Shown: positions 1 to 64,000 of the stretch, piece by piece
Numbering within the stretch: the stretch's first letter is position 1
Layout: every line of letters starts with the position of its first letter
Assembly (NCBI GenBank): GCA_947452065.1
Contig: CANGBB010000001.1
Location: 186,001-250,000, forward strand
Reading direction: 5' to 3'
Length of the DNA: 64,000 bases
Origin: Gammaproteobacteria bacterium
GTDB taxonomy: Bacteria; Pseudomonadota; Gammaproteobacteria; Steroidobacterales; Steroidobacteraceae
The notes under the pieces: model-generated
What the model saw: the letters and a program-made list of their open reading frames with translations, nothing else
Told to the model about the DNA's origin: nothing
Database searches by the model: none
Position numbers and translations under genes: made by a program

Positions 1-1
1 G

Positions 2-631
2 CGTGGCATCAAGGCGCTGGTGGTGGCCTGCAACACAGCCTCCGCCACAGCGCTCCCGGCCTTGCAGCTGCGCTTTGACGACCTGCCGGTGATTGGTGTG
101 GTCGAGCCGGGTGCGCGGGCGGCAGTGGCCGCCAGTCGCAGCGGGCGCATTGCGGTGCTGGCTACGGAGGGCACGGTGCGTGGCGGTGCCTATCAGCAGT
201 CGATCCTGACACTACGGCCGGAGGCGCAGGTGCAGGCCGTGGCCTGCCAGCTGTTCGTCGCGTTGGCTGAGGAGGGCTGGGTCGATGGCGCAGTGGCCGA
301 GGCTGCGGCGCGCCGTTATCTCGAGCCGCTGCTTTCCGCACCGCCTGATCAGCGTCCTGATGTCATTGTGCTTGGCTGCACGCATTTTCCGGTCTTGCGA
401 CCGGTGATCACGGCACTGGCTGGCAACGCTGTGCAGATCGTGGATTCGGCCGCCACCACGGCGCGCTGCGTCAGCGAACTGCTGCAGCAGCGTGGTTTGT
501 TGAATACGTCGTCGGCACCGGGCGAGGTGCGCTTCCTCGCCACCGATGGTCTGCTGCGCTTCACGACGGTTGGTGTCCGTTTTCTGGGCACCGCCATTTC
601 GGCTGCCGACGTCGAACTGATCGATCTGTAG
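2..631 (+). CDS. murI: Glutamate racemase, 5' truncated by window edge
   Basis: Interconverts L- and D-glutamate in the cytoplasm to supply D-Glu for peptidoglycan. The reading frame is open from base 2, so the true start lies outside the window; about 209 C-terminal residues are visible. Both catalytic cysteine motifs of the Asp/Glu racemase family are present: VVACNTAS near the start of the fragment and LGCTHFP about 120 residues in. The C-terminus ends normally with TAG at 629-631, directly at the base of a hairpin. The neighbouring metY gene is convergent. The identity is secure; only the N-terminal substrate-binding part (about 60-70 residues) is missing. Confidence 0.95.
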   Translation, partial: RGIKALVVACNTASATALPALQLRFDDLPVIGVVEPGARAAVAASRSGRIAVLATEGTVRGGAYQQSILTLRPEAQVQAVACQLFVALAEEGWVDGAVAEAAARRYLEPLLSAPPDQRPDVIVLGCTHFPVLRPVITALAGNAVQIVDSAATTARCVSELLQQRGLLNTSSAPGEVRFLATDGLLRFTTVGVRFLGTAISAADVELIDL

Positions 632-652
632 CGCCTGCGCAGCCGCAGGCGC
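631..652. terminator. Hairpin between convergent murI and metY
   Basis: A perfect 9-bp inverted repeat (631-639 pairing with 644-652, loop CAGC) begins in the last base of the murI stop codon and lies before the end of convergent metY. No T-run follows on either strand, so it may be a weak or Rho-assisted terminator or only an mRNA 3'-end stabiliser. Confidence 0.45.
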
Positions 653-669
653 ACCAAGACCTCTGTCGC

Positions 670-1962
670 TTAAACCGCCGCCAGCGCTGCCTGCAGGTCA
701 GCCTTCAGGTCGTCGATGTGCTCAATGCCGACGCACAAGCGGACGGTTTCTTCGCTGACGCCGGCGGTCTTGAGTTCCTCCGCCGACAACTGACGGTGCG
801 TCGTCGAGGCCGGATGAGTGGCCAATGACTTGCAGTCGCCGATGTTCACAAGGCGAGTGAACAACTGCAGGGCGTCGAGGAAACGTTCGCCACCCGCACG
901 GCCGCCCTTCACGCCGAAGGTGAGCAGGCCGGAGGCGCGTCCACCCATCAGTCGACGGACCAGCGCGTGGTCGGGATGGTCCTCGAGGCCCGCATAGTTC
1001 ACCCAGGTCACTGCCGGATGCGCCTTGAGGAACTGCGCCACGGCGAGGGTGTTGCTGCAGATGCGATCCATGCGCAGCGCCAGCGTTTCGATGCCCTGCA
1101 GAATCTGCCAGGCATTGAACGGCGAGATGGCGGCGCCCATGTTGCGCAGGGGTACCACACGCGCACGTCCGATGTAGGCCGCCGGTCCGAGTGCTTCGGT
1201 GTAGACCACACCGTGGTAGCTGACATCGGGCTCGTTCAGGCGCTTGAAGCGGGCCTTGTGCTCCGCCCAGGGGAACTTGCCGGAATCAACGATTGCGCCA
1301 CCCACTGAAGTGCCGTGGCCGCCGAGGTACTTGGTCAGTGAGTGCACCACAATGTCCGCACCGTGTTCGATGGGGCGGCACAGATAGGGCGAGGGCACCG
1401 TGTTGTCGACGATGAGCGGAATGCCATGACGATGGGCGATGGCAGCCATCGCTGCGATGTCGGTGATGTTGCCCTGCGGATTGCCCAGCGATTCGACATA
1501 CAGCGCCTTGGTGCGCGCGTCGATCAGCGGTTCGAAGCTGGCGGGCTTGCGATAGTCGGCAAAGCGCACTTCGATGCCGAACTGCGGCAGGGTGTGAGCA
1601 AAGAGGTTGTACGTGCCACCATACAGCGCGCTGCTGGAGACGATGTTGTCACCGGACTCGGCGATGGTCTGGATGGCGTAGGTGATGGCCGCTTGACCCG
1701 ATGCCAGTGCGAGCGAAGCCAGTCCACCCTCGAGCGCTGCGAGTCGCTCTTCGAGCACCGCCTGCGTCGGGTTCATGATGCGGGTGTAGATGTTGCCGGC
1801 GACTTTCAGGTCGAACAGATCCGCACCATGCTGGGCGCTGTCGAAGGAGTAGGCCACGGTCTGGTACAGCGGCACGGCCACCGAGTGGGTGGTCGGTTCA
1901 GGTACATAGCCTGCGTGCACGGACTTGGTTTCAAATCGCCACTGGCTGATATCGCGTGTCAC
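670..1962 (-). CDS. metY: O-acetylhomoserine sulfhydrylase (Cys/Met metabolism PLP enzyme)
   Basis: PLP-dependent gamma-replacement enzyme that makes homocysteine (or methionine) from O-acetylhomoserine and sulfide (or methanethiol). The 430-residue protein has the family N-terminus with the YTRIMNPT motif near residue 60, the PLP-stacking region [12 protein letters not shown], and the Schiff-base lysine in [11 protein letters not shown] near residue 210. Length fits the MetY/Met17 group (about 425-445) better than MetB/MetC (about 380-400). The start is GTG at 1960-1962, chosen because AGGAG lies six bases upstream. It is monocistronic, convergent with murI and separated by 79 bases from nadC. 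Substrate preference (acetyl or succinyl homoserine) is inferred from length and motifs only. Confidence 0.9.
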
Positions 1963-2041
1963 GGTGTGCTCCTGGAATGTTCCGGTTCGAGGGGCGCTAG
2001 TGTACCCAACCGGCCGCCGGATTACCGGCTATGCCCGGGCG

Positions 2042-3542
<1,501 letters not shown>

Positions 3543-3637
3543 GGCGAGCGACTCCAAAGTGTTGTTGTGTTTGAAGAATAGGGTAGAGACATAGATAATT
3601 CAATGTATTGCCCACCCGCTTTCCTCTGGAGTATGAA

Positions 3638-3958
3638 GTGAGTGTAGAAGATCGCATCCGGCAGCAGATCGCCGCCGCACCGGCGGTGCTTTTCATGAAA
3701 GGCACCCCGGATTTTCCCCAGTGTGGTTTCTCCGCTCAGACGGCCGGCGCGCTGCGTCAGCTCGGCGCGCGTTTTCACTCGGTGAATATTTTTGATGATC
3801 CGGAGCTGCGCGAGGCTCTCAAGCGTTTCTCGAACTGGCCCACTTATCCGCAGTTGTACGTTAATGGTGAGCTGATCGGCGGGTGCGACATCGTGATGGA
3901 GATGTATCGCAACGGAGAATTGCAGCCGCTGCTGAAGACAGCCGGCGCCCTGAGCTGA
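3638..3958 (+). CDS. grxD: Monothiol glutaredoxin, Grx4 family
   Basis: Cytoplasmic monothiol glutaredoxin that binds and transfers [2Fe-2S] clusters with glutathione, often with BolA partners. The 106-residue protein has the class motif KGTPDFPQCGFS (CGFS active site), the cis-proline region WPTYPQLYVNG and the glutathione-binding GGCDIVMEM. The start is GTG 3638, with GGAG at 3628-3631 six bases before it; an upstream in-frame TTG at 3608 has no ribosome-binding site. It is divergent from the PuuD-like gene and only four bases from convergent rnt, so the two transcripts must overlap. Identity is very secure. Confidence 0.93.
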   Translation: MSVEDRIRQQIAAAPAVLFMKGTPDFPQCGFSAQTAGALRQLGARFHSVNIFDDPELREALKRFSNWPTYPQLYVNGELIGGCDIVMEMYRNGELQPLLKTAGALS

Positions 3959-3962
3959 AGGT

Positions 3963-4706
3963 TTAGCCGGCCTCGTCCGATCCGTCGTGCAATGACGGGT
4001 CGGGCACCGGATCCTGCCAGCCGAGCGCGCGTGCGCGGGCGTTGGCCTCGGCGTGGCTTTCATGCAGCCGGTTGCAGAGGTTGCAGAACAGGTCCGCGGT
4101 GCGTTCTGCATCGTAGGTGGCCGAATGCGCAGATTTACTGTCCCAGTCCATTCCCGCCAGCTGGGCGGCCTTGGCCAGCACCGTCTGACCGAGCGCTGCG
4201 CCGGCCAATGTAACGGTGTCGAAGCTCGAGAAGGGATGGAAGGGGTTGCGCTTGATGGCGGTGCGCGTTGCCGCCGCGTTCACGAAACTCAAATCGAACC
4301 AAGAATTGTGTCCGACCAGAATGGCGCGGCGACAGCCGGCGGTGCGCACGGCCGCGCGCACGGCCTTAAAGACGCGGTGCATCGCATCGTGTTCGTCAAT
4401 CGCCGGGCGCAGCGGATGCCAAGGATCGATCTTGTTGACCAGCAGTGAGGCCGGCTCAATGTTCGCGCCTTCGAAGGGCTTGACGTGGAACGCATGGGTC
4501 TCGCCACGCACCAGTCGGCCTTCGGCATCGATGTTGATGAACACGGCGGCGATTTGCAGCAGTGCATCGGTGGCGGCGTTGAAGCCGCCGGTCTCGACGT
4601 CCACCACCACGGGCAGGAAGCCGCGAAAACGCAGCGCCATGGCGTTGGAGGCTACGGGCGCAGGTGCGTCGGGCGTACTCGCCGTCTCGGCGATGATTTC
4701 GTTCAT
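3963..4706 (-). CDS. rnt: Ribonuclease T
   Basis: DEDDh 3'-5' exoribonuclease that trims tRNA CCA ends and stable RNA 3' termini. Visible catalytic motifs are Exo [10 protein letters not shown], Exo [12 protein letters not shown], and Exo [17 protein letters not shown], which supplies the His and last Asp. Length is 247 residues against about 215 in E. coli; the extra residues are an N-terminal Ala/Pro-rich stretch. The start is ATG 4704-4706, overlapping the pyrC stop as ATGA, so translation is probably coupled to pyrC. A longer frame reaching into pyrC is a shadow. It is the last gene of the set M17 aminopeptidase-pyrC-rnt. Confidence 0.92.
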
Positions 4707-5740
4707 GCCGCGAGTCGCCAGTTGATCGGCTGACCTGCCAGATAAGGGATCAATTCGTGTTCGCCGAAAGCGTAGCTCGGCGGTGGCGTCCAAGGTTCGC
4801 GCCGCAGTGTGATGCGAGCCGTGTTGCGCGGCAGCCCGTAGAAATCCGCGCCGAACCCTGAGGCAAATTCTTCGAGGCGATCGAGGAAGCCGTGCTGTTC
4901 GAAGACATCAGCGTAGAGCTCGATGCCGGCGTGCGCCGAGTAGATGCCGGCACAACCGCAGGCATGTTCCTTGGTGTGGCGCGCATGGGGCGCGCTGTCG
5001 GTGCCGAGGAAGAAGCGTGGGTTTCCTGCGGCGACGACATCGATAAGAGCCTGGCGATCGGCCTCCGTCTTCAGCACAGGCAGGCAGTAGTGGTGCGGCC
5101 GCAGGCCGCCCTGGAACAGCGCGTTGCGATTCATCATCAGATGTTGCGGCGTGATGGTTGCAGCCACGCCGTTGCGCGCGGTGCGGACGAAGTCGGCGCC
5201 GGCGCGGGTGGTGACGTGTTCGAGGATCACGCGCAGCGCCGGAAAACGCTCCACGGTAGGGGCCAGTACGGTATCGAGGAAGACAGCTTCGCGGTCGAAG
5301 ACGTCGATCTCGGGGCGCGTGACTTCACCGTGCACCTGCAACGTCAGGCCGCGCTCGGCCATGCGTTCGAGCACCGCGTCGATGCGGCGGATGTCGGTGA
5401 CACCAGACTGTGAATTGGTGGTGGCGCCGGCCGGATAGAGCTTGGCACCAAACACCACGCCGGACTCCACGGCACGATCGATTTCCTCCGGCGGCGTGGA
5501 ATCGGTCAGGTACAGCGTCATCAGTGGCTGGAAATCGAGGCCGGTGGGCAGGGCCGCAAGGATGCGGTCGCGGTAGGCCTTGGCGGCGGCCACGGTGGTG
5601 ACGGGTGGTGCCAGATTGGGCATGACGATGGCGCGCGCAAAACGCTGCGCGGTGTGCGGCAGCACCGCGGAAAGCGCCGCACCGTCGCGCAGGTGCAGAT
5701 GCCAGTCATCAGGGCGTCGGAGTGAGAGTGTTTCGCTCAT
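4703..5740 (-). CDS. pyrC: Dihydroorotase, type II homodimeric
   Basis: Zinc enzyme that cyclises carbamoyl aspartate to dihydroorotate in pyrimidine synthesis. The 345-residue length equals the E. coli PyrC class. The metal ligands are seen in [10 protein letters not shown] near residue 12, the carboxylated-lysine region [13 protein letters not shown] near residue 100, QVHGEVT, LEHVTT and the Asp of LGTDSAPH. Start chosen at ATG 5738-5740, which overlaps the stop of the upstream aminopeptidase as ATGA; the downstream rnt start overlaps the pyrC stop in the same way. Three such overlaps in a row indicate one coupled transcript. Confidence 0.95.
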
Positions 5741-7275
5741 TGCGCCGACTCCCTGCCCAGTAGCCACTGCAGAACGACACGGGCACCGAAGCCCGTGGCT
5801 TCGCCCGGGACATGCCCCAGTCCGCCGGTGCGCGTGGCCGAGGATAGATCGATGTGAGCCCAGGGCGTGGCCTCAGGTACGAAGCGGCTGAGGAAGCGGG
5901 CCGCGAGAATGTGATCGCCCTTGCCATCGACGGCACACTGCCGGATGTCGGCCACGGTGCTTTCAATGTCGTGATCGAAGTCCGCATCGAGCGGGAAGGC
6001 CCAAAGCCGCTCGCCGCTGCTCATGCCCGCAGCCACCAGTTCGCCCAGCAGATCCGCGCGATTGGCGAACAGGCCGCTGTAACGCTCGGTGAGCGCATGC
6101 ACGCAGGCACCGGTGAGCGTTGCAAAGTCGATCAGGCGAGCGGGTTTGCCCCGCGCCGCCAAGGCCAATGTATCGGCCAGCACCATGCGGCCCTCGGCAT
6201 CGCTGTGGATGACCTGAATGGTGGTGCCATTCAGGGCGCTGACGATTTCCTGCGGACGATAGGCCACCGGGCCGATGTTATTCTCGGTGATGGCGAGCCA
6301 AGCTTCCACGTTGCGCGGCGCGCGCAGTTCGGCCAGCGCGACCACGCTGGCCAGCGCGACGGCGCTGCCCGCCATGTCCGTGTGCATATCCAGCATGCTG
6401 CGGAAGGGCTTGAGATTGATGCCACCGGTGTCGAAGAGGATGCCCTTGCCGACAAGCGCCGCGTCAACACGCCGCTTGGCCCCGGTCCCGCGGCGTCCAT
6501 TCCAGCGCAGGCAGGCAATGCCGGCTGTTCGTGAGGCGTTGCCCCGGCTAACGGCGAGGAATGCACCGGCACCGAGTCGGGCCAGTTGTGCCTCGGAATA
6601 CCAGCGGAAGGTCAGCCCATGGCTTCGGGCCAGTGACTGCAGCAGGCGACGGTAGGACTGTGCCGTCAGCACGTTCGGCGGCAGGGCGGTGAGCCAGCGC
6701 GTCAGGTTGGTGGCGCGTGCGGTGGCCGTAATCTGTGCCAGCGGCAGCGGTGGGGCGTTGCAGAGGTCGATCTGCTGCAGCTTCCAGGGCGCCGGGGGCT
6801 TGTTGCGGAAATCCGGCATCGTGAAGCTGTGCGCCAGCAGTGCGCTGATCAGGGCTTCATGCCAGCCCGCGGCGTCCGCCAGTTGTTCGTCGATGACCAC
6901 GGCGACGCGCTGCGGTCGGTAGGCCGCAATCTGCTGGCACAACTTGCCGGCCAGAGTCAGCCGTTCGAATTGCGTGCACTGCTGGGGTGCATATCCCAGC
7001 GCGGCGACACAATGCGCATCGCCCGGCAGCACCGTACTGCGCGCCGTCTGCGGCTTTACCGCTTCGCGCCGCTGTAGTGCAAGCCATGCCTCAGGCTGGG
7101 GCAGCGTGGCCAGCAGGCGCGTCGAGCCGCTGATGCTGACCGCGAGCACGGCCGTCACGGGAGAGCGTTGTTTGGATGCCGGGAAGCGTGCTTGGCGCAC
7201 GATTCGTGGGGCCTGGTGGAGCGGTGTGAGCCTGCTTTCCAAGTGCTTGACCGAATGTAGGGAATTACGGATCAT
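5737..7275 (-). CDS. M17 (leucyl/cytosol) aminopeptidase family protein
   Basis: Two-metal cytosolic aminopeptidase of family M17, 512 residues. The C-terminal catalytic half keeps the metal and catalytic residues: VGKGILFDTGG (Lys and Asp), the DMAGSA Asp, and the SDAEGR block with the catalytic Arg. The usual NTDAEGR reads HSDAEGR. The N-terminal domain is divergent and longer than in PepB-type enzymes. Start at ATG 7273-7275 is preferred because upstream in-frame starts run into the aceE leader; no strong ribosome-binding site decides it. It is divergent from aceE and overlaps pyrC downstream by ATGA. A second M17 enzyme (pepA) lies at 43666-45156, so this is probably a PepB-like paralogue. 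Confidence 0.85.
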   Translation of the reverse strand: MIRNSLHSVKHLESRLTPLHQAPRIVRQARFPASKQRSPVTAVLAVSISGSTRLLATLPQPEAWLALQRREAVKPQTARSTVLPGDAHCVAALGYAPQQCTQFERLTLAGKLCQQIAAYRPQRVAVVIDEQLADAAGWHEALISALLAHSFTMPDFRNKPPAPWKLQQIDLCNAPPLPLAQITATARATNLTRWLTALPPNVLTAQSYRRLLQSLARSHGLTFRWYSEAQLARLGAGAFLAVSRGNASRTAGIACLRWNGRRGTGAKRRVDAALVGKGILFDTGGINLKPFRSMLDMHTDMAGSAVALASVVALAELRAPRNVEAWLAITENNIGPVAYRPQEIVSALNGTTIQVIHSDAEGRMVLADTLALAARGKPARLIDFATLTGACVHALTERYSGLFANRADLLGELVAAGMSSGERLWAFPLDADFDHDIESTVADIRQCAVDGKGDHILAARFLSRFVPEATPWAHIDLSSATRTGGLGHVPGEATGFGARVVLQWLLGRESAQ

Positions 7276-7357
7276 CTCGCGGCTGTGATGGCGCGTGGAC
7301 GCGCTCGCAACCCAGGTTCGCATCCTATCACCGATCACCTCCGGGCGCTCCGCACTC

Positions 7358-10021
<2,664 letters not shown>

Positions 10022-10028
10022 GCGTCGC

Positions 10029-11651
10029 ATGAGTACTCGTCAGGTCGTCGTTCCGGATATTGGTAACTTCAAGGACGTATCGGTCATTGAGGTGCACGTG
10101 AAACCCGGTGATCGGGTTGCAGCCGATGCGCCGCTGCTCACGCTCGAGACCGACAAGGCCACCATCGATGTGCCGGCCCCGTTCGCCGGTACCGTGGCCG
10201 AGATGCATGTCGCCACCGGTGCGAAGGTATCGCAGGGCACGTTGATTCTGACGATGGCAGCGGAGGAGGGTGCAGCCGCTGCGCCGCCCCCGGCCGCCGC
10301 CAGTGTTGCGGCCGCGGCACCGAAGAGCGGTGTGGCCAGCGCGTCGGCACCCGTCAGCCGGCCGGTTGAGGTGCCGGACATCGGCAACTTCAAAGATGTG
10401 CCGGTCATCGAGGTTCATGTGAAGAGCGGCGACGTGGTCGCCGCCGATGCACCGCTCCTGACGCTGGAAACTGAGAAGGCGACGATTGATGTGCCGGCAC
10501 CGTTTGCAGGTACGGTCACGGCCGTGCATGTGGGGGCCGGAGATAAGGTATCGGCCGGCAGTCTCGTAGCCACCCTTGATGTCATCGCCTCTGCCGCGCC
10601 AGCCGTGGCCGCTTCAGCTCCTGCGAAGACGCTCGCTGCCGCCGCGCCGTCAGCGCCGCCGCGCGCAGTCAAGGCAGCGCCAGTGGCACCGCCCGCGGCC
10701 GCAGTGCGTAAGCCCGCTGCGCTCCCGCCGGTGAATGAGGCGGGCTTTGCCAAGGCGCACGCCTCGCCGTCGGTGCGGCAGTTTGCGCGTGAATTGGGTG
10801 TCGACCTCGCATCGGTACGTGGCAGTGGTGCTCGTGGCCGCATCACCGTCGATGACGTCAAATCCTTCGTCAAGTCGGTCATGGGCGGTGCGCAGGCGGC
10901 CGGGCCGTCTTTGCCGCAGGTTCCGGTGGTGGACTTCGCGCAATTCGGGGCCGTGCAGATCAAGCCGCTCTCGCGCGTTCAGAAGATCTCAGGGCCGCGA
11001 CTGCATGCCAGTTGGGTCAACCTGCCGCATGTCACGCAATTCGATCAAGCCGACATTACAGCTCTGGAAGATCAGCGGCGCGCATTGAAGGCGCGTGCCG
11101 CCGCCGAAGGTGTGAAGCTCACGCCGCTGGCATTCGTGCTGCGGGCCTGTGCGCTGACGCTGCGGCAGTTTCCGACGTTCAACGCCTCGCTCGATGCGGC
11201 TGGAGAGAATCTGGTCCTCAAGCAATACTGCCACCTCGGTTTTGCTGCTGATACGCCCAATGGTCTGATGGTGCCGGTCATTCGTGATGCGGACCGCAAG
11301 GATGTGTTTGAGCTCGCACGTGCGCTGGCCGAACTGTCGGAGAAAGCGCGCAATGGCCGGCTCAGCGGCGCTGACATGCAGGGTGGCTGCTTCACCGTTT
11401 CAAGCCTTGGCGGCATCGGCGGAACGGCTTTCACGCCGATCATCAATGCCCCTGAGGTCGCTATTCTCGGCGTGTCGCGTTCCAGTCTTCAGCCGGTGTA
11501 TCAGGACGGCGCCTTTGTGCCGCGAATGATGCTGCCGCTGTCGCTGTCCTACGATCATCGCGTGATTGATGGCGCCGAAGGTGCGCGCTTCATCACCGCG
11601 CTGTCGCAATCGCTGGCGAATGTCAGTGCGCTGCTGGAGCCGGTGGTGTGA
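10029..11651 (+). CDS. aceF: Dihydrolipoamide acetyltransferase E2 with two lipoyl domains
   Basis: Core of the pyruvate dehydrogenase complex; transfers acetyl from lipoyl arms to CoA. Domain order in the 540 residues: lipoyl domain 1 (about 1-80, Lys in ETDKATIDVP), Ala/Pro linker, lipoyl domain 2 (about 115-190, Lys in ETEKATIDVP), a long Ala/Pro-rich linker, the peripheral-subunit-binding domain (about 240-280, ASPSVRQFARELG to GRITVDDV), then the acetyltransferase domain ending with the catalytic YDHRVIDGA motif. E. coli AceF has three lipoyl domains; here the third sits on E3. The stop overlaps the lpd start (GTGA). Confidence 0.96.
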   Translation: MSTRQVVVPDIGNFKDVSVIEVHVKPGDRVAADAPLLTLETDKATIDVPAPFAGTVAEMHVATGAKVSQGTLILTMAAEEGAAAAPPPAAASVAAAAPKSGVASASAPVSRPVEVPDIGNFKDVPVIEVHVKSGDVVAADAPLLTLETEKATIDVPAPFAGTVTAVHVGAGDKVSAGSLVATLDVIASAAPAVAASAPAKTLAAAAPSAPPRAVKAAPVAPPAAAVRKPAALPPVNEAGFAKAHASPSVRQFARELGVDLASVRGSGARGRITVDDVKSFVKSVMGGAQAAGPSLPQVPVVDFAQFGAVQIKPLSRVQKISGPRLHASWVNLPHVTQFDQADITALEDQRRALKARAAAEGVKLTPLAFVLRACALTLRQFPTFNASLDAAGENLVLKQYCHLGFAADTPNGLMVPVIRDADRKDVFELARALAELSEKARNGRLSGADMQGGCFTVSSLGGIGGTAFTPIINAPEVAILGVSRSSLQPVYQDGAFVPRMMLPLSLSYDHRVIDGAEGARFITALSQSLANVSALLEPVV

Positions 11652-13360
11652 GCGACGTAGAACTGCGCTGCCCTGACATCGGCAACTTCAAGGATGTCGC
11701 CATCATCGCCGTGCTGGTGAAGCCCGGTGACGCGGTGGAGCCCGATACCCCGTTGCTCACGCTCGAGACTGACAAGGCCACCATTGATGTGCCGGCCAGC
11801 CAGAGCGGGACGATCACGCAGGTGCTGGTTGAAGTCGGTGGACGGGCCTCGCAGGGCACGCCGCTGGTCCGAATCACACCCTCAGCGACGGCGACTGCAA
11901 AACCCGTGGTCGCGACTCCAGTGAGTGAGACTGCGCAAGTGGATGATGCCGCGCGCTCCGTGCAAGTGTTGGTGCTGGGTGCCGGTCCTGGCGGCTACAC
12001 CGCAGCATTCCGCGCGGCCGATCTCGGTCAACAGGTGCTGCTGGTTGAGCGCTGGCCGACGCTGGGCGGTGTGTGTCTGAATGTCGGCTGCATTCCGTCC
12101 AAGGCTTTGCTGCATGCCGCGAAGGTGATCGACGAGGCGAGTGCGATGAGCGAGCACGGTGTTCGCTTCGGCAAGCCGGAGATCGATCTGGAAGCGCTGC
12201 GCGGCTGGAAGAATCGTGTCGTCGGCAAGCTGACCGGCGGGCTGGCGGGGCTGGCTCGCCAGCGCAAGGTCGAAGTGGTGCAAGGCACCGCACGGTTTGT
12301 GGCACCGCATGTCGTCGAGGTCACTCACGACGGACAGAGCGAGCGGATCCGCTTTCAGCATTGCATTGTCGCGGCCGGTTCCGAGCCGATCCGGCTGCCT
12401 TTCCTGCCCAAGGATCCGCGCATCATCGATTCCACCGGCGCGCTGGAACTGCGGCGCACGGATGGTCGCATGCTGGTGATCGGCGGCGGCATCATCGGGC
12501 TGGAAATGGCCTGCGTGTACGAGGCGCTGGGCGCCCGTGTGACCGTCGTTGAACTGACCTCGCAGCTGATTCCAGGGTGCGATGCGGATCTGGTCAAGCC
12601 GCTCGAGAAGCGGCTGCGGCCGCGCTATGAACAGGTGCTGCTCAATACGCGCGTCACGGCGGTGCGTGCAGAGGCCGATGGTATCCACGTCACCTTCGAA
12701 GATGCGAAGGGCAGCACGACGCAGGTGTTCGAACAGGTGTTGTCGGCTGTTGGCCGCACGCCGAATGGCCGAACTCTGAATGCTGAGGCCGCCGGACTCA
12801 AGGTGGATGAGCGCGGCTTCATTGCGGTCGATCGGCAGATGCGAACCAACGTCCCGCACATCTTTGCCATCGGCGACATCGTTGGTCAGCCGATGCTGGC
12901 ACACAAGGCCACGCATGAGGGCCGAGTGGCCGCGGAAGTCATCGCTGGTCAGAAGAGTTTCTTCGACGCGCGCGTCATTCCGTCCGTGGCCTACACGGAT
13001 CCCGAAGTGGCCTGGGTCGGTCTGACCGAGACGGCTGCGAAAGCGCAGGGCCTTACGGTCGAAAAGGGTGTGTTTCCTTGGGCGGCCAGCGGGCGCTCGC
13101 TGTCGGTGGGCCGCGACGAGGGTTTCACCAAGCTGTTGATCGATCCGGCGACGCACCGCGTGGTCGGTGGCGGTATCGTCGGGCCCAATGCCGGCGAACT
13201 GATCGCCGAGATCGCGCTGGCGATCGAGATGGGGGCTGCTGCAGCCGATATTGGTCTGACCATCCATCCGCATCCGACGCTGAGCGAAAGCGTGGGTATG
13301 GCGGCCGAGGCTTGGGAAGGCACGCTGACCGATCTGTATCTGCCCAAGCAGCGCAGCTGA
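11648..13360 (+). CDS. lpd: Dihydrolipoamide dehydrogenase E3 with N-terminal lipoyl domain
   Basis: FAD disulfide oxidoreductase that reoxidises dihydrolipoamide with NAD+. Residues about 1-80 are a lipoyl domain (ETDKATIDVPA), followed by a short linker and a complete E3: FAD motif GAGPGGYTAA near residue 105, redox-active disulfide GGVCLNVGCIPSK, NAD-binding GGGIIGLEMA, the FAD motif AIGDIVGQPMLAHKA, and the C-terminal catalytic HPHPTLSE. It starts with GTG 11648 overlapping the aceF stop. Together with AceF the complex carries three lipoyl domains per E2/E3 set. It resembles the PDH-dedicated E3 of beta- and some gammaproteobacteria rather than the short E3 shared with 2-oxoglutarate dehydrogenase. 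Confidence 0.95.
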   Translation: MSDVELRCPDIGNFKDVAIIAVLVKPGDAVEPDTPLLTLETDKATIDVPASQSGTITQVLVEVGGRASQGTPLVRITPSATATAKPVVATPVSETAQVDDAARSVQVLVLGAGPGGYTAAFRAADLGQQVLLVERWPTLGGVCLNVGCIPSKALLHAAKVIDEASAMSEHGVRFGKPEIDLEALRGWKNRVVGKLTGGLAGLARQRKVEVVQGTARFVAPHVVEVTHDGQSERIRFQHCIVAAGSEPIRLPFLPKDPRIIDSTGALELRRTDGRMLVIGGGIIGLEMACVYEALGARVTVVELTSQLIPGCDADLVKPLEKRLRPRYEQVLLNTRVTAVRAEADGIHVTFEDAKGSTTQVFEQVLSAVGRTPNGRTLNAEAAGLKVDERGFIAVDRQMRTNVPHIFAIGDIVGQPMLAHKATHEGRVAAEVIAGQKSFFDARVIPSVAYTDPEVAWVGLTETAAKAQGLTVEKGVFPWAASGRSLSVGRDEGFTKLLIDPATHRVVGGGIVGPNAGELIAEIALAIEMGAAAADIGLTIHPHPTLSESVGMAAEAWEGTLTDLYLPKQRS

Positions 13361-13374
13361 GTTCTCTTTGCCGC

Positions 13375-14205
13375 CTAGATGGGCGGCTTGCGCAACGTGA
13401 AACTGACCGGGTGTCCGACGTTCAGTTGCGCCCCGCTTCCTGCGAGCACGATGGCGTTGTACCCGAAGGTCACGCCCTGAAGGCGTGCGTCGTACCGATA
13501 TTCACGCAGCGTGCGCAGAGGTTCATCGCCATCGCGTACGCCGGTCTGCGGGTCGGTGGTCGTGATGATGCAGCGGGTGCAGGGCTTCACCAGTCTCAGT
13601 CGGATCGTGCCGATGATCAGTTCCTCAATCTGATCTTCCTCGTAGGCCGCGACACCATCGAGCAGCAGGTTGGGGCGGAAGCATTCCACCGGGAAGCGAC
13701 GGCCGCTGCGGGCTGCGAGGTCATCAAGTGAGGCCTGACTGAGCACCAACAATGGATAGCCATCCGAGAACAGATTGGGTGCTGAGTTCTCTCCCGTCCA
13801 TTCGCGGGCGCTGTAGCGTGGCTCTGAACGATCGAAGCGCACCAGTCGGAAGGTGCCGCATAACCACGCGCTGAGCCATGCTGCAGCCGCGTCGCCGGCG
13901 TCGAACGCCGCGCATTCATCGCGCCAGATGCGCACGCGGCAAGGCCGGCCGGTAATGCTTCGTGCCACTGTGAGCGGTGGCTGTTCCGGCGCCAGCAGTC
14001 GCAACTCCTCGCCCTGCAGGTGAGCGCGCAGCGTTGCCAGTCTGGGTTGTTCGCGCTGTGTTACGAAGCGACCGTTGCCATCGACGATCAGCCACTCGCG
14101 ATCGCTCTCGATGCCGGTTGCGAATAGCTGCGCGCTGTTCAGGCGCAGGCCCCGCCCTGACTTGATCGGGTAGGCATACAGCGCTGCGAGGTGCGGCCCG
14201 TTCAT
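13375..14205 (-). CDS. MOSC domain protein (YcbX-like, molybdopterin-related)
   Basis: The 276-residue protein has an N-terminal MOSC beta-barrel (LYAYPIKSGRGLRL) and a MOSC domain with the conserved cysteine region KPCTRCIITTTDP followed by VRDGDEPLRTL. Members act on or transfer sulfur to molybdenum cofactor and, in E. coli YcbX and YiiM, reduce N-hydroxylated bases such as 6-hydroxylaminopurine. The C-terminal 2Fe-2S ferredoxin domain of YcbX is absent. The start is ATG 14203-14205, overlapping the nth stop as ATGA. The gene is convergent with lpd, 14 bases away. The substrate is unknown; the electron donor might be the RsxB-like ferredoxin two genes upstream, which is inference. Confidence 0.82.
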   Translation of the reverse strand: MNGPHLAALYAYPIKSGRGLRLNSAQLFATGIESDREWLIVDGNGRFVTQREQPRLATLRAHLQGEELRLLAPEQPPLTVARSITGRPCRVRIWRDECAAFDAGDAAAAWLSAWLCGTFRLVRFDRSEPRYSAREWTGENSAPNLFSDGYPLLVLSQASLDDLAARSGRRFPVECFRPNLLLDGVAAYEEDQIEELIIGTIRLRLVKPCTRCIITTTDPQTGVRDGDEPLRTLREYRYDARLQGVTFGYNAIVLAGSGAQLNVGHPVSFTLRKPPI

Positions 14206-14837
14206 GGCTTGGCCTTGTCTGGATATTCGCACCAGCGGGCGATGAGGCAGCCGCTGCATTCAGGGCGCCGGGCCTTGCAGACGTAACGGCCGTGCAGGAT
14301 CAGCCAGTGATGGGCATCACGTAAAAATTCCGCTGGCGTCGTGGCGAGCAGCTGTTCTTCGACGGCACGCGGTGTTTTTCCGGTGGCCAGTCCGGTGCGA
14401 TTGGCAACACGGAAGATGTGCGTGTCGACGGCGATGGTCGCGTCCCCAAACGCTGTGTTCAGTACGACGTTGGCGGTCTTGCGACCAACGCCGGGCAACT
14501 GTTCGAGGGCGTCGCGGTCGCGGGGGATTTCCCCGCCGTGTTGCTCGATCAGGCGTTGGCAGGTGGCGAGGATATTGGACGCTTTGGTGTTGAACAGGCC
14601 GATGGTGCGTATGTGCTGCTTGATGCCATTGAGTCCGAGCGCAAGCATGCTCTGAGCATCCGGTGCGATGGCGAACAAGTCAGCCGTGGCAGCGTTGACG
14701 CGGCGATCCGTGGCTTGCGCCGAAAGGATGACGGCAATCAGCAACTGGAATGGTGAGTGATACACCAGTTCCGTGCGTGGCTCGGGATTGGCGGCGCGCA
14801 GGGCCGCAAACAGCGCGCGTCGCCGGGTGGGAGTCAT
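14202..14837 (-). CDS. nth: Endonuclease III (DNA glycosylase/AP lyase)
   Basis: Base-excision repair enzyme that removes oxidised pyrimidines and cleaves abasic sites. The 211 residues match E. coli Nth. The helix-hairpin-helix LPGVGRKTANVV carries the catalytic Lys, the catalytic Asp is in VDTHIFRVANR, and the C-terminus has the [4Fe-4S] spacing C-x6-C-x2-C-x5-C, with its middle reading CSGC. The start overlaps the stop of the upstream rsxB-like gene (ATGA at 14834-14837) and its stop overlaps the MOSC gene start, so the three are translationally coupled. Confidence 0.96.
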   Translation of the reverse strand: MTPTRRRALFAALRAANPEPRTELVYHSPFQLLIAVILSAQATDRRVNAATADLFAIAPDAQSMLALGLNGIKQHIRTIGLFNTKASNILATCQRLIEQHGGEIPRDRDALEQLPGVGRKTANVVLNTAFGDATIAVDTHIFRVANRTGLATGKTPRAVEEQLLATTPAEFLRDAHHWLILHGRYVCKARRPECSGCLIARWCEYPDKAKP

Positions 14838-15403
14838 GGTTGGTCGAACGGTTTGCCGGCGCGGCGTTTGCGCTCGGCCAGCAGCGCAGCGCGCTCGTGG
14901 GCGTGCTGGGCTAGGCGTCCGCCATGAGACTGATAGCGCCTGCGGTTTTCGTCGGCCGACGGTGCTGCGCCGTCACTCTCGACACGCGGACGGATCACGA
15001 TGCAGTCCGCCGGGCAGTCGGCGAGGCACAGTTCGCAGCCCGTGCAGTTCTCGGTCAGCACCGTATGCAGCAGTCGACGCGCGCCGATGATGGCATCTGT
15101 GGGGCAGGGTGGCAGACAGCGCGCGCAGCCGATGCAGCGCGCTGGGTCGATCCAGGCGACCAGCGATGAGGTTTCCTGTCCGCAGCTCTCGTCGAGCGGC
15201 AACGCAGGTTGGCCGAGCAGCGTTGCCAGCCGGGCGATGGTGGCACTGCCTCCGGGTGGGCAGCGATTCAGTGCGGTGGTTCCGGCAGCCAGCGCCTCGG
15301 CATAGGGCAGGCACCCATCGAAGCCGCAGCGCATACACTGTGTCTGCGGCAGCAGTGCATCGATTTCGGCGACGCGCGCGGGGTTCGGTGAATTCGGATC
15401 CAT
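14834..15403 (-). CDS. rsxB: RnfB/RsxB-like [4Fe-4S] ferredoxin, standing alone
   Basis: A 189-residue protein with an RnfB-type FeS domain (CMRCGFDGCLPYAEAL, with a further Cys in NRCPPGG) followed by two 4Fe-4S ferredoxin motifs (CIGCARCLPPCP and CTGCELCLADCP) near residues 95 and 125, and a charged C-terminal tail. The N-terminal membrane anchor of full RnfB is missing. In E. coli rsxB belongs to rsxABCDGE-nth; here only this gene remains beside nth and no other rnf/rsx gene is in the window. Start ATG 15401-15403. It probably acts as a soluble electron carrier, perhaps for Nth cluster maintenance or the MOSC protein. Confidence 0.8.
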   Translation of the reverse strand: MDPNSPNPARVAEIDALLPQTQCMRCGFDGCLPYAEALAAGTTALNRCPPGGSATIARLATLLGQPALPLDESCGQETSSLVAWIDPARCIGCARCLPPCPTDAIIGARRLLHTVLTENCTGCELCLADCPADCIVIRPRVESDGAAPSADENRRRYQSHGGRLAQHAHERAALLAERKRRAGKPFDQP

Positions 15404-15458
15404 GGCGGAATGTTGCGATGGCACAATGCCAATATTTCAGACTCAGGGACTGCTGTCC

Positions 15459-16079
15459 ATGTCACGCAATCTCACGCCGGCGGTGCGCTGGCTACTGCTG
15501 GCCAATGTCGGCATCTTCCTGCTGCAGGCGCTCTATCCGGATGCGCTCTTGGAGCGGTTTGCGCTGTGGCCTTGGCAGGGTGCAGAACAAGATGGACTGC
15601 CGCCTTTTGAGCCCTGGCAGTTGGTCAGCTATGCCTACCTGCACGGGAGTCTTGAACATCTGTTCTTCAACATGTTCGCGGTATGGATGTTCGGTCCGGA
15701 GATCGAGCGCCTGCTGGGCACGCGCCGCTTCAATGTCTATTACTTGACCTGTGTGGCCAGCGCCGCGCTGACCCAGATGCTGGTGCAGACCTCGTTCCAC
15801 AGCGAGCCGTCCGGCCCAACTGTCGGCGCCTCCGGTGCCGTGTTCGGGTTGCTGTTGCTGTTCGGCATGGCCTTTCCGCGACGGCGCCTGATGCTGATTT
15901 TTCCGCCGATCCCGATGCCAGCGTGGCTGTTCGTGACGCTCTACGGTCTGGCCGAATTGCTGATGGGCGTCTTTGGCGTGCTGCCAGGGATTGCGCACTT
16001 TGCGCATCTCGGTGGAATGCTGGGCGGCTTCCTGCTTATCCGCTACTGGCACGCAACGGCTGCTGTGCGCAGCCGTTAA
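15459..16079 (+). CDS. Rhomboid-family intramembrane serine protease
   Basis: A 206-residue six-helix inner-membrane protease. Diagnostic residues are the catalytic Ser in GASGAVFG (helix 4), the catalytic His in HFAHLGGMLGG (helix 6), and the conserved HGSLEHLFFNMFAVW with oxyanion His/Asn residues. Length and helix count fit the short bacterial type without cytosolic domain. Start ATG 15459 is preferred over an upstream ATG at 15402 because AGGGA lies about eight bases before it and the longer N-terminus is not conserved in character. It is divergent from the rsxB-like gene and ends eight bases before convergent metG. Substrates unknown. Confidence 0.9.
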   Translation: MSRNLTPAVRWLLLANVGIFLLQALYPDALLERFALWPWQGAEQDGLPPFEPWQLVSYAYLHGSLEHLFFNMFAVWMFGPEIERLLGTRRFNVYYLTCVASAALTQMLVQTSFHSEPSGPTVGASGAVFGLLLLFGMAFPRRRLMLIFPPIPMPAWLFVTLYGLAELLMGVFGVLPGIAHFAHLGGMLGGFLLIRYWHATAAVRSR

Positions 16080-16088
16080 GCGGCTTTT
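16071..16088 (+). terminator. Possible intrinsic terminator after rhomboid gene
   Basis: A 5-bp stem (AGCCG/CGGCT, loop TTAAG) overlapping the rhomboid stop codon is followed immediately by TTTT. The stem is short, so termination would be partial; it reaches the last base of convergent metG. Confidence 0.35.
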
Positions 16089-18163
16089 CAGCTGACCTTC
16101 ATGCCCGCCACGGCGCCCGTGTCGGGAGAGAGCAGGAACAGTCCGCTGCTGTCATCGCTACCGCTAGCCGCCAGCACCATGCCTTCGGAAACGCCGAAGC
16201 GCATCTTGCGTGGTGCGAGGTTGGCGACCATCAGCACCATGCGACCCACCAGCGCTTCCGGCTGATAAGCCACACGGATACCGGAGAAGACCTGACGCTG
16301 CTCATCGCCCAGTTGCAGCGTGAGCCGCAGCAACTTGTCTGAACCCTCGACCGCTTCGGCTGCCACGACCTTCGCAACACGCAGGTCGATTTTCTGGAAG
16401 TCAGCAATATCGATCTGCGCTAGGGGTTCTGTGGATTTTGATTTCGCAGTCTGGGTCGCAGACTTTTTCGTAGCAGCAGCGGCGCCGGAGGCGGCTGCGA
16501 CCTGCGCAGGTTTGCTCGCCGCGTCGGCCGGCACACTGGCCGGCACAATGAGCTCGGCAACGCGTGCCGGATCCAGGCGCGTGGCCAGCGGCTCGTAAGC
16601 GTTGAGCGGCGTGCCGAGCAGCGGCTTGGACAGTGCCTCCCAGCGTGACAGGTCGGTGTTCAGGAACTTTGTTGCAGCCTGAGTCATTGCCGGCAGCACC
16701 GGCGCCAGGCAGCCCATCAGTACACGGAACAGGTTGATGCCCTGTGTGCACACGGCCAGTACCTCAGCGGCACGTGCGGGATCCTTGGCCAGGACCCAGG
16801 GCTTGTGCTGATCGACATACTGATTGGCACGATCGGCCAGCAGCATGATTTCGCGCATGGCCTGAGAGTAATGACGCGCTTCGTAAAGCGCAGCAATCTG
16901 CTCGCTGGCGGCGACAAACTCGGCCTGCAGTGCGGGCTCCGCCAATGTCGTTCCCAGTGTGCCGCCGGCGCGCTGGATGAATCCGGCGCAGCGACTGGCG
17001 ATGTTGACCAGTTTGCCCACCAAGTCGCTGTTGGTGCGCGCCGTGAAATCATCCAGATTGAAATCGATGTCCTCGATGCCGTCGCTGAGCTTGGCTGCGA
17101 AGTAGTAGCGCAGTGGCTCGGCCGGCAGCCGTTCGAGATAGTGGCGCGCGGTGATGAAGGTGCCGCGCGACTTGGACATCTTCTGGCCGTTGATGGTCAG
17201 GAAGCCATGGACGAACACGCTGGTCGGCCGTCGCATGCCCGAGCCGTGCAGCACCGCGGGCCAGAACAGCGTGTGGAAGTAGCTGATGTCCTTGCCGATG
17301 AAGTGGTAGAGTTCGGCATCACTGCCAGCCTTCCAGTAGGCATCGAAGTCCAGACCGCGCAGCGCGCACAGCGCCTTGAAGCTGGCCGGGTAACCGATCG
17401 GAGCATCGAACCAGACGTAGAAGTACTTGCCCGGCGCATCAGGTACTTCGATGCCGAAGTAGGGGGCGTCGCGCGAGATGTCCCAGTCCTGCAGACCGGC
17501 GGCAAACCACTCCTCGAGTTTGGCGCGCACACCCTCCTGCAGGCGGCTGGTGGATAGCCACTCACGCAGCATGCCCTCAAAGTGGCCGAGCTGGAAAAAC
17601 AGGTGATCGGATTCACGCCACACCGGCGTGGTGTTGCTGACGGTCGAGCGCGGCTCGATGAGGTCGGCGGGCGAGTACGTCGCACCGCAGACCTCGCAGC
17701 TGTCCCCGTACTGGTCCGCACTCTTGCAGCGCGGGCAGGTGCCGCGCACATAGCGGTCGGGCAGGAACATCTTGGCCTGCTCGTCATAGGCCTGGCGTAC
17801 CGACCGGCGGGCAATGTGACCGGCGTCGCGCAGGCGCTGGTACATCTCGCGGCTCAGGGCCGTGCTTTCAGCTGAATGAGTCGAGTGGAAGTGATCGAAG
17901 CTGATGAGCAGATCGTCGTAGTCCTGCCGGTGCTCCTTCGCGACGGCGGCGATCAGCTGCTCCGGGGTCTGACCCTGTGACTGGGCCCGGATCATGATCG
18001 GTGTGCCGTGCGTGTCCTCGGCGCAGACAAACAGGCAGTCATTGCCGCGCATGCGCTGGAAACGAACCCATATGTCGGTCTGCACCGACTCGAGCACGTG
18101 GCCGAGATGCAGTTGACCGTTGGCGTAGGGCAGGGCGTGGGTAACGAGGATCTTGCGTGGCAT
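16088..18163 (-). CDS. metG: Methionyl-tRNA synthetase with C-terminal tRNA-binding domain
   Basis: Charges initiator and elongator tRNA-Met. The 691-residue protein is of the E. coli type: HLGH signature near residue 20, the zinc knuckle with CPRC and CEVCG near residues 145-160, KMSKS (KMSKSRGTF) near residue 335, an anticodon-binding helical domain, an Ala/Lys-rich linker at about 550-585 and a C-terminal EMAP/tRNA-binding OB domain ([13 protein letters not shown] onward). It is divergent from mrp, the arrangement also found in E. coli. No Shine-Dalgarno sequence precedes ATG 18161-18163; a -10-like box ends eight bases upstream, suggesting a near-leaderless transcript. Confidence 0.97.
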
Positions 18164-18171
18164 AAGCGGTA

Positions 18172-18177
18172 ATTATG
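18172..18177 (-). promoter_or_regulatory. -10 box of metG, near-leaderless arrangement
   Basis: On the minus strand CATAAT is preceded by TGC (an extended -10, TGn) and followed by only eight bases before the metG ATG. No purine-rich ribosome-binding site is present and no good -35 is seen. The expected transcription start falls at or just before the start codon. Confidence 0.5.
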
Positions 18178-18282
18178 GCACGGGGGAACATGCCCGCGCG
18201 CAGCTGGCAGCGCGGCGAGCCCCTAGGGAGACGCATCGGCATCGCGCTCGCAGGCGGGTCGAGTTTGCGGGTCCGAATGAGC

Positions 18283-18288
18283 TAGAAT
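18283..18288 (+). promoter_or_regulatory. Possible -10 box upstream of mrp
   Basis: TAGAAT lies about 46 bases before the mrp start in the 171-base gap between divergent metG and mrp. No convincing -35 at 16-18 bases. The rest of the gap holds no recognisable gene. Confidence 0.3.
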
Positions 18289-18334
18289 CGCGACTCTTCG
18301 CAGGCCGCGCCGTGCGGCATCCAGCAGGGTGAAC

Positions 18335-19429
18335 ATGTCAAATCTGGACGCCGCCGTTCGTGCGGCCATCGGAAGTTTCGTCGAACCAGCACTGGGCCAG
18401 ACACTGGATGAAGCCGGTGCGGTCAAGGGCCTCACCCTTCGCGGCCGTGAGGTGGATCTGGCGCTGCAGTTCGGCTTTCCCACCGGAGGCTATGCACCGG
18501 CTCTGGCGAGCGCACTGTCGGCCCATGTGGCCGCAGCGGCGGGCTCCGAGCTGACCTTCAACCTCACGCTGGAAAGTCGTATCACCGCGCACAGTGTCCA
18601 GCGTGGCCTGACACCACTGGCAGGGGTGCGCAATATCGTTGCGGTGGCCAGCGGCAAGGGCGGTGTGGGCAAATCCACAGTCGCCGCTAATCTGGCGCTG
18701 GGCTGGGCGGCTGCCGGCGCGCGCGTGGGCATCCTGGACGCCGACATCTATGGACCGAGTCAGCCGCTGATGCTGGGTCTGGAAGGGCAGCATCCGGGCT
18801 CACCCGACGGCAAGCGCATCACACCGCTCCGCGCCCACGGGGTGTGTGCCATGTCGATTGGCTTTCTGGTTGATCCGGCGCAGGCCGTCGCCTGGCGCGG
18901 CCCTATGGTGACCCAGGCGCTGACCCAACTGCTCAATGATACGGATTGGGGTGAGCTGGACTATCTGGTGATCGACATGCCGCCGGGTACGGGCGACATC
19001 CAGCTGACGCTGGCACAGCGTGTGCCCGTGGCCGGCGCCGTGATTGTGACCACGCCCCAGGACATCGCGCTGGCGGATGCGCGCAAAGGTATTGCGATGT
19101 TCGAGAAGGTGTCGGTGCCGGTGCTGGGCATCGTCGAGAACATGAGCGTTCACATCTGCTCGAACTGCGGGCATGCCGAGCACATCTTTGGCAGCGGTGG
19201 TGGTGCGCTTCTTGCGGCCGAGCGGGGCGTGCGGGTGCTGGGGAATCTGCCTCTGGATGCCCATATCCGCGAGGAGGCCGATGGCGGTCGCCCCACCGTG
19301 GTTGCCGCGCCGGGTTCGCCGCGCGCCGAGGCTTATCTGCAGATGGCGCGCAATGTTGCCGGGGCGTTGGCCCTGCGCAGCCGCGATCGCAGTACACTGT
19401 TTCCGAAAATCGTCGTCGAGGCCAGTTGA
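18335..19429 (+). CDS. apbC: Iron-sulfur cluster carrier ATPase Mrp/ApbC
   Basis: P-loop scaffold/carrier that binds and hands over [4Fe-4S] clusters. The 364 residues contain an N-terminal MIP18-like domain (about 1-85), deviant Walker [10 protein letters not shown] near residue 110, a Walker B-like segment starting [13 protein letters not shown], and the cluster-binding CxxC in [10 protein letters not shown] 18335 is favoured over GTG 18329 by an AGGG six to seven bases upstream. The stop overlaps the dcd start (TGATG). Divergent metG and downstream dcd is a common gammaproteobacterial order. Confidence 0.94.
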
Positions 19430-19992
19430 TGAGCATCAAATCCGACCGCTGGATCCAGCGTGCCGCCGCGGCAGGCATGATCGAACCTTACGAGCCCGGC
19501 CAGGTGCGGGCTGTGGATGGTCGCAAGATCATCTCCTACGGCACGTCGAGCTACGGCTACGACGTTCGCTGTGCGCGCGAGTTCAAGATCTTCACTAACA
19601 TCAACTCCACCATCGTGGATCCAAAGGCCTTCGACGCTAAGAGCTTCGTCGACATGGAAGCGGACGTGTGCATCATTCCGCCCAATTCCTTTGCGCTGGC
19701 ACGAACGGTCGAATACTTCCGCATTCCGCGCAGCATTCTGACGGTGTGTCTGGGCAAGTCCACGTATGCCCGCTGCGGCATCATCGTGAATGTCACGCCG
19801 CTTGAGCCTGAGTGGGAAGGGCATGTGACGCTGGAGTTTTCCAACACCACGCCGCTCCCCGCCAAGATCTACGCCAATGAGGGCGTGGCGCAGATGCTGT
19901 TCTTTGAATCCGACGAGCCGTGTTTGGTGTCGTACCGGGATCGCGGTGGGAAGTATCAGGGTCAGACGGGAGTCACTCTGCCCAAGACCTGA
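19429..19992 (+). CDS. dcd: dCTP deaminase
   Basis: Deaminates dCTP to dUTP, feeding dTTP synthesis. The 187 residues match the trimeric Dcd family. Visible motifs are [19 protein letters not shown], and the catalytic Glu in [13 protein letters not shown], with the C-terminal nucleotide-closing segment beginning [14 protein letters not shown]. The start codon overlaps the apbC stop by one base (TGATG), so translation is coupled. The last bases before the carbonic anhydrase gene (75 bases) hold no recognised feature. Confidence 0.97.
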
Positions 19993-20067
19993 GTGGTCGG
20001 CGCGGCATGAGCTGCCCCGCACGGGCCGGGAGGCGAGACGCTTTCCGGAGCAGACTTTTTGGGGCTT

Positions 20068-20715
20068 TTAAGGCGCAGCGAGCGCGGCGACAGCGCGCTC
20101 GTAGATCTGCTCGATATCGCGATGGTTGTTCATCGTGATATCCAGGTTGCGTATCAGTCCGTTCTCGATACCGTACACCCAACCATGCACCGACAGTGTC
20201 TGGCCGCGTTCCCAGGCATCGGCGGCGATGCTGGTCTGACACACATTCATGACCTGCTCGATCACGTTCAGTTCGCACAGTCGTCGGGCGGCCTGCTGTT
20301 CGGGCAGATCGCGGAGTCGTGGCATGTGTTTTTCGCGCACGTCCTGCACATGCCGCAGCCAATTATCGGACAGTCCAAGGCGCGCTCGGCGCAGGGCGGC
20401 GCTGACGCCGCTGCAGCCGTAGTGGCCGCAAACGATGATGTGCCGGACCTTCAGCAGATCCACGGCAAACTGCATCACGGAAAGGCAGTTGAGGTCTGTA
20501 TGAACCACCACATTGGCGATGTTCCGGTGGACGAATAACTCACCTGGCAACAGGCCGACGATCTGGTTGGCCGGCACGCGGCTGTCGGAGCAGCCGATCC
20601 AGAGGTATTCCGGCGATTGCTGGTGGGCCAGCTTGTGGAAAAAATCCGGGTCTTGGCGCAGGATGCGCGCCGCCCAGTCACGATTGCTGTCCAGCAGGTG
20701 ATCGAGTGAACTCAT
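20068..20715 (-). CDS. can: Beta-class carbonic anhydrase
   Basis: Zinc enzyme that interconverts CO2 and bicarbonate in the cytoplasm. The 215-residue protein has the beta-class zinc ligands and catalytic dyad: CSDSRVPA (Cys, Asp, Arg) near residue 42 and GHYGCSG (His, Cys) near residue 98. It is close to E. coli Can in length and motif spacing. It is convergent with dcd and divergent from the LOG-family gene. No good ribosome-binding site precedes ATG 20713-20715; a weak GATAGT/TAGTCT -10-like element sits about 10 bases upstream. Confidence 0.96.
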   Translation of the reverse strand: MSSLDHLLDSNRDWAARILRQDPDFFHKLAHQQSPEYLWIGCSDSRVPANQIVGLLPGELFVHRNIANVVVHTDLNCLSVMQFAVDLLKVRHIIVCGHYGCSGVSAALRRARLGLSDNWLRHVQDVREKHMPRLRDLPEQQAARRLCELNVIEQVMNVCQTSIAADAWERGQTLSVHGWVYGIENGLIRNLDITMNNHRDIEQIYERAVAALAAP

Positions 20716-20788
20716 CGTCCGGCTAGACTATCAGTTTGCGGCTGAATACGTAATTGCCACAATGACGCCCAGCCCGCCCCATCGTCAG

Positions 20789-20821
20789 TATTTGCATTTA
20801 GCATACTATTTGCAGATAGCA
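20789..20821. repeat. Two-unit direct repeat upstream of the LOG gene
   Basis: TATTTGCAnnTAGCA occurs at 20789-20803 and again at 20807-20821, period 18 bases, differing only in the two middle bases. It lies in an AT-rich patch directly before the start codon at 20823, in a GC-rich genome. It may be a tandem operator or part of the promoter. Confidence 0.55.
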
Positions 20822-20822
20822 C

Positions 20823-21698
20823 ATGGCACAGCCACTCGATAAGCGTCACGAAGCTGCTCAGCAGCTTGAGAGCATATTGCGCAGCCCAACCTATTCGGAG
20901 GCCGATAAGGATCTCGGCTTCCTGGATAGTGCGGACACGCGTGGCGTGCGCCTGCAGCTCGACTATCTGAAAGCCGAGCTGATGCTGGCCAGCTACAACA
21001 TCGAACATACCATCGTGGTGTTCGGTAGCTCCCGCATCCCTGACCCTGAAGCTGCGCGACTGGCATTGCACGCGGCCGAGGCCGAGGCGGCGCGCAATCC
21101 CGACAACCTCGAGCTGGCGCAGCGTGCGGCCGTGGCCGCGCGAGTGGCAGCCAACAGCCGCTACTACGAGGTGGCGCGCGAGCTGGGGCGCTACGTGGGT
21201 CACATGAGTGACGGCCCAGGCCGGCCGCGTACGGTGGTCATGACCGGCGGCGGACCGGGCATCATGGAGGCGGCCAATCGCGGGGCGAAGGAATCCGGTG
21301 CACCGACGGCGGGCATGAATATCCACCTGCCATCGCCGCAGTCGCCGAATCTGTATGTCACGCCGCAGTTGGCATTCCAGTTCCATTATTTTGCGATCCG
21401 GAAGCTCCACCTGCTGCTGCGCGCCCGCGCACTGGTGGCCTTCCCCGGAGGCTACGGCACGCTGGATGAACTGTTCGAGACGCTGACGCTGGTGCAGACG
21501 CGCAAGATTGCGCCATTGCCCATCATTCTGGTCGGGCGCGAGTACTGGACTCAGGCCGTCAATCTCGAGTTCATGTGTGCCGAGGGGGTGATTTCTCCCG
21601 ACGATATGGCGCTGTTCAGCTACGCCGATTCTGCGCCCCAGATCTGGCAGTCCATCCTGCAGTGGCATGCTGCGCGCGGCCGGCCGCTGGTCCGATAG
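20823..21698 (+). CDS. LOG-family nucleotide 5'-monophosphate nucleosidase (TIGR00730-like)
   Basis: A 291-residue Rossmann-fold protein of the LOG family, which hydrolyses nucleoside or cytokinin 5'-monophosphates to base and ribose 5-phosphate. The signature motifs are present: GGGPGIMEAANRGA near residue 143 and PGGYGTLDELFET near residue 208. The first 90 residues form an extra helical segment, so it is closer to the longer bacterial group than to the 190-residue plant-like LOGs. ATG 20823 follows an 18-base-period direct repeat. Substrate unknown; a purine/pyrimidine salvage role is inferred. Confidence 0.85.
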   Translation: MAQPLDKRHEAAQQLESILRSPTYSEADKDLGFLDSADTRGVRLQLDYLKAELMLASYNIEHTIVVFGSSRIPDPEAARLALHAAEAEAARNPDNLELAQRAAVAARVAANSRYYEVARELGRYVGHMSDGPGRPRTVVMTGGGPGIMEAANRGAKESGAPTAGMNIHLPSPQSPNLYVTPQLAFQFHYFAIRKLHLLLRARALVAFPGGYGTLDELFETLTLVQTRKIAPLPIILVGREYWTQAVNLEFMCAEGVISPDDMALFSYADSAPQIWQSILQWHAARGRPLVR

Positions 21699-21773
21699 CC
21701 TGATCACTTGAGCGCGCAGCGCGGCAGGCCCGCCGCGCCTCCGTTAGAATCCCCCGCGTTCGCCGCCGCAGTG

Positions 21774-23027
21774 ATGGGCAACGTCATGGGTACACAAGCG
21801 CCATCTCCAGAACTCACGGTTACCGCAGCGCGGCCCATCGGTCTGATGGTCACGATCTGCTTTCTGGTCGCGTTCCTTGAAGGCTTCGACATCCAGGTTC
21901 TGGGTATTGCACTCGGCCGACTCACTGCGCAGTTCAGCCTAACGGGCAGCCAGCGCACGCTGCTGATGACCATCGGCAGCCTCGGCATCGTGCTCGGCGC
22001 CTTCGTCGGTGGGCGCATCGCTGATTTTCTCGGTCGCAAGCCGCTGCTGTTGTCGGCCGTTGCCGGCTTTGGCCTATTCACGCTCGGCAGCGTCGTGGCT
22101 ACTGGCTTTGTGATGTTGGTGGTCTGCCGCGCGCTGGCCGGCGTTGGCTTTGGTGCGGCTTTACCGATGCTGATGGCGATCGCAGCGGATATCGGCCCGC
22201 CGCAGCGGCGGGCCAGTACTGCGGCACTCATTTTCTGCGGCATGCCCGCCGGCGGCGGGAGCGGTGGATTGCTGGTGCAGTGTCTGGGTGCAGATTTCGA
22301 CTGGCGTCTGCTTTTTGCAATCGGTGGAGTGCTGCCGCTGCTGCTATTTCCAGCGATTGCCAAGATCCTGCCTGAGACCGGGGGGCGCCGCCAGACACAG
22401 TCCCGATCGCCACTGGCGCTGATGCAGGCGCTCTTCGGCGGTGAGCGGCTGGGGCTGACGCTGTTGCTGTGGATGGTGTTTCTGCCGACGCTGACCATCC
22501 TGTACCTGATCCTCAACTGGTTGCCGACGCTGATGGCCGCCAAAGGTTTTAGTGGCACCGTGCCAGCGCTGGCCACGATGCTGTTCAACTATGGCAGCGT
22601 CATCGGTGCCTGGGTGTTCGGCAGGTGGGTCGATCGTTTTGGAGTGCGTGGGCCGCTGGGCTTCTCCTATGCTGCGTTGATTCTCTGTCTGCTAGCGCTG
22701 GGCGCGACCACCGGCGTGTCTGTGACACTCTGGTTGTGCGCGCTCACCGGCTTCTTGCTGCTGGGTGCGAATTACGCCATGTATGGAGTGGCCGCCGCGT
22801 GTTATCCGCCGGCGGTGCGTGGCACCGGTTCCGGCGCCTGTGTGAGCGTGGGTCGCATGGGTGCGGTGCTTGGACCCATGCTGGCCGGGATATGGCTGGG
22901 CGGCGGCGCATCAGCGTCGCGGGTTATTGTTTACATGGCGCCGTTTGCCGCGCTTGCGCTGATGGCTGTGTATGGTCTGGGTAGTCGCGGTGCTGGGCAG
23001 GCGGGTGAGTCAGACACCACGCCCTGA
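21774..23027 (+). CDS. MFS transporter, AAHS (aromatic acid:H+ symporter)-like
   Basis: A roughly 417-residue twelve-helix major facilitator. The first helix reads FLVAFLEGFDIQVLG, with the Asp in helix 1 typical of the AAHS group (PcaK, MhpT), and the loop 2-3 motif GGRIADFLGRKPLL is clear. This suggests uptake of an aromatic acid or similar organic acid with protons. The start is uncertain between GTG 21771, ATG 21774 and ATG 21786; none has a strong ribosome-binding site. A TAGAAT box lies at 21745-21750. No aromatic-degradation gene is adjacent, so the substrate cannot be inferred from context. Confidence 0.8.
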   Translation: MGNVMGTQAPSPELTVTAARPIGLMVTICFLVAFLEGFDIQVLGIALGRLTAQFSLTGSQRTLLMTIGSLGIVLGAFVGGRIADFLGRKPLLLSAVAGFGLFTLGSVVATGFVMLVVCRALAGVGFGAALPMLMAIAADIGPPQRRASTAALIFCGMPAGGGSGGLLVQCLGADFDWRLLFAIGGVLPLLLFPAIAKILPETGGRRQTQSRSPLALMQALFGGERLGLTLLLWMVFLPTLTILYLILNWLPTLMAAKGFSGTVPALATMLFNYGSVIGAWVFGRWVDRFGVRGPLGFSYAALILCLLALGATTGVSVTLWLCALTGFLLLGANYAMYGVAAACYPPAVRGTGSGACVSVGRMGAVLGPMLAGIWLGGGASASRVIVYMAPFAALALMAVYGLGSRGAGQAGESDTTP

Positions 23028-23036
23028 GGGCTCGAT

Positions 23037-23774
23037 TCAGCCTCTTCGCAGGGTGCGGATCTCCAATGTCCACTCGAGCTCATCGAGTCGCTGCTGCTGC
23101 ACGCGCACCGGCAGGTAGCCGTAATTTGTGGCGCACCAGTAACGCGTGACGCGTGGCGAGCCTGAGCGCTCGGTCACGAAGATGCGCGTCGACACATCGC
23201 CCACTGCGGTGTGCAGCATCGCTTCGCCCTCGGCGCGAAAGCGATATTCGCGCAGGCCACGATCGCCAAAGGTGTGCAGGGTGCCACTGTCTTGGCCGCG
23301 CGCGAGTGCGCTCATCAGTGCAATCTGCACTGAGAGATCGTCCTGTGTGTCGGGCGGCACGATCTCATCGACGGGCTTGTCTTCCATCATGCCCTGCACG
23401 CGACTGTTGTCCCAGTTGAAGTGCAGATCGATGGCCCGATCATTACCCGTGCCATTGCGCTGACTGAAGTTCAGCGGCTGTACGCCCGCGGCACTGATGC
23501 GCATCTCGCTGCTCTGCGCCGGGTTATCGATCGGTAGTGCGCGAAAAATTCCGCGGGCCTCAGCGCTGGAGCGGTACATCCAGCGATCACCGTCCATGCG
23601 CGTGAGGGTCAGTGTCGTGATGGCGGCATTCAGCCCTTTGTAGTTGAGGCTGTAGCTGGCCTCGAAGGGCTGCAGGTCGCGGCTTTTGTTGCCATTGCCA
23701 TCTGCAGTGCTGGCGGCACCCGTGAAGAGAGTGGCTGCCAGTAACCACGCCATGCTGCGCATCAGGCTGTTCAT
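23037..23774 (-). CDS. DUF3108 exported protein
   Basis: A 245-residue protein with an N-terminal signal peptide (SMAWLLAATLFTGAAS, cleavage about residue 23) and a DUF3108-type beta-rich domain beginning FEASYSLNYKGLNAAITTLTL. Family members are periplasmic, of unknown function. The ATG start overlaps the purN stop as ATGA, so it is translated with purN; a DUF3108 gene after purN/purM is recurrent in related genomes as I recall. It ends nine bases from the convergent MFS gene. Confidence 0.8.
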   Translation of the reverse strand: MNSLMRSMAWLLAATLFTGAASTADGNGNKSRDLQPFEASYSLNYKGLNAAITTLTLTRMDGDRWMYRSSAEARGIFRALPIDNPAQSSEMRISAAGVQPLNFSQRNGTGNDRAIDLHFNWDNSRVQGMMEDKPVDEIVPPDTQDDLSVQIALMSALARGQDSGTLHTFGDRGLREYRFRAEGEAMLHTAVGDVSTRIFVTERSGSPRVTRYWCATNYGYLPVRVQQQRLDELEWTLEIRTLRRG

Positions 23775-24460
23775 GACTCGTGCTCCTCAAGAATCACAGG
23801 CTGGCGCAGCGCTGCGCCGTCGAGCCATGGCTCACCGTTACGCCACTGCAGTCGACCGGTTGCGAGCCAGTCGATTACCCGCGGGTAAATGATGTGCTCA
23901 CGCTGCTGCACGCGTGCCGCCAGCGTATCGGCCGTATCGCCGGGGCGGACTGCGATGCGCGCCTGGAGCAGCAGCGGCCCGCCGTCCAGTTCCGCCGTCA
24001 CGTAATGCACGGTCACGCCGTGTGATGCTTCGCCGGCGGCGAGCACGCGCTCGTGGGTGTGCAAGCCTTTATAGGCGGGCAGGAGGGAAGGGTGGATGTT
24101 CAGCAGTCGACCGGCATAGCGTGCGGTGAATTCGGCGGACAGGATGCGCATGAACCCCGCCAGCACCACCAGAGTGGCACCGCTGGCATCGATGGCTTCG
24201 GCCAGCGCTGTCTCGAACGAGGCTTTGTCAGGGAATGATTTCGCCGGGATGACTTGAGTCGCCAGCCCAAGGGCTTGCGCTGCTGCGATGCCCGCGGCGC
24301 TATCGCGGTCGGCGATGACCTGCAGTACCCGCGCGTTCAATTGTCCGGCCTGGCTGGCGCGGGCAATGGCCAGCATGTTGCTGCCGCGGCCCGAGATGAT
24401 GACCGCTAGGCCCAGCGGTGAGCTGGGCGTGTCAGCCAAAGAGGACGTTGCCTTGGCCAC
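23771..24460 (-). CDS. purN: Phosphoribosylglycinamide formyltransferase
   Basis: Transfers formyl from 10-formyl-THF to GAR in purine synthesis. Motifs: phosphate-binding SGRGSNM near the N-terminus, the catalytic [12 protein letters not shown] block (Asn and His) and the Asp-containing ELDGGPLL. Length is 229 with the GTG start at 24458-24460, which overlaps purM by 29 bases; a TTG at 24437-24439 would give 222 residues, nearer the usual length of about 212, and also overlaps the purM stop. The order purM-purN-DUF3108 on one strand indicates a single operon. Confidence 0.94.
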
Positions 24461-25463
24461 GGCGTACTTCGCCGATCAGCTGTGCATCTTCGCCGTGCTG
24501 GCGCAGCAGAGCAACAGCCGCCTCGGCCTGCTCGGCAGCGACGATCACCACCATGCCGATACCGCAGTTGAAGGTGCGGTGCATTTCCTCGGCGCTGATG
24601 TTGCCGGTGCGTGCCAGCCAGTCGAACACCACACTGCGTTGCCATGCCGCCGGGTCGAGGTGCACGTCGAGGTCGTTGCGCAGCACGCGCGGAATGTTAT
24701 CGGTCAGACCGCCGCCGGTGATGTGGGCCAGGCCATGAATGGGCAGCGTGGCGGCCAGAGCCAGCAGCGGCTTGACGTAGATGCGCGTCGGGGCCAGCAG
24801 CCGGCGATACAGCGACTGGCCATCCAGTTGTGTGTCGATGCTGGCGCCAGAGACAGCCAGCAGCTTGCGAATCAGGGAATAGCCGTTGGAGTGCGGTCCG
24901 GAAGAGGAGAGGCCGATGACCGCATCACCCGGCTGCACCTTCGAGCCGTCGATGATGGCGTCGCGCTCCACCAGGCCGACGCAGAAGCCGGCGAGATCGT
25001 AGTCGCCTTCCTGATACATGCCCGGCATCTCGGCGGTCTCGCCGCCGACCAGCGCCGCGCCAGCCTGCATGCAGCCCTCGGCAATGCCAGCCACCACGCG
25101 CGCGGCCACGTCCACCTGCAACTTGCCGGTGGCGTAGTAGTCGAGGAAGAACAGCGGCTCAGCGCCCTGCACGACCACATCGTTGACGCACATGGCCACC
25201 AGGTCGATGCCGATGGTGTCGTGCATGCCGGTCTCGATGGCCAGGCGCAACTTGGTGCCCACGCCGTCGGTACCCGAAACCATGACCGGGCGGCGGTAGC
25301 GATTCAATGGCAATTCGACCAGAGCGCCAAAGCCGCCGATGCCGGCGAGCACTTCGGGCCGCATCGTGCGCTTGACCAGCGGCTTGATGCGTTCGACAAG
25401 TTCGTCTCCGGCATCGATATCGACACCGGCGTCGCGATAGGTATAGCTGCGTTGGTCGCTCAT
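24432..25463 (-). CDS. purM: Phosphoribosylformylglycinamidine cyclo-ligase (AIR synthetase)
   Basis: ATP-dependent ring closure of FGAM to AIR in purine synthesis. The 343 residues match E. coli PurM (345). Motifs include GTDGVGTKL near residue 68 and [11 protein letters not shown] near residue 145, plus the C-terminal HITGGGL. It heads the purM-purN-DUF3108 transcript and is divergent from a CDP-alcohol phosphatidyltransferase-hda pair with 26 bases between the start codons, so promoters on both strands overlap the coding sequences. Confidence 0.97.
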
Positions 25464-25480
25464 GATGAGCGCGGTATAGT
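25452..25480 (+). promoter_or_regulatory. Sigma70-like promoter of the phosphatidyltransferase-hda pair
   Basis: TTGGTC (25452-25457), a 17-base spacer and TATAGT (25475-25480) form a good sigma70 promoter. Only nine bases separate the -10 box from the ATG at 25490 and there is no Shine-Dalgarno sequence, so the mRNA is predicted to be leaderless or nearly so. The -35 lies inside the start of divergent purM. Confidence 0.55.
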
Positions 25481-25489
25481 AGCGAAACC

Positions 25490-26044
25490 ATGCGGCACCT
25501 GCCCAACATCATCTGCCTGCTGCGTATTGCGCTGGTGTGGCCGCTGGTGGCCAGCCTCCGGGCCGGGGATTTCGGCACCACCCTGTGGGTTTTCGCGCTG
25601 GCCGCGGTCAGCGATGGTTTAGACGGCTATCTGGCCAAGCGTTTCGGGTGGGCCAGCCGTCTGGGCCGGATCCTAGATCCGCTGGCCGACAAACTGCTGC
25701 TGGTGTCGCTGTTTCTTCTGGCCACATGGCTGGGCCTGATTCCCCAGTGGCTGGCCTTCATTGCGGTGGCTCGCGACGTGATGATTGGCAGCGGCGCGCT
25801 GGCCTTTCGTGTGTTCTTCGGACCCTTGCATGGCCGGCCCAAGTGGATCAGCAAACTGAACACGCTGATGCAGCTGGCCTATCTGATGGGCGTGATACTC
25901 CATCAGGTTAGTGCATTTCCGCCGTACTGGCTCTTGCAGGGGCTGTTATGGCTGACCGCGGCCACCATTCTCGCCAGCGGCTATGCCTACCTGAGCGAGT
26001 TTACGGCGCGGGCGGCGCTGGCCCGGCCAGCGGCGGTTCGTTAG
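25490..26044 (+). CDS. CDP-alcohol phosphatidyltransferase (PgsA-like)
   Basis: A 184-residue integral membrane enzyme of the CDP-alcohol phosphatidyltransferase family, which makes phospholipids by displacing CMP. The signature D-x2-DG-x2-x-x8-G-x3-D-x3-D is present, from [10 protein letters not shown] to [10 protein letters not shown]. Length and the motif form match PgsA (phosphatidylglycerophosphate synthase), but bacterial cardiolipin synthases of this superfamily look similar, so the alcohol acceptor is not certain. The hda gene follows at once: its ATG begins right after the TAG stop. The same pair near purM occurs in other gammaproteobacteria. Confidence 0.85.
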
Positions 26045-26755
26045 ATGCGCCAGCTACCGCTGGGTGTGCGGCTGCGCGAGCGCGCGAGCTTCGAGAGCTT
26101 CCTTCCGGCCGGCAATGGCGTTGCCGTCGATGTGCTGCAAGAGCTGGCCGCCTTCCGCCGTCGCGGCGTCTTCTGGTTGGCTGGCGCCGCGGGCAGCGGC
26201 AAATCACATCTGTTGCAGGCCGTCTGTGTGGCGGCGGCGCGTGAGCATCGTGCCGCCTATCTGCCGCTGCGGGAGCTGCAGGCCGGTGGTCCGGAGGTGC
26301 TCAGCGGCTGGCACGATACGCAGTCCATGTGCATCGATGATGTCGACGTGGTGCTGGGCCAGCGCTCCTGGGAGGTGGCTCTGTTCAACCTGCATCGCGA
26401 GCTGGATGAACGTGGCGCCAGTCTGGTGATGTCCGCCAGTGCGCCACCCCGCGGACTGAAATTTGCCTTGCCGGACTTCGCATCGCGTGCGGCCCACGCA
26501 TTGTTGCTGACGCTCGGGGCACTCAGCGACGAAGAACAGCGGGATGCGCTGCAGCGGCACGCCTCGCTGCGGGGTCTGGAACTACCGGATGAAACGGCGA
26601 ATTACTTGTTGCGCCGGGTGCCGCGCGACATGGAGCGACTGGTCGCGCTGCTCGACGAACTCGATCTGGCGGCGTTGCAGGCCCAACGAAGACTGACCGT
26701 GCCCTTCGTGCGTGAAGTGCTGGGCCCCGAGCGGGCCGGATCAGCTGCCCGCTGA
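26045..26755 (+). CDS. hda: DnaA regulatory inactivator Hda
   Basis: AAA+ protein that, bound to the DNA-loaded sliding clamp, stimulates ATP hydrolysis by DnaA and prevents over-initiation. The 236-residue protein starts with a clamp-binding motif (QLPLGV, residues 3-8), then a DnaA-like AAA+ fold: Walker A GAAGSGKSH near residue 47, Walker B-like MCIDDVDVVLG, and sensor region ending at a helical lid (ELDLAALQAQRR). It lacks the DnaA DNA-binding domain IV. It follows the phosphatidyltransferase with no intergenic base and ends before a hairpin. Confidence 0.92.
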   Translation: MRQLPLGVRLRERASFESFLPAGNGVAVDVLQELAAFRRRGVFWLAGAAGSGKSHLLQAVCVAAAREHRAAYLPLRELQAGGPEVLSGWHDTQSMCIDDVDVVLGQRSWEVALFNLHRELDERGASLVMSASAPPRGLKFALPDFASRAAHALLLTLGALSDEEQRDALQRHASLRGLELPDETANYLLRRVPRDMERLVALLDELDLAALQAQRRLTVPFVREVLGPERAGSAAR

Positions 26756-26781
26756 GTCGTTCTATGGCAATTTAGCTAGGA

Positions 26782-26804
26782 GCTGGTGCAGTGCTCGCAC
26801 CAGC
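26782..26804. terminator. Hairpin between convergent hda and WrbA-like genes
   Basis: Perfect 8-bp stem (GCTGGTGC/GCACCAGC) with a 7-base loop in the 60-base gap between convergent genes. No T-run on either strand, so termination is uncertain. Confidence 0.4.
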
Positions 26805-26815
26805 GCAGCGGATCA

Positions 26816-27448
<633 letters not shown>

Positions 27449-29158
27449 CTAGGTGTTCAGCCGTGCGCGGATGAAAGCCACGGCCTTTGCAAGCGGCATG
27501 TCTTCGTTATCAGCCGCGCGGCGGGCGCGGTATTCGAGCTGACCATTGGCCAGCCCGCGCTCGCCGATGACGATGCGGTGGGGAATGCCCAGCAGTTCAG
27601 CATCCGCAAGTTTGACACCCGGGCGCGCATCGCGGTCGTCGTATAGTACCTCGATGCCGGCGGCGATGAATTCCGCATAGAGACGCTCGGCCGTGTCGCG
27701 CACCAGTTCGGATTTGTGCGCATTCATCGGTACGAGGACCACCTGGAAGGGCGCCAGCGGCGCCGGCCAGATGATGCCGCGATCGTCATGGTTCTGCTCG
27801 ATGGCGGCGGCAACGATGCGCGTGACGCCGATGCCGTAGCAGCCCATCAGCATGGTCGAGGCCTTGCCGGATTCGTCCAGCACGGTGGCGTTCATCGCTT
27901 CGCTGTACTTCCGACCGAGCTGGAAGATGTGGCCGACTTCGATGCCGCGCACGATCTTCAGTCGTCCCTGACCGCTCGGACTCGGATCGCCATCCACAAC
28001 ATTGCGAAGGTCCGCCGCCGTGGGCTCGGGTAGGTCGCGGCCCCAGTTCACGCCGGTGAGATGGGTGTCGAGACGGTTGGCGCCGCATACGAAGTTGGCG
28101 AGGGCCAGCGCGCTGTGGTCCGCATACACCGGGCACTTCAGGCCGCGGGGGCCGATGAAGCCCGGTTCGCAGCCGGCGGCGGCCTGCACTTCGGCGGCAT
28201 TAGCCATGCGGAAAGGGCTGGCGACGCCCGGCAGCTTGCCGGCCTTCACCGCGTTGAGTTCATGGTCGCCGCGCACCAGCAGAGCCACGACGCCACCATC
28301 CTGACCGGCCACCAGCAAAGTCTTCAGGCATTGCGCAGGCGAAACCTTGAGTGCGCCGCAAAGCTGCTCGATGCTCTTGGCATTGGGCGTGTGAGCCTCG
28401 GCCAGCGGCTGGCTGGCGGCGGCACGGGCATGCGTCGGCGGGAGTGCTGCGGCCAGTTCAACATTGGCTGCGTATTCGTCGCCATCCGATGCGGCGATGG
28501 CATCTTCGCCAGAGTTGGCCAGCACCTGGAATTCTTCTGAAGCATTGCCGCCGATGGAGCCGGTGTCAGCCTGCACGGCGCGGAACTGCAGTCCCATACG
28601 GGTAAACATGCGCACATAAGCGGCGCGCATGGCAGCGTATCCCTCGGCCAGAGAGGCTTGGTCGAGGTGGAAGGAGTAGGCGTCCTTCATGATGAATTCG
28701 CGACCGCGCATAACGCCGAAACGCGGGCGGACCTCGTCACGGAACTTGACCTGGATCTGGTAGAAGTTGGCCGGCAGCTGACGATAGCTCTTGAGTTCGG
28801 CGCGCGCCGTGGCGGTGATGACTTCTTCGTGCGTAGGGCCGATGACGAAGGAGCGGTCATGCCGGTCCTTCAGGCGCAGCAGCTCCGGGCCGTACTGTTC
28901 CCAGCGGCCGGATTCCTGCCACAGTTCTGCGGGCTGCACGGCCGGCATCAGCACTTCCATGGCGCCGGCGCGGTCCATTTCCTCGCGAATGATCTGCTCC
29001 ACCTTGCGCAAGGTGCGCAGTCCCATCGGCAGCCAGGTATAGATCCCGGCGGCCACGCGGCGGATGAGTCCGGCTCGCAGCATCAGCTGGTGGCTGATGA
29101 CTTCGGCTTCGGACGGGGTTTCCTTGACGGTATTGATCGGGTAGAGCGAGAGACGCAT
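27449..29158 (-). CDS. proS: Prolyl-tRNA synthetase, bacterial type with editing insertion
   Basis: Charges tRNA-Pro. The 569-residue class II synthetase has motif 2 region [11 protein letters not shown] and [16 protein letters not shown], a YbaK/INS editing domain between about residues 225 and 385 that deacylates Ala-tRNA-Pro, motif 3 starting CYGIGVTRI near residue 440, and an anticodon-binding C-terminus. The start ATG 29156-29158 has no Shine-Dalgarno sequence; a TAATAT element ends six bases upstream. It is divergent from pssA with 30 bases between them. Confidence 0.97.
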
Positions 29159-29173
29159 CTGGTCATATTAGCC

Positions 29174-29179
29174 TATGAT
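29174..29179 (+). promoter_or_regulatory. -10 box of pssA, leaderless arrangement
   Basis: TATGAT is followed by nine bases and then the pssA ATG, with no ribosome-binding site. The 30-base gap to divergent proS leaves no room for a normal leader. No clear -35. Confidence 0.4.
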
Positions 29180-29188
29180 TCGACTCCC

Positions 29189-30019
29189 ATGAGTACCCAA
29201 CAGTCAGGACCCGAGACAGATTCCGCCCCAGCGCGGGTGCCCTCACGGCGTCGCGCGATCTACCTGCTGCCCAACTTGTTCACGACGGGTTGCCTGTTTT
29301 GCGGGTTCTACGCCATCGTCGCGGCTATCGACGGCCACTTCGATCGCGCCGGCTCCGCAGTGTTCGCTGCGATGCTGTTCGATACGCTCGACGGGCGGGT
29401 CGCACGCCTGACCAATACCGAGAGTGCGTTTGGCAAGGAGTACGACAGTCTGGCCGACATGGTCGCCTTCGGGCTGGCGCCAGCCATCGTCACTTATCAG
29501 TGGGGCGTGGCGCGCATCGCCGAATACGGCAGTGTGTGGGCCCGCTTTGGCTGGGTCGCCGCGTTCTTTTACGCTGCCTGCGCAGCGATGCGGCTGGCGC
29601 GTTTCAATGTGCGCTCGGGCGGCCAGGACAAGCGCTACTTCGAAGGCCTGCCCAGCCCCTCGGCGGCGGCCTGCGTGTCGGCGTTTATTTGGTCATTCTC
29701 GGAATGGCGCGAGCCCGGGTTGCCGGGGTTGATCCTGACCTTCGTGGTCACTGCCGCAGCCGGTGCCCTGATGGTCAGCCGTTTCAGCTATCCGAGCTTC
29801 AAGGGCATTGATCTGACCAAGCCCATCAGCTTCCTCTGGCTGGTGCTGATTGCCGTGGTCATCTCGGCCTTTGCCAGTGATCCGCCGCGCGCATTCCTAG
29901 TGTGCTTCGGCACCTATGCGCTGTCGGCGCCGCTCACTTGGCTGGTGCGACGCGTACGTCGCAAGCACCGGCACGATCAGCGCGGCGGCGGTTCGTCCGA
30001 TTCTTCGCCTGCGGCCTGA
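29189..30019 (+). CDS. pssA: CDP-diacylglycerol-serine O-phosphatidyltransferase
   Basis: Makes phosphatidylserine, precursor of phosphatidylethanolamine, in the inner membrane. The 276-residue protein is of the multi-spanning Bacillus-type PssA, not the soluble E. coli type. The CDP-alcohol motif runs from DTLDGRVARLT to YDSLADMVAFG near residues 65-90, after the conserved LLPNLFTTGCLFCGF. Start ATG 29189 chosen because the protein N-terminus is complete there; a longer open frame upstream is only antisense to proS. The UDG gene follows after four bases. Confidence 0.92.
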   Translation: MSTQQSGPETDSAPARVPSRRRAIYLLPNLFTTGCLFCGFYAIVAAIDGHFDRAGSAVFAAMLFDTLDGRVARLTNTESAFGKEYDSLADMVAFGLAPAIVTYQWGVARIAEYGSVWARFGWVAAFFYAACAAMRLARFNVRSGGQDKRYFEGLPSPSAAACVSAFIWSFSEWREPGLPGLILTFVVTAAAGALMVSRFSYPSFKGIDLTKPISFLWLVLIAVVISAFASDPPRAFLVCFGTYALSAPLTWLVRRVRRKHRHDQRGGGSSDSSPAA

Positions 30020-30023
30020 AACG

Positions 30024-30725
30024 ATGGCAATGCAGCCGCAGCGGTACGCGCAGTATCTGGAAGCGCTGGGGATTGAGCTGTTCGTGCCGCGGGCCGGATC
30101 AGCCCGTGCAGCGACGCAGGCCGCAACTGCAACGGCGGATTCGGATGAGGCCGCCTGGACGTTGCTGGAGAACGAGGTGCGCGGCTGCACGCTGTGTGCG
30201 CTGAGCCAGAGCCGCACGCAGACAGTGTTCGGTGTTGGTAACCGGCGCACTGAATTGCTGCTGGTGGGCGAGGCGCCGGGCGCGGACGAGGATGCGCAGG
30301 GCGAGCCCTTCGTCGGGCGAGCCGGGCAACTGCTCAATGCGATCCTGCGCGGCATGCGCTGGCCGCGACCCACGGTCTACATCGCTAACATTCTCAAGTG
30401 CCGGCCGCCGGGTAACCGCGATCCTTCGCCCGAGGAATCGGCCTGTTGCACCCCTTACCTGCACCGGCAGATTGATCTGATCAAGCCGCTGATGATTCTC
30501 GCGGTGGGTCGTGTCGCCGCGCAGAACCTGCTGGCCACCGAGACGCCGATCAGCAAGTTGCGTGGGGTCGTGCATCACTATGGGACGCGCGAAACGCCGC
30601 TGATCGCCACCTATCACCCCTCGTATCTGCTGCGCAGCCCGGGCGAGAAGCGGCGTGTGTGGGATGACATGAAGTTCCTCAAGGCCGAGCTGGAGAAGCG
30701 GCGCGCGGCGGCCGCGACAGGCTGA
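30024..30725 (+). CDS. Family 4 uracil-DNA glycosylase (iron-sulfur type)
   Basis: Removes uracil from DNA. The 233-residue protein shows family 4 motifs: the [4Fe-4S] cysteines CTLC near residue 54 and CRPPGNRDP through SACCTPY, the uracil pocket GEAPGADED followed by GEPFVGRAGQLL, and motif 2 HPSYLLR near the C-terminus. The first 45 residues (Ala/Thr-rich) form a variable linker. ATG 30024 lies four bases after the pssA stop, and the stop overlaps the rimI start (TGATG). Such a UDG just upstream of rimI is common in proteobacteria. Confidence 0.92.
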   Translation: MAMQPQRYAQYLEALGIELFVPRAGSARAATQAATATADSDEAAWTLLENEVRGCTLCALSQSRTQTVFGVGNRRTELLLVGEAPGADEDAQGEPFVGRAGQLLNAILRGMRWPRPTVYIANILKCRPPGNRDPSPEESACCTPYLHRQIDLIKPLMILAVGRVAAQNLLATETPISKLRGVVHHYGTRETPLIATYHPSYLLRSPGEKRRVWDDMKFLKAELEKRRAAAATG

Positions 30726-31204
30726 TGGTTGCCGAGCCCGGCTCTGCTCTGGGTGTGCTCGAGCTGGACATTCGTCCGATGGACACCGGCGATCTGGCCG
30801 CCGTGGCGCAGCTCGAGCGCGAGAGCTACGAGTTCCCTTGGAGCGAGGGAATTTTTCGCGACAGTCTGCGAGTGGGTTATCACTGCAGCGTGCTGACGCT
30901 CGACCCGATCATTGCCGGCTACAGCGTATTGGCGGTCGGTGCCGGCGAGGCGCACATCCTCAATGTCTGCGTGCGACGCGAGTTCCGCGCCCGGGGTCTC
31001 GGCGGCCGTTTGCTCGATCACCTGATTGACCAAGCGCGCGATGCCGGTGCCGGCATGCTATTCCTCGAAACTCGGCCCTCCAACCTGTCGGCGATCCGGC
31101 TGTACCAGTCCAAGAGCTTCGTGCAGATCGGCATCCGACGCGGCTACTATCAGGCGGCCGGCGGCCGTGAGGATGCCATCGTCATGCGTCGGCCGCTTTT
31201 CTAG
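30725..31204 (+). CDS. rimI: Ribosomal protein S18 alanine N-acetyltransferase
   Basis: GNAT acetyltransferase that modifies the N-terminal Ala of ribosomal protein S18. The 159-residue protein has the RimI hallmarks: YEFPWSEGIFRDSL near residue 35, the acetyl-CoA pyrophosphate loop VRREFRARGLGGRLL, and FLETRPSNLSAIRLYQS. ATG 30725 shares one base with the UDG stop. prfC lies 28 bases downstream; rimI near prfC is also the order in E. coli. Confidence 0.93.
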   Translation: MVAEPGSALGVLELDIRPMDTGDLAAVAQLERESYEFPWSEGIFRDSLRVGYHCSVLTLDPIIAGYSVLAVGAGEAHILNVCVRREFRARGLGGRLLDHLIDQARDAGAGMLFLETRPSNLSAIRLYQSKSFVQIGIRRGYYQAAGGREDAIVMRRPLF

Positions 31205-31217
31205 GCGGGCCGGCTGC

Positions 31218-31223
31218 TAGAAT
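31218..31223 (+). promoter_or_regulatory. Extended -10 box of prfC, leaderless arrangement
   Basis: TAGAAT preceded by TGC (extended -10) ends nine bases before the prfC ATG at 31233, with no Shine-Dalgarno sequence in between and no clear -35. Confidence 0.45.
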
Positions 31224-31232
31224 CCGCGTCCA

Positions 31233-32843
31233 ATGAATTCTCCTGATCCCGCTCTCGCCGCGGAAATCGCGCGCCGGCGCACCTTCGCCATCATCTCGCA
31301 CCCCGACGCGGGCAAGACCACGCTGACCGAGAAGCTGTTGCTGTTCGGCGGTGCGATCCAGCTCGCCGGTACGGTTAAGGGCCGCAAGGCCGCGCGCCAT
31401 GCGACTTCGGACTGGATGGCGCTGGAGCAGCAGCGCGGAATTTCCATTACCAGTTCGGTGATGCAGTTCCCGTATCTGGGTCGCATCGTCAATCTGCTCG
31501 ATACGCCGGGTCACGAGGACTTCTCCGAGGACACCTATCGCACGTTGACCGCGGTGGACTCGGCGCTCATGGTCATCGACTGTGCCAAGGGCGTCGAGCA
31601 GCGCACCGTGAAGCTGATGGAGGTCTGCCGTCTGCGCACGACTCCTATCATGACCTTCATCAACAAGCTCGACCGCGAAGGCCGCGCGCCCATCGAGTTG
31701 CTCGATGAGATCGAGAGCGTGCTGAAGATTCAGTGCGCGCCGATGACCTGGCCTATTGGCATGGGCCGCTCGCTGCGCGGCATCTATCATCTGGGTGAGG
31801 ATCGCATTTACGTTTATGAGGCCGCCGAGAAAGGGCGCGCCGGCACCACGCATGTCATTGAGCGACTGGATTCGGATGAGGCGCGTGAACTGCTGGGCAG
31901 CGATTGGCAGGCCTTTGGCGATGAGATCGAGCTGGTGCGCGGCGCCAGTCCGGCGTTCGACGAACAGGCGTATCTCGCCGGTACGCAGACCCCGGTGTTT
32001 TTCGGGTCGGCCATTTCCAACTTCGGTGTTCAGGAGTTGCTGACATCCTTCGTCACTCACGCTCCAGCGCCGCTGCCACGCGCCACGCTGCAGCGTGAGG
32101 TGCAGCCGCAGGAAGAGGCGCTGACCGGCTTCGTTTTTAAGATCCAAGCCAACATGGATCCGCAGCACCGCGATCGCGTGGCGTTCTTGCGTCTGTGCTC
32201 CGGTCGGTACCGGCGTGGCATGCGCCTGTACCACACGCGTCTCAAGAAAGAGGTGCGTGTCGCTGATGCGCTGACATTCATGGCCGCCGAGCGCGTGCAG
32301 GCTGAGGATGCCTATGGCGGGGACATCATCGGTCTGCATAACTACGGCACCATCAATATCGGCGACTCGTTCAGTGAGGGTGAATCGCTGAGCTTCACCG
32401 GCATTCCAAATTTTGCGCCTGAGCTATTTAGGCGCGCCGTGCTGAAGGATCCGCTGCGCATGAAGGCGCTGCAGAAGGGTCTGGCGCAATTGTGCGAGGA
32501 AGGGGCCACGCAGCTGTTCAAGCCGCTGCGCAATAATGACCTAGTGCTCGGAGCCGTGGGTCAGCTGCAGTTCGAGGTGGTCGCGTTTCGACTGGCTGAC
32601 GAATATGGCGTGCAGTGCGTGTTCGATGCCGTCAATGTCTACACCGCGCGCTGGGTCAAGGCACCGGACGACAAGCGTCTGGAAGAGTTCCGCGAGAAGG
32701 CCTTTGAAAACCTAGCTCTCGATCATGCGGGTGCGTTGGTCTATTTGGCGCCGACGCGGGTCAATCTGTCGCTGATACAGGAACGTTGGCCCGATATTCA
32801 GTTCCTGGAGACACGGGAGCATCACAGTGGGTCTGCGGAATGA
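31233..32843 (+). CDS. prfC: Peptide chain release factor 3
   Basis: Translational GTPase that recycles RF1/RF2 from the ribosome after peptide release. The 536 residues fit RF3 (529 in E. coli). G motifs: G1 SHPDAGKTT near residue 25, switch I around [16 protein letters not shown]3 [13 protein letters not shown]4 NKLDREGR. Domains II and III follow, ending [12 protein letters not shown]. Its stop lies 14 bases before the preferred UMF1 start, so the genes are probably co-transcribed. Confidence 0.97.
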
Positions 32844-32856
32844 AAGGACAACTGGC

Positions 32857-34215
32857 GTGAAGGGCTGGTCGCTCAGGAATCCCGTAGTGGCCTGGGCGAT
32901 GTACGACTGGGCCAATTCGGCCTATGCCACCACGGTGATGGCGGGGTTCTTTCCAACTTTTTTCCGCCAGTACTGGAGCAGTGGCGCCGAGGTCACTGTG
33001 ACGACCTGGCGGCTTGGGCTCGCCAACGGACTGGCCGGATTTCTCATCGCCGCATTGGCACCCATACTCGGGGCGCTGGCGGATCGCAGCGCCCGTCGAA
33101 AGCAGTTCATGTTTGCCTGGACCGTGTTGGGCGCACTGGCCTGCATGGCCATGTTCTTCGTCGGTCAGGGGCAGTGGTTGCTGGCGGCGGCATGTTTCGT
33201 ACTCGGTACGCTCGGCTTCAATGGCGGGATCGTGTTCAACGACGCGCTGATCACGCATGTGGCGGCACCGCGCGACTATGATCGCGTCTCGGCGCTCGGC
33301 TATGCACTCGGCTATCTGGGTGGCGGGTTGCTGTTCGCACTGAATGTGACGATGACTGTGAAGCCTGCTTGGTTCGGGTTGCACAATGCAGCCGAGGCCG
33401 TGCGCTGGAGCTTCCTCAGCGTCGGCATCTGGTGGGTGGTGTTCTCTCTGCCTCTGATGGTCTGGGTGCGCGAGCAGGACGGGGCGACGGGGCCCGGCGG
33501 TCTCGCCGCGTCGCTGCAGGAGTTGCGTCGCACGGTGCGCGATATCGCTGGCAACCGGCCGCTGTGGCTGTTTCTGCTTGCCTACTGGCTCTATATCGAC
33601 GGCGTCAACACGGTGATCAAAATGGCCGTGGACTTTGGCTTGTCGCTCGGCCTGCCAGCCTCCAGTCTGCTGGCCGCATTGCTGTTGACTCAGTTCGTGG
33701 CGTTCCCGGCCGCGATTGTCTTTGGCAGGCTCGGCGAGCGCTATGGCGCGAAGCGCGCGGTGCTGTTCGGGATTGGTGTGTACGGCGCGCTCAGCCTATA
33801 TGCGCTGCGATTGGCAAGCATCGCTGAGTTCTGGGTGCTGGCCGTTGTCGTCGGACTGGTTCAGGGGGGCGTGCAGAGTCTCTCCCGTTCGCTGTTCGGT
33901 CGCTTCGTCCCGCCGGGCAGGGCAGCCGAGTACTTTGGGTTTTACAACCTGATGGGCAAGTTCGCCACGGTGCTTGGCCCGCTTTTGGTGGGCGCCACCG
34001 CGGCGCTGACTCACGACTCGCGCGCTGGCATCAGTTCACTGCTGCTGTTGTTCGTCAGTGGCGGGCTGCTGCTGTGGCGGGTCAGGGTGCCGCAAGCCCC
34101 GTGGTCACCGTCATCGACTCCGTCTTCGTTGCCCGTTGACGCGAGCGCCCGCGGCAGAGAACAATCGCCGGGCGGCGAGGGGTCATATTCCAATAAATCC
34201 GGGGGCGATAAATGA
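32857..34215 (+). CDS. UMF1/Atg22-type MFS transporter
   Basis: A 452-residue membrane carrier of the UMF1 branch of the major facilitators, with the family N-terminal signature AMYDWANSAYATTV and about twelve helices (for example GGFTR-type loops are replaced by the UMF1 RFVPPGRAAEYFGFYN motif near residue 365). Substrates of bacterial UMF1 proteins are unknown; the distant yeast relative Atg22 exports amino acids from the vacuole. GTG 32857 is chosen because AAAGGA lies eight bases before it; an earlier GTG at 32827 would overlap prfC. The stop overlaps the next gene (ATGA). Confidence 0.85.
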   Translation: MKGWSLRNPVVAWAMYDWANSAYATTVMAGFFPTFFRQYWSSGAEVTVTTWRLGLANGLAGFLIAALAPILGALADRSARRKQFMFAWTVLGALACMAMFFVGQGQWLLAAACFVLGTLGFNGGIVFNDALITHVAAPRDYDRVSALGYALGYLGGGLLFALNVTMTVKPAWFGLHNAAEAVRWSFLSVGIWWVVFSLPLMVWVREQDGATGPGGLAASLQELRRTVRDIAGNRPLWLFLLAYWLYIDGVNTVIKMAVDFGLSLGLPASSLLAALLLTQFVAFPAAIVFGRLGERYGAKRAVLFGIGVYGALSLYALRLASIAEFWVLAVVVGLVQGGVQSLSRSLFGRFVPPGRAAEYFGFYNLMGKFATVLGPLLVGATAALTHDSRAGISSLLLLFVSGGLLLWRVRVPQAPWSPSSTPSSLPVDASARGREQSPGGEGSYSNKSGGDK

Positions 34216-35267
34216 TGGTCCTGAAAACTTCGCTTTGGTGTGCGTTTCTGGCGCTGCTTGCGGTGCCGGTGGCACGCGCGCATCACGGCATGGGCGGTGA
34301 GTTCGATACCAAGAGGACGGTCGAGTTTGCCGCAGTCATTTCATCCGTGACCTGGGCCAATCCGCACGTCAGGATGGAACTGACGGAGGATGCGGGCAAG
34401 AGCACCGCCAAGACCTGGCTGATCGAGACCAACTCGGTCTCCAGCCTTTCGCGAGTCGGGATCACCCGCGATATTGCTGCGGTGGGCGCGCCGATCCGGG
34501 TGGCGGGTTTCCCCTCGCTGACCAGCGATCGTCGCCTCTTCATGACCCACATGCTGCTGCCCGACGGCCGCGAGGTGGCGTTCCAAGACAATGGCAAGGC
34601 GCGCTGGCAGGGCGTGCCGGTGGGTAACGACGACAGGACCCGCGGCAAGATCGTCGAAGCAGATTTCAGCAAGCGTCCGACCTCCATCTTTTCCGTGTGG
34701 ACTACGGTCTACGGCAACCTCGGCAGTCACAACACCCAGCCGGCAGCCTCGGCCGGCTATCCGGCTACAGCGCGCGGATTGCAGGAAGCTGCGGCGGTCG
34801 ACATGGTCCGCGATCATCCGCTCAACGACTGCAAGCCCAAGGGCATGCCGGTGGCGATGTTTGCGCCGTATCCGGTACAGCTGATTAAGGACGGCGCCAA
34901 TATCAAGGTGCGCTTGGAAGAGTACGACGCCGAGCGCCTGATCGTGATGACCAGCAAGCATGATGATTCGCGTGTCGCGCCCAGTCGCCTCGGTTATTCC
35001 ACCGGCGTGTGGGAGGGCGACAAGTTGGTTGTGAAAACCACCAAGATCGACTATCGCTACCTCGGCATCCAGACCCAGCCGACGCCGGTTATCCAAGGGC
35101 CGCGCATCAGCACCGTGGAGACCTTCCAACTTAGCGCCGATCACAATCAGCTGAACTACACCGTAGTAATCACTGACCCGGATTACCTCACCAAACCGCT
35201 GACGGTGAGCAAGTTCTGGCAGTACCAGCCCGGTGCAAAGGTCGACCGATACAACTGCACGCGCTGA
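34212..35267 (+). CDS. Exported DUF6152-type protein with WEGD-type C-terminal domain
   Basis: A 351-residue protein with a clear signal peptide (SLWCAFLALLAVPVARA, cleavage before HHGMGG). Residues about 24-115 match the DUF6152 type: AHHG at the mature N-terminus, then VTWANPHVRMEL. Residues about 195-351 match a second uncharacterised exported module with KPKGMPVAMFAPYP, PSRLGYSTGVWEGDKLVV and a final Cys. No catalytic residues can be assigned; the mature N-terminal HH could bind metal. It starts inside the UMF1 stop codon and leads a plus-strand group with the ABM protein and cytochrome c at 36006. Confidence 0.7.
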   Translation: MMVLKTSLWCAFLALLAVPVARAHHGMGGEFDTKRTVEFAAVISSVTWANPHVRMELTEDAGKSTAKTWLIETNSVSSLSRVGITRDIAAVGAPIRVAGFPSLTSDRRLFMTHMLLPDGREVAFQDNGKARWQGVPVGNDDRTRGKIVEADFSKRPTSIFSVWTTVYGNLGSHNTQPAASAGYPATARGLQEAAAVDMVRDHPLNDCKPKGMPVAMFAPYPVQLIKDGANIKVRLEEYDAERLIVMTSKHDDSRVAPSRLGYSTGVWEGDKLVVKTTKIDYRYLGIQTQPTPVIQGPRISTVETFQLSADHNQLNYTVVITDPDYLTKPLTVSKFWQYQPGAKVDRYNCTR

Positions 35268-35313
35268 GAGCGGTGCGGATGCGGCGACCCTGGACAGGCA
35301 AGGCGAGTTGGCC

Positions 35314-36009
35314 GTGAGGGGCTTCGTCGGCTTGCTGCTGTGGCTGATGGCTCTAGTTGCGGTGGCCCAAGCACCGGGACCCGCATCGCCGTCGCCGGAC
35401 GGACAGCGCTCCGTCGCCAGCTACATTGCGGTGGAGGCGGGCCAGGATGCCGCCGCGGTGACGGCGCTCAAGGCTTATGCGGCGGGACTGAGACTCGACC
35501 CGGCGGCGCAGCGGGTGCTGCTCCTGACAGAGATCGGTCGTCCAGGGCAGTTCGTGCTGCTCGAGTCATGGCGCGACGAGGCGGCTTGGTTGGCCCATGT
35601 GGCGGCTCCTTCGCGGCGGGCGCTTGAGCAGGCGCTGCAACCGTTTTTGTTGGCACCGTTCGATGATCGTCTCGGTCTGCCCATGCAGCGTGAAGCGCCG
35701 GCCAGCGAGCCGCGTGATGCCTTGCACGTGGTGCTGCATGTGGATGTCACGGGCACGGGTATCGACACCATGCCAGAGACATTGCGCGAAACAGCCAGCA
35801 AGGCGCTGCGAATGCCCGGGGCAATCGCTTTCGAGATCGCAACCCAGAGCAACAAGCGCAATCATTTTACCGTGAACGAGATCTGGGCGAGCCGCGCCGC
35901 CTACGACGCCTACAACGCCAGTGCCACGGCCAAGGAATTTCGTGCCCGCTTCCATCAGGTGAAGGGCGCCGTCTACGACGATCGCCTGTTCACGCAGATC
36001 CCACCTTGA
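35314..36009 (+). CDS. Exported tandem antibiotic-biosynthesis-monooxygenase (ABM) domain protein
   Basis: A 231-residue protein with a signal peptide (FVGLLLWLMALVAVAQA) and two ABM-like ferredoxin-fold repeats: about residues 35-120, with LLESWRDEAAWLAH, and about 140-230, with VNEIWASRAAYDAYN; both repeats end in a similar segment (PFDDRLG and VYDDRLF). ABM domains normally dimerise, so the tandem copy would form an intramolecular pair. Start GTG 35314 has AAGGCGAG upstream; a frame open further 5' overlaps the previous gene and lacks character. The stop overlaps the TTG start of the cytochrome gene. Function unknown: quinol or heme-related oxidation are the family options. Confidence 0.65.
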   Translation: MRGFVGLLLWLMALVAVAQAPGPASPSPDGQRSVASYIAVEAGQDAAAVTALKAYAAGLRLDPAAQRVLLLTEIGRPGQFVLLESWRDEAAWLAHVAAPSRRALEQALQPFLLAPFDDRLGLPMQREAPASEPRDALHVVLHVDVTGTGIDTMPETLRETASKALRMPGAIAFEIATQSNKRNHFTVNEIWASRAAYDAYNASATAKEFRARFHQVKGAVYDDRLFTQIPP

Positions 36010-37034
36010 GCCGCCGGCGCTGCGTACTGCTGACACTGGCACTGTGCGCCGCCTGGGTGGCTCAGGCGCGGATGGATGCCTTGCCCTTGTGGGCCTATGG
36101 ATACATCCACTATCCAACCGTGCCCGATGACTATTCGATGAGATGTCAGGGTGAACGGGCCGATCCCTGTGACCGGCCCGGTGGGCTGCCAACCGATCCC
36201 ACGGACACACCGCGACGCGTGCCGGGAAGCGAGCGCACATTTACCGTGGCGCAGATCAATGCACGCTACGACCCCGCCGACTGGTTTCCCGACGATCACC
36301 CGCCGATGCCCGACATCGTTGCGCACGGCAAGGCGTCGCAGGGCGCGCGGGCCTGCGCGATCTGCCATCTGCCAAACGGCAAAGGGCTGATGCAAAACGG
36401 TAGCGTCGCCGGGTTGCCACGCGAGTACATCCTGCAGCAGCTCGCAGATTTCAAAAACGGGCGACGACACACGGCCGATCCGAACAAGGCCAATGGTTAC
36501 GAGATGCAGGCCGTGGCGCGTAATCTGACCGAGGCTGAGGCGCAGGCGGCGGCTGAGTACTTCGCCTCGCTCCCGTACACGAAGTGGGTGCGAGTGGTGG
36601 AGTCGGAGACGGTCCCGCTCTTCACCGCAACGGTCAACGGCCTGTTTCTGCGCTCGGAGGGCAGCGATGTCGTGGCGCTCGGTCAACGCATCGTCGAAAT
36701 GCCGGAGGATACTGAGCAGACCAATCTGCTGCGCAATCCGCGCTCGGGTTTCGTCGCCTATGTGCCGGTGGGAAGCCTGCGTCAGGGCCGCGCGCTGGTG
36801 GACTCGCAATGCACCGTGTGTCACGGCGCGCAGTTGCGCGGTATGACGCTGGCTGGCGTGATCATGCCGCCGATCGCCGGGCGCTCACCGAGCTACATCG
36901 GTCGCGCGCTCTACGATTTTCAGCACGGCGCGCGCACCGGCGTGGCTGCAGCGCAAATGCAGGCGGTGGTGCAGGGGCTGGGTGAACAGGAAGTGATTGC
37001 GATCGCCGCTTACGTCGCCTCACTCGATCCCTGA
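36006..37034 (+). CDS. Diheme cytochrome c, periplasmic (paralogue 1)
   Basis: A 342-residue exported protein with a signal peptide (LLTLALCAAWVAQA) and two class I heme sites: CAICH at residues 117-121 and CTVCH at 269-273. Candidate axial Met residues follow each site (EMQAV and VIMPP). The first ~100 mature residues are a family-specific region with DWFPDDHPPMPDIVAHG just before heme 1. It is closely similar in order and motifs to the protein at 38249-39280. Start TTG 36006 overlaps the ABM stop (TTGA), indicating coupled translation. Likely an electron carrier or the electron-accepting subunit for a periplasmic dehydrogenase; no partner is in the window. Confidence 0.82.
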   Translation: MSRRRCVLLTLALCAAWVAQARMDALPLWAYGYIHYPTVPDDYSMRCQGERADPCDRPGGLPTDPTDTPRRVPGSERTFTVAQINARYDPADWFPDDHPPMPDIVAHGKASQGARACAICHLPNGKGLMQNGSVAGLPREYILQQLADFKNGRRHTADPNKANGYEMQAVARNLTEAEAQAAAEYFASLPYTKWVRVVESETVPLFTATVNGLFLRSEGSDVVALGQRIVEMPEDTEQTNLLRNPRSGFVAYVPVGSLRQGRALVDSQCTVCHGAQLRGMTLAGVIMPPIAGRSPSYIGRALYDFQHGARTGVAAAQMQAVVQGLGEQEVIAIAAYVASLDP

Positions 37035-37054
37035 TCCGTAGCGGCTGGGCGGCG

Positions 37055-38089
37055 CTAGAGCCCCAGCTGCTGCAAGGTGTCGCGATGGAATTCCCGTCGT
37101 GCCTCGGCGTAAATTGGTGTCACGGCACTGGCAAATTGCCGATGCTCATCGGCTGTTAGTTCCAAGATCTCGCCGCCTGCGGCACGGATCTGAGTCATCG
37201 CGTCTTGTTCTTCCCGGATGTGTAGATCGCGCTGGAACACGACTGCATCGTGGATCGCAGCGCGCATTTCTTCCTGCAGTGCGCGTGGCCAGGCATCAAA
37301 GGTCGGCCGATGCAGGAAAATTGGACGAGAGACATAGAAGTGATGCGTCGCGGTGTGGAAGCGGTGAAACCGGTGCACACCGTAGGTCACGGTGTTGGCG
37401 AAGGGGTTTTCCTGCGCATCCAGTGTCCCGGTCTGGACGGCCTCAGGCACTTCGGAAAGATCCATCACCTTCGGCACCGCGCCGAGTAGTTCAAAGGTGC
37501 GTGCCTGAACTTTGCTGGGCAGCACGCGGATTTTCATGCCCTGCATGTCGGCTGGTACGCGGATCGGTCGCAGTCGGTTGGACACGTGGCGAAAGCCGTT
37601 CTCGAAGTAGCCCAGGATCCGATAGTTCATCGCGGCTTCGATGCGCGCGGTCAGTAGTTGGCCGAGGCGTCCGTCCATGGCGGCACGGGCGTGCGGCAGG
37701 TCGGGGAATACGAAGGGCAGGTCGGTGGCACCGAGCTCCGGAACACGCTCGGTCAAATAGCTGCTCGACTGATAGCCGAGGGTGAGCACACCCTGTTCTA
37801 CCAACCACAGAATGTCGTCGGCTCGGTAGCCGAGGTCGAGGATATTGAAGACGTACTTGATCTCGACCGCATCCCCGAAGCGTTCCTCGAGCCGTGCGCC
37901 GATTCTCTTGAGCGCCAGACTGAAGCCGGTGGTGGCTGGCCCATAGCCGCCCATCACGATTCGGTGGCGCTGGCTTCTCGAACGGGACGAGGAGCTTTGC
38001 TGCGAGCTGGCCGCAAGGGCCAAGGGCTGGCCCGCCAGTGCGGTCGCGCTGGCCAATGCTGAACCCTGTAAAAAGCGTCGTCTCAACAT
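37055..38089 (-). CDS. TRAP-type substrate-binding protein (DctP family), Tat-exported
   Basis: A 344-residue periplasmic binding protein of the DctP family. The N-terminus RRRFLQGSALASA is a twin-arginine signal. Downstream, GLDLG-type elements such as FNILDLGYRADD, FENGFRHVSNRLRPI, MQGMKIRVLPS and ENPFANT match the TRAP receptor fold; the MKIRV Arg normally pairs with a substrate carboxylate. No dctQ or dctM membrane gene lies nearby, so it may serve a distant transporter or act as a chaperone/sensor. It sits alone on the minus strand between the two cytochrome paralogues, with a 159-base gap to the second, which holds no gene I can recognise. Confidence 0.82.
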   Translation of the reverse strand: MLRRRFLQGSALASATALAGQPLALAASSQQSSSSRSRSQRHRIVMGGYGPATTGFSLALKRIGARLEERFGDAVEIKYVFNILDLGYRADDILWLVEQGVLTLGYQSSSYLTERVPELGATDLPFVFPDLPHARAAMDGRLGQLLTARIEAAMNYRILGYFENGFRHVSNRLRPIRVPADMQGMKIRVLPSKVQARTFELLGAVPKVMDLSEVPEAVQTGTLDAQENPFANTVTYGVHRFHRFHTATHHFYVSRPIFLHRPTFDAWPRALQEEMRAAIHDAVVFQRDLHIREEQDAMTQIRAAGGEILELTADEHRQFASAVTPIYAEARREFHRDTLQQLGL

Positions 38090-38248
38090 GCGTCTCACAC
38101 GCCGCGTTGCGTCTGGGGTAATGTTTACGCCAGTACAGTGTGCGGCAGCATACACCAGCGTCAGCCCGGCTCGAGACCGGGGCGCTGGCAAGATGCCGAG
38201 GTCTGCTCGCGTCGCTTCGATGGCGACACGTATGGGGGAGAGGTATTG

Positions 38249-39280
38249 ATGAAGACGTTGGCGATCCTGGTGCTTGGGGCATTGCTGCTGGTATTTCAGC
38301 AACAGCTTTCGCGTGATCAGCAGGCCGCACCGGACTGGGCCTATGGCTATCAGCGCGCGCTCCGGCCGGGTGATGTCATTGCGCCACCGTGTCCTGAGAC
38401 TGCGCGACCATTTCCTGACTGCGCCTACGCGGCGACGCTGCCACCGCGGGATGGCATCAAGCACACGTTGCCGGGGGCAGCAGCCAGCTTCACTCGGGTC
38501 GAAGCGTATTACGACTTTGGTCCCGCGGATTGGTACCCGGAAGATCATCCGCCGATGCCAGACATCGTGGCCCACGGCCGCGAGTCGGCCGGTATACGCG
38601 CCTGTGCCCTGTGCCACTTCCCGAATGGGCAGGGCAAGATGGAGAACGGTGGTGTGGCCGGATTGTCGGCCTCCTACATCCTCCAGCAGATCGAGGCTTT
38701 CAAGAGCGGAGCGCGCCGCAGCGCCGATCCGCGCAAGGCCAATGTCAAGGAGATGGCGCAGGTTGCACGACTGCTGACGGACGAGGAGAAGCATGCAGCG
38801 GCGGAGTACTTTGCTTCGCTGCGCTGGCGACCATGGGTGAAAGTGGTCGAGACCGACACGGTGCCCGCGGTGCGCGCGACCACCAATGGACTGTTCATGC
38901 CGCTGACCGATCGACCGCCGATGGCATTGGGCGCGCGCATCATTGAGGTGCCGCAGCGGCCGCGCGATACGGACGAGTTGCGCGATCCACGGGCCGGGTT
39001 TCTGGCCTATGTGCCACGCGGCAGTATCGCCAAGGGCGCGGCGCTGGTGGCCACTGGCGGCGGTAAGACGCTGCCCTGTGGCACCTGCCACGGTGCGGAT
39101 TTGCGGGGCGTCGGCGATATCCCGGGCATTGCCGGGCGCACCGCCAGCTATCTGGTGCGCCAGCTGTGGGACATGAAGCAGGGCGCGCGCCAGAGCCCGG
39201 TGATGGCGCCGGTGACCGCAAGACTGGAGGTCAGTGACCTGATCAATCTCGCGGCTTTCGTCGCCTCACGCGAGCCGTGA
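38249..39280 (+). CDS. Diheme cytochrome c, periplasmic (paralogue 2)
   Basis: A 343-residue exported protein (signal segment LAILVLGALLLVFQQQL) with heme sites CALCH at 119-123 and CGTCH at 277-281. It matches the protein at 36006-37034 over most of its length: DWYPEDHPPMPDIVAHG, ASYILQQIEAFKSGARR, HAAAEYFASL, TTNGLFM and FLAYVPRGSIAKG have near-identical counterparts. Start ATG 38249 has GAGG about five bases upstream. The N-terminal helix may be retained as a membrane anchor since no clear AxA site follows. It ends 19 bases from convergent valS. Confidence 0.82.
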   Translation: MKTLAILVLGALLLVFQQQLSRDQQAAPDWAYGYQRALRPGDVIAPPCPETARPFPDCAYAATLPPRDGIKHTLPGAAASFTRVEAYYDFGPADWYPEDHPPMPDIVAHGRESAGIRACALCHFPNGQGKMENGGVAGLSASYILQQIEAFKSGARRSADPRKANVKEMAQVARLLTDEEKHAAAEYFASLRWRPWVKVVETDTVPAVRATTNGLFMPLTDRPPMALGARIIEVPQRPRDTDELRDPRAGFLAYVPRGSIAKGAALVATGGGKTLPCGTCHGADLRGVGDIPGIAGRTASYLVRQLWDMKQGARQSPVMAPVTARLEVSDLINLAAFVASREP

Positions 39281-39299
39281 GGCGCCAGTCCGGCGCAGG

Positions 39300-43188
<3,889 letters not shown>

Positions 43189-43197
43189 GATGGCGAC

Positions 43198-43647
43198 TCA
43201 GGCGACGTTCTGGGTCGTAGGCTCGACGCCCTCGGTCCGGTACTGACGGAAGCGTGCACGACCGGCGTCGCGCCGCGTCGGCTCGGCATCGATAATTTCG
43301 ATGATGTGCCGCGCGCTCTTGCGGCCGGTGGGAATGGAGCCGGCCAGATTCAGGATCACATCCGGCGGAGCGGCCTCGAGCAGCCCGGTGCTGCGCGCGC
43401 CGGGGCAGGTGAGCAACACCGGTGCTTCTTCCCAGTCTGATTCGGCGCCCAGTGGCTCGTGCGGCACGAAGCTGTCCTGTGCGAAGGTCCACAGCAGGTC
43501 GTCGAAGCGGGTAACGGCATCGGCGTCGTCGAGCCACACGAGGACGCGCTGTTCGGCTTCGAAAGCCTTGTCGATCACGCGGCAGGCAAACTTCCAGCGC
43601 TCGCGCTCGTCCGTACCGCCCAGCACATAGAAGTCCACGCGCTCCAT
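43198..43647 (-). CDS. holC: DNA polymerase III subunit chi
   Basis: Clamp-loader accessory subunit that binds SSB and HolD. The 149-residue protein has the HolC N-terminus VDFYVLGG, the helix with WKFACRVIDKAFEAEQRVLVW, FDDLLWTFAQDSFVPHE and the LLTCPG segment. It follows pepA by 18 bases on the same strand, as in E. coli. The 3' end is ten bases from the convergent nitronate monooxygenase gene. Confidence 0.93.
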   Translation of the reverse strand: MERVDFYVLGGTDERERWKFACRVIDKAFEAEQRVLVWLDDADAVTRFDDLLWTFAQDSFVPHEPLGAESDWEEAPVLLTCPGARSTGLLEAAPPDVILNLAGSIPTGRKSARHIIEIIDAEPTRRDAGRARFRQYRTEGVEPTTQNVA

Positions 43648-43665
43648 GCTGTGCTCCGTGATGAC

Positions 43666-45156
43666 CTAGGCGCGCGCCCGGCGCGACAGGAATTCCGTCA
43701 GCATCGGCAGCGGCCGGGCCGTGGCGGATTTGGCGCTGCCGCTGACCCATGCTGTGCCGGCGATGTCCAAGTGCGCCCAGCTCATGCCCTGCGTGTACTT
43801 GCCGAGGAAGGCCGCGGCCGTGATGGTGCCGGCCTCGCGACCAGCCACATTGGCCATGTCGGCGAAGTTACTGCGCAGCATCTCGCCATGCTCCTCGGTG
43901 AGCGGCAGTTGCCAGGCGCGGTCATCGGAGGCGTTGCCGGCGGCAAGCAGTTCGTCGGCCAGCTTCTGGTCGTTGGCCAGCAGACCGGTGTGTATGCGCC
44001 CGAGTGCAATCAGGCAGGCGCCGGTGAGTGTGGCGATATCGATGACACAGGCGGGTTTGAAGCGCCGCGCATAATGGAGTGCGTCGCAGAGGATCAGTCG
44101 GCCTTCCGCGTCGGTGTTCAATATTTCCACCGTCTGGCCGCTGGCACTGGCAACGATGTCACCGGGCTTCACAGCGCGGCTGCTGGGCATGTTTTCGCAG
44201 GTGGGCACGAGGCCGACGACATTCAGACGCAATTTCTGGGCGGCCGCGAACTGCAGCGCGGCGATCACCGTGGCGGCGCCGCACATGTCGTACTTCATCT
44301 CGTCCATGGCACCGGGATCTTTCAGCGAAATGCCGCCGGTGTCGAAGGTGATGCCCTTGCCGACCAGCACCACGGGTGCCGCGCCAGCCTTGCCGCCGCG
44401 GTATTCCATCACGATGAAACGCGGCGGCTCGGCGCTGCCCTGGGTCACGGCGAGGAAGGCGCCCATCTTGAGGCGGCGGATCTGAGCTTCGTTGAATACC
44501 TTTACCCGCAGGCCACGCTGTGCGCGGCCGGCCGCCAGCGCGGCATTCGCCAGATAGCGTGGTGTGCAGACATTGCCAGGCAGATTGGCCAGATCTTTCA
44601 GCAGGGCGGAACTGTCGGCGAGACCCGCGCCTTCGGCCAGAGCGCGGCGCACGGCCGGCAGATCACCGCTGCGGAAGGGGCCGATGCGCACCGTCGCGAG
44701 CGCCGGATCGCGCGGCTTGCGGGCCGACTTGAGATCATTGATACGGTACAACGCGCTGCCGCACAGTTCGGCGCTGGCGCGCGCCAACTCGGCTTCGCTG
44801 AAGTGACCGCCCAGAGGGCGCTCCAGCGCAAACGCAGCGCTGACCAGTCGTGTACGCAGCAAAGCAGCGAGGGCGGCACTGAAAGCCTTGCGCCAGGCGC
44901 GGCGCTGATAGGCGGTTCGCGAGCCAAGTCCGACCAGCAGTACGCTGCGGGTGCGGTTGCCCGTCTCAGGCAGCAGCAGCGTTTCACCCGGCTTACCGGA
45001 GAAATCACCGCGCTTGAGCAAGCGTGTCAGGGTCCCGCGCAGGGCGCGATCCAGTTCGCTACCCAGCTCGCCGAGCGTCTGGTTGTCGAATACACCCACC
45101 ACCATGCAATCGGCGCGTTGCGTGACCGGGCTGCCGCTGTATGCTTCGTAGCGCAT
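43666..45156 (-). CDS. pepA: Leucyl aminopeptidase PepA
   Basis: Hexameric two-zinc/manganese M17 aminopeptidase; in E. coli also a DNA-binding protein in Xer recombination and carAB control. The 496 residues match PepA (503). Motifs: VGKGITFDTGG (Lys, Asp), KYDMCGAA (Asp), NTDAEGRLILCDAL (Asp, Glu, Arg), GACLIALG. Start ATG 45154-45156 is preferred over a frame open further 5'. It is divergent from lptF, and pepA-lptFG is a conserved gammaproteobacterial pair. This copy has the canonical NTDAEGR, unlike the paralogue at 5737-7275. Confidence 0.95.
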   Translation of the reverse strand: MRYEAYSGSPVTQRADCMVVGVFDNQTLGELGSELDRALRGTLTRLLKRGDFSGKPGETLLLPETGNRTRSVLLVGLGSRTAYQRRAWRKAFSAALAALLRTRLVSAAFALERPLGGHFSEAELARASAELCGSALYRINDLKSARKPRDPALATVRIGPFRSGDLPAVRRALAEGAGLADSSALLKDLANLPGNVCTPRYLANAALAAGRAQRGLRVKVFNEAQIRRLKMGAFLAVTQGSAEPPRFIVMEYRGGKAGAAPVVLVGKGITFDTGGISLKDPGAMDEMKYDMCGAATVIAALQFAAAQKLRLNVVGLVPTCENMPSSRAVKPGDIVASASGQTVEILNTDAEGRLILCDALHYARRFKPACVIDIATLTGACLIALGRIHTGLLANDQKLADELLAAGNASDDRAWQLPLTEEHGEMLRSNFADMANVAGREAGTITAAAFLGKYTQGMSWAHLDIAGTAWVSGSAKSATARPLPMLTEFLSRRARA

Positions 45157-45232
45157 GATTGATAATCGTCCTGTTGCGCGTGCCGTGCGCACTGAATTGA
45201 GAGCGGCAGTTTAGCCGAACTATCTGGCCGGA

Positions 45233-46312
45233 GTGGACCTCAGATTGGGTATTCTGCAGCGTTACATATGGCGTGAAATGGTGACGGGGTTCGCAGTTGT
45301 CACCGGTGTGCTGCTGGCCATCCTGCTGGTCTATCAGGGTGGCGCCGTGCTCGCGCGCGCTGCCGAATTGCAGTACCCAAGTTCGGTAGTGCTGCGCCTG
45401 TTCGCACTGGGCGCGCTACAGAATGTCACCGTGCTGCTGCCCTTCGCTCTCTTGCTGGCAGTCGTGCTCGCGCTGGGTCGCCTGTACAGCGACAACGAGC
45501 TGTTCGCGGCCCAGGCCTGCGGACTGGATTTCTGGCGTTGCCAGCAGGTGATCGTCGGAGTGGCCGTGCCCGTCGTGGCACTGGCTGCACTCATCACGCT
45601 TGAGCTGGCACCGCGTGCCGCCGTGGCCGAGTCGGCGCTGCGCGCCGCGGCCCTGCGCAGTGCGTTGAGCGTGCCGCTGCAGGCGGGGCAGTTCCGTTCG
45701 CTGGGCGGCGGCAGTACTGTGGTCTATGCACGCGGCGTGGCGCCGGATGGGGAGCTGCAGGACGTGTTCATCAAGCGCGGTCGGGGTGACGCCGTCGAGG
45801 CGACGGTGGCCCGACGCGCGCAGCTGGTCGTTGCGCCTGACGGTCTGTCTCAGACCATTACGCTGCGGGATGGTGAGCGTCTCGAAGGCTCTCCGGGCAG
45901 TGGCAGCTGGCGCATCGTGCGCTTCGGGTACCAGAGCATCCCGCTGGTGTTGCCACCGGCCAAGCCGGTCAGTGTCCGTCGCAGCGAACTGCCCACGATG
46001 CAGTTGCTGCGCAGTGTCGTGCCCGGCGAGAGCGCGGAATTGCATACGCGTTTGAGCTGGCCGCTGATGACACTGGTTGTGGCATTCGTGGCGCTGCCGC
46101 TGGGCCGGCTCCGCCCGCGCCAGAATCGCTTCGCCCGTGTCTGGCTGGCGGTGCTCTTGTTCGCGCTTTACGCGAATCTGCTGCAGGTCGCAGCGCTCTG
46201 GCTGGAGCGTGGGGCCACCCCGCAATGGCTGGGGCTGTGGTGGGTGCATGGGCTGGTGGGCGCGCTGGCCTGGCTCGCATTCGGCATCGCACGACGTTGG
46301 GGCAGGCGCTGA
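45233..46312 (+). CDS. lptF: LPS export ABC permease LptF
   Basis: Inner-membrane subunit of LptB2FG, which extracts lipopolysaccharide and pushes it to LptC. The 359 residues show the LptF/G plan: an N-terminal helix set (RYIWREMVTGFAVVT, LALGRLYSDNELFAAQACG coupling helix), a periplasmic beta-jellyroll at about 130-265, and three C-terminal helices. The start is GTG 45233, with a weak GGCCGGA before it. lptG follows two bases after the stop. Confidence 0.93.
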   Translation: MDLRLGILQRYIWREMVTGFAVVTGVLLAILLVYQGGAVLARAAELQYPSSVVLRLFALGALQNVTVLLPFALLLAVVLALGRLYSDNELFAAQACGLDFWRCQQVIVGVAVPVVALAALITLELAPRAAVAESALRAAALRSALSVPLQAGQFRSLGGGSTVVYARGVAPDGELQDVFIKRGRGDAVEATVARRAQLVVAPDGLSQTITLRDGERLEGSPGSGSWRIVRFGYQSIPLVLPPAKPVSVRRSELPTMQLLRSVVPGESAELHTRLSWPLMTLVVAFVALPLGRLRPRQNRFARVWLAVLLFALYANLLQVAALWLERGATPQWLGLWWVHGLVGALAWLAFGIARRWGRR

Positions 46313-46314
46313 CC

Positions 46315-47382
46315 ATGCTGCATATGGCCCGTTACGTGGTTCGAAGCATGATCGGCAGCATTGTCATGGTGATGGCAGTGCTGACTGTGCTGGGCAGTCT
46401 GTTCACGTTCATCGGTGAGCAAGACAGTATCGGCGTCGGTCGCTATGACGTGTTTCAGGCGCTGCTGTACACCGCGTTGAATGCGCCGCGGTTTGCGCTC
46501 GAGTCACTGCCTGCCGCTGTGCTGGTCGGCGCCATGCTGGGTATCGGCGCGCTTGCGCGCAGCAATGAAATCACCGCCATGCGGGCAGCCGGCATGTCGA
46601 AGAGAAGGCTGGTGCAGGCGGCGCTGGGCGGTGGTGTGTTGCTGGTGGCGGTCGCGCTGCTGGTCAATGAATACCTCGCGCCACAGCTTGAGCAGCTCGG
46701 AGACCAGCGCAAGGCATTCGCTAAGTACCAGAACATCAGCTTCGCCGGTCAGGGCGGTGCGTGGATGCGCGATGGTGATTACATCATCAATGTCGCCTCG
46801 CAGACGAGCGCAGCCCAGTTCGGTGACCTGTTGGTCTTCCGCTTTGATGGTGATCATCGCATCGCGGCTATCGGTCGTGCCGCGCGCGCCAGCAATGAGC
46901 TGAGCGGCAGCTGGCAGGTCAGCGATTATCGTGAGACACGATTCGTCGGCGATCAGACGCCGGCCAGCCGGGAGCCAACGCGTGCGCTGGCATCACCGAA
47001 CAGCACCGGCTTCCTACAACTGGCTGTTGCCGGTCCGGCTCAGATGGCGCTGAAGACGCTGCGCGCCGCAATCAACTACCGCCGCGCGAACGGACTGGAC
47101 CCCAGCGCTTATCGCTTTGCCTTTTGGTCGCGCGTTGCCCGCACGAGTGCACTGCTGGTGGCCATGGTGTTCGCCATCCCGTTTGGCTATGGCCTGATGC
47201 GCTCCGCGGGCAGCGGTGCGCGTGCCGCACTCGGTCTAGGCATCGGGCTGCTGTACTTCTTCGTGCAGCGCATCGTGGAGAGCGGTGCGGTGGTTTTCGG
47301 TCTCGATCCCTTGCTGCTCGCTTGGCTACCAACATTGCTGCTGTCTTTGGCTGCTTGCGGGCTGCTGTGGCGAGCACGATGA
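46315..47382 (+). CDS. lptG: LPS export ABC permease LptG
   Basis: Partner of LptF in the LPS exporter. The 355 residues show the same architecture: helix 1 with YVVRSMIGSIVMVM, the coupling helix ARSNEITAMRAAGMSKRR, periplasmic domain at about 130-260, and three C-terminal helices (FAIPFGYGLMRSAGSG). ATG 46315 is used; ATG 46324 is possible. The stop overlaps the next gene's start (ATGA), so the downstream carrier is translated with the LPS exporter. Confidence 0.93.
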   Translation: MLHMARYVVRSMIGSIVMVMAVLTVLGSLFTFIGEQDSIGVGRYDVFQALLYTALNAPRFALESLPAAVLVGAMLGIGALARSNEITAMRAAGMSKRRLVQAALGGGVLLVAVALLVNEYLAPQLEQLGDQRKAFAKYQNISFAGQGGAWMRDGDYIINVASQTSAAQFGDLLVFRFDGDHRIAAIGRAARASNELSGSWQVSDYRETRFVGDQTPASREPTRALASPNSTGFLQLAVAGPAQMALKTLRAAINYRRANGLDPSAYRFAFWSRVARTSALLVAMVFAIPFGYGLMRSAGSGARAALGLGIGLLYFFVQRIVESGAVVFGLDPLLLAWLPTLLLSLAACGLLWRAR

Positions 47383-48686
47383 GTCCAGCGCAAGACGGCG
47401 ACTTGTCGCGCTTCCGCATCCTGCCTGTGTTGCAGCCGGGCGAGGGGCGCGCACTGGCTCTGGCCTTCAGTTGCAACTTCGTGTTGTTAGGTCTCTATTA
47501 CATCCTTCGTCCGCTGCGCGACACCATGGCCACTGTGTTCGGCAGTGGTCAGTTGCAGTACCTGTTCACGCTGACCTTTCTGGCGACGCTGGCCTGTGCG
47601 CCGCTGCTGGGTGCGCTGGCCAGCCGCTGGCGGCTCACGCAGTGGCTCCCGGGCGTGTTCGCGTTCTGGCTATTCAATGTATTGGTGTTCTTCGCGCTCT
47701 TTACGCTGTGGCGTGATAACCCGTGGGTAGCCGGCGCGTACTTCATCTGGTTCAGCGTGGTGAATCTGTACATGATTTCGGTGTTTTGGAGCCTGATGGT
47801 GGACTTGTTCACCACCGCTCAAGCCACGCGTCTGTTTGCCTTCATCGCTGCCGGCGGCAGCCTTGGTGCCATCGTCGGGCCCATCATCACCTCGCAACTG
47901 GTCAGAATGGTGGGCATCAATGGTCTGCTGCTATTGGCGGCTGCAGGGTTGCTGCTGGTGATGCTGTTGGTGAAGTGGCTGATTCGCGAAAAAGCAGTCC
48001 TGCAGTCACTGGGCGGTGGCGCGCAGCAATCCACCTTTGATCATGAGTTGGCCGGCGGATCGCTGGACGGATTCCGCGAGCTGCTGCGTTCACCCTACCT
48101 GCTCAATCAAGCGGCCTTCATGCTGCTGATGACCTGGGTGAACACCGTGGCCTACTTCCTGCAGACCGACATCCTTACTAGCCATCTGCAGGGTCTGGAG
48201 GCTCGTACCCGAGTGCTGGCCGACATTGATCTGTGGGTCAACATTTTCTCTGCGCTGATCCTGCTTTTCGGTCTCGGACGTTTCGTGCAGCGCTTTGGTC
48301 TGACGGCTGGTCTGATACTCAATCCTCTGCTGATGATGGGTGCGTTCGTCGCTGTGCTCATCAGTCCCTCGCTGCTTGTGATCCAGGCCATACAGGTGGT
48401 GCGACGGGTCGGGCAATACGCCATCGCCCGGCCCAGTCGCGAGATGTGCTTCACGGTGGTCGAGCAGGTGGAACGTTACAAGGCGAAAAATGTCATCGAT
48501 ACCGTGGTGTACCGTTTCGGTGATGTGTCAGCGGCCTGGGTGCAGACCGGCATGCGTGCCCTGGGCTCGGGCCTTGGTGGCGTGGTGACGCTCGGACTGG
48601 CAACATCGGCCTTATGGGCCAGCGTCGCCCTGTCACTGGGGCGGCGCTTCGGCGTGCTGCGGCGTGAAGCCGATCGGGGAGGTTGA
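47379..48686 (+). CDS. ATP/ADP-translocase-like (Tlc/NTT family) carrier
   Basis: A 435-residue, roughly twelve-helix membrane protein with the N-terminal LYYILRPLRDTM typical of the free-living bacterial branch of the nucleotide transporter (Npt/Tlc) superfamily. Parasite members swap ATP for ADP; functions in free-living bacteria are unknown. The central loop (about 205-235) is charged. It overlaps lptG by ATGA, and the response regulator GTG begins directly after its stop. Position between LPS export and a two-component system suggests an envelope role. A generic MFS label is the alternative. Confidence 0.75.
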   Translation: MSPAQDGDLSRFRILPVLQPGEGRALALAFSCNFVLLGLYYILRPLRDTMATVFGSGQLQYLFTLTFLATLACAPLLGALASRWRLTQWLPGVFAFWLFNVLVFFALFTLWRDNPWVAGAYFIWFSVVNLYMISVFWSLMVDLFTTAQATRLFAFIAAGGSLGAIVGPIITSQLVRMVGINGLLLLAAAGLLLVMLLVKWLIREKAVLQSLGGGAQQSTFDHELAGGSLDGFRELLRSPYLLNQAAFMLLMTWVNTVAYFLQTDILTSHLQGLEARTRVLADIDLWVNIFSALILLFGLGRFVQRFGLTAGLILNPLLMMGAFVAVLISPSLLVIQAIQVVRRVGQYAIARPSREMCFTVVEQVERYKAKNVIDTVVYRFGDVSAAWVQTGMRALGSGLGGVVTLGLATSALWASVALSLGRRFGVLRREADRGG

Positions 48687-49364
48687 GTGCGCATATTGCT
48701 GGTGGAAGATGACCGCGAGACGGCCAGTCATGTGATCAGCGGCCTGCAGCAGGCTGGCTATGAAGTGCATCACTGCATTGACGGCCGCGAGGCGCTGACC
48801 ACGGCCCGGGAGCAATCGTTCGATCTGCTGATCGTCGATCGCATGCTGCCCAGTCTCGATGGGCTCGGTATCGTCAGCCAGTTGCGCGCTGACGGGAGCA
48901 GTACGCCGGTGCTGGTGCTCAGTGCGCTGGGTACGGTCGATCATCGTGTTGAGGGCCTGAAGGCCGGCGGTGACGACTATCTGGTCAAGCCGTTCTCGCT
49001 GGCCGAGCTCTTGGCGCGGGTCGAGGCGCTGTTGCGTCGCGCGGTGGGCAGTTCCGCCGCCTCCAGATTGCGAGTCGGTGATCTGGAGATGGATCGCATA
49101 TCGCGACGAGTTACGCGTGCGGGCCGCGAGATCGATCTCACGGCGCGCGAATTTCAATTGCTCGAGTTCCTCCTGCAGCATCCGGGGCAGGTGATCACGC
49201 GCACCATGCTGCTCGAGTCGGTGTGGGATCTGCACTTTGATCCGCAGACCAACCTCGTAGACGTGCACATCAGTCGCCTGCGACAGGCCATCGACCGCGA
49301 CTTCAGTCCGCCGCTTCTGCACACCGTGCGCGGCGCCGGGTACGTATTGCGCGAGCACAGCTGA
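48687..49364 (+). CDS. OmpR-family response regulator
   Basis: A 225-residue regulator. The receiver domain has the acidic pair LLVEDDRE near residue 8, phosphorylated Asp in LLIVDRMLPSLDG near residue 51, Ser in LVLSALG and Lys in LVKPFS. A winged-helix DNA-binding domain follows (EFQLLEFLLQHPGQVITR, HISRLRQAID). It starts with GTG right after the carrier's stop and its own stop overlaps the kinase start (TGATG). Targets unknown; the envelope genes upstream in the same operon are candidates. Confidence 0.93.
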   Translation: MRILLVEDDRETASHVISGLQQAGYEVHHCIDGREALTTAREQSFDLLIVDRMLPSLDGLGIVSQLRADGSSTPVLVLSALGTVDHRVEGLKAGGDDYLVKPFSLAELLARVEALLRRAVGSSAASRLRVGDLEMDRISRRVTRAGREIDLTAREFQLLEFLLQHPGQVITRTMLLESVWDLHFDPQTNLVDVHISRLRQAIDRDFSPPLLHTVRGAGYVLREHS

Positions 49365-50761
49365 TGGCCGGCCCGTTGGCGCGGATGGCGGTGTGGCGCG
49401 CCAGCGCCAGCCGGCTCGCGCTTGTCTATCTCGTGATCCTGGTGATTGCCGTCAGTGTGGTGCGTTTCACCAGCTATCTGGTGACCCAGCGCGAGATCAC
49501 TCGGCAGGGTGACCTTCTGGTGCAGTCCGAACTCCAGGCTCTGCGTGAGCAATATCGCTTTGGCGGCGTGCAGCGTTTGGTGGAGATCCTGAATCGGCGC
49601 GTCGATGACTGGGGCCGACTCGGTGCCGTCTATCTGTTCATGGATAACGCCGGCAATAAACTCGCGGGCAACCTGACCGGTTGGCCGCAGGAGGTGAGTC
49701 GCGACGGCGCTTGGCTGGAATTCGAGTTGGTGGCGCGCGAAGGCAATGCCAGCGTCGACCATCCGGTGCGCGCCAGCGCTATACAGCTGGGACGTAACTG
49801 GTTGCTGGTTGGCACCGATAAGTCAGAGCAGGAACGCATTGCTCGACAGCAGCGCAGCGCCATGGCCTGGAGCATCGCACTGACGGCATTGCTGGCCGGT
49901 TTGGCGGGCTGGTGGTACAGCCGTCGCGTTGCTGCGCGCATTCGTGAAGTGGCCTCGGCCTGCGAGGACATCATGTCAGGGCGGCTCTCACAGCGACTGC
50001 CGGCCGGTGATTCGCAGGATGAGTTCGATCAACTGGCCGCTGTGGTCAATCGCATGCTGGATCGCGTTGATCAGCAGGCTGCGGTGATGCGCACCACCTT
50101 TCGCAGTGCTGCGCACGATCTGCGTACGCCGCTCCAGAGGGCCCGTATCCGGCTTGAATCCGGTGCCGCTCAGTCCGTTGAACCGGGGCAGCGGGATGCC
50201 ATGGTTCAGTCGGTGGCTGATATCGATCGTGTACAGCGCACGCTCGCAACGCTCCTGCAGATTGCCCATGCCGAGTCGGCCACTGTCGAGCAGACTCAGA
50301 GAACGGTGCTGGATGTCGCGGCGCTGGTGCATGAGATGGCCGAGTTGTATCAGCCTGTGGCGGCGGGGCGCGGGATCCGACTGCAGGCCGAGGCGCTAGA
50401 GCCCGCGCTGATGCATGGTAATCGTCAGCTACTGGCCCAGCTGCTGGCCAACCTGCTCGAGAACGCACTCAAATTTACGCCTTTGAGCGGACTCATCAGT
50501 GTCGCCGTACAGACGCGGGAGGGACGAGTGCAGCTGCGCGTTGCAGATACCGGTCCCGGTATTCCGGCGGCACAACGCGATGAGGCGTTGCTGCCATTCA
50601 GGCAACTGGGTGGGCGCGATGGTGCTGCGGCGGGTGAAGCCGGCGGCAGCGGGTTGGGTCTCAGTCTGGTGGCCGCCGTGGTGCATATCCACGGTGGGCA
50701 CCTAAAGCTGCTCGACAATCAGCCCGGTCTGGCCGTGCTCTGCGAATTCCCTGCGGCCTAA
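49364..50761 (+). CDS. Sensor histidine kinase, HAMP-containing
   Basis: A 465-residue inner-membrane kinase, partner of the regulator upstream. Two membrane helices (about 14-36 and 168-185) bracket a periplasmic sensor of about 125 residues, then HAMP (about 187-240), HisKA with phosphorylated His in SAAHDLRTPLQRARI near residue 250, and HATPase motifs NLLENALKF, DTGPGIP and GGSGLGLSLV. The C-terminal half is of the EnvZ/BaeS-like class. The signal is unknown. It ends six bases from a convergent small gene. Confidence 0.93.
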   Translation: MAGPLARMAVWRASASRLALVYLVILVIAVSVVRFTSYLVTQREITRQGDLLVQSELQALREQYRFGGVQRLVEILNRRVDDWGRLGAVYLFMDNAGNKLAGNLTGWPQEVSRDGAWLEFELVAREGNASVDHPVRASAIQLGRNWLLVGTDKSEQERIARQQRSAMAWSIALTALLAGLAGWWYSRRVAARIREVASACEDIMSGRLSQRLPAGDSQDEFDQLAAVVNRMLDRVDQQAAVMRTTFRSAAHDLRTPLQRARIRLESGAAQSVEPGQRDAMVQSVADIDRVQRTLATLLQIAHAESATVEQTQRTVLDVAALVHEMAELYQPVAAGRGIRLQAEALEPALMHGNRQLLAQLLANLLENALKFTPLSGLISVAVQTREGRVQLRVADTGPGIPAAQRDEALLPFRQLGGRDGAAAGEAGGSGLGLSLVAAVVHIHGGHLKLLDNQPGLAVLCEFPAA

Positions 50762-50767
50762 AGCGTT

Positions 50768-51070
50768 TCAGTGCGCCTTGAGGCAAGTGGCGAGGAAGGC
50801 CTTGCGCGCATCGCCCGTCAGCTTTTTCTTGTCCGCTTCGGTGTTGCAGAGAGTCATTACCTGCTGTGCGGCATTGGCGGGCTTCACCGCTGCAACCGTC
50901 GGGGCAGTGGCTGTCGGCTTGCCGGCCGATCCGACCGGCGATGGGCTCGGCGGCGCGCTGGTGGGTGGCGGCTGGGTGGCGGGCGGTGCAGCATCGCCCG
51001 CCATGGCAGTACCGACCGCGACCACCGCGATCAGCAAAGCCGGTACACTCGCCCACAGGCCCAGTTTCAT
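50768..51070 (-). CDS. Small exported PsiF-repeat protein
   Basis: A 100-residue protein with an N-terminal signal sequence (WASVPALLIAVVAVGTAMA), a Pro/Ala/Thr-rich spacer (about 25-60) and one C-terminal PsiF-type repeat: MTLCNTEADKKKLTGDAR then FLATCLKAH, with the two conserved cysteines. PsiF in E. coli is phosphate-starvation induced, with unknown function. ATG 51068-51070 is chosen because GAGG lies six bases upstream; ATG 51074-51076 has no spacing. It is convergent with the kinase and divergent from the methyltransferase operon. Confidence 0.75.
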   Translation of the reverse strand: MKLGLWASVPALLIAVVAVGTAMAGDAAPPATQPPPTSAPPSPSPVGSAGKPTATAPTVAAVKPANAAQQVMTLCNTEADKKKLTGDARKAFLATCLKAH

Positions 51071-51246
51071 GTCCATCCTCGTTCCCGCGCTGCGGGGTCG
51101 TGGTAGTGGCGCGTCGGGGCGCCGCGATGGGCAGACTACCAAAGGTCGGGCCCAAGGCAGCCGGAGCGCCAATTAAGGATTCGTCATCTGTTACCGCAGG
51201 TTCGGTGGCGGACGGGCCATTCGGTGGCAGGGGTCAAAAACAGTTC

Positions 51247-52311
51247 ATGGGGGCAGGAGCGATGGCTGTAGCCAAGGCGCTGGAGTGGGCTGAGCGGGGC
51301 TGGGTGCCGGATGCATTGATTCGCATCGGCATCCGGCAATTGTGTCGTGCGCGTCTTCGCGAACTCGCCGACGGTGATCCGGCGCAGCAGGCTGCTCTGG
51401 CCGAGCGATTCATCGAATCGCTCTCGGCGGCGGAGCTGGCGCCGCTGGCTCACAAGGCCAACGAGCAGCACTATGAGGTGCCCGCTGAATTCTTCGCACA
51501 GGCCCTGGGGCGGCATCGCAAGTACAGCAGTTGCTGGTTTGCCTCGCCCAACACAACGCTCGACGAAGCGGAGGCCGCTGCACTCTCGGCCACCTGCGAA
51601 CGTGCTCGTCTTGCTGACGGCCAGCGCATTCTGGAGCTTGGCTGCGGCTGGGGATCGCTGTCGCTGTGGATGGCGGAGCGCTATCCCGGTAGTCGCATCA
51701 CGGCGGTGTCCAATTCGGGCTCGCAGCGCGAATGGATTGAGTCTCAGGCGCGCAGTCGTGGGCTGAGCAACCTGCAGGTGATCACTTGTGACATGAACCG
51801 CTTTACCACCGAAGAGTGCTTCGATCGCATCGTGTCGGTGGAAATGTTTGAGCATATGCGCAACTGGCCGGAGCTGTTCGGGCGCGTCGGTTCGTGGCTG
51901 CGCGATGACGGTCTGTTCTTCATGCATGTGTTTGTTCACCGCTCGGTGCCTTATGCGTTCATCGATGCCGGCGACGATGACTGGATGAGCCGGCATTTCT
52001 TCAGCGGCGGCATGATGCCCAGCGACGATCTGCCGCTGCGCTTCCAAAAGGATTTGCAGCTATTGCAGCGTTGGCGCTGGGATGGGCGTCACTACGAGCG
52101 CACCGCCAACGCCTGGTTGGCCAACATGGATGCAAGGCGCGCACAGATCTGGCCGATCCTCGAGCAAACCTACGGGCGCGATCAGGCGCAACGTTGGTGG
52201 ATGCGCTGGCGGATGTTCTTTATGGCCTGTGCCGAGTTGTTCGGCTTTGATCAGGGTCGGCAATGGTGGGTCAGTCATTACCTCTTTACTCGTCGGCAGG
52301 CAGGCGCGTGA
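51247..52311 (+). CDS. CFA-synthase-like SAM methyltransferase
   Basis: A 354-residue class I methyltransferase of the cyclopropane-fatty-acyl-phospholipid synthase type. SAM motif LELGCGWGSLSLWMAERYP near residue 130, substrate-region NEQHYEVPAEFF near residue 75, VSVEMFEHMRNW and FMHVFVHR. It lacks the N-terminal lipid-binding portion of Cfa, resembling UfaM-like methylases of furan fatty-acid synthesis. Starts ATG 51247 or ATG 51262 (AGGAG very close) are both possible. The stop overlaps the DUF1295 gene (GTGA). First of five linked genes to 55621. Confidence 0.85.
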   Translation: MGAGAMAVAKALEWAERGWVPDALIRIGIRQLCRARLRELADGDPAQQAALAERFIESLSAAELAPLAHKANEQHYEVPAEFFAQALGRHRKYSSCWFASPNTTLDEAEAAALSATCERARLADGQRILELGCGWGSLSLWMAERYPGSRITAVSNSGSQREWIESQARSRGLSNLQVITCDMNRFTTEECFDRIVSVEMFEHMRNWPELFGRVGSWLRDDGLFFMHVFVHRSVPYAFIDAGDDDWMSRHFFSGGMMPSDDLPLRFQKDLQLLQRWRWDGRHYERTANAWLANMDARRAQIWPILEQTYGRDQAQRWWMRWRMFFMACAELFGFDQGRQWWVSHYLFTRRQAGA

Positions 52312-53084
52312 GCACGCTGCTGAATGCATTGGCAGCGCTGCCGGTGCTGCTGACGATGACCACGCTGACTTGGCTCGTCTCGCTGCCGTTGCGCAATGCC
52401 AGTATCGTGGACAGTGTCTGGTCGCTGTTGCTGGCGGCTGCTGCGTTGGTCTATGCCTGGCCTCTGACCACCGTGCAGGGAGAGCGCGCCACCGTGGTGC
52501 TGTGGCTGGTCATGGTGTGGGCACTGCGCCTGAGCGTGTACATCACGGTACGTAACAAGGGCCACGGGGAAGACCGTCGTTACCAAGAGATCCGTCGTCG
52601 CAACGAACCGGGCTTCGCATTCAAGAGTCTGTATCTGGTTTTTGCTCTGCAGGCGGGTCTGGCCTGGATCGTATCGCTGGCGCTGCTGCCCGCACTACAA
52701 AGCCATTCTCCTTGGTCATGGCTGGACTGGCTCGGCCTGTTGCTGACGGTCTTTGGCCTGCTGTGGGAAAGTATCGGCGACGCGCAGTTGGCCGCATTTC
52801 GTGCCGATCCGGCCAATCGTGGCGGAGTCATGGATCGTGGCCTGTGGCGCTACTCGCGGCACCCAAATTACTTTGGCGAGTGTTGTGTGTGGTGGGGCTT
52901 CGGAGTGTTTGCGCTGGCGACGGGAAGCTTATGGGCCCTGGTGTCGCCGCTACTCATGACCGGTTTGCTGCTGCGTGTGTCGGGTGTCAGCCTGCTTGAA
53001 AAAGATATTGGCGAGCGCCGGCCCGCCTATCGTGATTACGTCACGCGCACCAATGCCTTCCTGCCCTGGAGACCCCGTACATGA
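52308..53084 (+). CDS. DUF1295 integral membrane protein (steroid 5-alpha-reductase-like)
   Basis: A 258-residue membrane protein of about six helices. The C-terminal block has LWRYSRHPNYFGECCVWWG near residue 180, the signature of DUF1295/isoprenylcysteine methyltransferase-like and 3-oxo-5-alpha-steroid reductase folds, and ends LLEKDIGERRPAYRDYV. Predicted to act on lipid in the membrane, either reducing or methylating, but not proven. Start GTG 52308 overlaps the methyltransferase stop; the stop overlaps the lipocalin start (ATGA). The CFA-like/DUF1295 pairing recurs in several proteobacterial fatty-acid clusters. Confidence 0.87.
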   Translation: MSTLLNALAALPVLLTMTTLTWLVSLPLRNASIVDSVWSLLLAAAALVYAWPLTTVQGERATVVLWLVMVWALRLSVYITVRNKGHGEDRRYQEIRRRNEPGFAFKSLYLVFALQAGLAWIVSLALLPALQSHSPWSWLDWLGLLLTVFGLLWESIGDAQLAAFRADPANRGGVMDRGLWRYSRHPNYFGECCVWWGFGVFALATGSLWALVSPLLMTGLLLRVSGVSLLEKDIGERRPAYRDYVTRTNAFLPWRPRT

Positions 53085-53611
53085 AACTGCCTGCACTGCT
53101 GCTCTCGACGCTGGGAGTGGTGTCCGCCATGCTCACCGGCTGCTCTGACGACGCGGCACCGATGGCCACTGTGCCGCATGTCGATCTGGCCCGCTTCATG
53201 GGCCCTTGGTACGTGATCGGCAACATACCGACCTTCCTCGAGCGTGATGCCTACAACGCCGTTGAGAGCTACCGGCTGGATACGGACGGCACGATCGCGA
53301 CTACGTTCACCTTCAACAAGGGTGCCTTCGACGGGCCACTGCAGCGACACACGCCGCGCGGCTTCGTGCTCGACACCCGCACGAATGCCACTTGGGGAAT
53401 GCGTTTCATCTGGCCGGTGAAGGCGGACTACCGCATCATTTACCTGACAGCGGATTACTCGGTCACTGTCATCGGTCGTGCTAAGCGCGACTATGTCTGG
53501 ATCATGGCTCGTGAGGCTCATATCAGCGATGCAGCTTGGCAGGCGGCGCTGGATGCCGTTGCCGCCGCCGGCTATGACATCACGCGCATCAAGCGGGTGC
53601 CACAAGCGTGA
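53081..53611 (+). CDS. Lipocalin-family lipoprotein (Blc-like)
   Basis: A 176-residue lipoprotein: signal peptide with lipobox LTGC (Cys about residue 21), then a lipocalin domain with the GxW motif in FMGPWYVIGNIP near residue 40. It is close to bacterial Blc, an outer-membrane lipocalin that binds fatty acids or lysophospholipids. The residue after the Cys is Ser, so outer-membrane sorting is expected. It overlaps DUF1295 (ATGA) and the FAD gene (GTGA). A role in carrying or repairing modified lipid made by the neighbouring enzymes is inferred. Confidence 0.87.
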   Translation: MKLPALLLSTLGVVSAMLTGCSDDAAPMATVPHVDLARFMGPWYVIGNIPTFLERDAYNAVESYRLDTDGTIATTFTFNKGAFDGPLQRHTPRGFVLDTRTNATWGMRFIWPVKADYRIIYLTADYSVTVIGRAKRDYVWIMAREAHISDAAWQAALDAVAAAGYDITRIKRVPQA

Positions 53612-54882
53612 AAATTGCGATCATTGGCGCCGGCATTGCCGGCAATGTCGTCGCGGCACGCCTCCATGAACGCCACGAGATCACGGTATTTGAAGCCGGC
53701 AGCCATGTTGGCGGGCATTCGCATACGCATGCGGTCGAGATCGAGGGCCAGCCGGTAACGGTGGACACCGGGTTCATTGTCTACAACGAGCGCACCTATC
53801 CGGAGTTCACGCGCCTGCTGCGCGATCTGGATGTGCCCACCAAGCCCAGCAACATGAGCTTCAGTGTGCGCTGCGAGTCCAGCGGTCTGGAGTACAACGG
53901 CACCACGATCAACAGCCTTTTTGCTCAGCGGCGTAATCTGTTCCGACCTTCGTTCCACCGCATGTGGCGCGATATCCTGCGTTTCAATCAGCATGCACCG
54001 TTCGCCGCAGCGGCGGGTGGCATGGAGCAGACCTTAGGCGATTACGTTCGTGAGCACGAATACTCGCCGCAGTTCATCAATCACTATCTGCTGCCGATGG
54101 CGGCGGCCATCTGGTCGGCTACACCGGTGGATGTGTACGCGATGCCGATGCGCTTTCTGGTCGGCTTCTTCGGTAATCACGGCATGTTGAGTGTTAACGA
54201 TCGGCCGCAATGGCGCACCATTGATGGTGGCTCAATGCGCTATGTCGAGCGTCTGGTAGCGCCGTTCCGCCATCGCATCCAGCTCGATAGGCCGGTGGAG
54301 TGGGTGCGGCGTCTTCCGACGCAGGTGCAGGTATGCCCGCGCGGTGGTGAGACCCAGAATTTCGACCGAGTGTTCTTTGCCTGCCACAGCGATCAGGCGC
54401 TGGCCATGCTGCAGGATGCCTCGCCGGCCGAACGCGAGGTGCTCGGTGCCATCCGCTACCAGGACAACGAAGTGGTCCTTCACACCGATGCCACGCTGCT
54501 GCCGAAGCGTCGGCTGGCCTGGGCCGCGTGGAATTACCACCTGCCGCGCGAGGCTGCCGAGCAGGTCTGTGTGACCTACAACATGAACATCCTGCAGGGG
54601 CAGCGCACACGTGCGCCGCTTTGTGTCACGCTCAATCGCAGCGATGCCATTGATCCGACCAAGGTTCTGCGTCGAGTGAGCTATGCCCACCCGGTATTCA
54701 ACGTCGCCGCCGTGGCGGCGCAGGCACGTCAGCGCGAGCTGAACGGCGCTCAGAGCACCTATTTCTGCGGCGCCTACTGGCGCAACGGCTTCCACGAGGA
54801 CGGGGTATGGAGTGCGCTGCAGGCCCTGCAGCATTTTGCGGAGGAGGGCGATGCACAGCGCGCTCTACATCGGGCGGGTTAG
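53608..54882 (+). CDS. FAD-dependent amine-oxidase-like oxidoreductase
   Basis: A 424-residue flavoprotein with the N-terminal dinucleotide motif [14 protein letters not shown] and the FAD ribose Glu in [13 protein letters not shown]. Such proteins are linked to the DUF1365 gene in many bacteria and one (UfaD type) desaturates methylated fatty acid in furan fatty-acid synthesis. GTG 53608 overlaps the lipocalin stop; the 3' end overlaps DUF1365 by 32 bases. The substrate here is not shown by sequence; long-chain acyl desaturation or oxidation is inferred from context. Confidence 0.82.
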
Positions 54883-55621
54883 ACACCGGCGCTTTGCGCC
54901 CCGCACCCATGCGTTCAGCTATCCGCTTTTCATGCTCTGGCTCGATCTTGATGAGCTCGATCAAGTGTTTCGCCGTCGCTGGTTTTGGTCAGTGGGCCGA
55001 GCCAATGTCGCCAGCTTCCGGCGCGAGGATTATCTAGGGCCAGCGGGGCAACCGCTGGCTGAAGCGGTGCGCGATCGCGTCGCTGCGGCAACCGGAGTGC
55101 GGCCGAGCGGACCGATACGACTGCTGACCCATCTGCGCTATTTCGGCTACTGCTTCAATCCGGTCAGTTTTTACTACTGTTACGCACCCGACGGTCACAC
55201 GCTGGAATGTGTCGTGGCCGAGATTACCAATACACCTTGGCAGGAGCGGCACAGCTATGTGCTGCCGATGGCGCACAGCCTGCGCAAGGGTGCGATCGGC
55301 CGCTGGCGCTTCGACAAGGAATTCCATGTCTCGCCATTCATGCCGATGGATTTGCGCTACGACTGGCGCTTCAGTGCGCCGGGAGAGGTGCTGGCCGTCC
55401 ACATGGAATGTGAGCGAGAGGCGAAGCGCAACTTTGATGCCTCGCTGGTATTACGGCGCCGCTCACTCAGTAGTGCGGCGATGGCGCTGGCTCTGCTGCG
55501 TTTCCCACTGATGACGCTGCAGGTGGTGGTGGCGATCCACTGGCAGGCGCTCAAGCTATGGCTCAAGCGCGTGCCAGTGTTTACCCACCCCCGCCGTTAC
55601 AGCGACGGGAAGTCGGTATAG
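54851..55621 (+). CDS. DUF1365 protein
   Basis: A 256-residue protein of the DUF1365 family: N-terminal [20 protein letters not shown], then [22 protein letters not shown] near residue 100 and [15 protein letters not shown] near residue 160. Function unknown, but the genes are linked to the FAD oxidoreductase and CFA-like methylase in ChrR-regulated sets of alphaproteobacteria, as recalled. ATG 54851 has AGGAGGG just upstream and overlaps the preceding gene. The 3' end overlaps convergent OYE gene by 25 bases. Confidence 0.85.
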
Positions 55622-56658
55622 CCCTTCGCACCCGGCGAGTAGAACGTGCTCGCATCCCAGGGCGTCAGTTCTGCGCCCTTGGCGAAGCGAGCCGGCAGAT
55701 CCGGGTTGGAGATGAACGGCTTGCCGTAGACGATGAAGTCGGCCAGTCCCGACTTCAGCGCGGCTTCACCGGATTCGCGCGTGAAGGCGCCAGCGGCCGC
55801 GAATGTCCCTGGGAACAGCGGGCGTAGCATCTCGAAGGTGTCTGGAAGCGTGGTCCGCAGCACATGCAGATAGGCCAGACCCATGGGTGCCAGTGCCTTG
55901 ACCAGTGTCGTGTAGGTCTCGACCGGGTCGGCATCGTGGATGTCGTTGAACGGCATCGCCGGTGAGATCTTGATGCCGACCTTGCCGGCAGTGCCAGCGG
56001 CCTTGATCATCGCCTCCAGTGATTCGAGCACGAAGCGGGTGCGATTCCGTACGCTGCCGCCATAACCATCCGTACGCTGGTTGGTGTTTGACGACAGGAA
56101 CTGCATCGGCAGGTAACCGGAGGCTGCGTGGTACTCGACACCGTCGAAGCCAGCGGCGAGGGCATTGCGCGTGGCCTGTGCGTACTGCTCGATAACCGTA
56201 GCCACTTCGCTGGTGGTCAGCGCATGCGGTGTGGGCATCTCCTGCATCTGCAGCGAATCCGTCCACATCGTTCCCGCGGCCTGGATGGCCGATGGTGCCA
56301 CCGCCGGCTCCGTGGTGAAGCGATTGGCCGGATGCGCGATGCGACCCACATGCATCAGCTGGCAGAAGATTTTGCCGCCCTGAGCGTGCACCGCAGTTGT
56401 GATCTTCCGCCATGCGGCGATCTGCTCGGGCGTCTCAATGGCCGGTGTGCGCGCATAGCCAATGCCGGCGGCGGAGGGCGCCGTACCCTCGCTCAGAATG
56501 AGGCCGGCCGAGGCGCGCTGCGTGTAGTACTCGATAGCGAGTTCCGACGGGATGCCGCCGGCGAGCGCGCGACTGCGTGTCATCGGCGCCATCATGATCC
56601 GATTGCGAAGTTCCAGACCGCCAATGCGGCCGGGCGAGAAGAGATTGGTCTCCGGCAT
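55597..56658 (-). CDS. Old Yellow Enzyme family alkene reductase with altered active-site motif
   Basis: FMN-dependent TIM-barrel ene-reductase that uses NAD(P)H to reduce activated double bonds or nitro groups; 353 residues. Motifs: [36 protein letters not shown]-type region with [14 protein letters not shown] near residue 190 and [10 protein letters not shown]. The usual substrate-binding pair His-x-x-Asn reads His-Ala-Ala-Ser here. Start ATG 56656-56658 with GGGAGA upstream. It lies 106 bases downstream of ppsA on the same strand and overlaps DUF1365 at the 3' ends. Confidence 0.88.
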
Positions 56659-56764
56659 GGGTTCTCCCGAGTGCAGGCCGCCATACGGCAGCCATGGATG
56701 CCCTCCACCATGGAGAGCGCCGACTACTATACCGCACCACGTGCGGTCGCCGGATCGCTCAGTC

Positions 56765-59143
56765 CTAAGGGGCTGGCTTGTGATGACTGGCCAGCAGCAG
56801 CCAGGTGGAGACGACACTATCCGGATTCAGCGAAATGCTGCTGATGCCTTGCTCAACCAGCCACTCGGCCAGATCCGGGTGGTCCGATGGGCCTTGGCCG
56901 CAGATACCGATGTACTTGCCGGCCTTGCGGCAGGCGTTAATAGCCATGGAAAGTAGCGCCTTGACCGCCGGGTCACGCTCGTCAAAGCGGCGCGAAACCA
57001 GTGCCGAATCACGGTCGATTCCCAGCGTCAGCTGAGTCATGTCATTGGAGCCGATCGACATGCCGTCGAAATACTGCAGGAACTGGTCGGCGAGTAGTGC
57101 GTTACTGGGGATCTCGCACATCATGATGTGCTTCAGCCCGTTCTCACCGCGCTTCAGTCCGCAGGCGGCCAGCAGCTCGCTGACTTCGCGTGCCTCATCC
57201 AGCGTGCGAATGAAAGGAACCATGACCTGCACATTGGTCAGGCCCATTTCCTCGCGCACGCGCCGCAGCGCACGGCATTCAAGCTCAAAGCACTTCGTGA
57301 ACTGAGGATCCACATAGCGGCCGGCCCCACGGAAGCCCAGCATGGGGTTTTCCTCATGTGGCTCGTATTGCCGGCCGCCGATCAGGTTGGCGTATTCATT
57401 GGACTTGAAATCGGAGGTGCGGACGATCACCGGCTCTGGGGCGAAGGCTGCGGCAATCTGCGCAATGCCTTCGCTGAGTCGGTCGACGTAAAAGCTCACC
57501 GGGTCGGCATAGCCGGCGATCTGCTTGCGGATCGTTGCCTTCAATGACGCTTCCAGCGTATCGAATTCGAGCAGCGCGCGTGGATGCACGCCAATCATGC
57601 GGTTGATGATGAATTCCAGACGCGCCAGTCCCACGCCCTGGTGCGGCAATCCGGCGAAGGCGAAGGCGCGATCCGGATTGCCAACGTTCATCATGATGCT
57701 GACCGGTGCGGGCGGCATGGCATCCAGTGCGATGCTCTGCTGCTCAAAGTTCAGGATGCCGTCGTAGACAAAGCCCGTGTCGCCCTCGGCACACGAAACA
57801 GTCACGGCTGCGCCATCGCGGATCTTCTCGGTGGCATCCCCGCAGCCAACCACGGCCGGAATGCCCATCTCTCGCGCGATGATGGCGGCGTGGCAGGTGC
57901 GTCCACCGCGGTTGGTGACGATCGCAGCCGCGCGTTTCATCACTGGTTCCCAATCCGGATCGGTCATGTCGGCGATCAGCACGTCCCCGGGCTGCACGCG
58001 CTGCATCTCGTTCACGTTGCGGATAATGCGTGACGGGCCCGCACCAATCCGCTGGCCGATGCTGCGCCCCTCAACCAGCACCTTGCCCTTGCTCTTGAGT
58101 TCGTAACGCTCCAGCGTGCGCTGACTGCGACTCTGCACGGTTTCAGGTCGCGCCTGCAGGATGTAGAGCGCGCCGTCATTACCGTCCTTGCCCCACTCAA
58201 TATCCATCGGACGGCCGTAATGCTTCTCAATGATCACGGCCTGGCGGGCGAGGTCCTCGAGATCCGCATCGTTGAGTGAGAAGCGCATGCGGTCGGCTTC
58301 CGGCACCGGCACTGTCTGCACACGTTCGCCATGGCCTTTTCCAGAACCGTCGGCGTAAATCATCTTGATGGCTTTTGTGCCCAAATTCCGCCGCACTACG
58401 CAGCGTTTTCCGGACGCCAGTGCAGGCTTATAGACATAGAATTCATCCGGGTTCACAGCGCCCTGAACCACGGTTTCGCCGAGGCCGTAGGAACTGTTGA
58501 TGAACACCACGTCGCGAAAGCCGGAGTCGGTGTCGAGTGTGAACATCACGCCGCTGGCGCCCAGATCGCTCCGTACCATGAACTCCACGCCGGCCGACAG
58601 CGCCACCTTAGCGTGATCGAAGTGGTGGTGGACGCGATAGGTGATGGCGCGGTCATTGAACAACGAGGCGAACACTTCACGCATGGCCCGCAGCACCCCG
58701 GTTGCCCCGCGCACATTGAGGAAGGTTTCCTGCTGACCTGCAAATGAAGCCTCTGGCAAATCCTCGGCGGTGGCCGAGGAGCGCACGGCCACGGCGATGT
58801 TCTTGCCCTGGTCCATGACATTCCAAGCGTCCAGCACCGCTTGCTCCAGCGGCGCGGGGAAGGGTGTCTCCATAATCCACTGGCGGATATCGCGGCCGGC
58901 AGCGCTCAGCGCCGGAATGTCTTCGATGTCGAGCCCGGCGAGCCGCGAGTAAATGCGCGCATCCAGTCCGCCTTGCTGTAGGAATTCGCGGTAGGCATCC
59001 GCGGTCGTGGCAAAACCGTTGGGGACACGAATGCCCAGTCGCCCCAGTTCGCGCAGCATCTCACCGAGGGAGGCATTCTTGCCGCCCACCTGCGCGATAT
59101 CGCCGATCCCTACGGTCTCGAAAGGCATGACATAGACCGTCAT
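56765..59143 (-). CDS. ppsA: Phosphoenolpyruvate synthase
   Basis: Pyruvate, water dikinase: makes PEP from pyruvate with ATP for gluconeogenesis. The 792-residue protein matches E. coli PpsA (792). N-terminal ATP-grasp with KNASLGEM and [18 protein letters not shown], the phosphohistidine swivel domain GGRTCHAAI with regulatory Thr and catalytic His near residue 425, and the C-terminal PEP-binding barrel ending [14 protein letters not shown]. Start ATG 59141-59143 has GGAG ten bases upstream. Its usual divergent regulator gene is only a remnant. Confidence 0.97.
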
Positions 59144-59206
59144 GGGACGCTTGCTCCACGGTCACCCAGATGAAGGACTACTGCGCTCTTGGGTGGCGCA
59201 ACGGTG

Positions 59207-59530
59207 CAGGTGAGAGTGGCGAAGCGCACGGTCTTTTTCGTGTCGTACCAGACCGGTGTCACGGCCGAGACGCTGGGCCACAGTCTGCTGACACCATTTA
59301 GGGGTTCGGAGTATCGGGCTGTCACGCGGCCATTTATCGCTAATGCGGAGCAGGCTGCCATAGCGGTTTTCCGCATCGACGCGGTAGCGGCCGAGAGTGG
59401 CCTGCGGCCCATCGTGATGGCCTGACGATCGCGCCTGAGCGCCTGCAGCAGATCCGTTGAATGCAGCATCGAGGAGATCGCCAGCCGTATTCTTGATCGC
59501 CTCGGGCTGGAGCGGCGCTATCGTCTCTAG
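59207..59530 (+). pseudogene. ppsR: Decayed ppsR (PEP synthase regulatory protein) remnant
   Basis: Three pieces of PpsR in order: residues like the N-terminus (KRTVFFVSYQTGVTAETLGH, about 59219-59422, then a stop at 59423-59425); LTIAPERLQQIR at 59422-59457 in another frame; and SIEEIASRILDRLGLERR at about 59465-59527, ending TAG 59528-59530. About 130 codons between pieces one and two and about 30 between two and three are missing, including the nucleotide-binding loop. The normal SDGT near the N-terminus reads SYQT. PpsR is normally about 270 residues and phosphorylates or dephosphorylates PpsA. Location divergent from ppsA matches the intact arrangement. A frame from TTG 59189 exists but cannot make a working protein. 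Gaps 59144-59206 and 59531-59591 hold nothing else. Confidence 0.85.
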
Positions 59531-59591
59531 CGTCACTGCGCTGGCACCCGCTAAACTGCGCAGCCCTTTCCCCAATGGTTGAAACCCGAAA

Positions 59592-60452
59592 ATGGCCCTG
59601 CGTTCCTTACTGTTCGTGCCGGGCGACAGCGAGCGCAAAATCGCCAGCGCAGCACGCCATGGCGCCGACGCGCTGATCCTTGATCTGGAGGATTCGGTGT
59701 CGCCGGCCCGCAAGGCCACCGCGCGCCACATGGTGGCCGAATACCTTGCGGACCCGGCCCGTGATCGGAGTCTGCGCTGTCTGGTGCGCATCAATGCCAT
59801 TCAGACCGGTCTTGCCTGGGACGATCTGGATGCAGTGCTTGCAGCGCGGCCCGACGGTGTGGTTCTGCCCAAGGGTGATCCGGATCTGTTCCGCGAGTTG
59901 GATCAGCGGTTACAGCCGCTGGAGTCGCGGCTCGGGCTCGCGGTCGGTGCACTGCCGGTCTGGGTGCTGGCCACTGAGACGCCCCGTGGCGTGTTCACCG
60001 TGGGGCAGTTCTCTGGAGTGAGTGCACGTCTTCGTGGTCTGAGTTGGGGAAATGAAGATCTGGCGGCCGAAATCGGTGCCGTGAACCGCGGACCGGACGG
60101 GCAGTTTGGCGAAATGTTCCGGATGGCGCGCTGGCTGTGTGTGCTGGGTGCCGCAGCGGCTGGTGTGGATGCCATCGACGGACCGTGCATGGAATTTCAG
60201 GACATGGCGGCCTTTGCCCGCGAGTGCCAAGAGGCGCGCAGCGCCGGGTTTGTTGGCAAACTGGCCATCCATCCGGCGCAGGTGCCGCTGATCAACAGTA
60301 CTTTCACGCCCAGTGCCGAGGAAGTGGCGTGGGCGCGGCGGGTTGTAGCCGCCTTTGCAGCCGAACCTGAGCTGGGTGTGATCGGACTCGATGGCAAGGT
60401 CGTCGATCGGCCGCATTTGCGGCTGGCTGAGCGACTGCTAGCGCGGTTGTAG
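59592..60452 (+). CDS. CitE/HpcH-type CoA ester lyase
   Basis: A 286-residue TIM-barrel aldolase/lyase of the CitE-malyl-CoA lyase group. It shows RSLLFVPGDSERKI at the N-terminus, the metal-binding LDLEDSVSP near residue 33, ETPRGVF with the acidic ligand near residue 133, and GNEDLAAEIGA near residue 155. These usually cleave or form malyl-CoA, citramalyl-CoA or similar esters. No citD/citF partner is present, which argues against citrate lyase. etfB begins 18 bases downstream, hinting at a shared transcript and acyl-CoA metabolism. Confidence 0.82.
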   Translation: MALRSLLFVPGDSERKIASAARHGADALILDLEDSVSPARKATARHMVAEYLADPARDRSLRCLVRINAIQTGLAWDDLDAVLAARPDGVVLPKGDPDLFRELDQRLQPLESRLGLAVGALPVWVLATETPRGVFTVGQFSGVSARLRGLSWGNEDLAAEIGAVNRGPDGQFGEMFRMARWLCVLGAAAAGVDAIDGPCMEFQDMAAFARECQEARSAGFVGKLAIHPAQVPLINSTFTPSAEEVAWARRVVAAFAAEPELGVIGLDGKVVDRPHLRLAERLLARL

Positions 60453-60470
60453 AAAGGGAGCGATGAGTCG

Positions 60471-61220
60471 ATGAAGCGGATCCTGGTCGGCATCAAGCGG
60501 GTCGTGGACTACAACGTGCGCGTACGGGTCAAACCGGACGGGAGCGGAGTGATCACCGAGGGCGTGAAACTCAGCATCAATCCATTCGATGAAATCGCGG
60601 TCGAAGAGGCTCTGCGCCAAAAAGAGAAAGGCGCCTGCGATGAAGTGGTCGTGGCCAGTATCGGCCCTGCAGATTGCCAGACACAGTTGCGTACTGCGCT
60701 GGCGATGGGTGCGGATCGCGCCATACTGGTCGAGACCGCAGCCGCTCTGCCTCCGCTGAGCGTGGCACGCGTCTTTCTCCGGCTGGCGGAAAAGGAAACA
60801 CCGCTCCTGGTGGTACTCGGCAAACAGGCCGTCGATGAAGACAACAGTCAGACCGCCCAGATGCTCGCAGCGCTGTGGGCGCGACCGCAGGCGACCTTCA
60901 TCTCAAAGCTGGAGATCGGCGCGGACCTGGCGCGCGTGACGCGCGAGGTGGATGCAGGTCTCGAGATGCTCGAGGTCGATCTTCCAGCTGTGATCAGTAC
61001 CGACTTGCGGCTCAATGAGCCGCGCTACGTGAAGCTCCCGGAAATCATGAAGGCCAAGAAAAAGCCGCTCGAAGTGCTGCCGCTGGATTCGCTCGGTATC
61101 GCGGGTGACTTGCGCGTTCGGGCCGTGAACTATGCGCCACCGTCGCAGCGACCCAAGGGTGTCCGCGTGGCCGATGCGGCCGAGCTCGTGGCCGCGCTGC
61201 GCAGCCGGGGAGTACTTTGA
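60471..61220 (+). CDS. etfB: Electron transfer flavoprotein subunit beta
   Basis: AMP-binding subunit of ETF, which carries electrons from acyl-CoA dehydrogenases to the quinone pool via ETF-QO. The 249 residues match the family: GIKRVVDYNVRVRV at the N-terminus, NPFDEIAVEEALR, the AMP-binding GKQAVDEDNSQTAQMLA near residue 122, and the recognition loop YVKLPEIMKAKKKPLE that docks dehydrogenases. A minimal three-codon frame (ATG AGT CGA TGA at 60463-60474) precedes and overlaps the start. etfA follows after one base. Confidence 0.96.
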   Translation: MKRILVGIKRVVDYNVRVRVKPDGSGVITEGVKLSINPFDEIAVEEALRQKEKGACDEVVVASIGPADCQTQLRTALAMGADRAILVETAAALPPLSVARVFLRLAEKETPLLVVLGKQAVDEDNSQTAQMLAALWARPQATFISKLEIGADLARVTREVDAGLEMLEVDLPAVISTDLRLNEPRYVKLPEIMKAKKKPLEVLPLDSLGIAGDLRVRAVNYAPPSQRPKGVRVADAAELVAALRSRGVL

Positions 61221-61221
61221 T

Positions 61222-62175
61222 ATGACCCAGGTACTGGTGGTGGCCGAGCACGGCCAAGGCAAATTGTCGCAGTCCACGGCGCGTGCGGTCAGCTGCGCGC
61301 TGCAGCTGCCGGATGCTGCGGTGAGTGTGGCGGTGTTTGCAGCGGAGGGTGCGGCGGTGGCCGCGCAGGCGGCACGTCTGACGGGCGTGCAGCGCGTGGT
61401 GCTGGTTGAGGATGCGCGCCATGCCCATCCACTCGCTGCGTTGATCGCGCCACAGCTCGCGGAGCTCGCCGCCGGCGCGAGTCATGTGTTGGGCCAATCG
61501 TCGACCTTCGGACGCGACCTGATGCCTCGTGTTGCGGCACTGCTGGATGCACCGCAGCTCAGTGACATCGCCGCAGTCGAGAGTGCGAAGCGCTTTCGCC
61601 GGCCCATCTATGCCGGGAACGCCATCGTTACCGTGGAGGTCGATGCTCCGCAGCTCGTCGCCACGGTGCGGGTCGCTTCCTTCCAACCCGCTGCGGTGGG
61701 TGAGGGGGCCGCACCTATTGAGGCGGCGAAGCCGCTGGCTGTTCTGCCGACGCATACGCGTTTTGTTTCTCTGAGCACATCGCAGAGCGACCGTCCTGAG
61801 CTGCAATCGGCGGCCCGCGTGGTGTCTGGCGGACGCGCCTTTGCCAGCGCCGAGAACTTCCAGAAACTTTACAAGTTGGCCGACCTGCTGGGTGCGGCCG
61901 TGGGCGCCTCGCGTGCCGCGGTGGATGCAGGCTTTGCACCCAACGAGCTGCAGTTGGGTCAGACCGGCAAGATCATTGCGCCGGAGCTGTATATGGCGTT
62001 TGGCATCTCCGGTGCTATCCAGCACCTGACGGGAATCAAGGACGCGCGCACCATCGTTGCCGTGAACAAAGACAGCGAGGCGCCGATCTTCGAGGTCGCC
62101 GACATCGGCCTGGTGGGTGATGTGTTCGCTGTCCTGGCCGAGTTGGAGCGCCTGGTGGGCACGCCTCCCGGCTGA
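61222..62175 (+). CDS. etfA: Electron transfer flavoprotein subunit alpha
   Basis: FAD-carrying subunit of ETF. The 317 residues have the C-terminal FAD domain: [14 protein letters not shown], the conserved [30 protein letters not shown] and [14 protein letters not shown], with the flavin-proximal Arg and Ser/Thr residues of the family. The start ATG 61222 lies one base after the etfB stop. A hairpin at 62184-62207 follows. No acyl-CoA dehydrogenase or ETF-QO gene is in the window. Confidence 0.96.
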
Positions 62176-62183
62176 GTCGAGTG

Positions 62184-62207
62184 AGCGGCCCCCTCCGCGG
62201 GGCCGCT
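62184..62207 (+). terminator. Hairpin after etfA
   Basis: A perfect 9-bp GC-rich stem (AGCGGCCCC/GGGGCCGCT, 6-base loop) eight bases after the etfA stop and before the ccoN leader. No T-run, but the stem is strong and well placed between two transcription units. Confidence 0.55.
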
Positions 62208-62229
62208 ACCCATCATCCGCCCCAAGTCA

Positions 62230-62247
62230 ATTGCGGTTATCCGCAAT
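62230..62247. promoter_or_regulatory. Palindrome in the ccoN upstream region
   Basis: ATTGCGG-TTAT-CCGCAAT, a perfect 7-bp inverted repeat about 104 bases before the ccoN start, in the 175-base gap after etfA. Its TTG...CAA halves have ten bases between, two more than an FNR/Anr box, so it is not a canonical FNR site. It could be an operator or a small hairpin. Confidence 0.4.
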
Positions 62248-62350
62248 GGGCTAATCATTCATACGCATACGCCTCTGATGGGCGCTGACGCACACTGCTG
62301 GGGATGCTGCGGGTCACACAGTTCCCGCCAGATCTGGCTGTGGAGGCGGG

Positions 62351-63790
62351 ATGAGTAATGAGTCTGCGGTGGGTGCCGGATCCAACGGCTTGATCTACAA
62401 CGATGCCGTGGTCCGAAACTTCGCGATCATGACCGTGGTCTGGGGCATCGTCGGCATGCTCGTCGGTGTGATCATCGCCGCCCAGCTGATCTGGCCTGAC
62501 CTGACCTACGGTATCCCCTTCCTGAGTTACGGCCGACTTCGGCCGTTGCACACCAACGCCGTCATCTTCGCCTTTGGCGGTTCGGCACTGTTTGCCAGTT
62601 CGTACTACTGCGTGCAGCGCACCTGCCAAGCGAGACTGTTCGGTGGTTCACTGGCGGCATTCACCTTCTGGGGCTGGCAGCTGGTCATTGTGCTGGCCGC
62701 CATCACCTTGCCGATGGGTATGACCAGCGCCAAGGAATATGCCGAGCTGGAATGGCCCATTGATGTGCTTATCGCAGTGGTCTGGATTGCCTATGCGGTG
62801 GTTTTTCTGGGCACTTTGGCCCGGCGCAAAGTGAAGCATATCTATGTCGCCAACTGGTTCTTTGCGGCCTACATCATCACCATCGCAGTCTTGCATGTGG
62901 TGAACAGCGCGGAGATTCCGGTCACTCTCACCAAGTCCTACTCAGCCTATGCAGGCACTGTGGATGCGATGGTGCAGTGGTGGTACGGACACAATGCGGT
63001 GGGTTTCTTCCTGACCGCTGGTTTCCTCGGCATGGTGTATTACTTCGTGCCCAAACAGGCCGGCCGGCCGGTGTATTCCTACCGTCTGTCGATTGTGCAC
63101 TTCTGGGCGCTGATCTCGGTCTATATGTGGGCCGGTCCCCATCATCTGCATTACACCACGCTGCCGGACTGGGCCCAGTCACTGGGTATGGTGTTCTCGC
63201 TGCTGCTGTTGGCGCCGAGCTGGGGCGGAATGATCAACGGCATCATGACGCTCTCTGGCGCCTGGCATAAGTTGCGTACCGACCCGATCCTCAAGTTCAT
63301 GATCGTGTCGTTGTCGTTCTACGGCATGTCGACCTTCGAAGGACCGATGATGTCGATCAAGACGGTCAATGCACTGTCGCATTACACGGACTGGACCATC
63401 GGGCATGTGCATTCCGGCGCGCTGGGCTGGGTGGCGATGATCAGCATCGGATGCATTTATTCACTGATACCGCGACTTTATGGACGCTCTGGCATGTGGA
63501 GCACGCGCCTGATCGACTGGCATTTTTGGACCACCACCATCGGCATTGTGCTGTACATCGCCGCCATGTGGATCGCTGGTGTGATGCAGGGTCTGATGTG
63601 GCGCGCCACCAATCCGGACGGCACGCTGACCTACACCTTCGTCCAGGCACTGGCGGCGACGCACCCGTATTACATCGTCCGCTTCATCGGTGGTCTGCTG
63701 GTACTCAGCGGCATGTTCCTCATGCTGTACAACGTGCGCCGCACTATCGCCGGCGAGCGCGCGGATTCTCTGACGCCGCTGGCAGCCTGA
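62351..63790 (+). CDS. ccoN: cbb3-type cytochrome c oxidase subunit I
   Basis: Catalytic subunit of the high-affinity cbb3 terminal oxidase (heme b, heme b3-CuB) in the inner membrane. The 479 residues show twelve helices and the metal ligands: His in [21 protein letters not shown] (CuB His), [15 protein letters not shown] (CuB His pair) and [14 protein letters not shown] (heme His pair). Start ATG 62351 follows GGAGG by four bases. ccoO begins 22 bases after the stop, giving the usual ccoNO(QP) order; the rest is beyond the window. Confidence 0.97.
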
Positions 63791-63812
63791 AGCGAGCACC
63801 AGGAAGCGCATC

Positions 63813-64000
63813 GTGAATCACGACATCATCGAGACCCGTACCGGCCTGCTGGGCGTGCTCATTGCCATCGTCATCAGTATTGCCGGCCTGGTGGAAATCG
63901 TGCCGCTTTTCTTTTCCAGTCAGGTCACCCGTCCGGCGCCTGGAATCACACCGTACCCGGCACTGGCTTTGGAAGGGCGCGATATCTACATCCGCGAGGG
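63813..64000 (+). CDS. ccoO: cbb3-type cytochrome c oxidase subunit II, 3' truncated by window edge
   Basis: The visible 62 residues are the N-terminus of CcoO, the membrane-anchored monoheme cytochrome c subunit: a single helix (LLGVLIAIVISIAGLVEIV), then PLFFSSQVTRPAPG and the family motif LEGRDIYIREG that directly precedes the heme CxxCH site outside the window. The GTG start at 63813 has AGGA eight bases upstream; the protein N-terminus MNHDIIE is typical. It lies 22 bases after ccoN, and its position after that gene confirms the call. Confidence 0.93.
   Translation, partial: MNHDIIETRTGLLGVLIAIVISIAGLVEIVPLFFSSQVTRPAPGITPYPALALEGRDIYIRE

Follow-up and report, generated by a model that had tools for sequence, protein, structure and literature searches.

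A probable periplasmic electron-passing gene set pairing DUF6152 and orphan DctP-like proteins with two diheme cytochromes c in a gammaproteobacterial genome

Proteins related to the products of the locus described here are known from several systems. N-terminal-His metalloproteins (LPMO, CopC, DUF4198, DUF6702 and Ang-1/2), as presented in PMC12537917, resemble DUF6152 proteins in having a conserved mature N-terminal His and further conserved His; in that source, DUF6702 and the anglerases are described as beta-sandwich proteins. TRAP transporters (DctPQM) share with the locus the DctP family, its conserved Arg and Tat export, the cytochrome c4 family shares two CxxCH domains and an invariant Met column after each heme site, and known tandem ABM proteins (FN1347/3mcs and 3f44, the anthrone-oxidase-like 5f9p and HmoB) share two ferredoxin-like ABM domains per chain.

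We analysed a stretch of 64,000 nucleotides (hereafter the window). Between an Atg22-like MFS gene, which is preceded by prfC, and valS lie five consecutive genes, as the initial annotation had described; their strands are + + + - +. The features are as follows.

34212-35267, plus strand: two-domain DUF6152 protein of 351 aa (PF19649, AlphaFold2 model, Foldseek/VIA)
34281-34286, plus strand: His-His codons, encoding the first two residues of the DUF6152 protein after presumed cleavage (sequence pattern)
35314-36009, plus strand: tandem ABM protein, exported, with 231 aa when read from GTG 35314 (PF03992 in two stretches; model)
36006-37034, plus strand: CytA, diheme c4-like cytochrome with a TTG start (CxxCH at 36354-36368 and 36810-36824; Pfam; tree)
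37055-38089, minus strand: orphan DctP-like (TRAP-type) binding protein with a Tat signal (PF03480, TIGR01409)
38090-38248: divergent intergenic region between DctP (minus) and CytB (plus), possibly a shared control region (sequence)
38249-39280, plus strand: CytB, diheme c4-like cytochrome (CxxCH at 38603-38617 and 39077-39091; Pfam; tree)

The set is not one operon because DctP is read from the minus strand and diverges from CytB, with 159 bp separating the two. It had been proposed that three of the genes are chained by stop-start overlaps. This holds for the ABM stop and the CytA start (TTGA, 36006-36009), the sole clear overlap among the ABM, DUF6152 and CytA junctions, but not for DUF6152 and ABM, whose apparent overlap needs GTG 35233, 27 codons 5' of GTG 35314. 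The upstream start is less likely because the signal peptide begins at 35314 and called homologues begin with signal peptides; the likelier start leaves a 46-bp gap after DUF6152. The MFS gene that precedes DUF6152 overlaps it (ATGA, 34212-34215), which the initial annotation did not list. No promoter-like sites or terminators scored above shuffles, and none was reported in 38090-38248. Our reading by eye agrees with the earlier one that all five products appear to carry export signals; the Tat motif of the binding protein passes TIGR01409 (17.3, cut-off 16.7), and both CxxCH pairs are present in the DNA. Loci were scanned with six-frame profiles, as gene calling misses CytB because of a long antisense frame.

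The DUF6152 product matches PF19649 at 51.6 bits (cut-off 27). Its AlphaFold2 model (mean pLDDT 93.1) is predicted to combine an OB-fold (mature residues 11-95 matched) with an FABP/lipocalin-like barrel (mature residues 132-316 matched). The VIA fold matches are near that tool's stated noise (PriB Z 9.0 for residues 11-95; FABP Z 8.9 for 132-316), and Foldseek relates the barrel to that of CRABP (E 5.7e-4, probability 1.00). Sequence search gave no convincing solved relative (profile A4, E 0.09-0.8, PriB OB-folds included), and no copper protein is among the 50 matches listed by Foldseek or by VIA for the model, an absence that is not evidence. The signal peptide is probably cut at ARA^HH. 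With this cleavage presumed, the sequence pattern of a His-His pair right after the signal peptide plus a kept PH histidine occurs in 97 of 100 distinct DUF6152 copies; the same pattern is found in all 12 plasmid copies, from six genera. By comparison, among 639 other proteins judged by a crude criterion to have a signal peptide, none has His-His at the presumed mature N-terminus and seven have a single His there. The pattern combines a His at mature residue 1 with a further conserved His, as in N-terminal-His metalloproteins, and His1, His2 and His29 (in 'ANPH') may be metal ligands. The initial annotation did not mention it. The genome of the window holds 25 DUF6152-type matches, and first-look candidates number 171 in genome G078 and 187 in G091. 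A search of the available full texts found no paper on DUF6152 or PF19649.

The DctP-like product matches PF03480 (188.9 bits, cut-off 23.4) and NF037995 (138.2, cut-off 50), and falls under the cut-off of TIGR00787 (162 against 175.05). No DctM match was found in its own genome (96% complete) by a search that matched G064, G078, G091 and 7 of 14 controls, and we call the protein an orphan because of this; its earlier designation as a TRAP receptor is accordingly misleading. It belongs to a clade, with 324 relatives found, that extends over several phyla. Across the best 80 loci (54-72% identity to the DctP of the window), DctM occurs in the stored flanks of four and in none of the flanks of the other 76. 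An Arg that lines up with the one in solved DctP proteins is present in all five clade members aligned.

The ABM product matches PF03992 in two stretches (69.0 bits, cut-off 23.1). Its model (mean pLDDT 89.6) has its best VIA match in 3mcs (Z 24.2 over 204 residues), and heme-bound HmoB is among its fold matches. W86, H142, N183, H184 and W191 are invariant in 10 aligned sequences. The activity ascribed earlier to ABM domains, oxidation of quinols or heme-like compounds, is putative for this exported tandem protein. The two cytochromes score 57.4 and 41.8 bits with Cytochrom_C (cut-off 21.3), and the best solved relatives of CytA are cytochromes c4 (6q2u, 3.8e-12). The CxxCH pairs, M169 and M319 are invariant in eight aligned cytochromes, and by analogy the two methionines would be distal heme ligands. 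Both proteins miss the PdsA periplasmic diheme shuttle model (NF049874, cut-off 330; CytA 44.9 and CytB 31.8 bits). A plasmid search with CytA gave two matches, the better with 36% identity over 77% of the query.

The gene set recurs in other genomes. All five families lie within 11 kb at two loci: L204, with two full-length DUF6152 genes, two cytochromes, a tandem ABM and DctP; and L277, with DctP, ABM, two cytochromes and DUF6152 in 10.6 kb. L204 (reverse complement) and L277 share a common order, i.e. DctP on the minus strand followed by ABM-SnoaL-Cyt-Cyt on the plus strand. L194 holds four families (DUF6152, one cytochrome, ABM and two DctP), and L184 has ABM, two DctP and, where its contig ends, a fragment of a cytochrome gene. 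L185 and L236 lack a cytochrome but have DctP and ABM; as a number of DctP loci lie on short contigs, gene absence there is weak evidence. The expectation that the five genes co-occur elsewhere was thus borne out in L204 and L277, for four families in L194 and for most in L184, but not in 97 other relatives, where the set is never at one place; scans of the surroundings of their cytochromes, covering up to 20 kb, did not find it either. One genome (G064) has all families scattered over contigs. Among 17 cytochrome loci (own genome and relatives) plus L162-L164, only the window has an ABM gene at most 5 kb away or a DctP gene at most 8 kb away. In 369 genomes of the class, a sample not matched for ecology and with at most 5-7 candidates scored per genome, the ABM, DctP and cytochrome families were each found only in the own genome at strict cut-offs. 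At the same E-value, with all candidates scored, the cytochrome family is present in each of the 12 genomes that had been selected by their orphan DctP. Within the core module loci, where part of the neighbours were family-searched, neither a quinoprotein nor a molybdenum dehydrogenase was recognised. A molybdopterin hydroxylase subunit (PF02738) adjoins DUF6152 near the DctP of G078 (L152), and 8 of 80 DctP loci have, at most 6 kb away, a family that by eye looks like the same type; neither is a consistent partner of the module.

Trees and linkage divide the set in two, a structure absent from the initial annotation. In a 71-row tree, the CytA clade consists of exactly the window, G462, G469 and G471 (support 100/99), and the CytB clade (15 rows, 100/100) includes every placed ABM- or DctP-adjoining cytochrome outside the window. 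The three other CytA-clade genomes carry the other half of the set elsewhere, and over 13 genomes (the 12 chosen by DctP plus our own) a CytA-clade gene and a DctP+ABM+cytochrome locus coincide, with four having both and nine neither (Fisher 0.0014). In G462 and G469 the CytA relative lies directly 3' of a full-length DUF6152 gene on the same strand; this partner comes from a DUF6152 clade other than that of the window. In the DctP genomes, 8 of 25 cytochromes have a full-length DUF6152 gene at most 1 kb away (two of the eight being at L194 and L204), versus 4 of 135 background genes (Fisher 3.9e-5); in the relatives sample this holds for 1 of 18 cytochromes, similar to a background of 6/162. 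These Fisher values overstate independence because the complete loci come from few lineages; for instance, G462 is among 266 relatives of G469, and G475 among 194 of G471.

The five neighbouring genes probably encode a small system that passes electrons outside the inner membrane. With a probability of roughly one half, we read it as a periplasmic oxidation module of two sub-modules, apart in other genomes and interleaved here, in which a carboxylate is oxidised and electrons pass to cytochrome c; the earlier idea that an organic compound is captured and its electrons handed to cytochrome c is plausible. Sub-module I would comprise the two-domain DUF6152 protein and the CytA-type cytochrome, and sub-module II the orphan DctP-like protein, the tandem ABM protein and the CytB-type cytochrome. 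We infer the ligand, metal, enzyme, reaction and direction of electron flow as follows: (i) the orphan DctP would bind a carboxylate in the periplasm, perhaps an aromatic or hydrophobic one; (ii) the ABM protein, the DUF6152 protein or both would oxidise or condition it; (iii) the N-terminal His-His and the PH histidine of DUF6152 may hold a metal and the barrel a lipophilic ligand; and (iv) the two c4-like cytochromes would carry electrons to a terminal oxidase. A bolder and rather unlikely version is that DUF6152 is an unrecognised, very large periplasmic metalloprotein family (OB-fold, His-His + PH), whose two-domain member with a lipid-binding-type barrel is here the enzyme, a metal-dependent oxidase or oxygenase whose carboxylate substrate is delivered by a DctP that left TRAP transporters, with the diheme cytochromes c accepting the electrons.

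Metal or heme handling is a possible but doubtful alternative: DUF6152 would be an N-terminal-His metal binder (like CopC or the 'anglerases') and ABM a heme-binding or protective protein, and the module would supply or protect the metal centres of the cytochromes without oxidising a substrate. The His-His pair in 97/100 DUF6152 copies versus 0/639 other exported-type proteins speaks for it, as does HmoB with its heme. So does the layout of 7 of 8 plasmid records, which is CopC/CopD-like in having a DUF6644-like membrane protein (profile built from four sequences) at most 3 kb from DUF6152. However, three DUF6644-like proteins gave no CopD match at E up to 10, and we rejected DUF6644 as a CopD relative; the modelled FABP-like barrel suggests an organic ligand, and an organic acid fits better with a TRAP-like clade that keeps the aligned Arg.

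We find it improbable that the orphan DctP instead hands its ligand to a permease outside the TRAP type (an MFS resembling aromatic-acid/H+ symporters), with the cytochromes working for enzymes of the same catabolic pathway and having no contact with the ligand themselves. One MFS family does lie within 6 kb of DctP in 9/80 loci, and TIGR00895 (cut-off 418.55) is the best match, below its cut-off, both of the L232 member of that family (202.5 bits) and of an MFS near the DctP of G078 at L152 (324.4 bits). In the genome of the window, a similar MFS (196 bits) adjoins a further paralogue of the cytochromes (L069), and a binding-protein system of another kind, TAXI-GltS, is reported to use a different permease (PMC12344293). 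The MFS adjoining the set in the window is of another kind, Atg22-like (PF11700), and was not found in the other module loci scanned (L277 left out). Least credible, and already disfavoured, is that independent genes became neighbours by chance in a DUF6152-rich genome. The relatives sample first suggested this, with the set at one place in none of the 97, and 25 DUF6152-type matches make a DUF6152 neighbour cheap (∼6% for a 5-kb span); the DctP-seeded scan of genome contigs overturned it. Recurrence in L204, L277, L194 and L184 and the clade-specific partnership of CytA and CytB count against chance. So does an estimate of ∼3e-7, even without DUF6152, for finding DctP, ABM and two cytochromes within 5.1 kb (own-genome counts of one DctP, one tandem ABM and four such cytochromes), which assumes uniform placement and is a guide only, real gene order not being uniform.

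We see two questions as now testable, i.e. the function of DUF6152 and the role of the orphan DctP clade. The His-His...PH pattern gives a family with no paper found, yet with apparently very many copies in some genomes, a concrete prediction, namely metal binding; and a multi-phylum clade of TRAP-type binding proteins, mostly without a nearby DctM, may work outside transport, here beside cytochromes.

Each component also departs from its closest known system. Unlike the N-terminal-His metalloproteins, DUF6152 has a His-His pair, a modelled OB-fold and a metal binding that is predicted only. The DctP of the window, unlike that of TRAP transporters, has no DctM match in its genome, DctM being rare beside its clade members (4/80). 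The cytochromes, of about 340 aa, are longer than c4; their N-terminal WAYG region is conserved, and they contain a DW(Y/F)P.DHP.MP segment. The tandem ABM protein is just 9-13% identical to known tandem ABM proteins and, unlike them, is exported, linked to cytochromes and without a known substrate; it is only 26-29% identical to the ABMs of L184, L194 and L204, and clusters weakly (58/43) with ABM genes outside such loci.

The five genes form a module that is real in a few lineages, has two parts and is not present as a set in the near relatives sampled. The gene set acts as a functional unit with a probability of about 0.8. The location of the genes, their family membership and their clade partnership are shown by the analysis; their export signals, found in all five products by eye, are assigned by pattern (for DctP, a profile match supports the Tat motif). 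The own genome is 2.17 Mb in size and 96% complete, and its window (G000:C1:186001-250000) holds, between an Atg22-like MFS gene and valS:

34212-35267, DUF6152 protein of 351 aa
35314-36009, exported tandem ABM-domain protein (ABM), probably starting at GTG
36006-37034, plus strand, diheme c4-like cytochrome (CytA)
37055-38089, minus strand, TRAP-type binding protein (DctP)
38249-39280, plus strand, diheme c4-like cytochrome (CytB)

The genes are consecutive, as the initial annotation stated; however, DctP is encoded on the minus strand and the set is therefore not one transcription unit. The ABM and CytA genes overlap by TTGA, while the overlap between the DUF6152 and ABM genes vanishes with the GTG start at 35314, where the signal peptide begins. 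CytA and CytB align with 48% identity. Also, positions 62351-63998 of the window and beyond look by eye like the beginning of an operon for a cbb3 oxidase, after which two Cytochrom_C domains lie at G000:C1:250990-251478.

Co-occurrence in other genomes, on which the modular reading depended, was checked, and the families do co-locate (loci L184, L194, L204 and L277). DctP relatives were sought in one genome per species; the best 80 of the 324 encoding stretches found were examined and share 54-72% identity with the window DctP, under record titles that include Gamma-, Alpha- and Betaproteobacteria, Acidobacteria, SAR324, Nitrospinae and others. Searching these 80 loci with the window proteins (tblastn) recovered tandem ABM in 5, CytA/CytB in 3 (L184, L194 and L204, all with ABM) and DUF6152 in 12. 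L204 encodes two full-length DUF6152 proteins, two tandem cytochromes, SnoaL, tandem ABM, DoxX, DctP and a protein of 714 aa whose carboxypeptidase-regulatory match is below threshold. L194 contains DUF6152, one cytochrome, a lectin-esterase, DctP, ABM, a fumarylacetoacetate (FAA)-hydrolase-family protein (9105-9887, beside DctP and ABM, with a Tat-like leader scoring 20.3 bits against the PF10518 cut-off of 22.7), a second DctP and two metallo-beta-lactamase-fold proteins. L184 resembles L194, its cytochrome being truncated by the contig end; there too an FAA-hydrolase-family gene (4108-4899), whose product has a Tat-like leader, adjoins an orphan DctP (one without the membrane subunit DctM) and the ABM gene. 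An ABM-seeded search of 194 relatives of the L204 genome (ABM at E up to 1e-20 in 2, that genome included) yielded L277, where DctP (minus strand) is followed by ABM, SnoaL and two cytochromes (plus strand), with DUF6152 5 kb on. Among 266 relatives of the L194 genome, the same threshold returned only the genomes of L194 and L184. L185 and L236 combine DctP, ABM and DUF6152, with no cytochrome in the locus. In L093 (genome G064), an ABM gene lies ∼2.4 kb from a DUF6152 gene whose product is the sole other-family member of the 8-row clade of the window protein. Near module-type cytochromes there are also proteins resembling aldo/keto reductases, in L277 (6624-8591; that at 7650-8591 confirmed by Pfam) and L069 (13192-14136); by eye, some of them have Tat-like leaders.

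We resolved the cytochromes in a maximum-likelihood tree of 71 sequences, leaving out weak matches and the 130-aa L184 fragment, which was too short. CytA groups solely with relatives from G462, G469 and G471 (support 100/99), while the CytB clade (15 rows, 100/100) takes in every placed cytochrome that adjoins ABM and DctP outside the window (one in L194, two each in L204 and L277). In G462 and G469 the CytA relative lies directly downstream of a full-length DUF6152 gene on the same strand (L259 and L261), which is not the case in G471 (L265). These three genomes carry both halves at separate places, and in the window the halves are interleaved, which is the strongest argument that the two sub-modules belong together. 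Of 13 genomes compared, four combine a CytA-clade gene with a DctP + ABM + cytochrome locus and nine have neither (Fisher 0.0014; G469 and G462 are related, and several DctP contigs are short).

The ABM, DctP and cytochrome families were each found at strict thresholds in none of the other 368 of 369 genomes sampled from the class, whereas the cytochrome family is present in 12/12 genomes selected for orphan DctP; the class sample is ecologically unmatched to these 12, and cytochromes were scored from at most 5 candidates per genome there and from all candidates in the 12. The 12 were chosen from the 80 DctP loci by titles (Gammaproteobacteria, gammaproteobacterial group or plain Proteobacteria). 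Nine have the CytB clade; G470 and G472 do not, and the G462 fragment is not in the tree. In the 98-genome relatives sample the clade occurs in three genomes (own, G029 and G064), that is, in 2/4 orphan-DctP genomes (own, G064, G078 and G091) versus 1/94 others (Fisher 0.0037). In the DctP genomes, full-length DUF6152 lies within 1 kb of 8/25 cytochromes (two of the eight in L194 and L204), against 4/135 background genes with no cytochrome closer than 4 kb (Fisher 3.9e-5). The own genome and its relatives show no such association (1/18, the window itself, versus 6/162), and three further cytochrome loci (L162-L164) have no full-length DUF6152 within 1 kb.

The window DctP is an orphan binding protein. 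It is the single match in the own genome, where, at 96% completeness, DctM has no match in a search that was positive in 7/14 controls; G010, G029, G030 and G048 also gave no match, while G064, G078 and G091 gave 8, 11 and 12. DctM falls inside the stored flanks of 4/80 DctP loci, many flanks being short. The invariant residues of DctP include an Arg aligned with that of solved DctP proteins, a residue with a role in carboxylate binding. Clade neighbours elsewhere, such as an MFS family closest to the aromatic-acid symporters (9/80 loci) and metallo-beta-lactamase-fold proteins (10/80), hint loosely at organic-acid catabolism. Ten loci with alphaproteobacterial titles (among L173-L252) have a small secreted protein nearby, CAP-like by eye (median 145 bp). 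In G064, ordinary TRAP genes adjoin parts of the module: a CytB-clade cytochrome lies ∼30 bp from a DctM gene (L080, G064:C6:20360-22602), and 0.8 kb beyond it is a DctP-like match; a second DctM (G064:C4:57215-58471) lies ∼4.5 kb from the DUF6152 gene neighbouring ABM in L093.

The pattern seen in DUF6152 offers the most useful new lead. His-His opens 97/100 distinct domains in the loci examined (of the other three, two are without it and a locus edge truncates one), and NPH occurs in 94/100. The preceding residue is A, G or S in 93/97, P in three and T in one, and all 97 have a small or aliphatic residue at -3, as expected for a signal peptidase site. His-His is found in none of the 639 other proteins given a crude signal peptide, and a His at +1 in 7 of them. 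In the 95 rows of at least 100 residues, selected for His-His, columns 1, 2 and 29 (presumed mature numbering) are the only ones where more than 25 rows have His, and His29 is found in 95/95; a set of 53 sequences, selected likewise, shares H1, H2, P28, H29, G69, C184, R219, G238 and C326 without exception. A published approach searches for metalloproteins by their N-terminal His; it reports DUF4198, DUF6702 and 'anglerases' (PMC12537917), and full-text search of its main text returns no mention of DUF6152. On sequence grounds we propose DUF6152 as a candidate metalloprotein family, with even odds that it binds a metal through His1, His2 and His29. The model of the mature window protein (52 homologues) has a mean pLDDT of 93.1, falling to 75 over the first ten residues, which include His-His. 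Residues 11-95 resemble OB-folds (PriB, Z 9.0, rmsd 2.8 over 81) and residues 132-316 FABP-type barrels (Z 8.9, rmsd 3.0 over 114); these predicted matches score barely above the tool's common level, yet cover whole domains and are mutually consistent. G078 and G091 (3.6-3.7 Mb) gave 171 and 187 first-look DUF6152-type candidates, with 21 per genome scored, an extreme paralogue expansion if the candidates hold up. Molybdenum-hydroxylase-like pairs (2Fe-2S plus large subunit by eye; the family search covered the L152 large subunit) lie near or beside DUF6152 genes in L072 (15449-18075) and L152 (14403-17269).

The initial annotation's observation of the gene set was right in spirit and partly right in detail. 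In the probable working of the module, DctP would present a carboxylate, ABM and/or DUF6152 would act on this ligand, and the cytochromes would take up the electrons; substrate oxidation with cytochrome as acceptor is a tentative reading, with the odds somewhat against it. The ABM model (mean pLDDT 89.6) matches tandem ABM proteins along its length: 3mcs (Z 24.2), 3f44 (23.2), the anthrone-oxidase-like 5f9p (19.8) and HmoB (15.3). For DUF6152, plasmid copies served as an independent test of the His-His/PH pattern: His-His after Ala and PH (NPH 9, APH 2, MPH 1) occur in 12/12 copies from 8 of the 16 records found, which span six genera (L291-L298; Novosphingobium, Sphingobium, Croceibacterium, Azospirillum, Sinorhizobium and Cupriavidus). 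In 7/8 of these records DUF6152 has a DUF6644-like membrane gene no more than 3 kb away, as detected by a profile built on four sequences, of which two belong to a single one of the eight records; L072, in the own genome, likewise carries a pair of DUF6644-like genes. The layout of plasmid DUF6152 with DUF6644-like four-helix membrane genes is similar to that of CopC/CopD.
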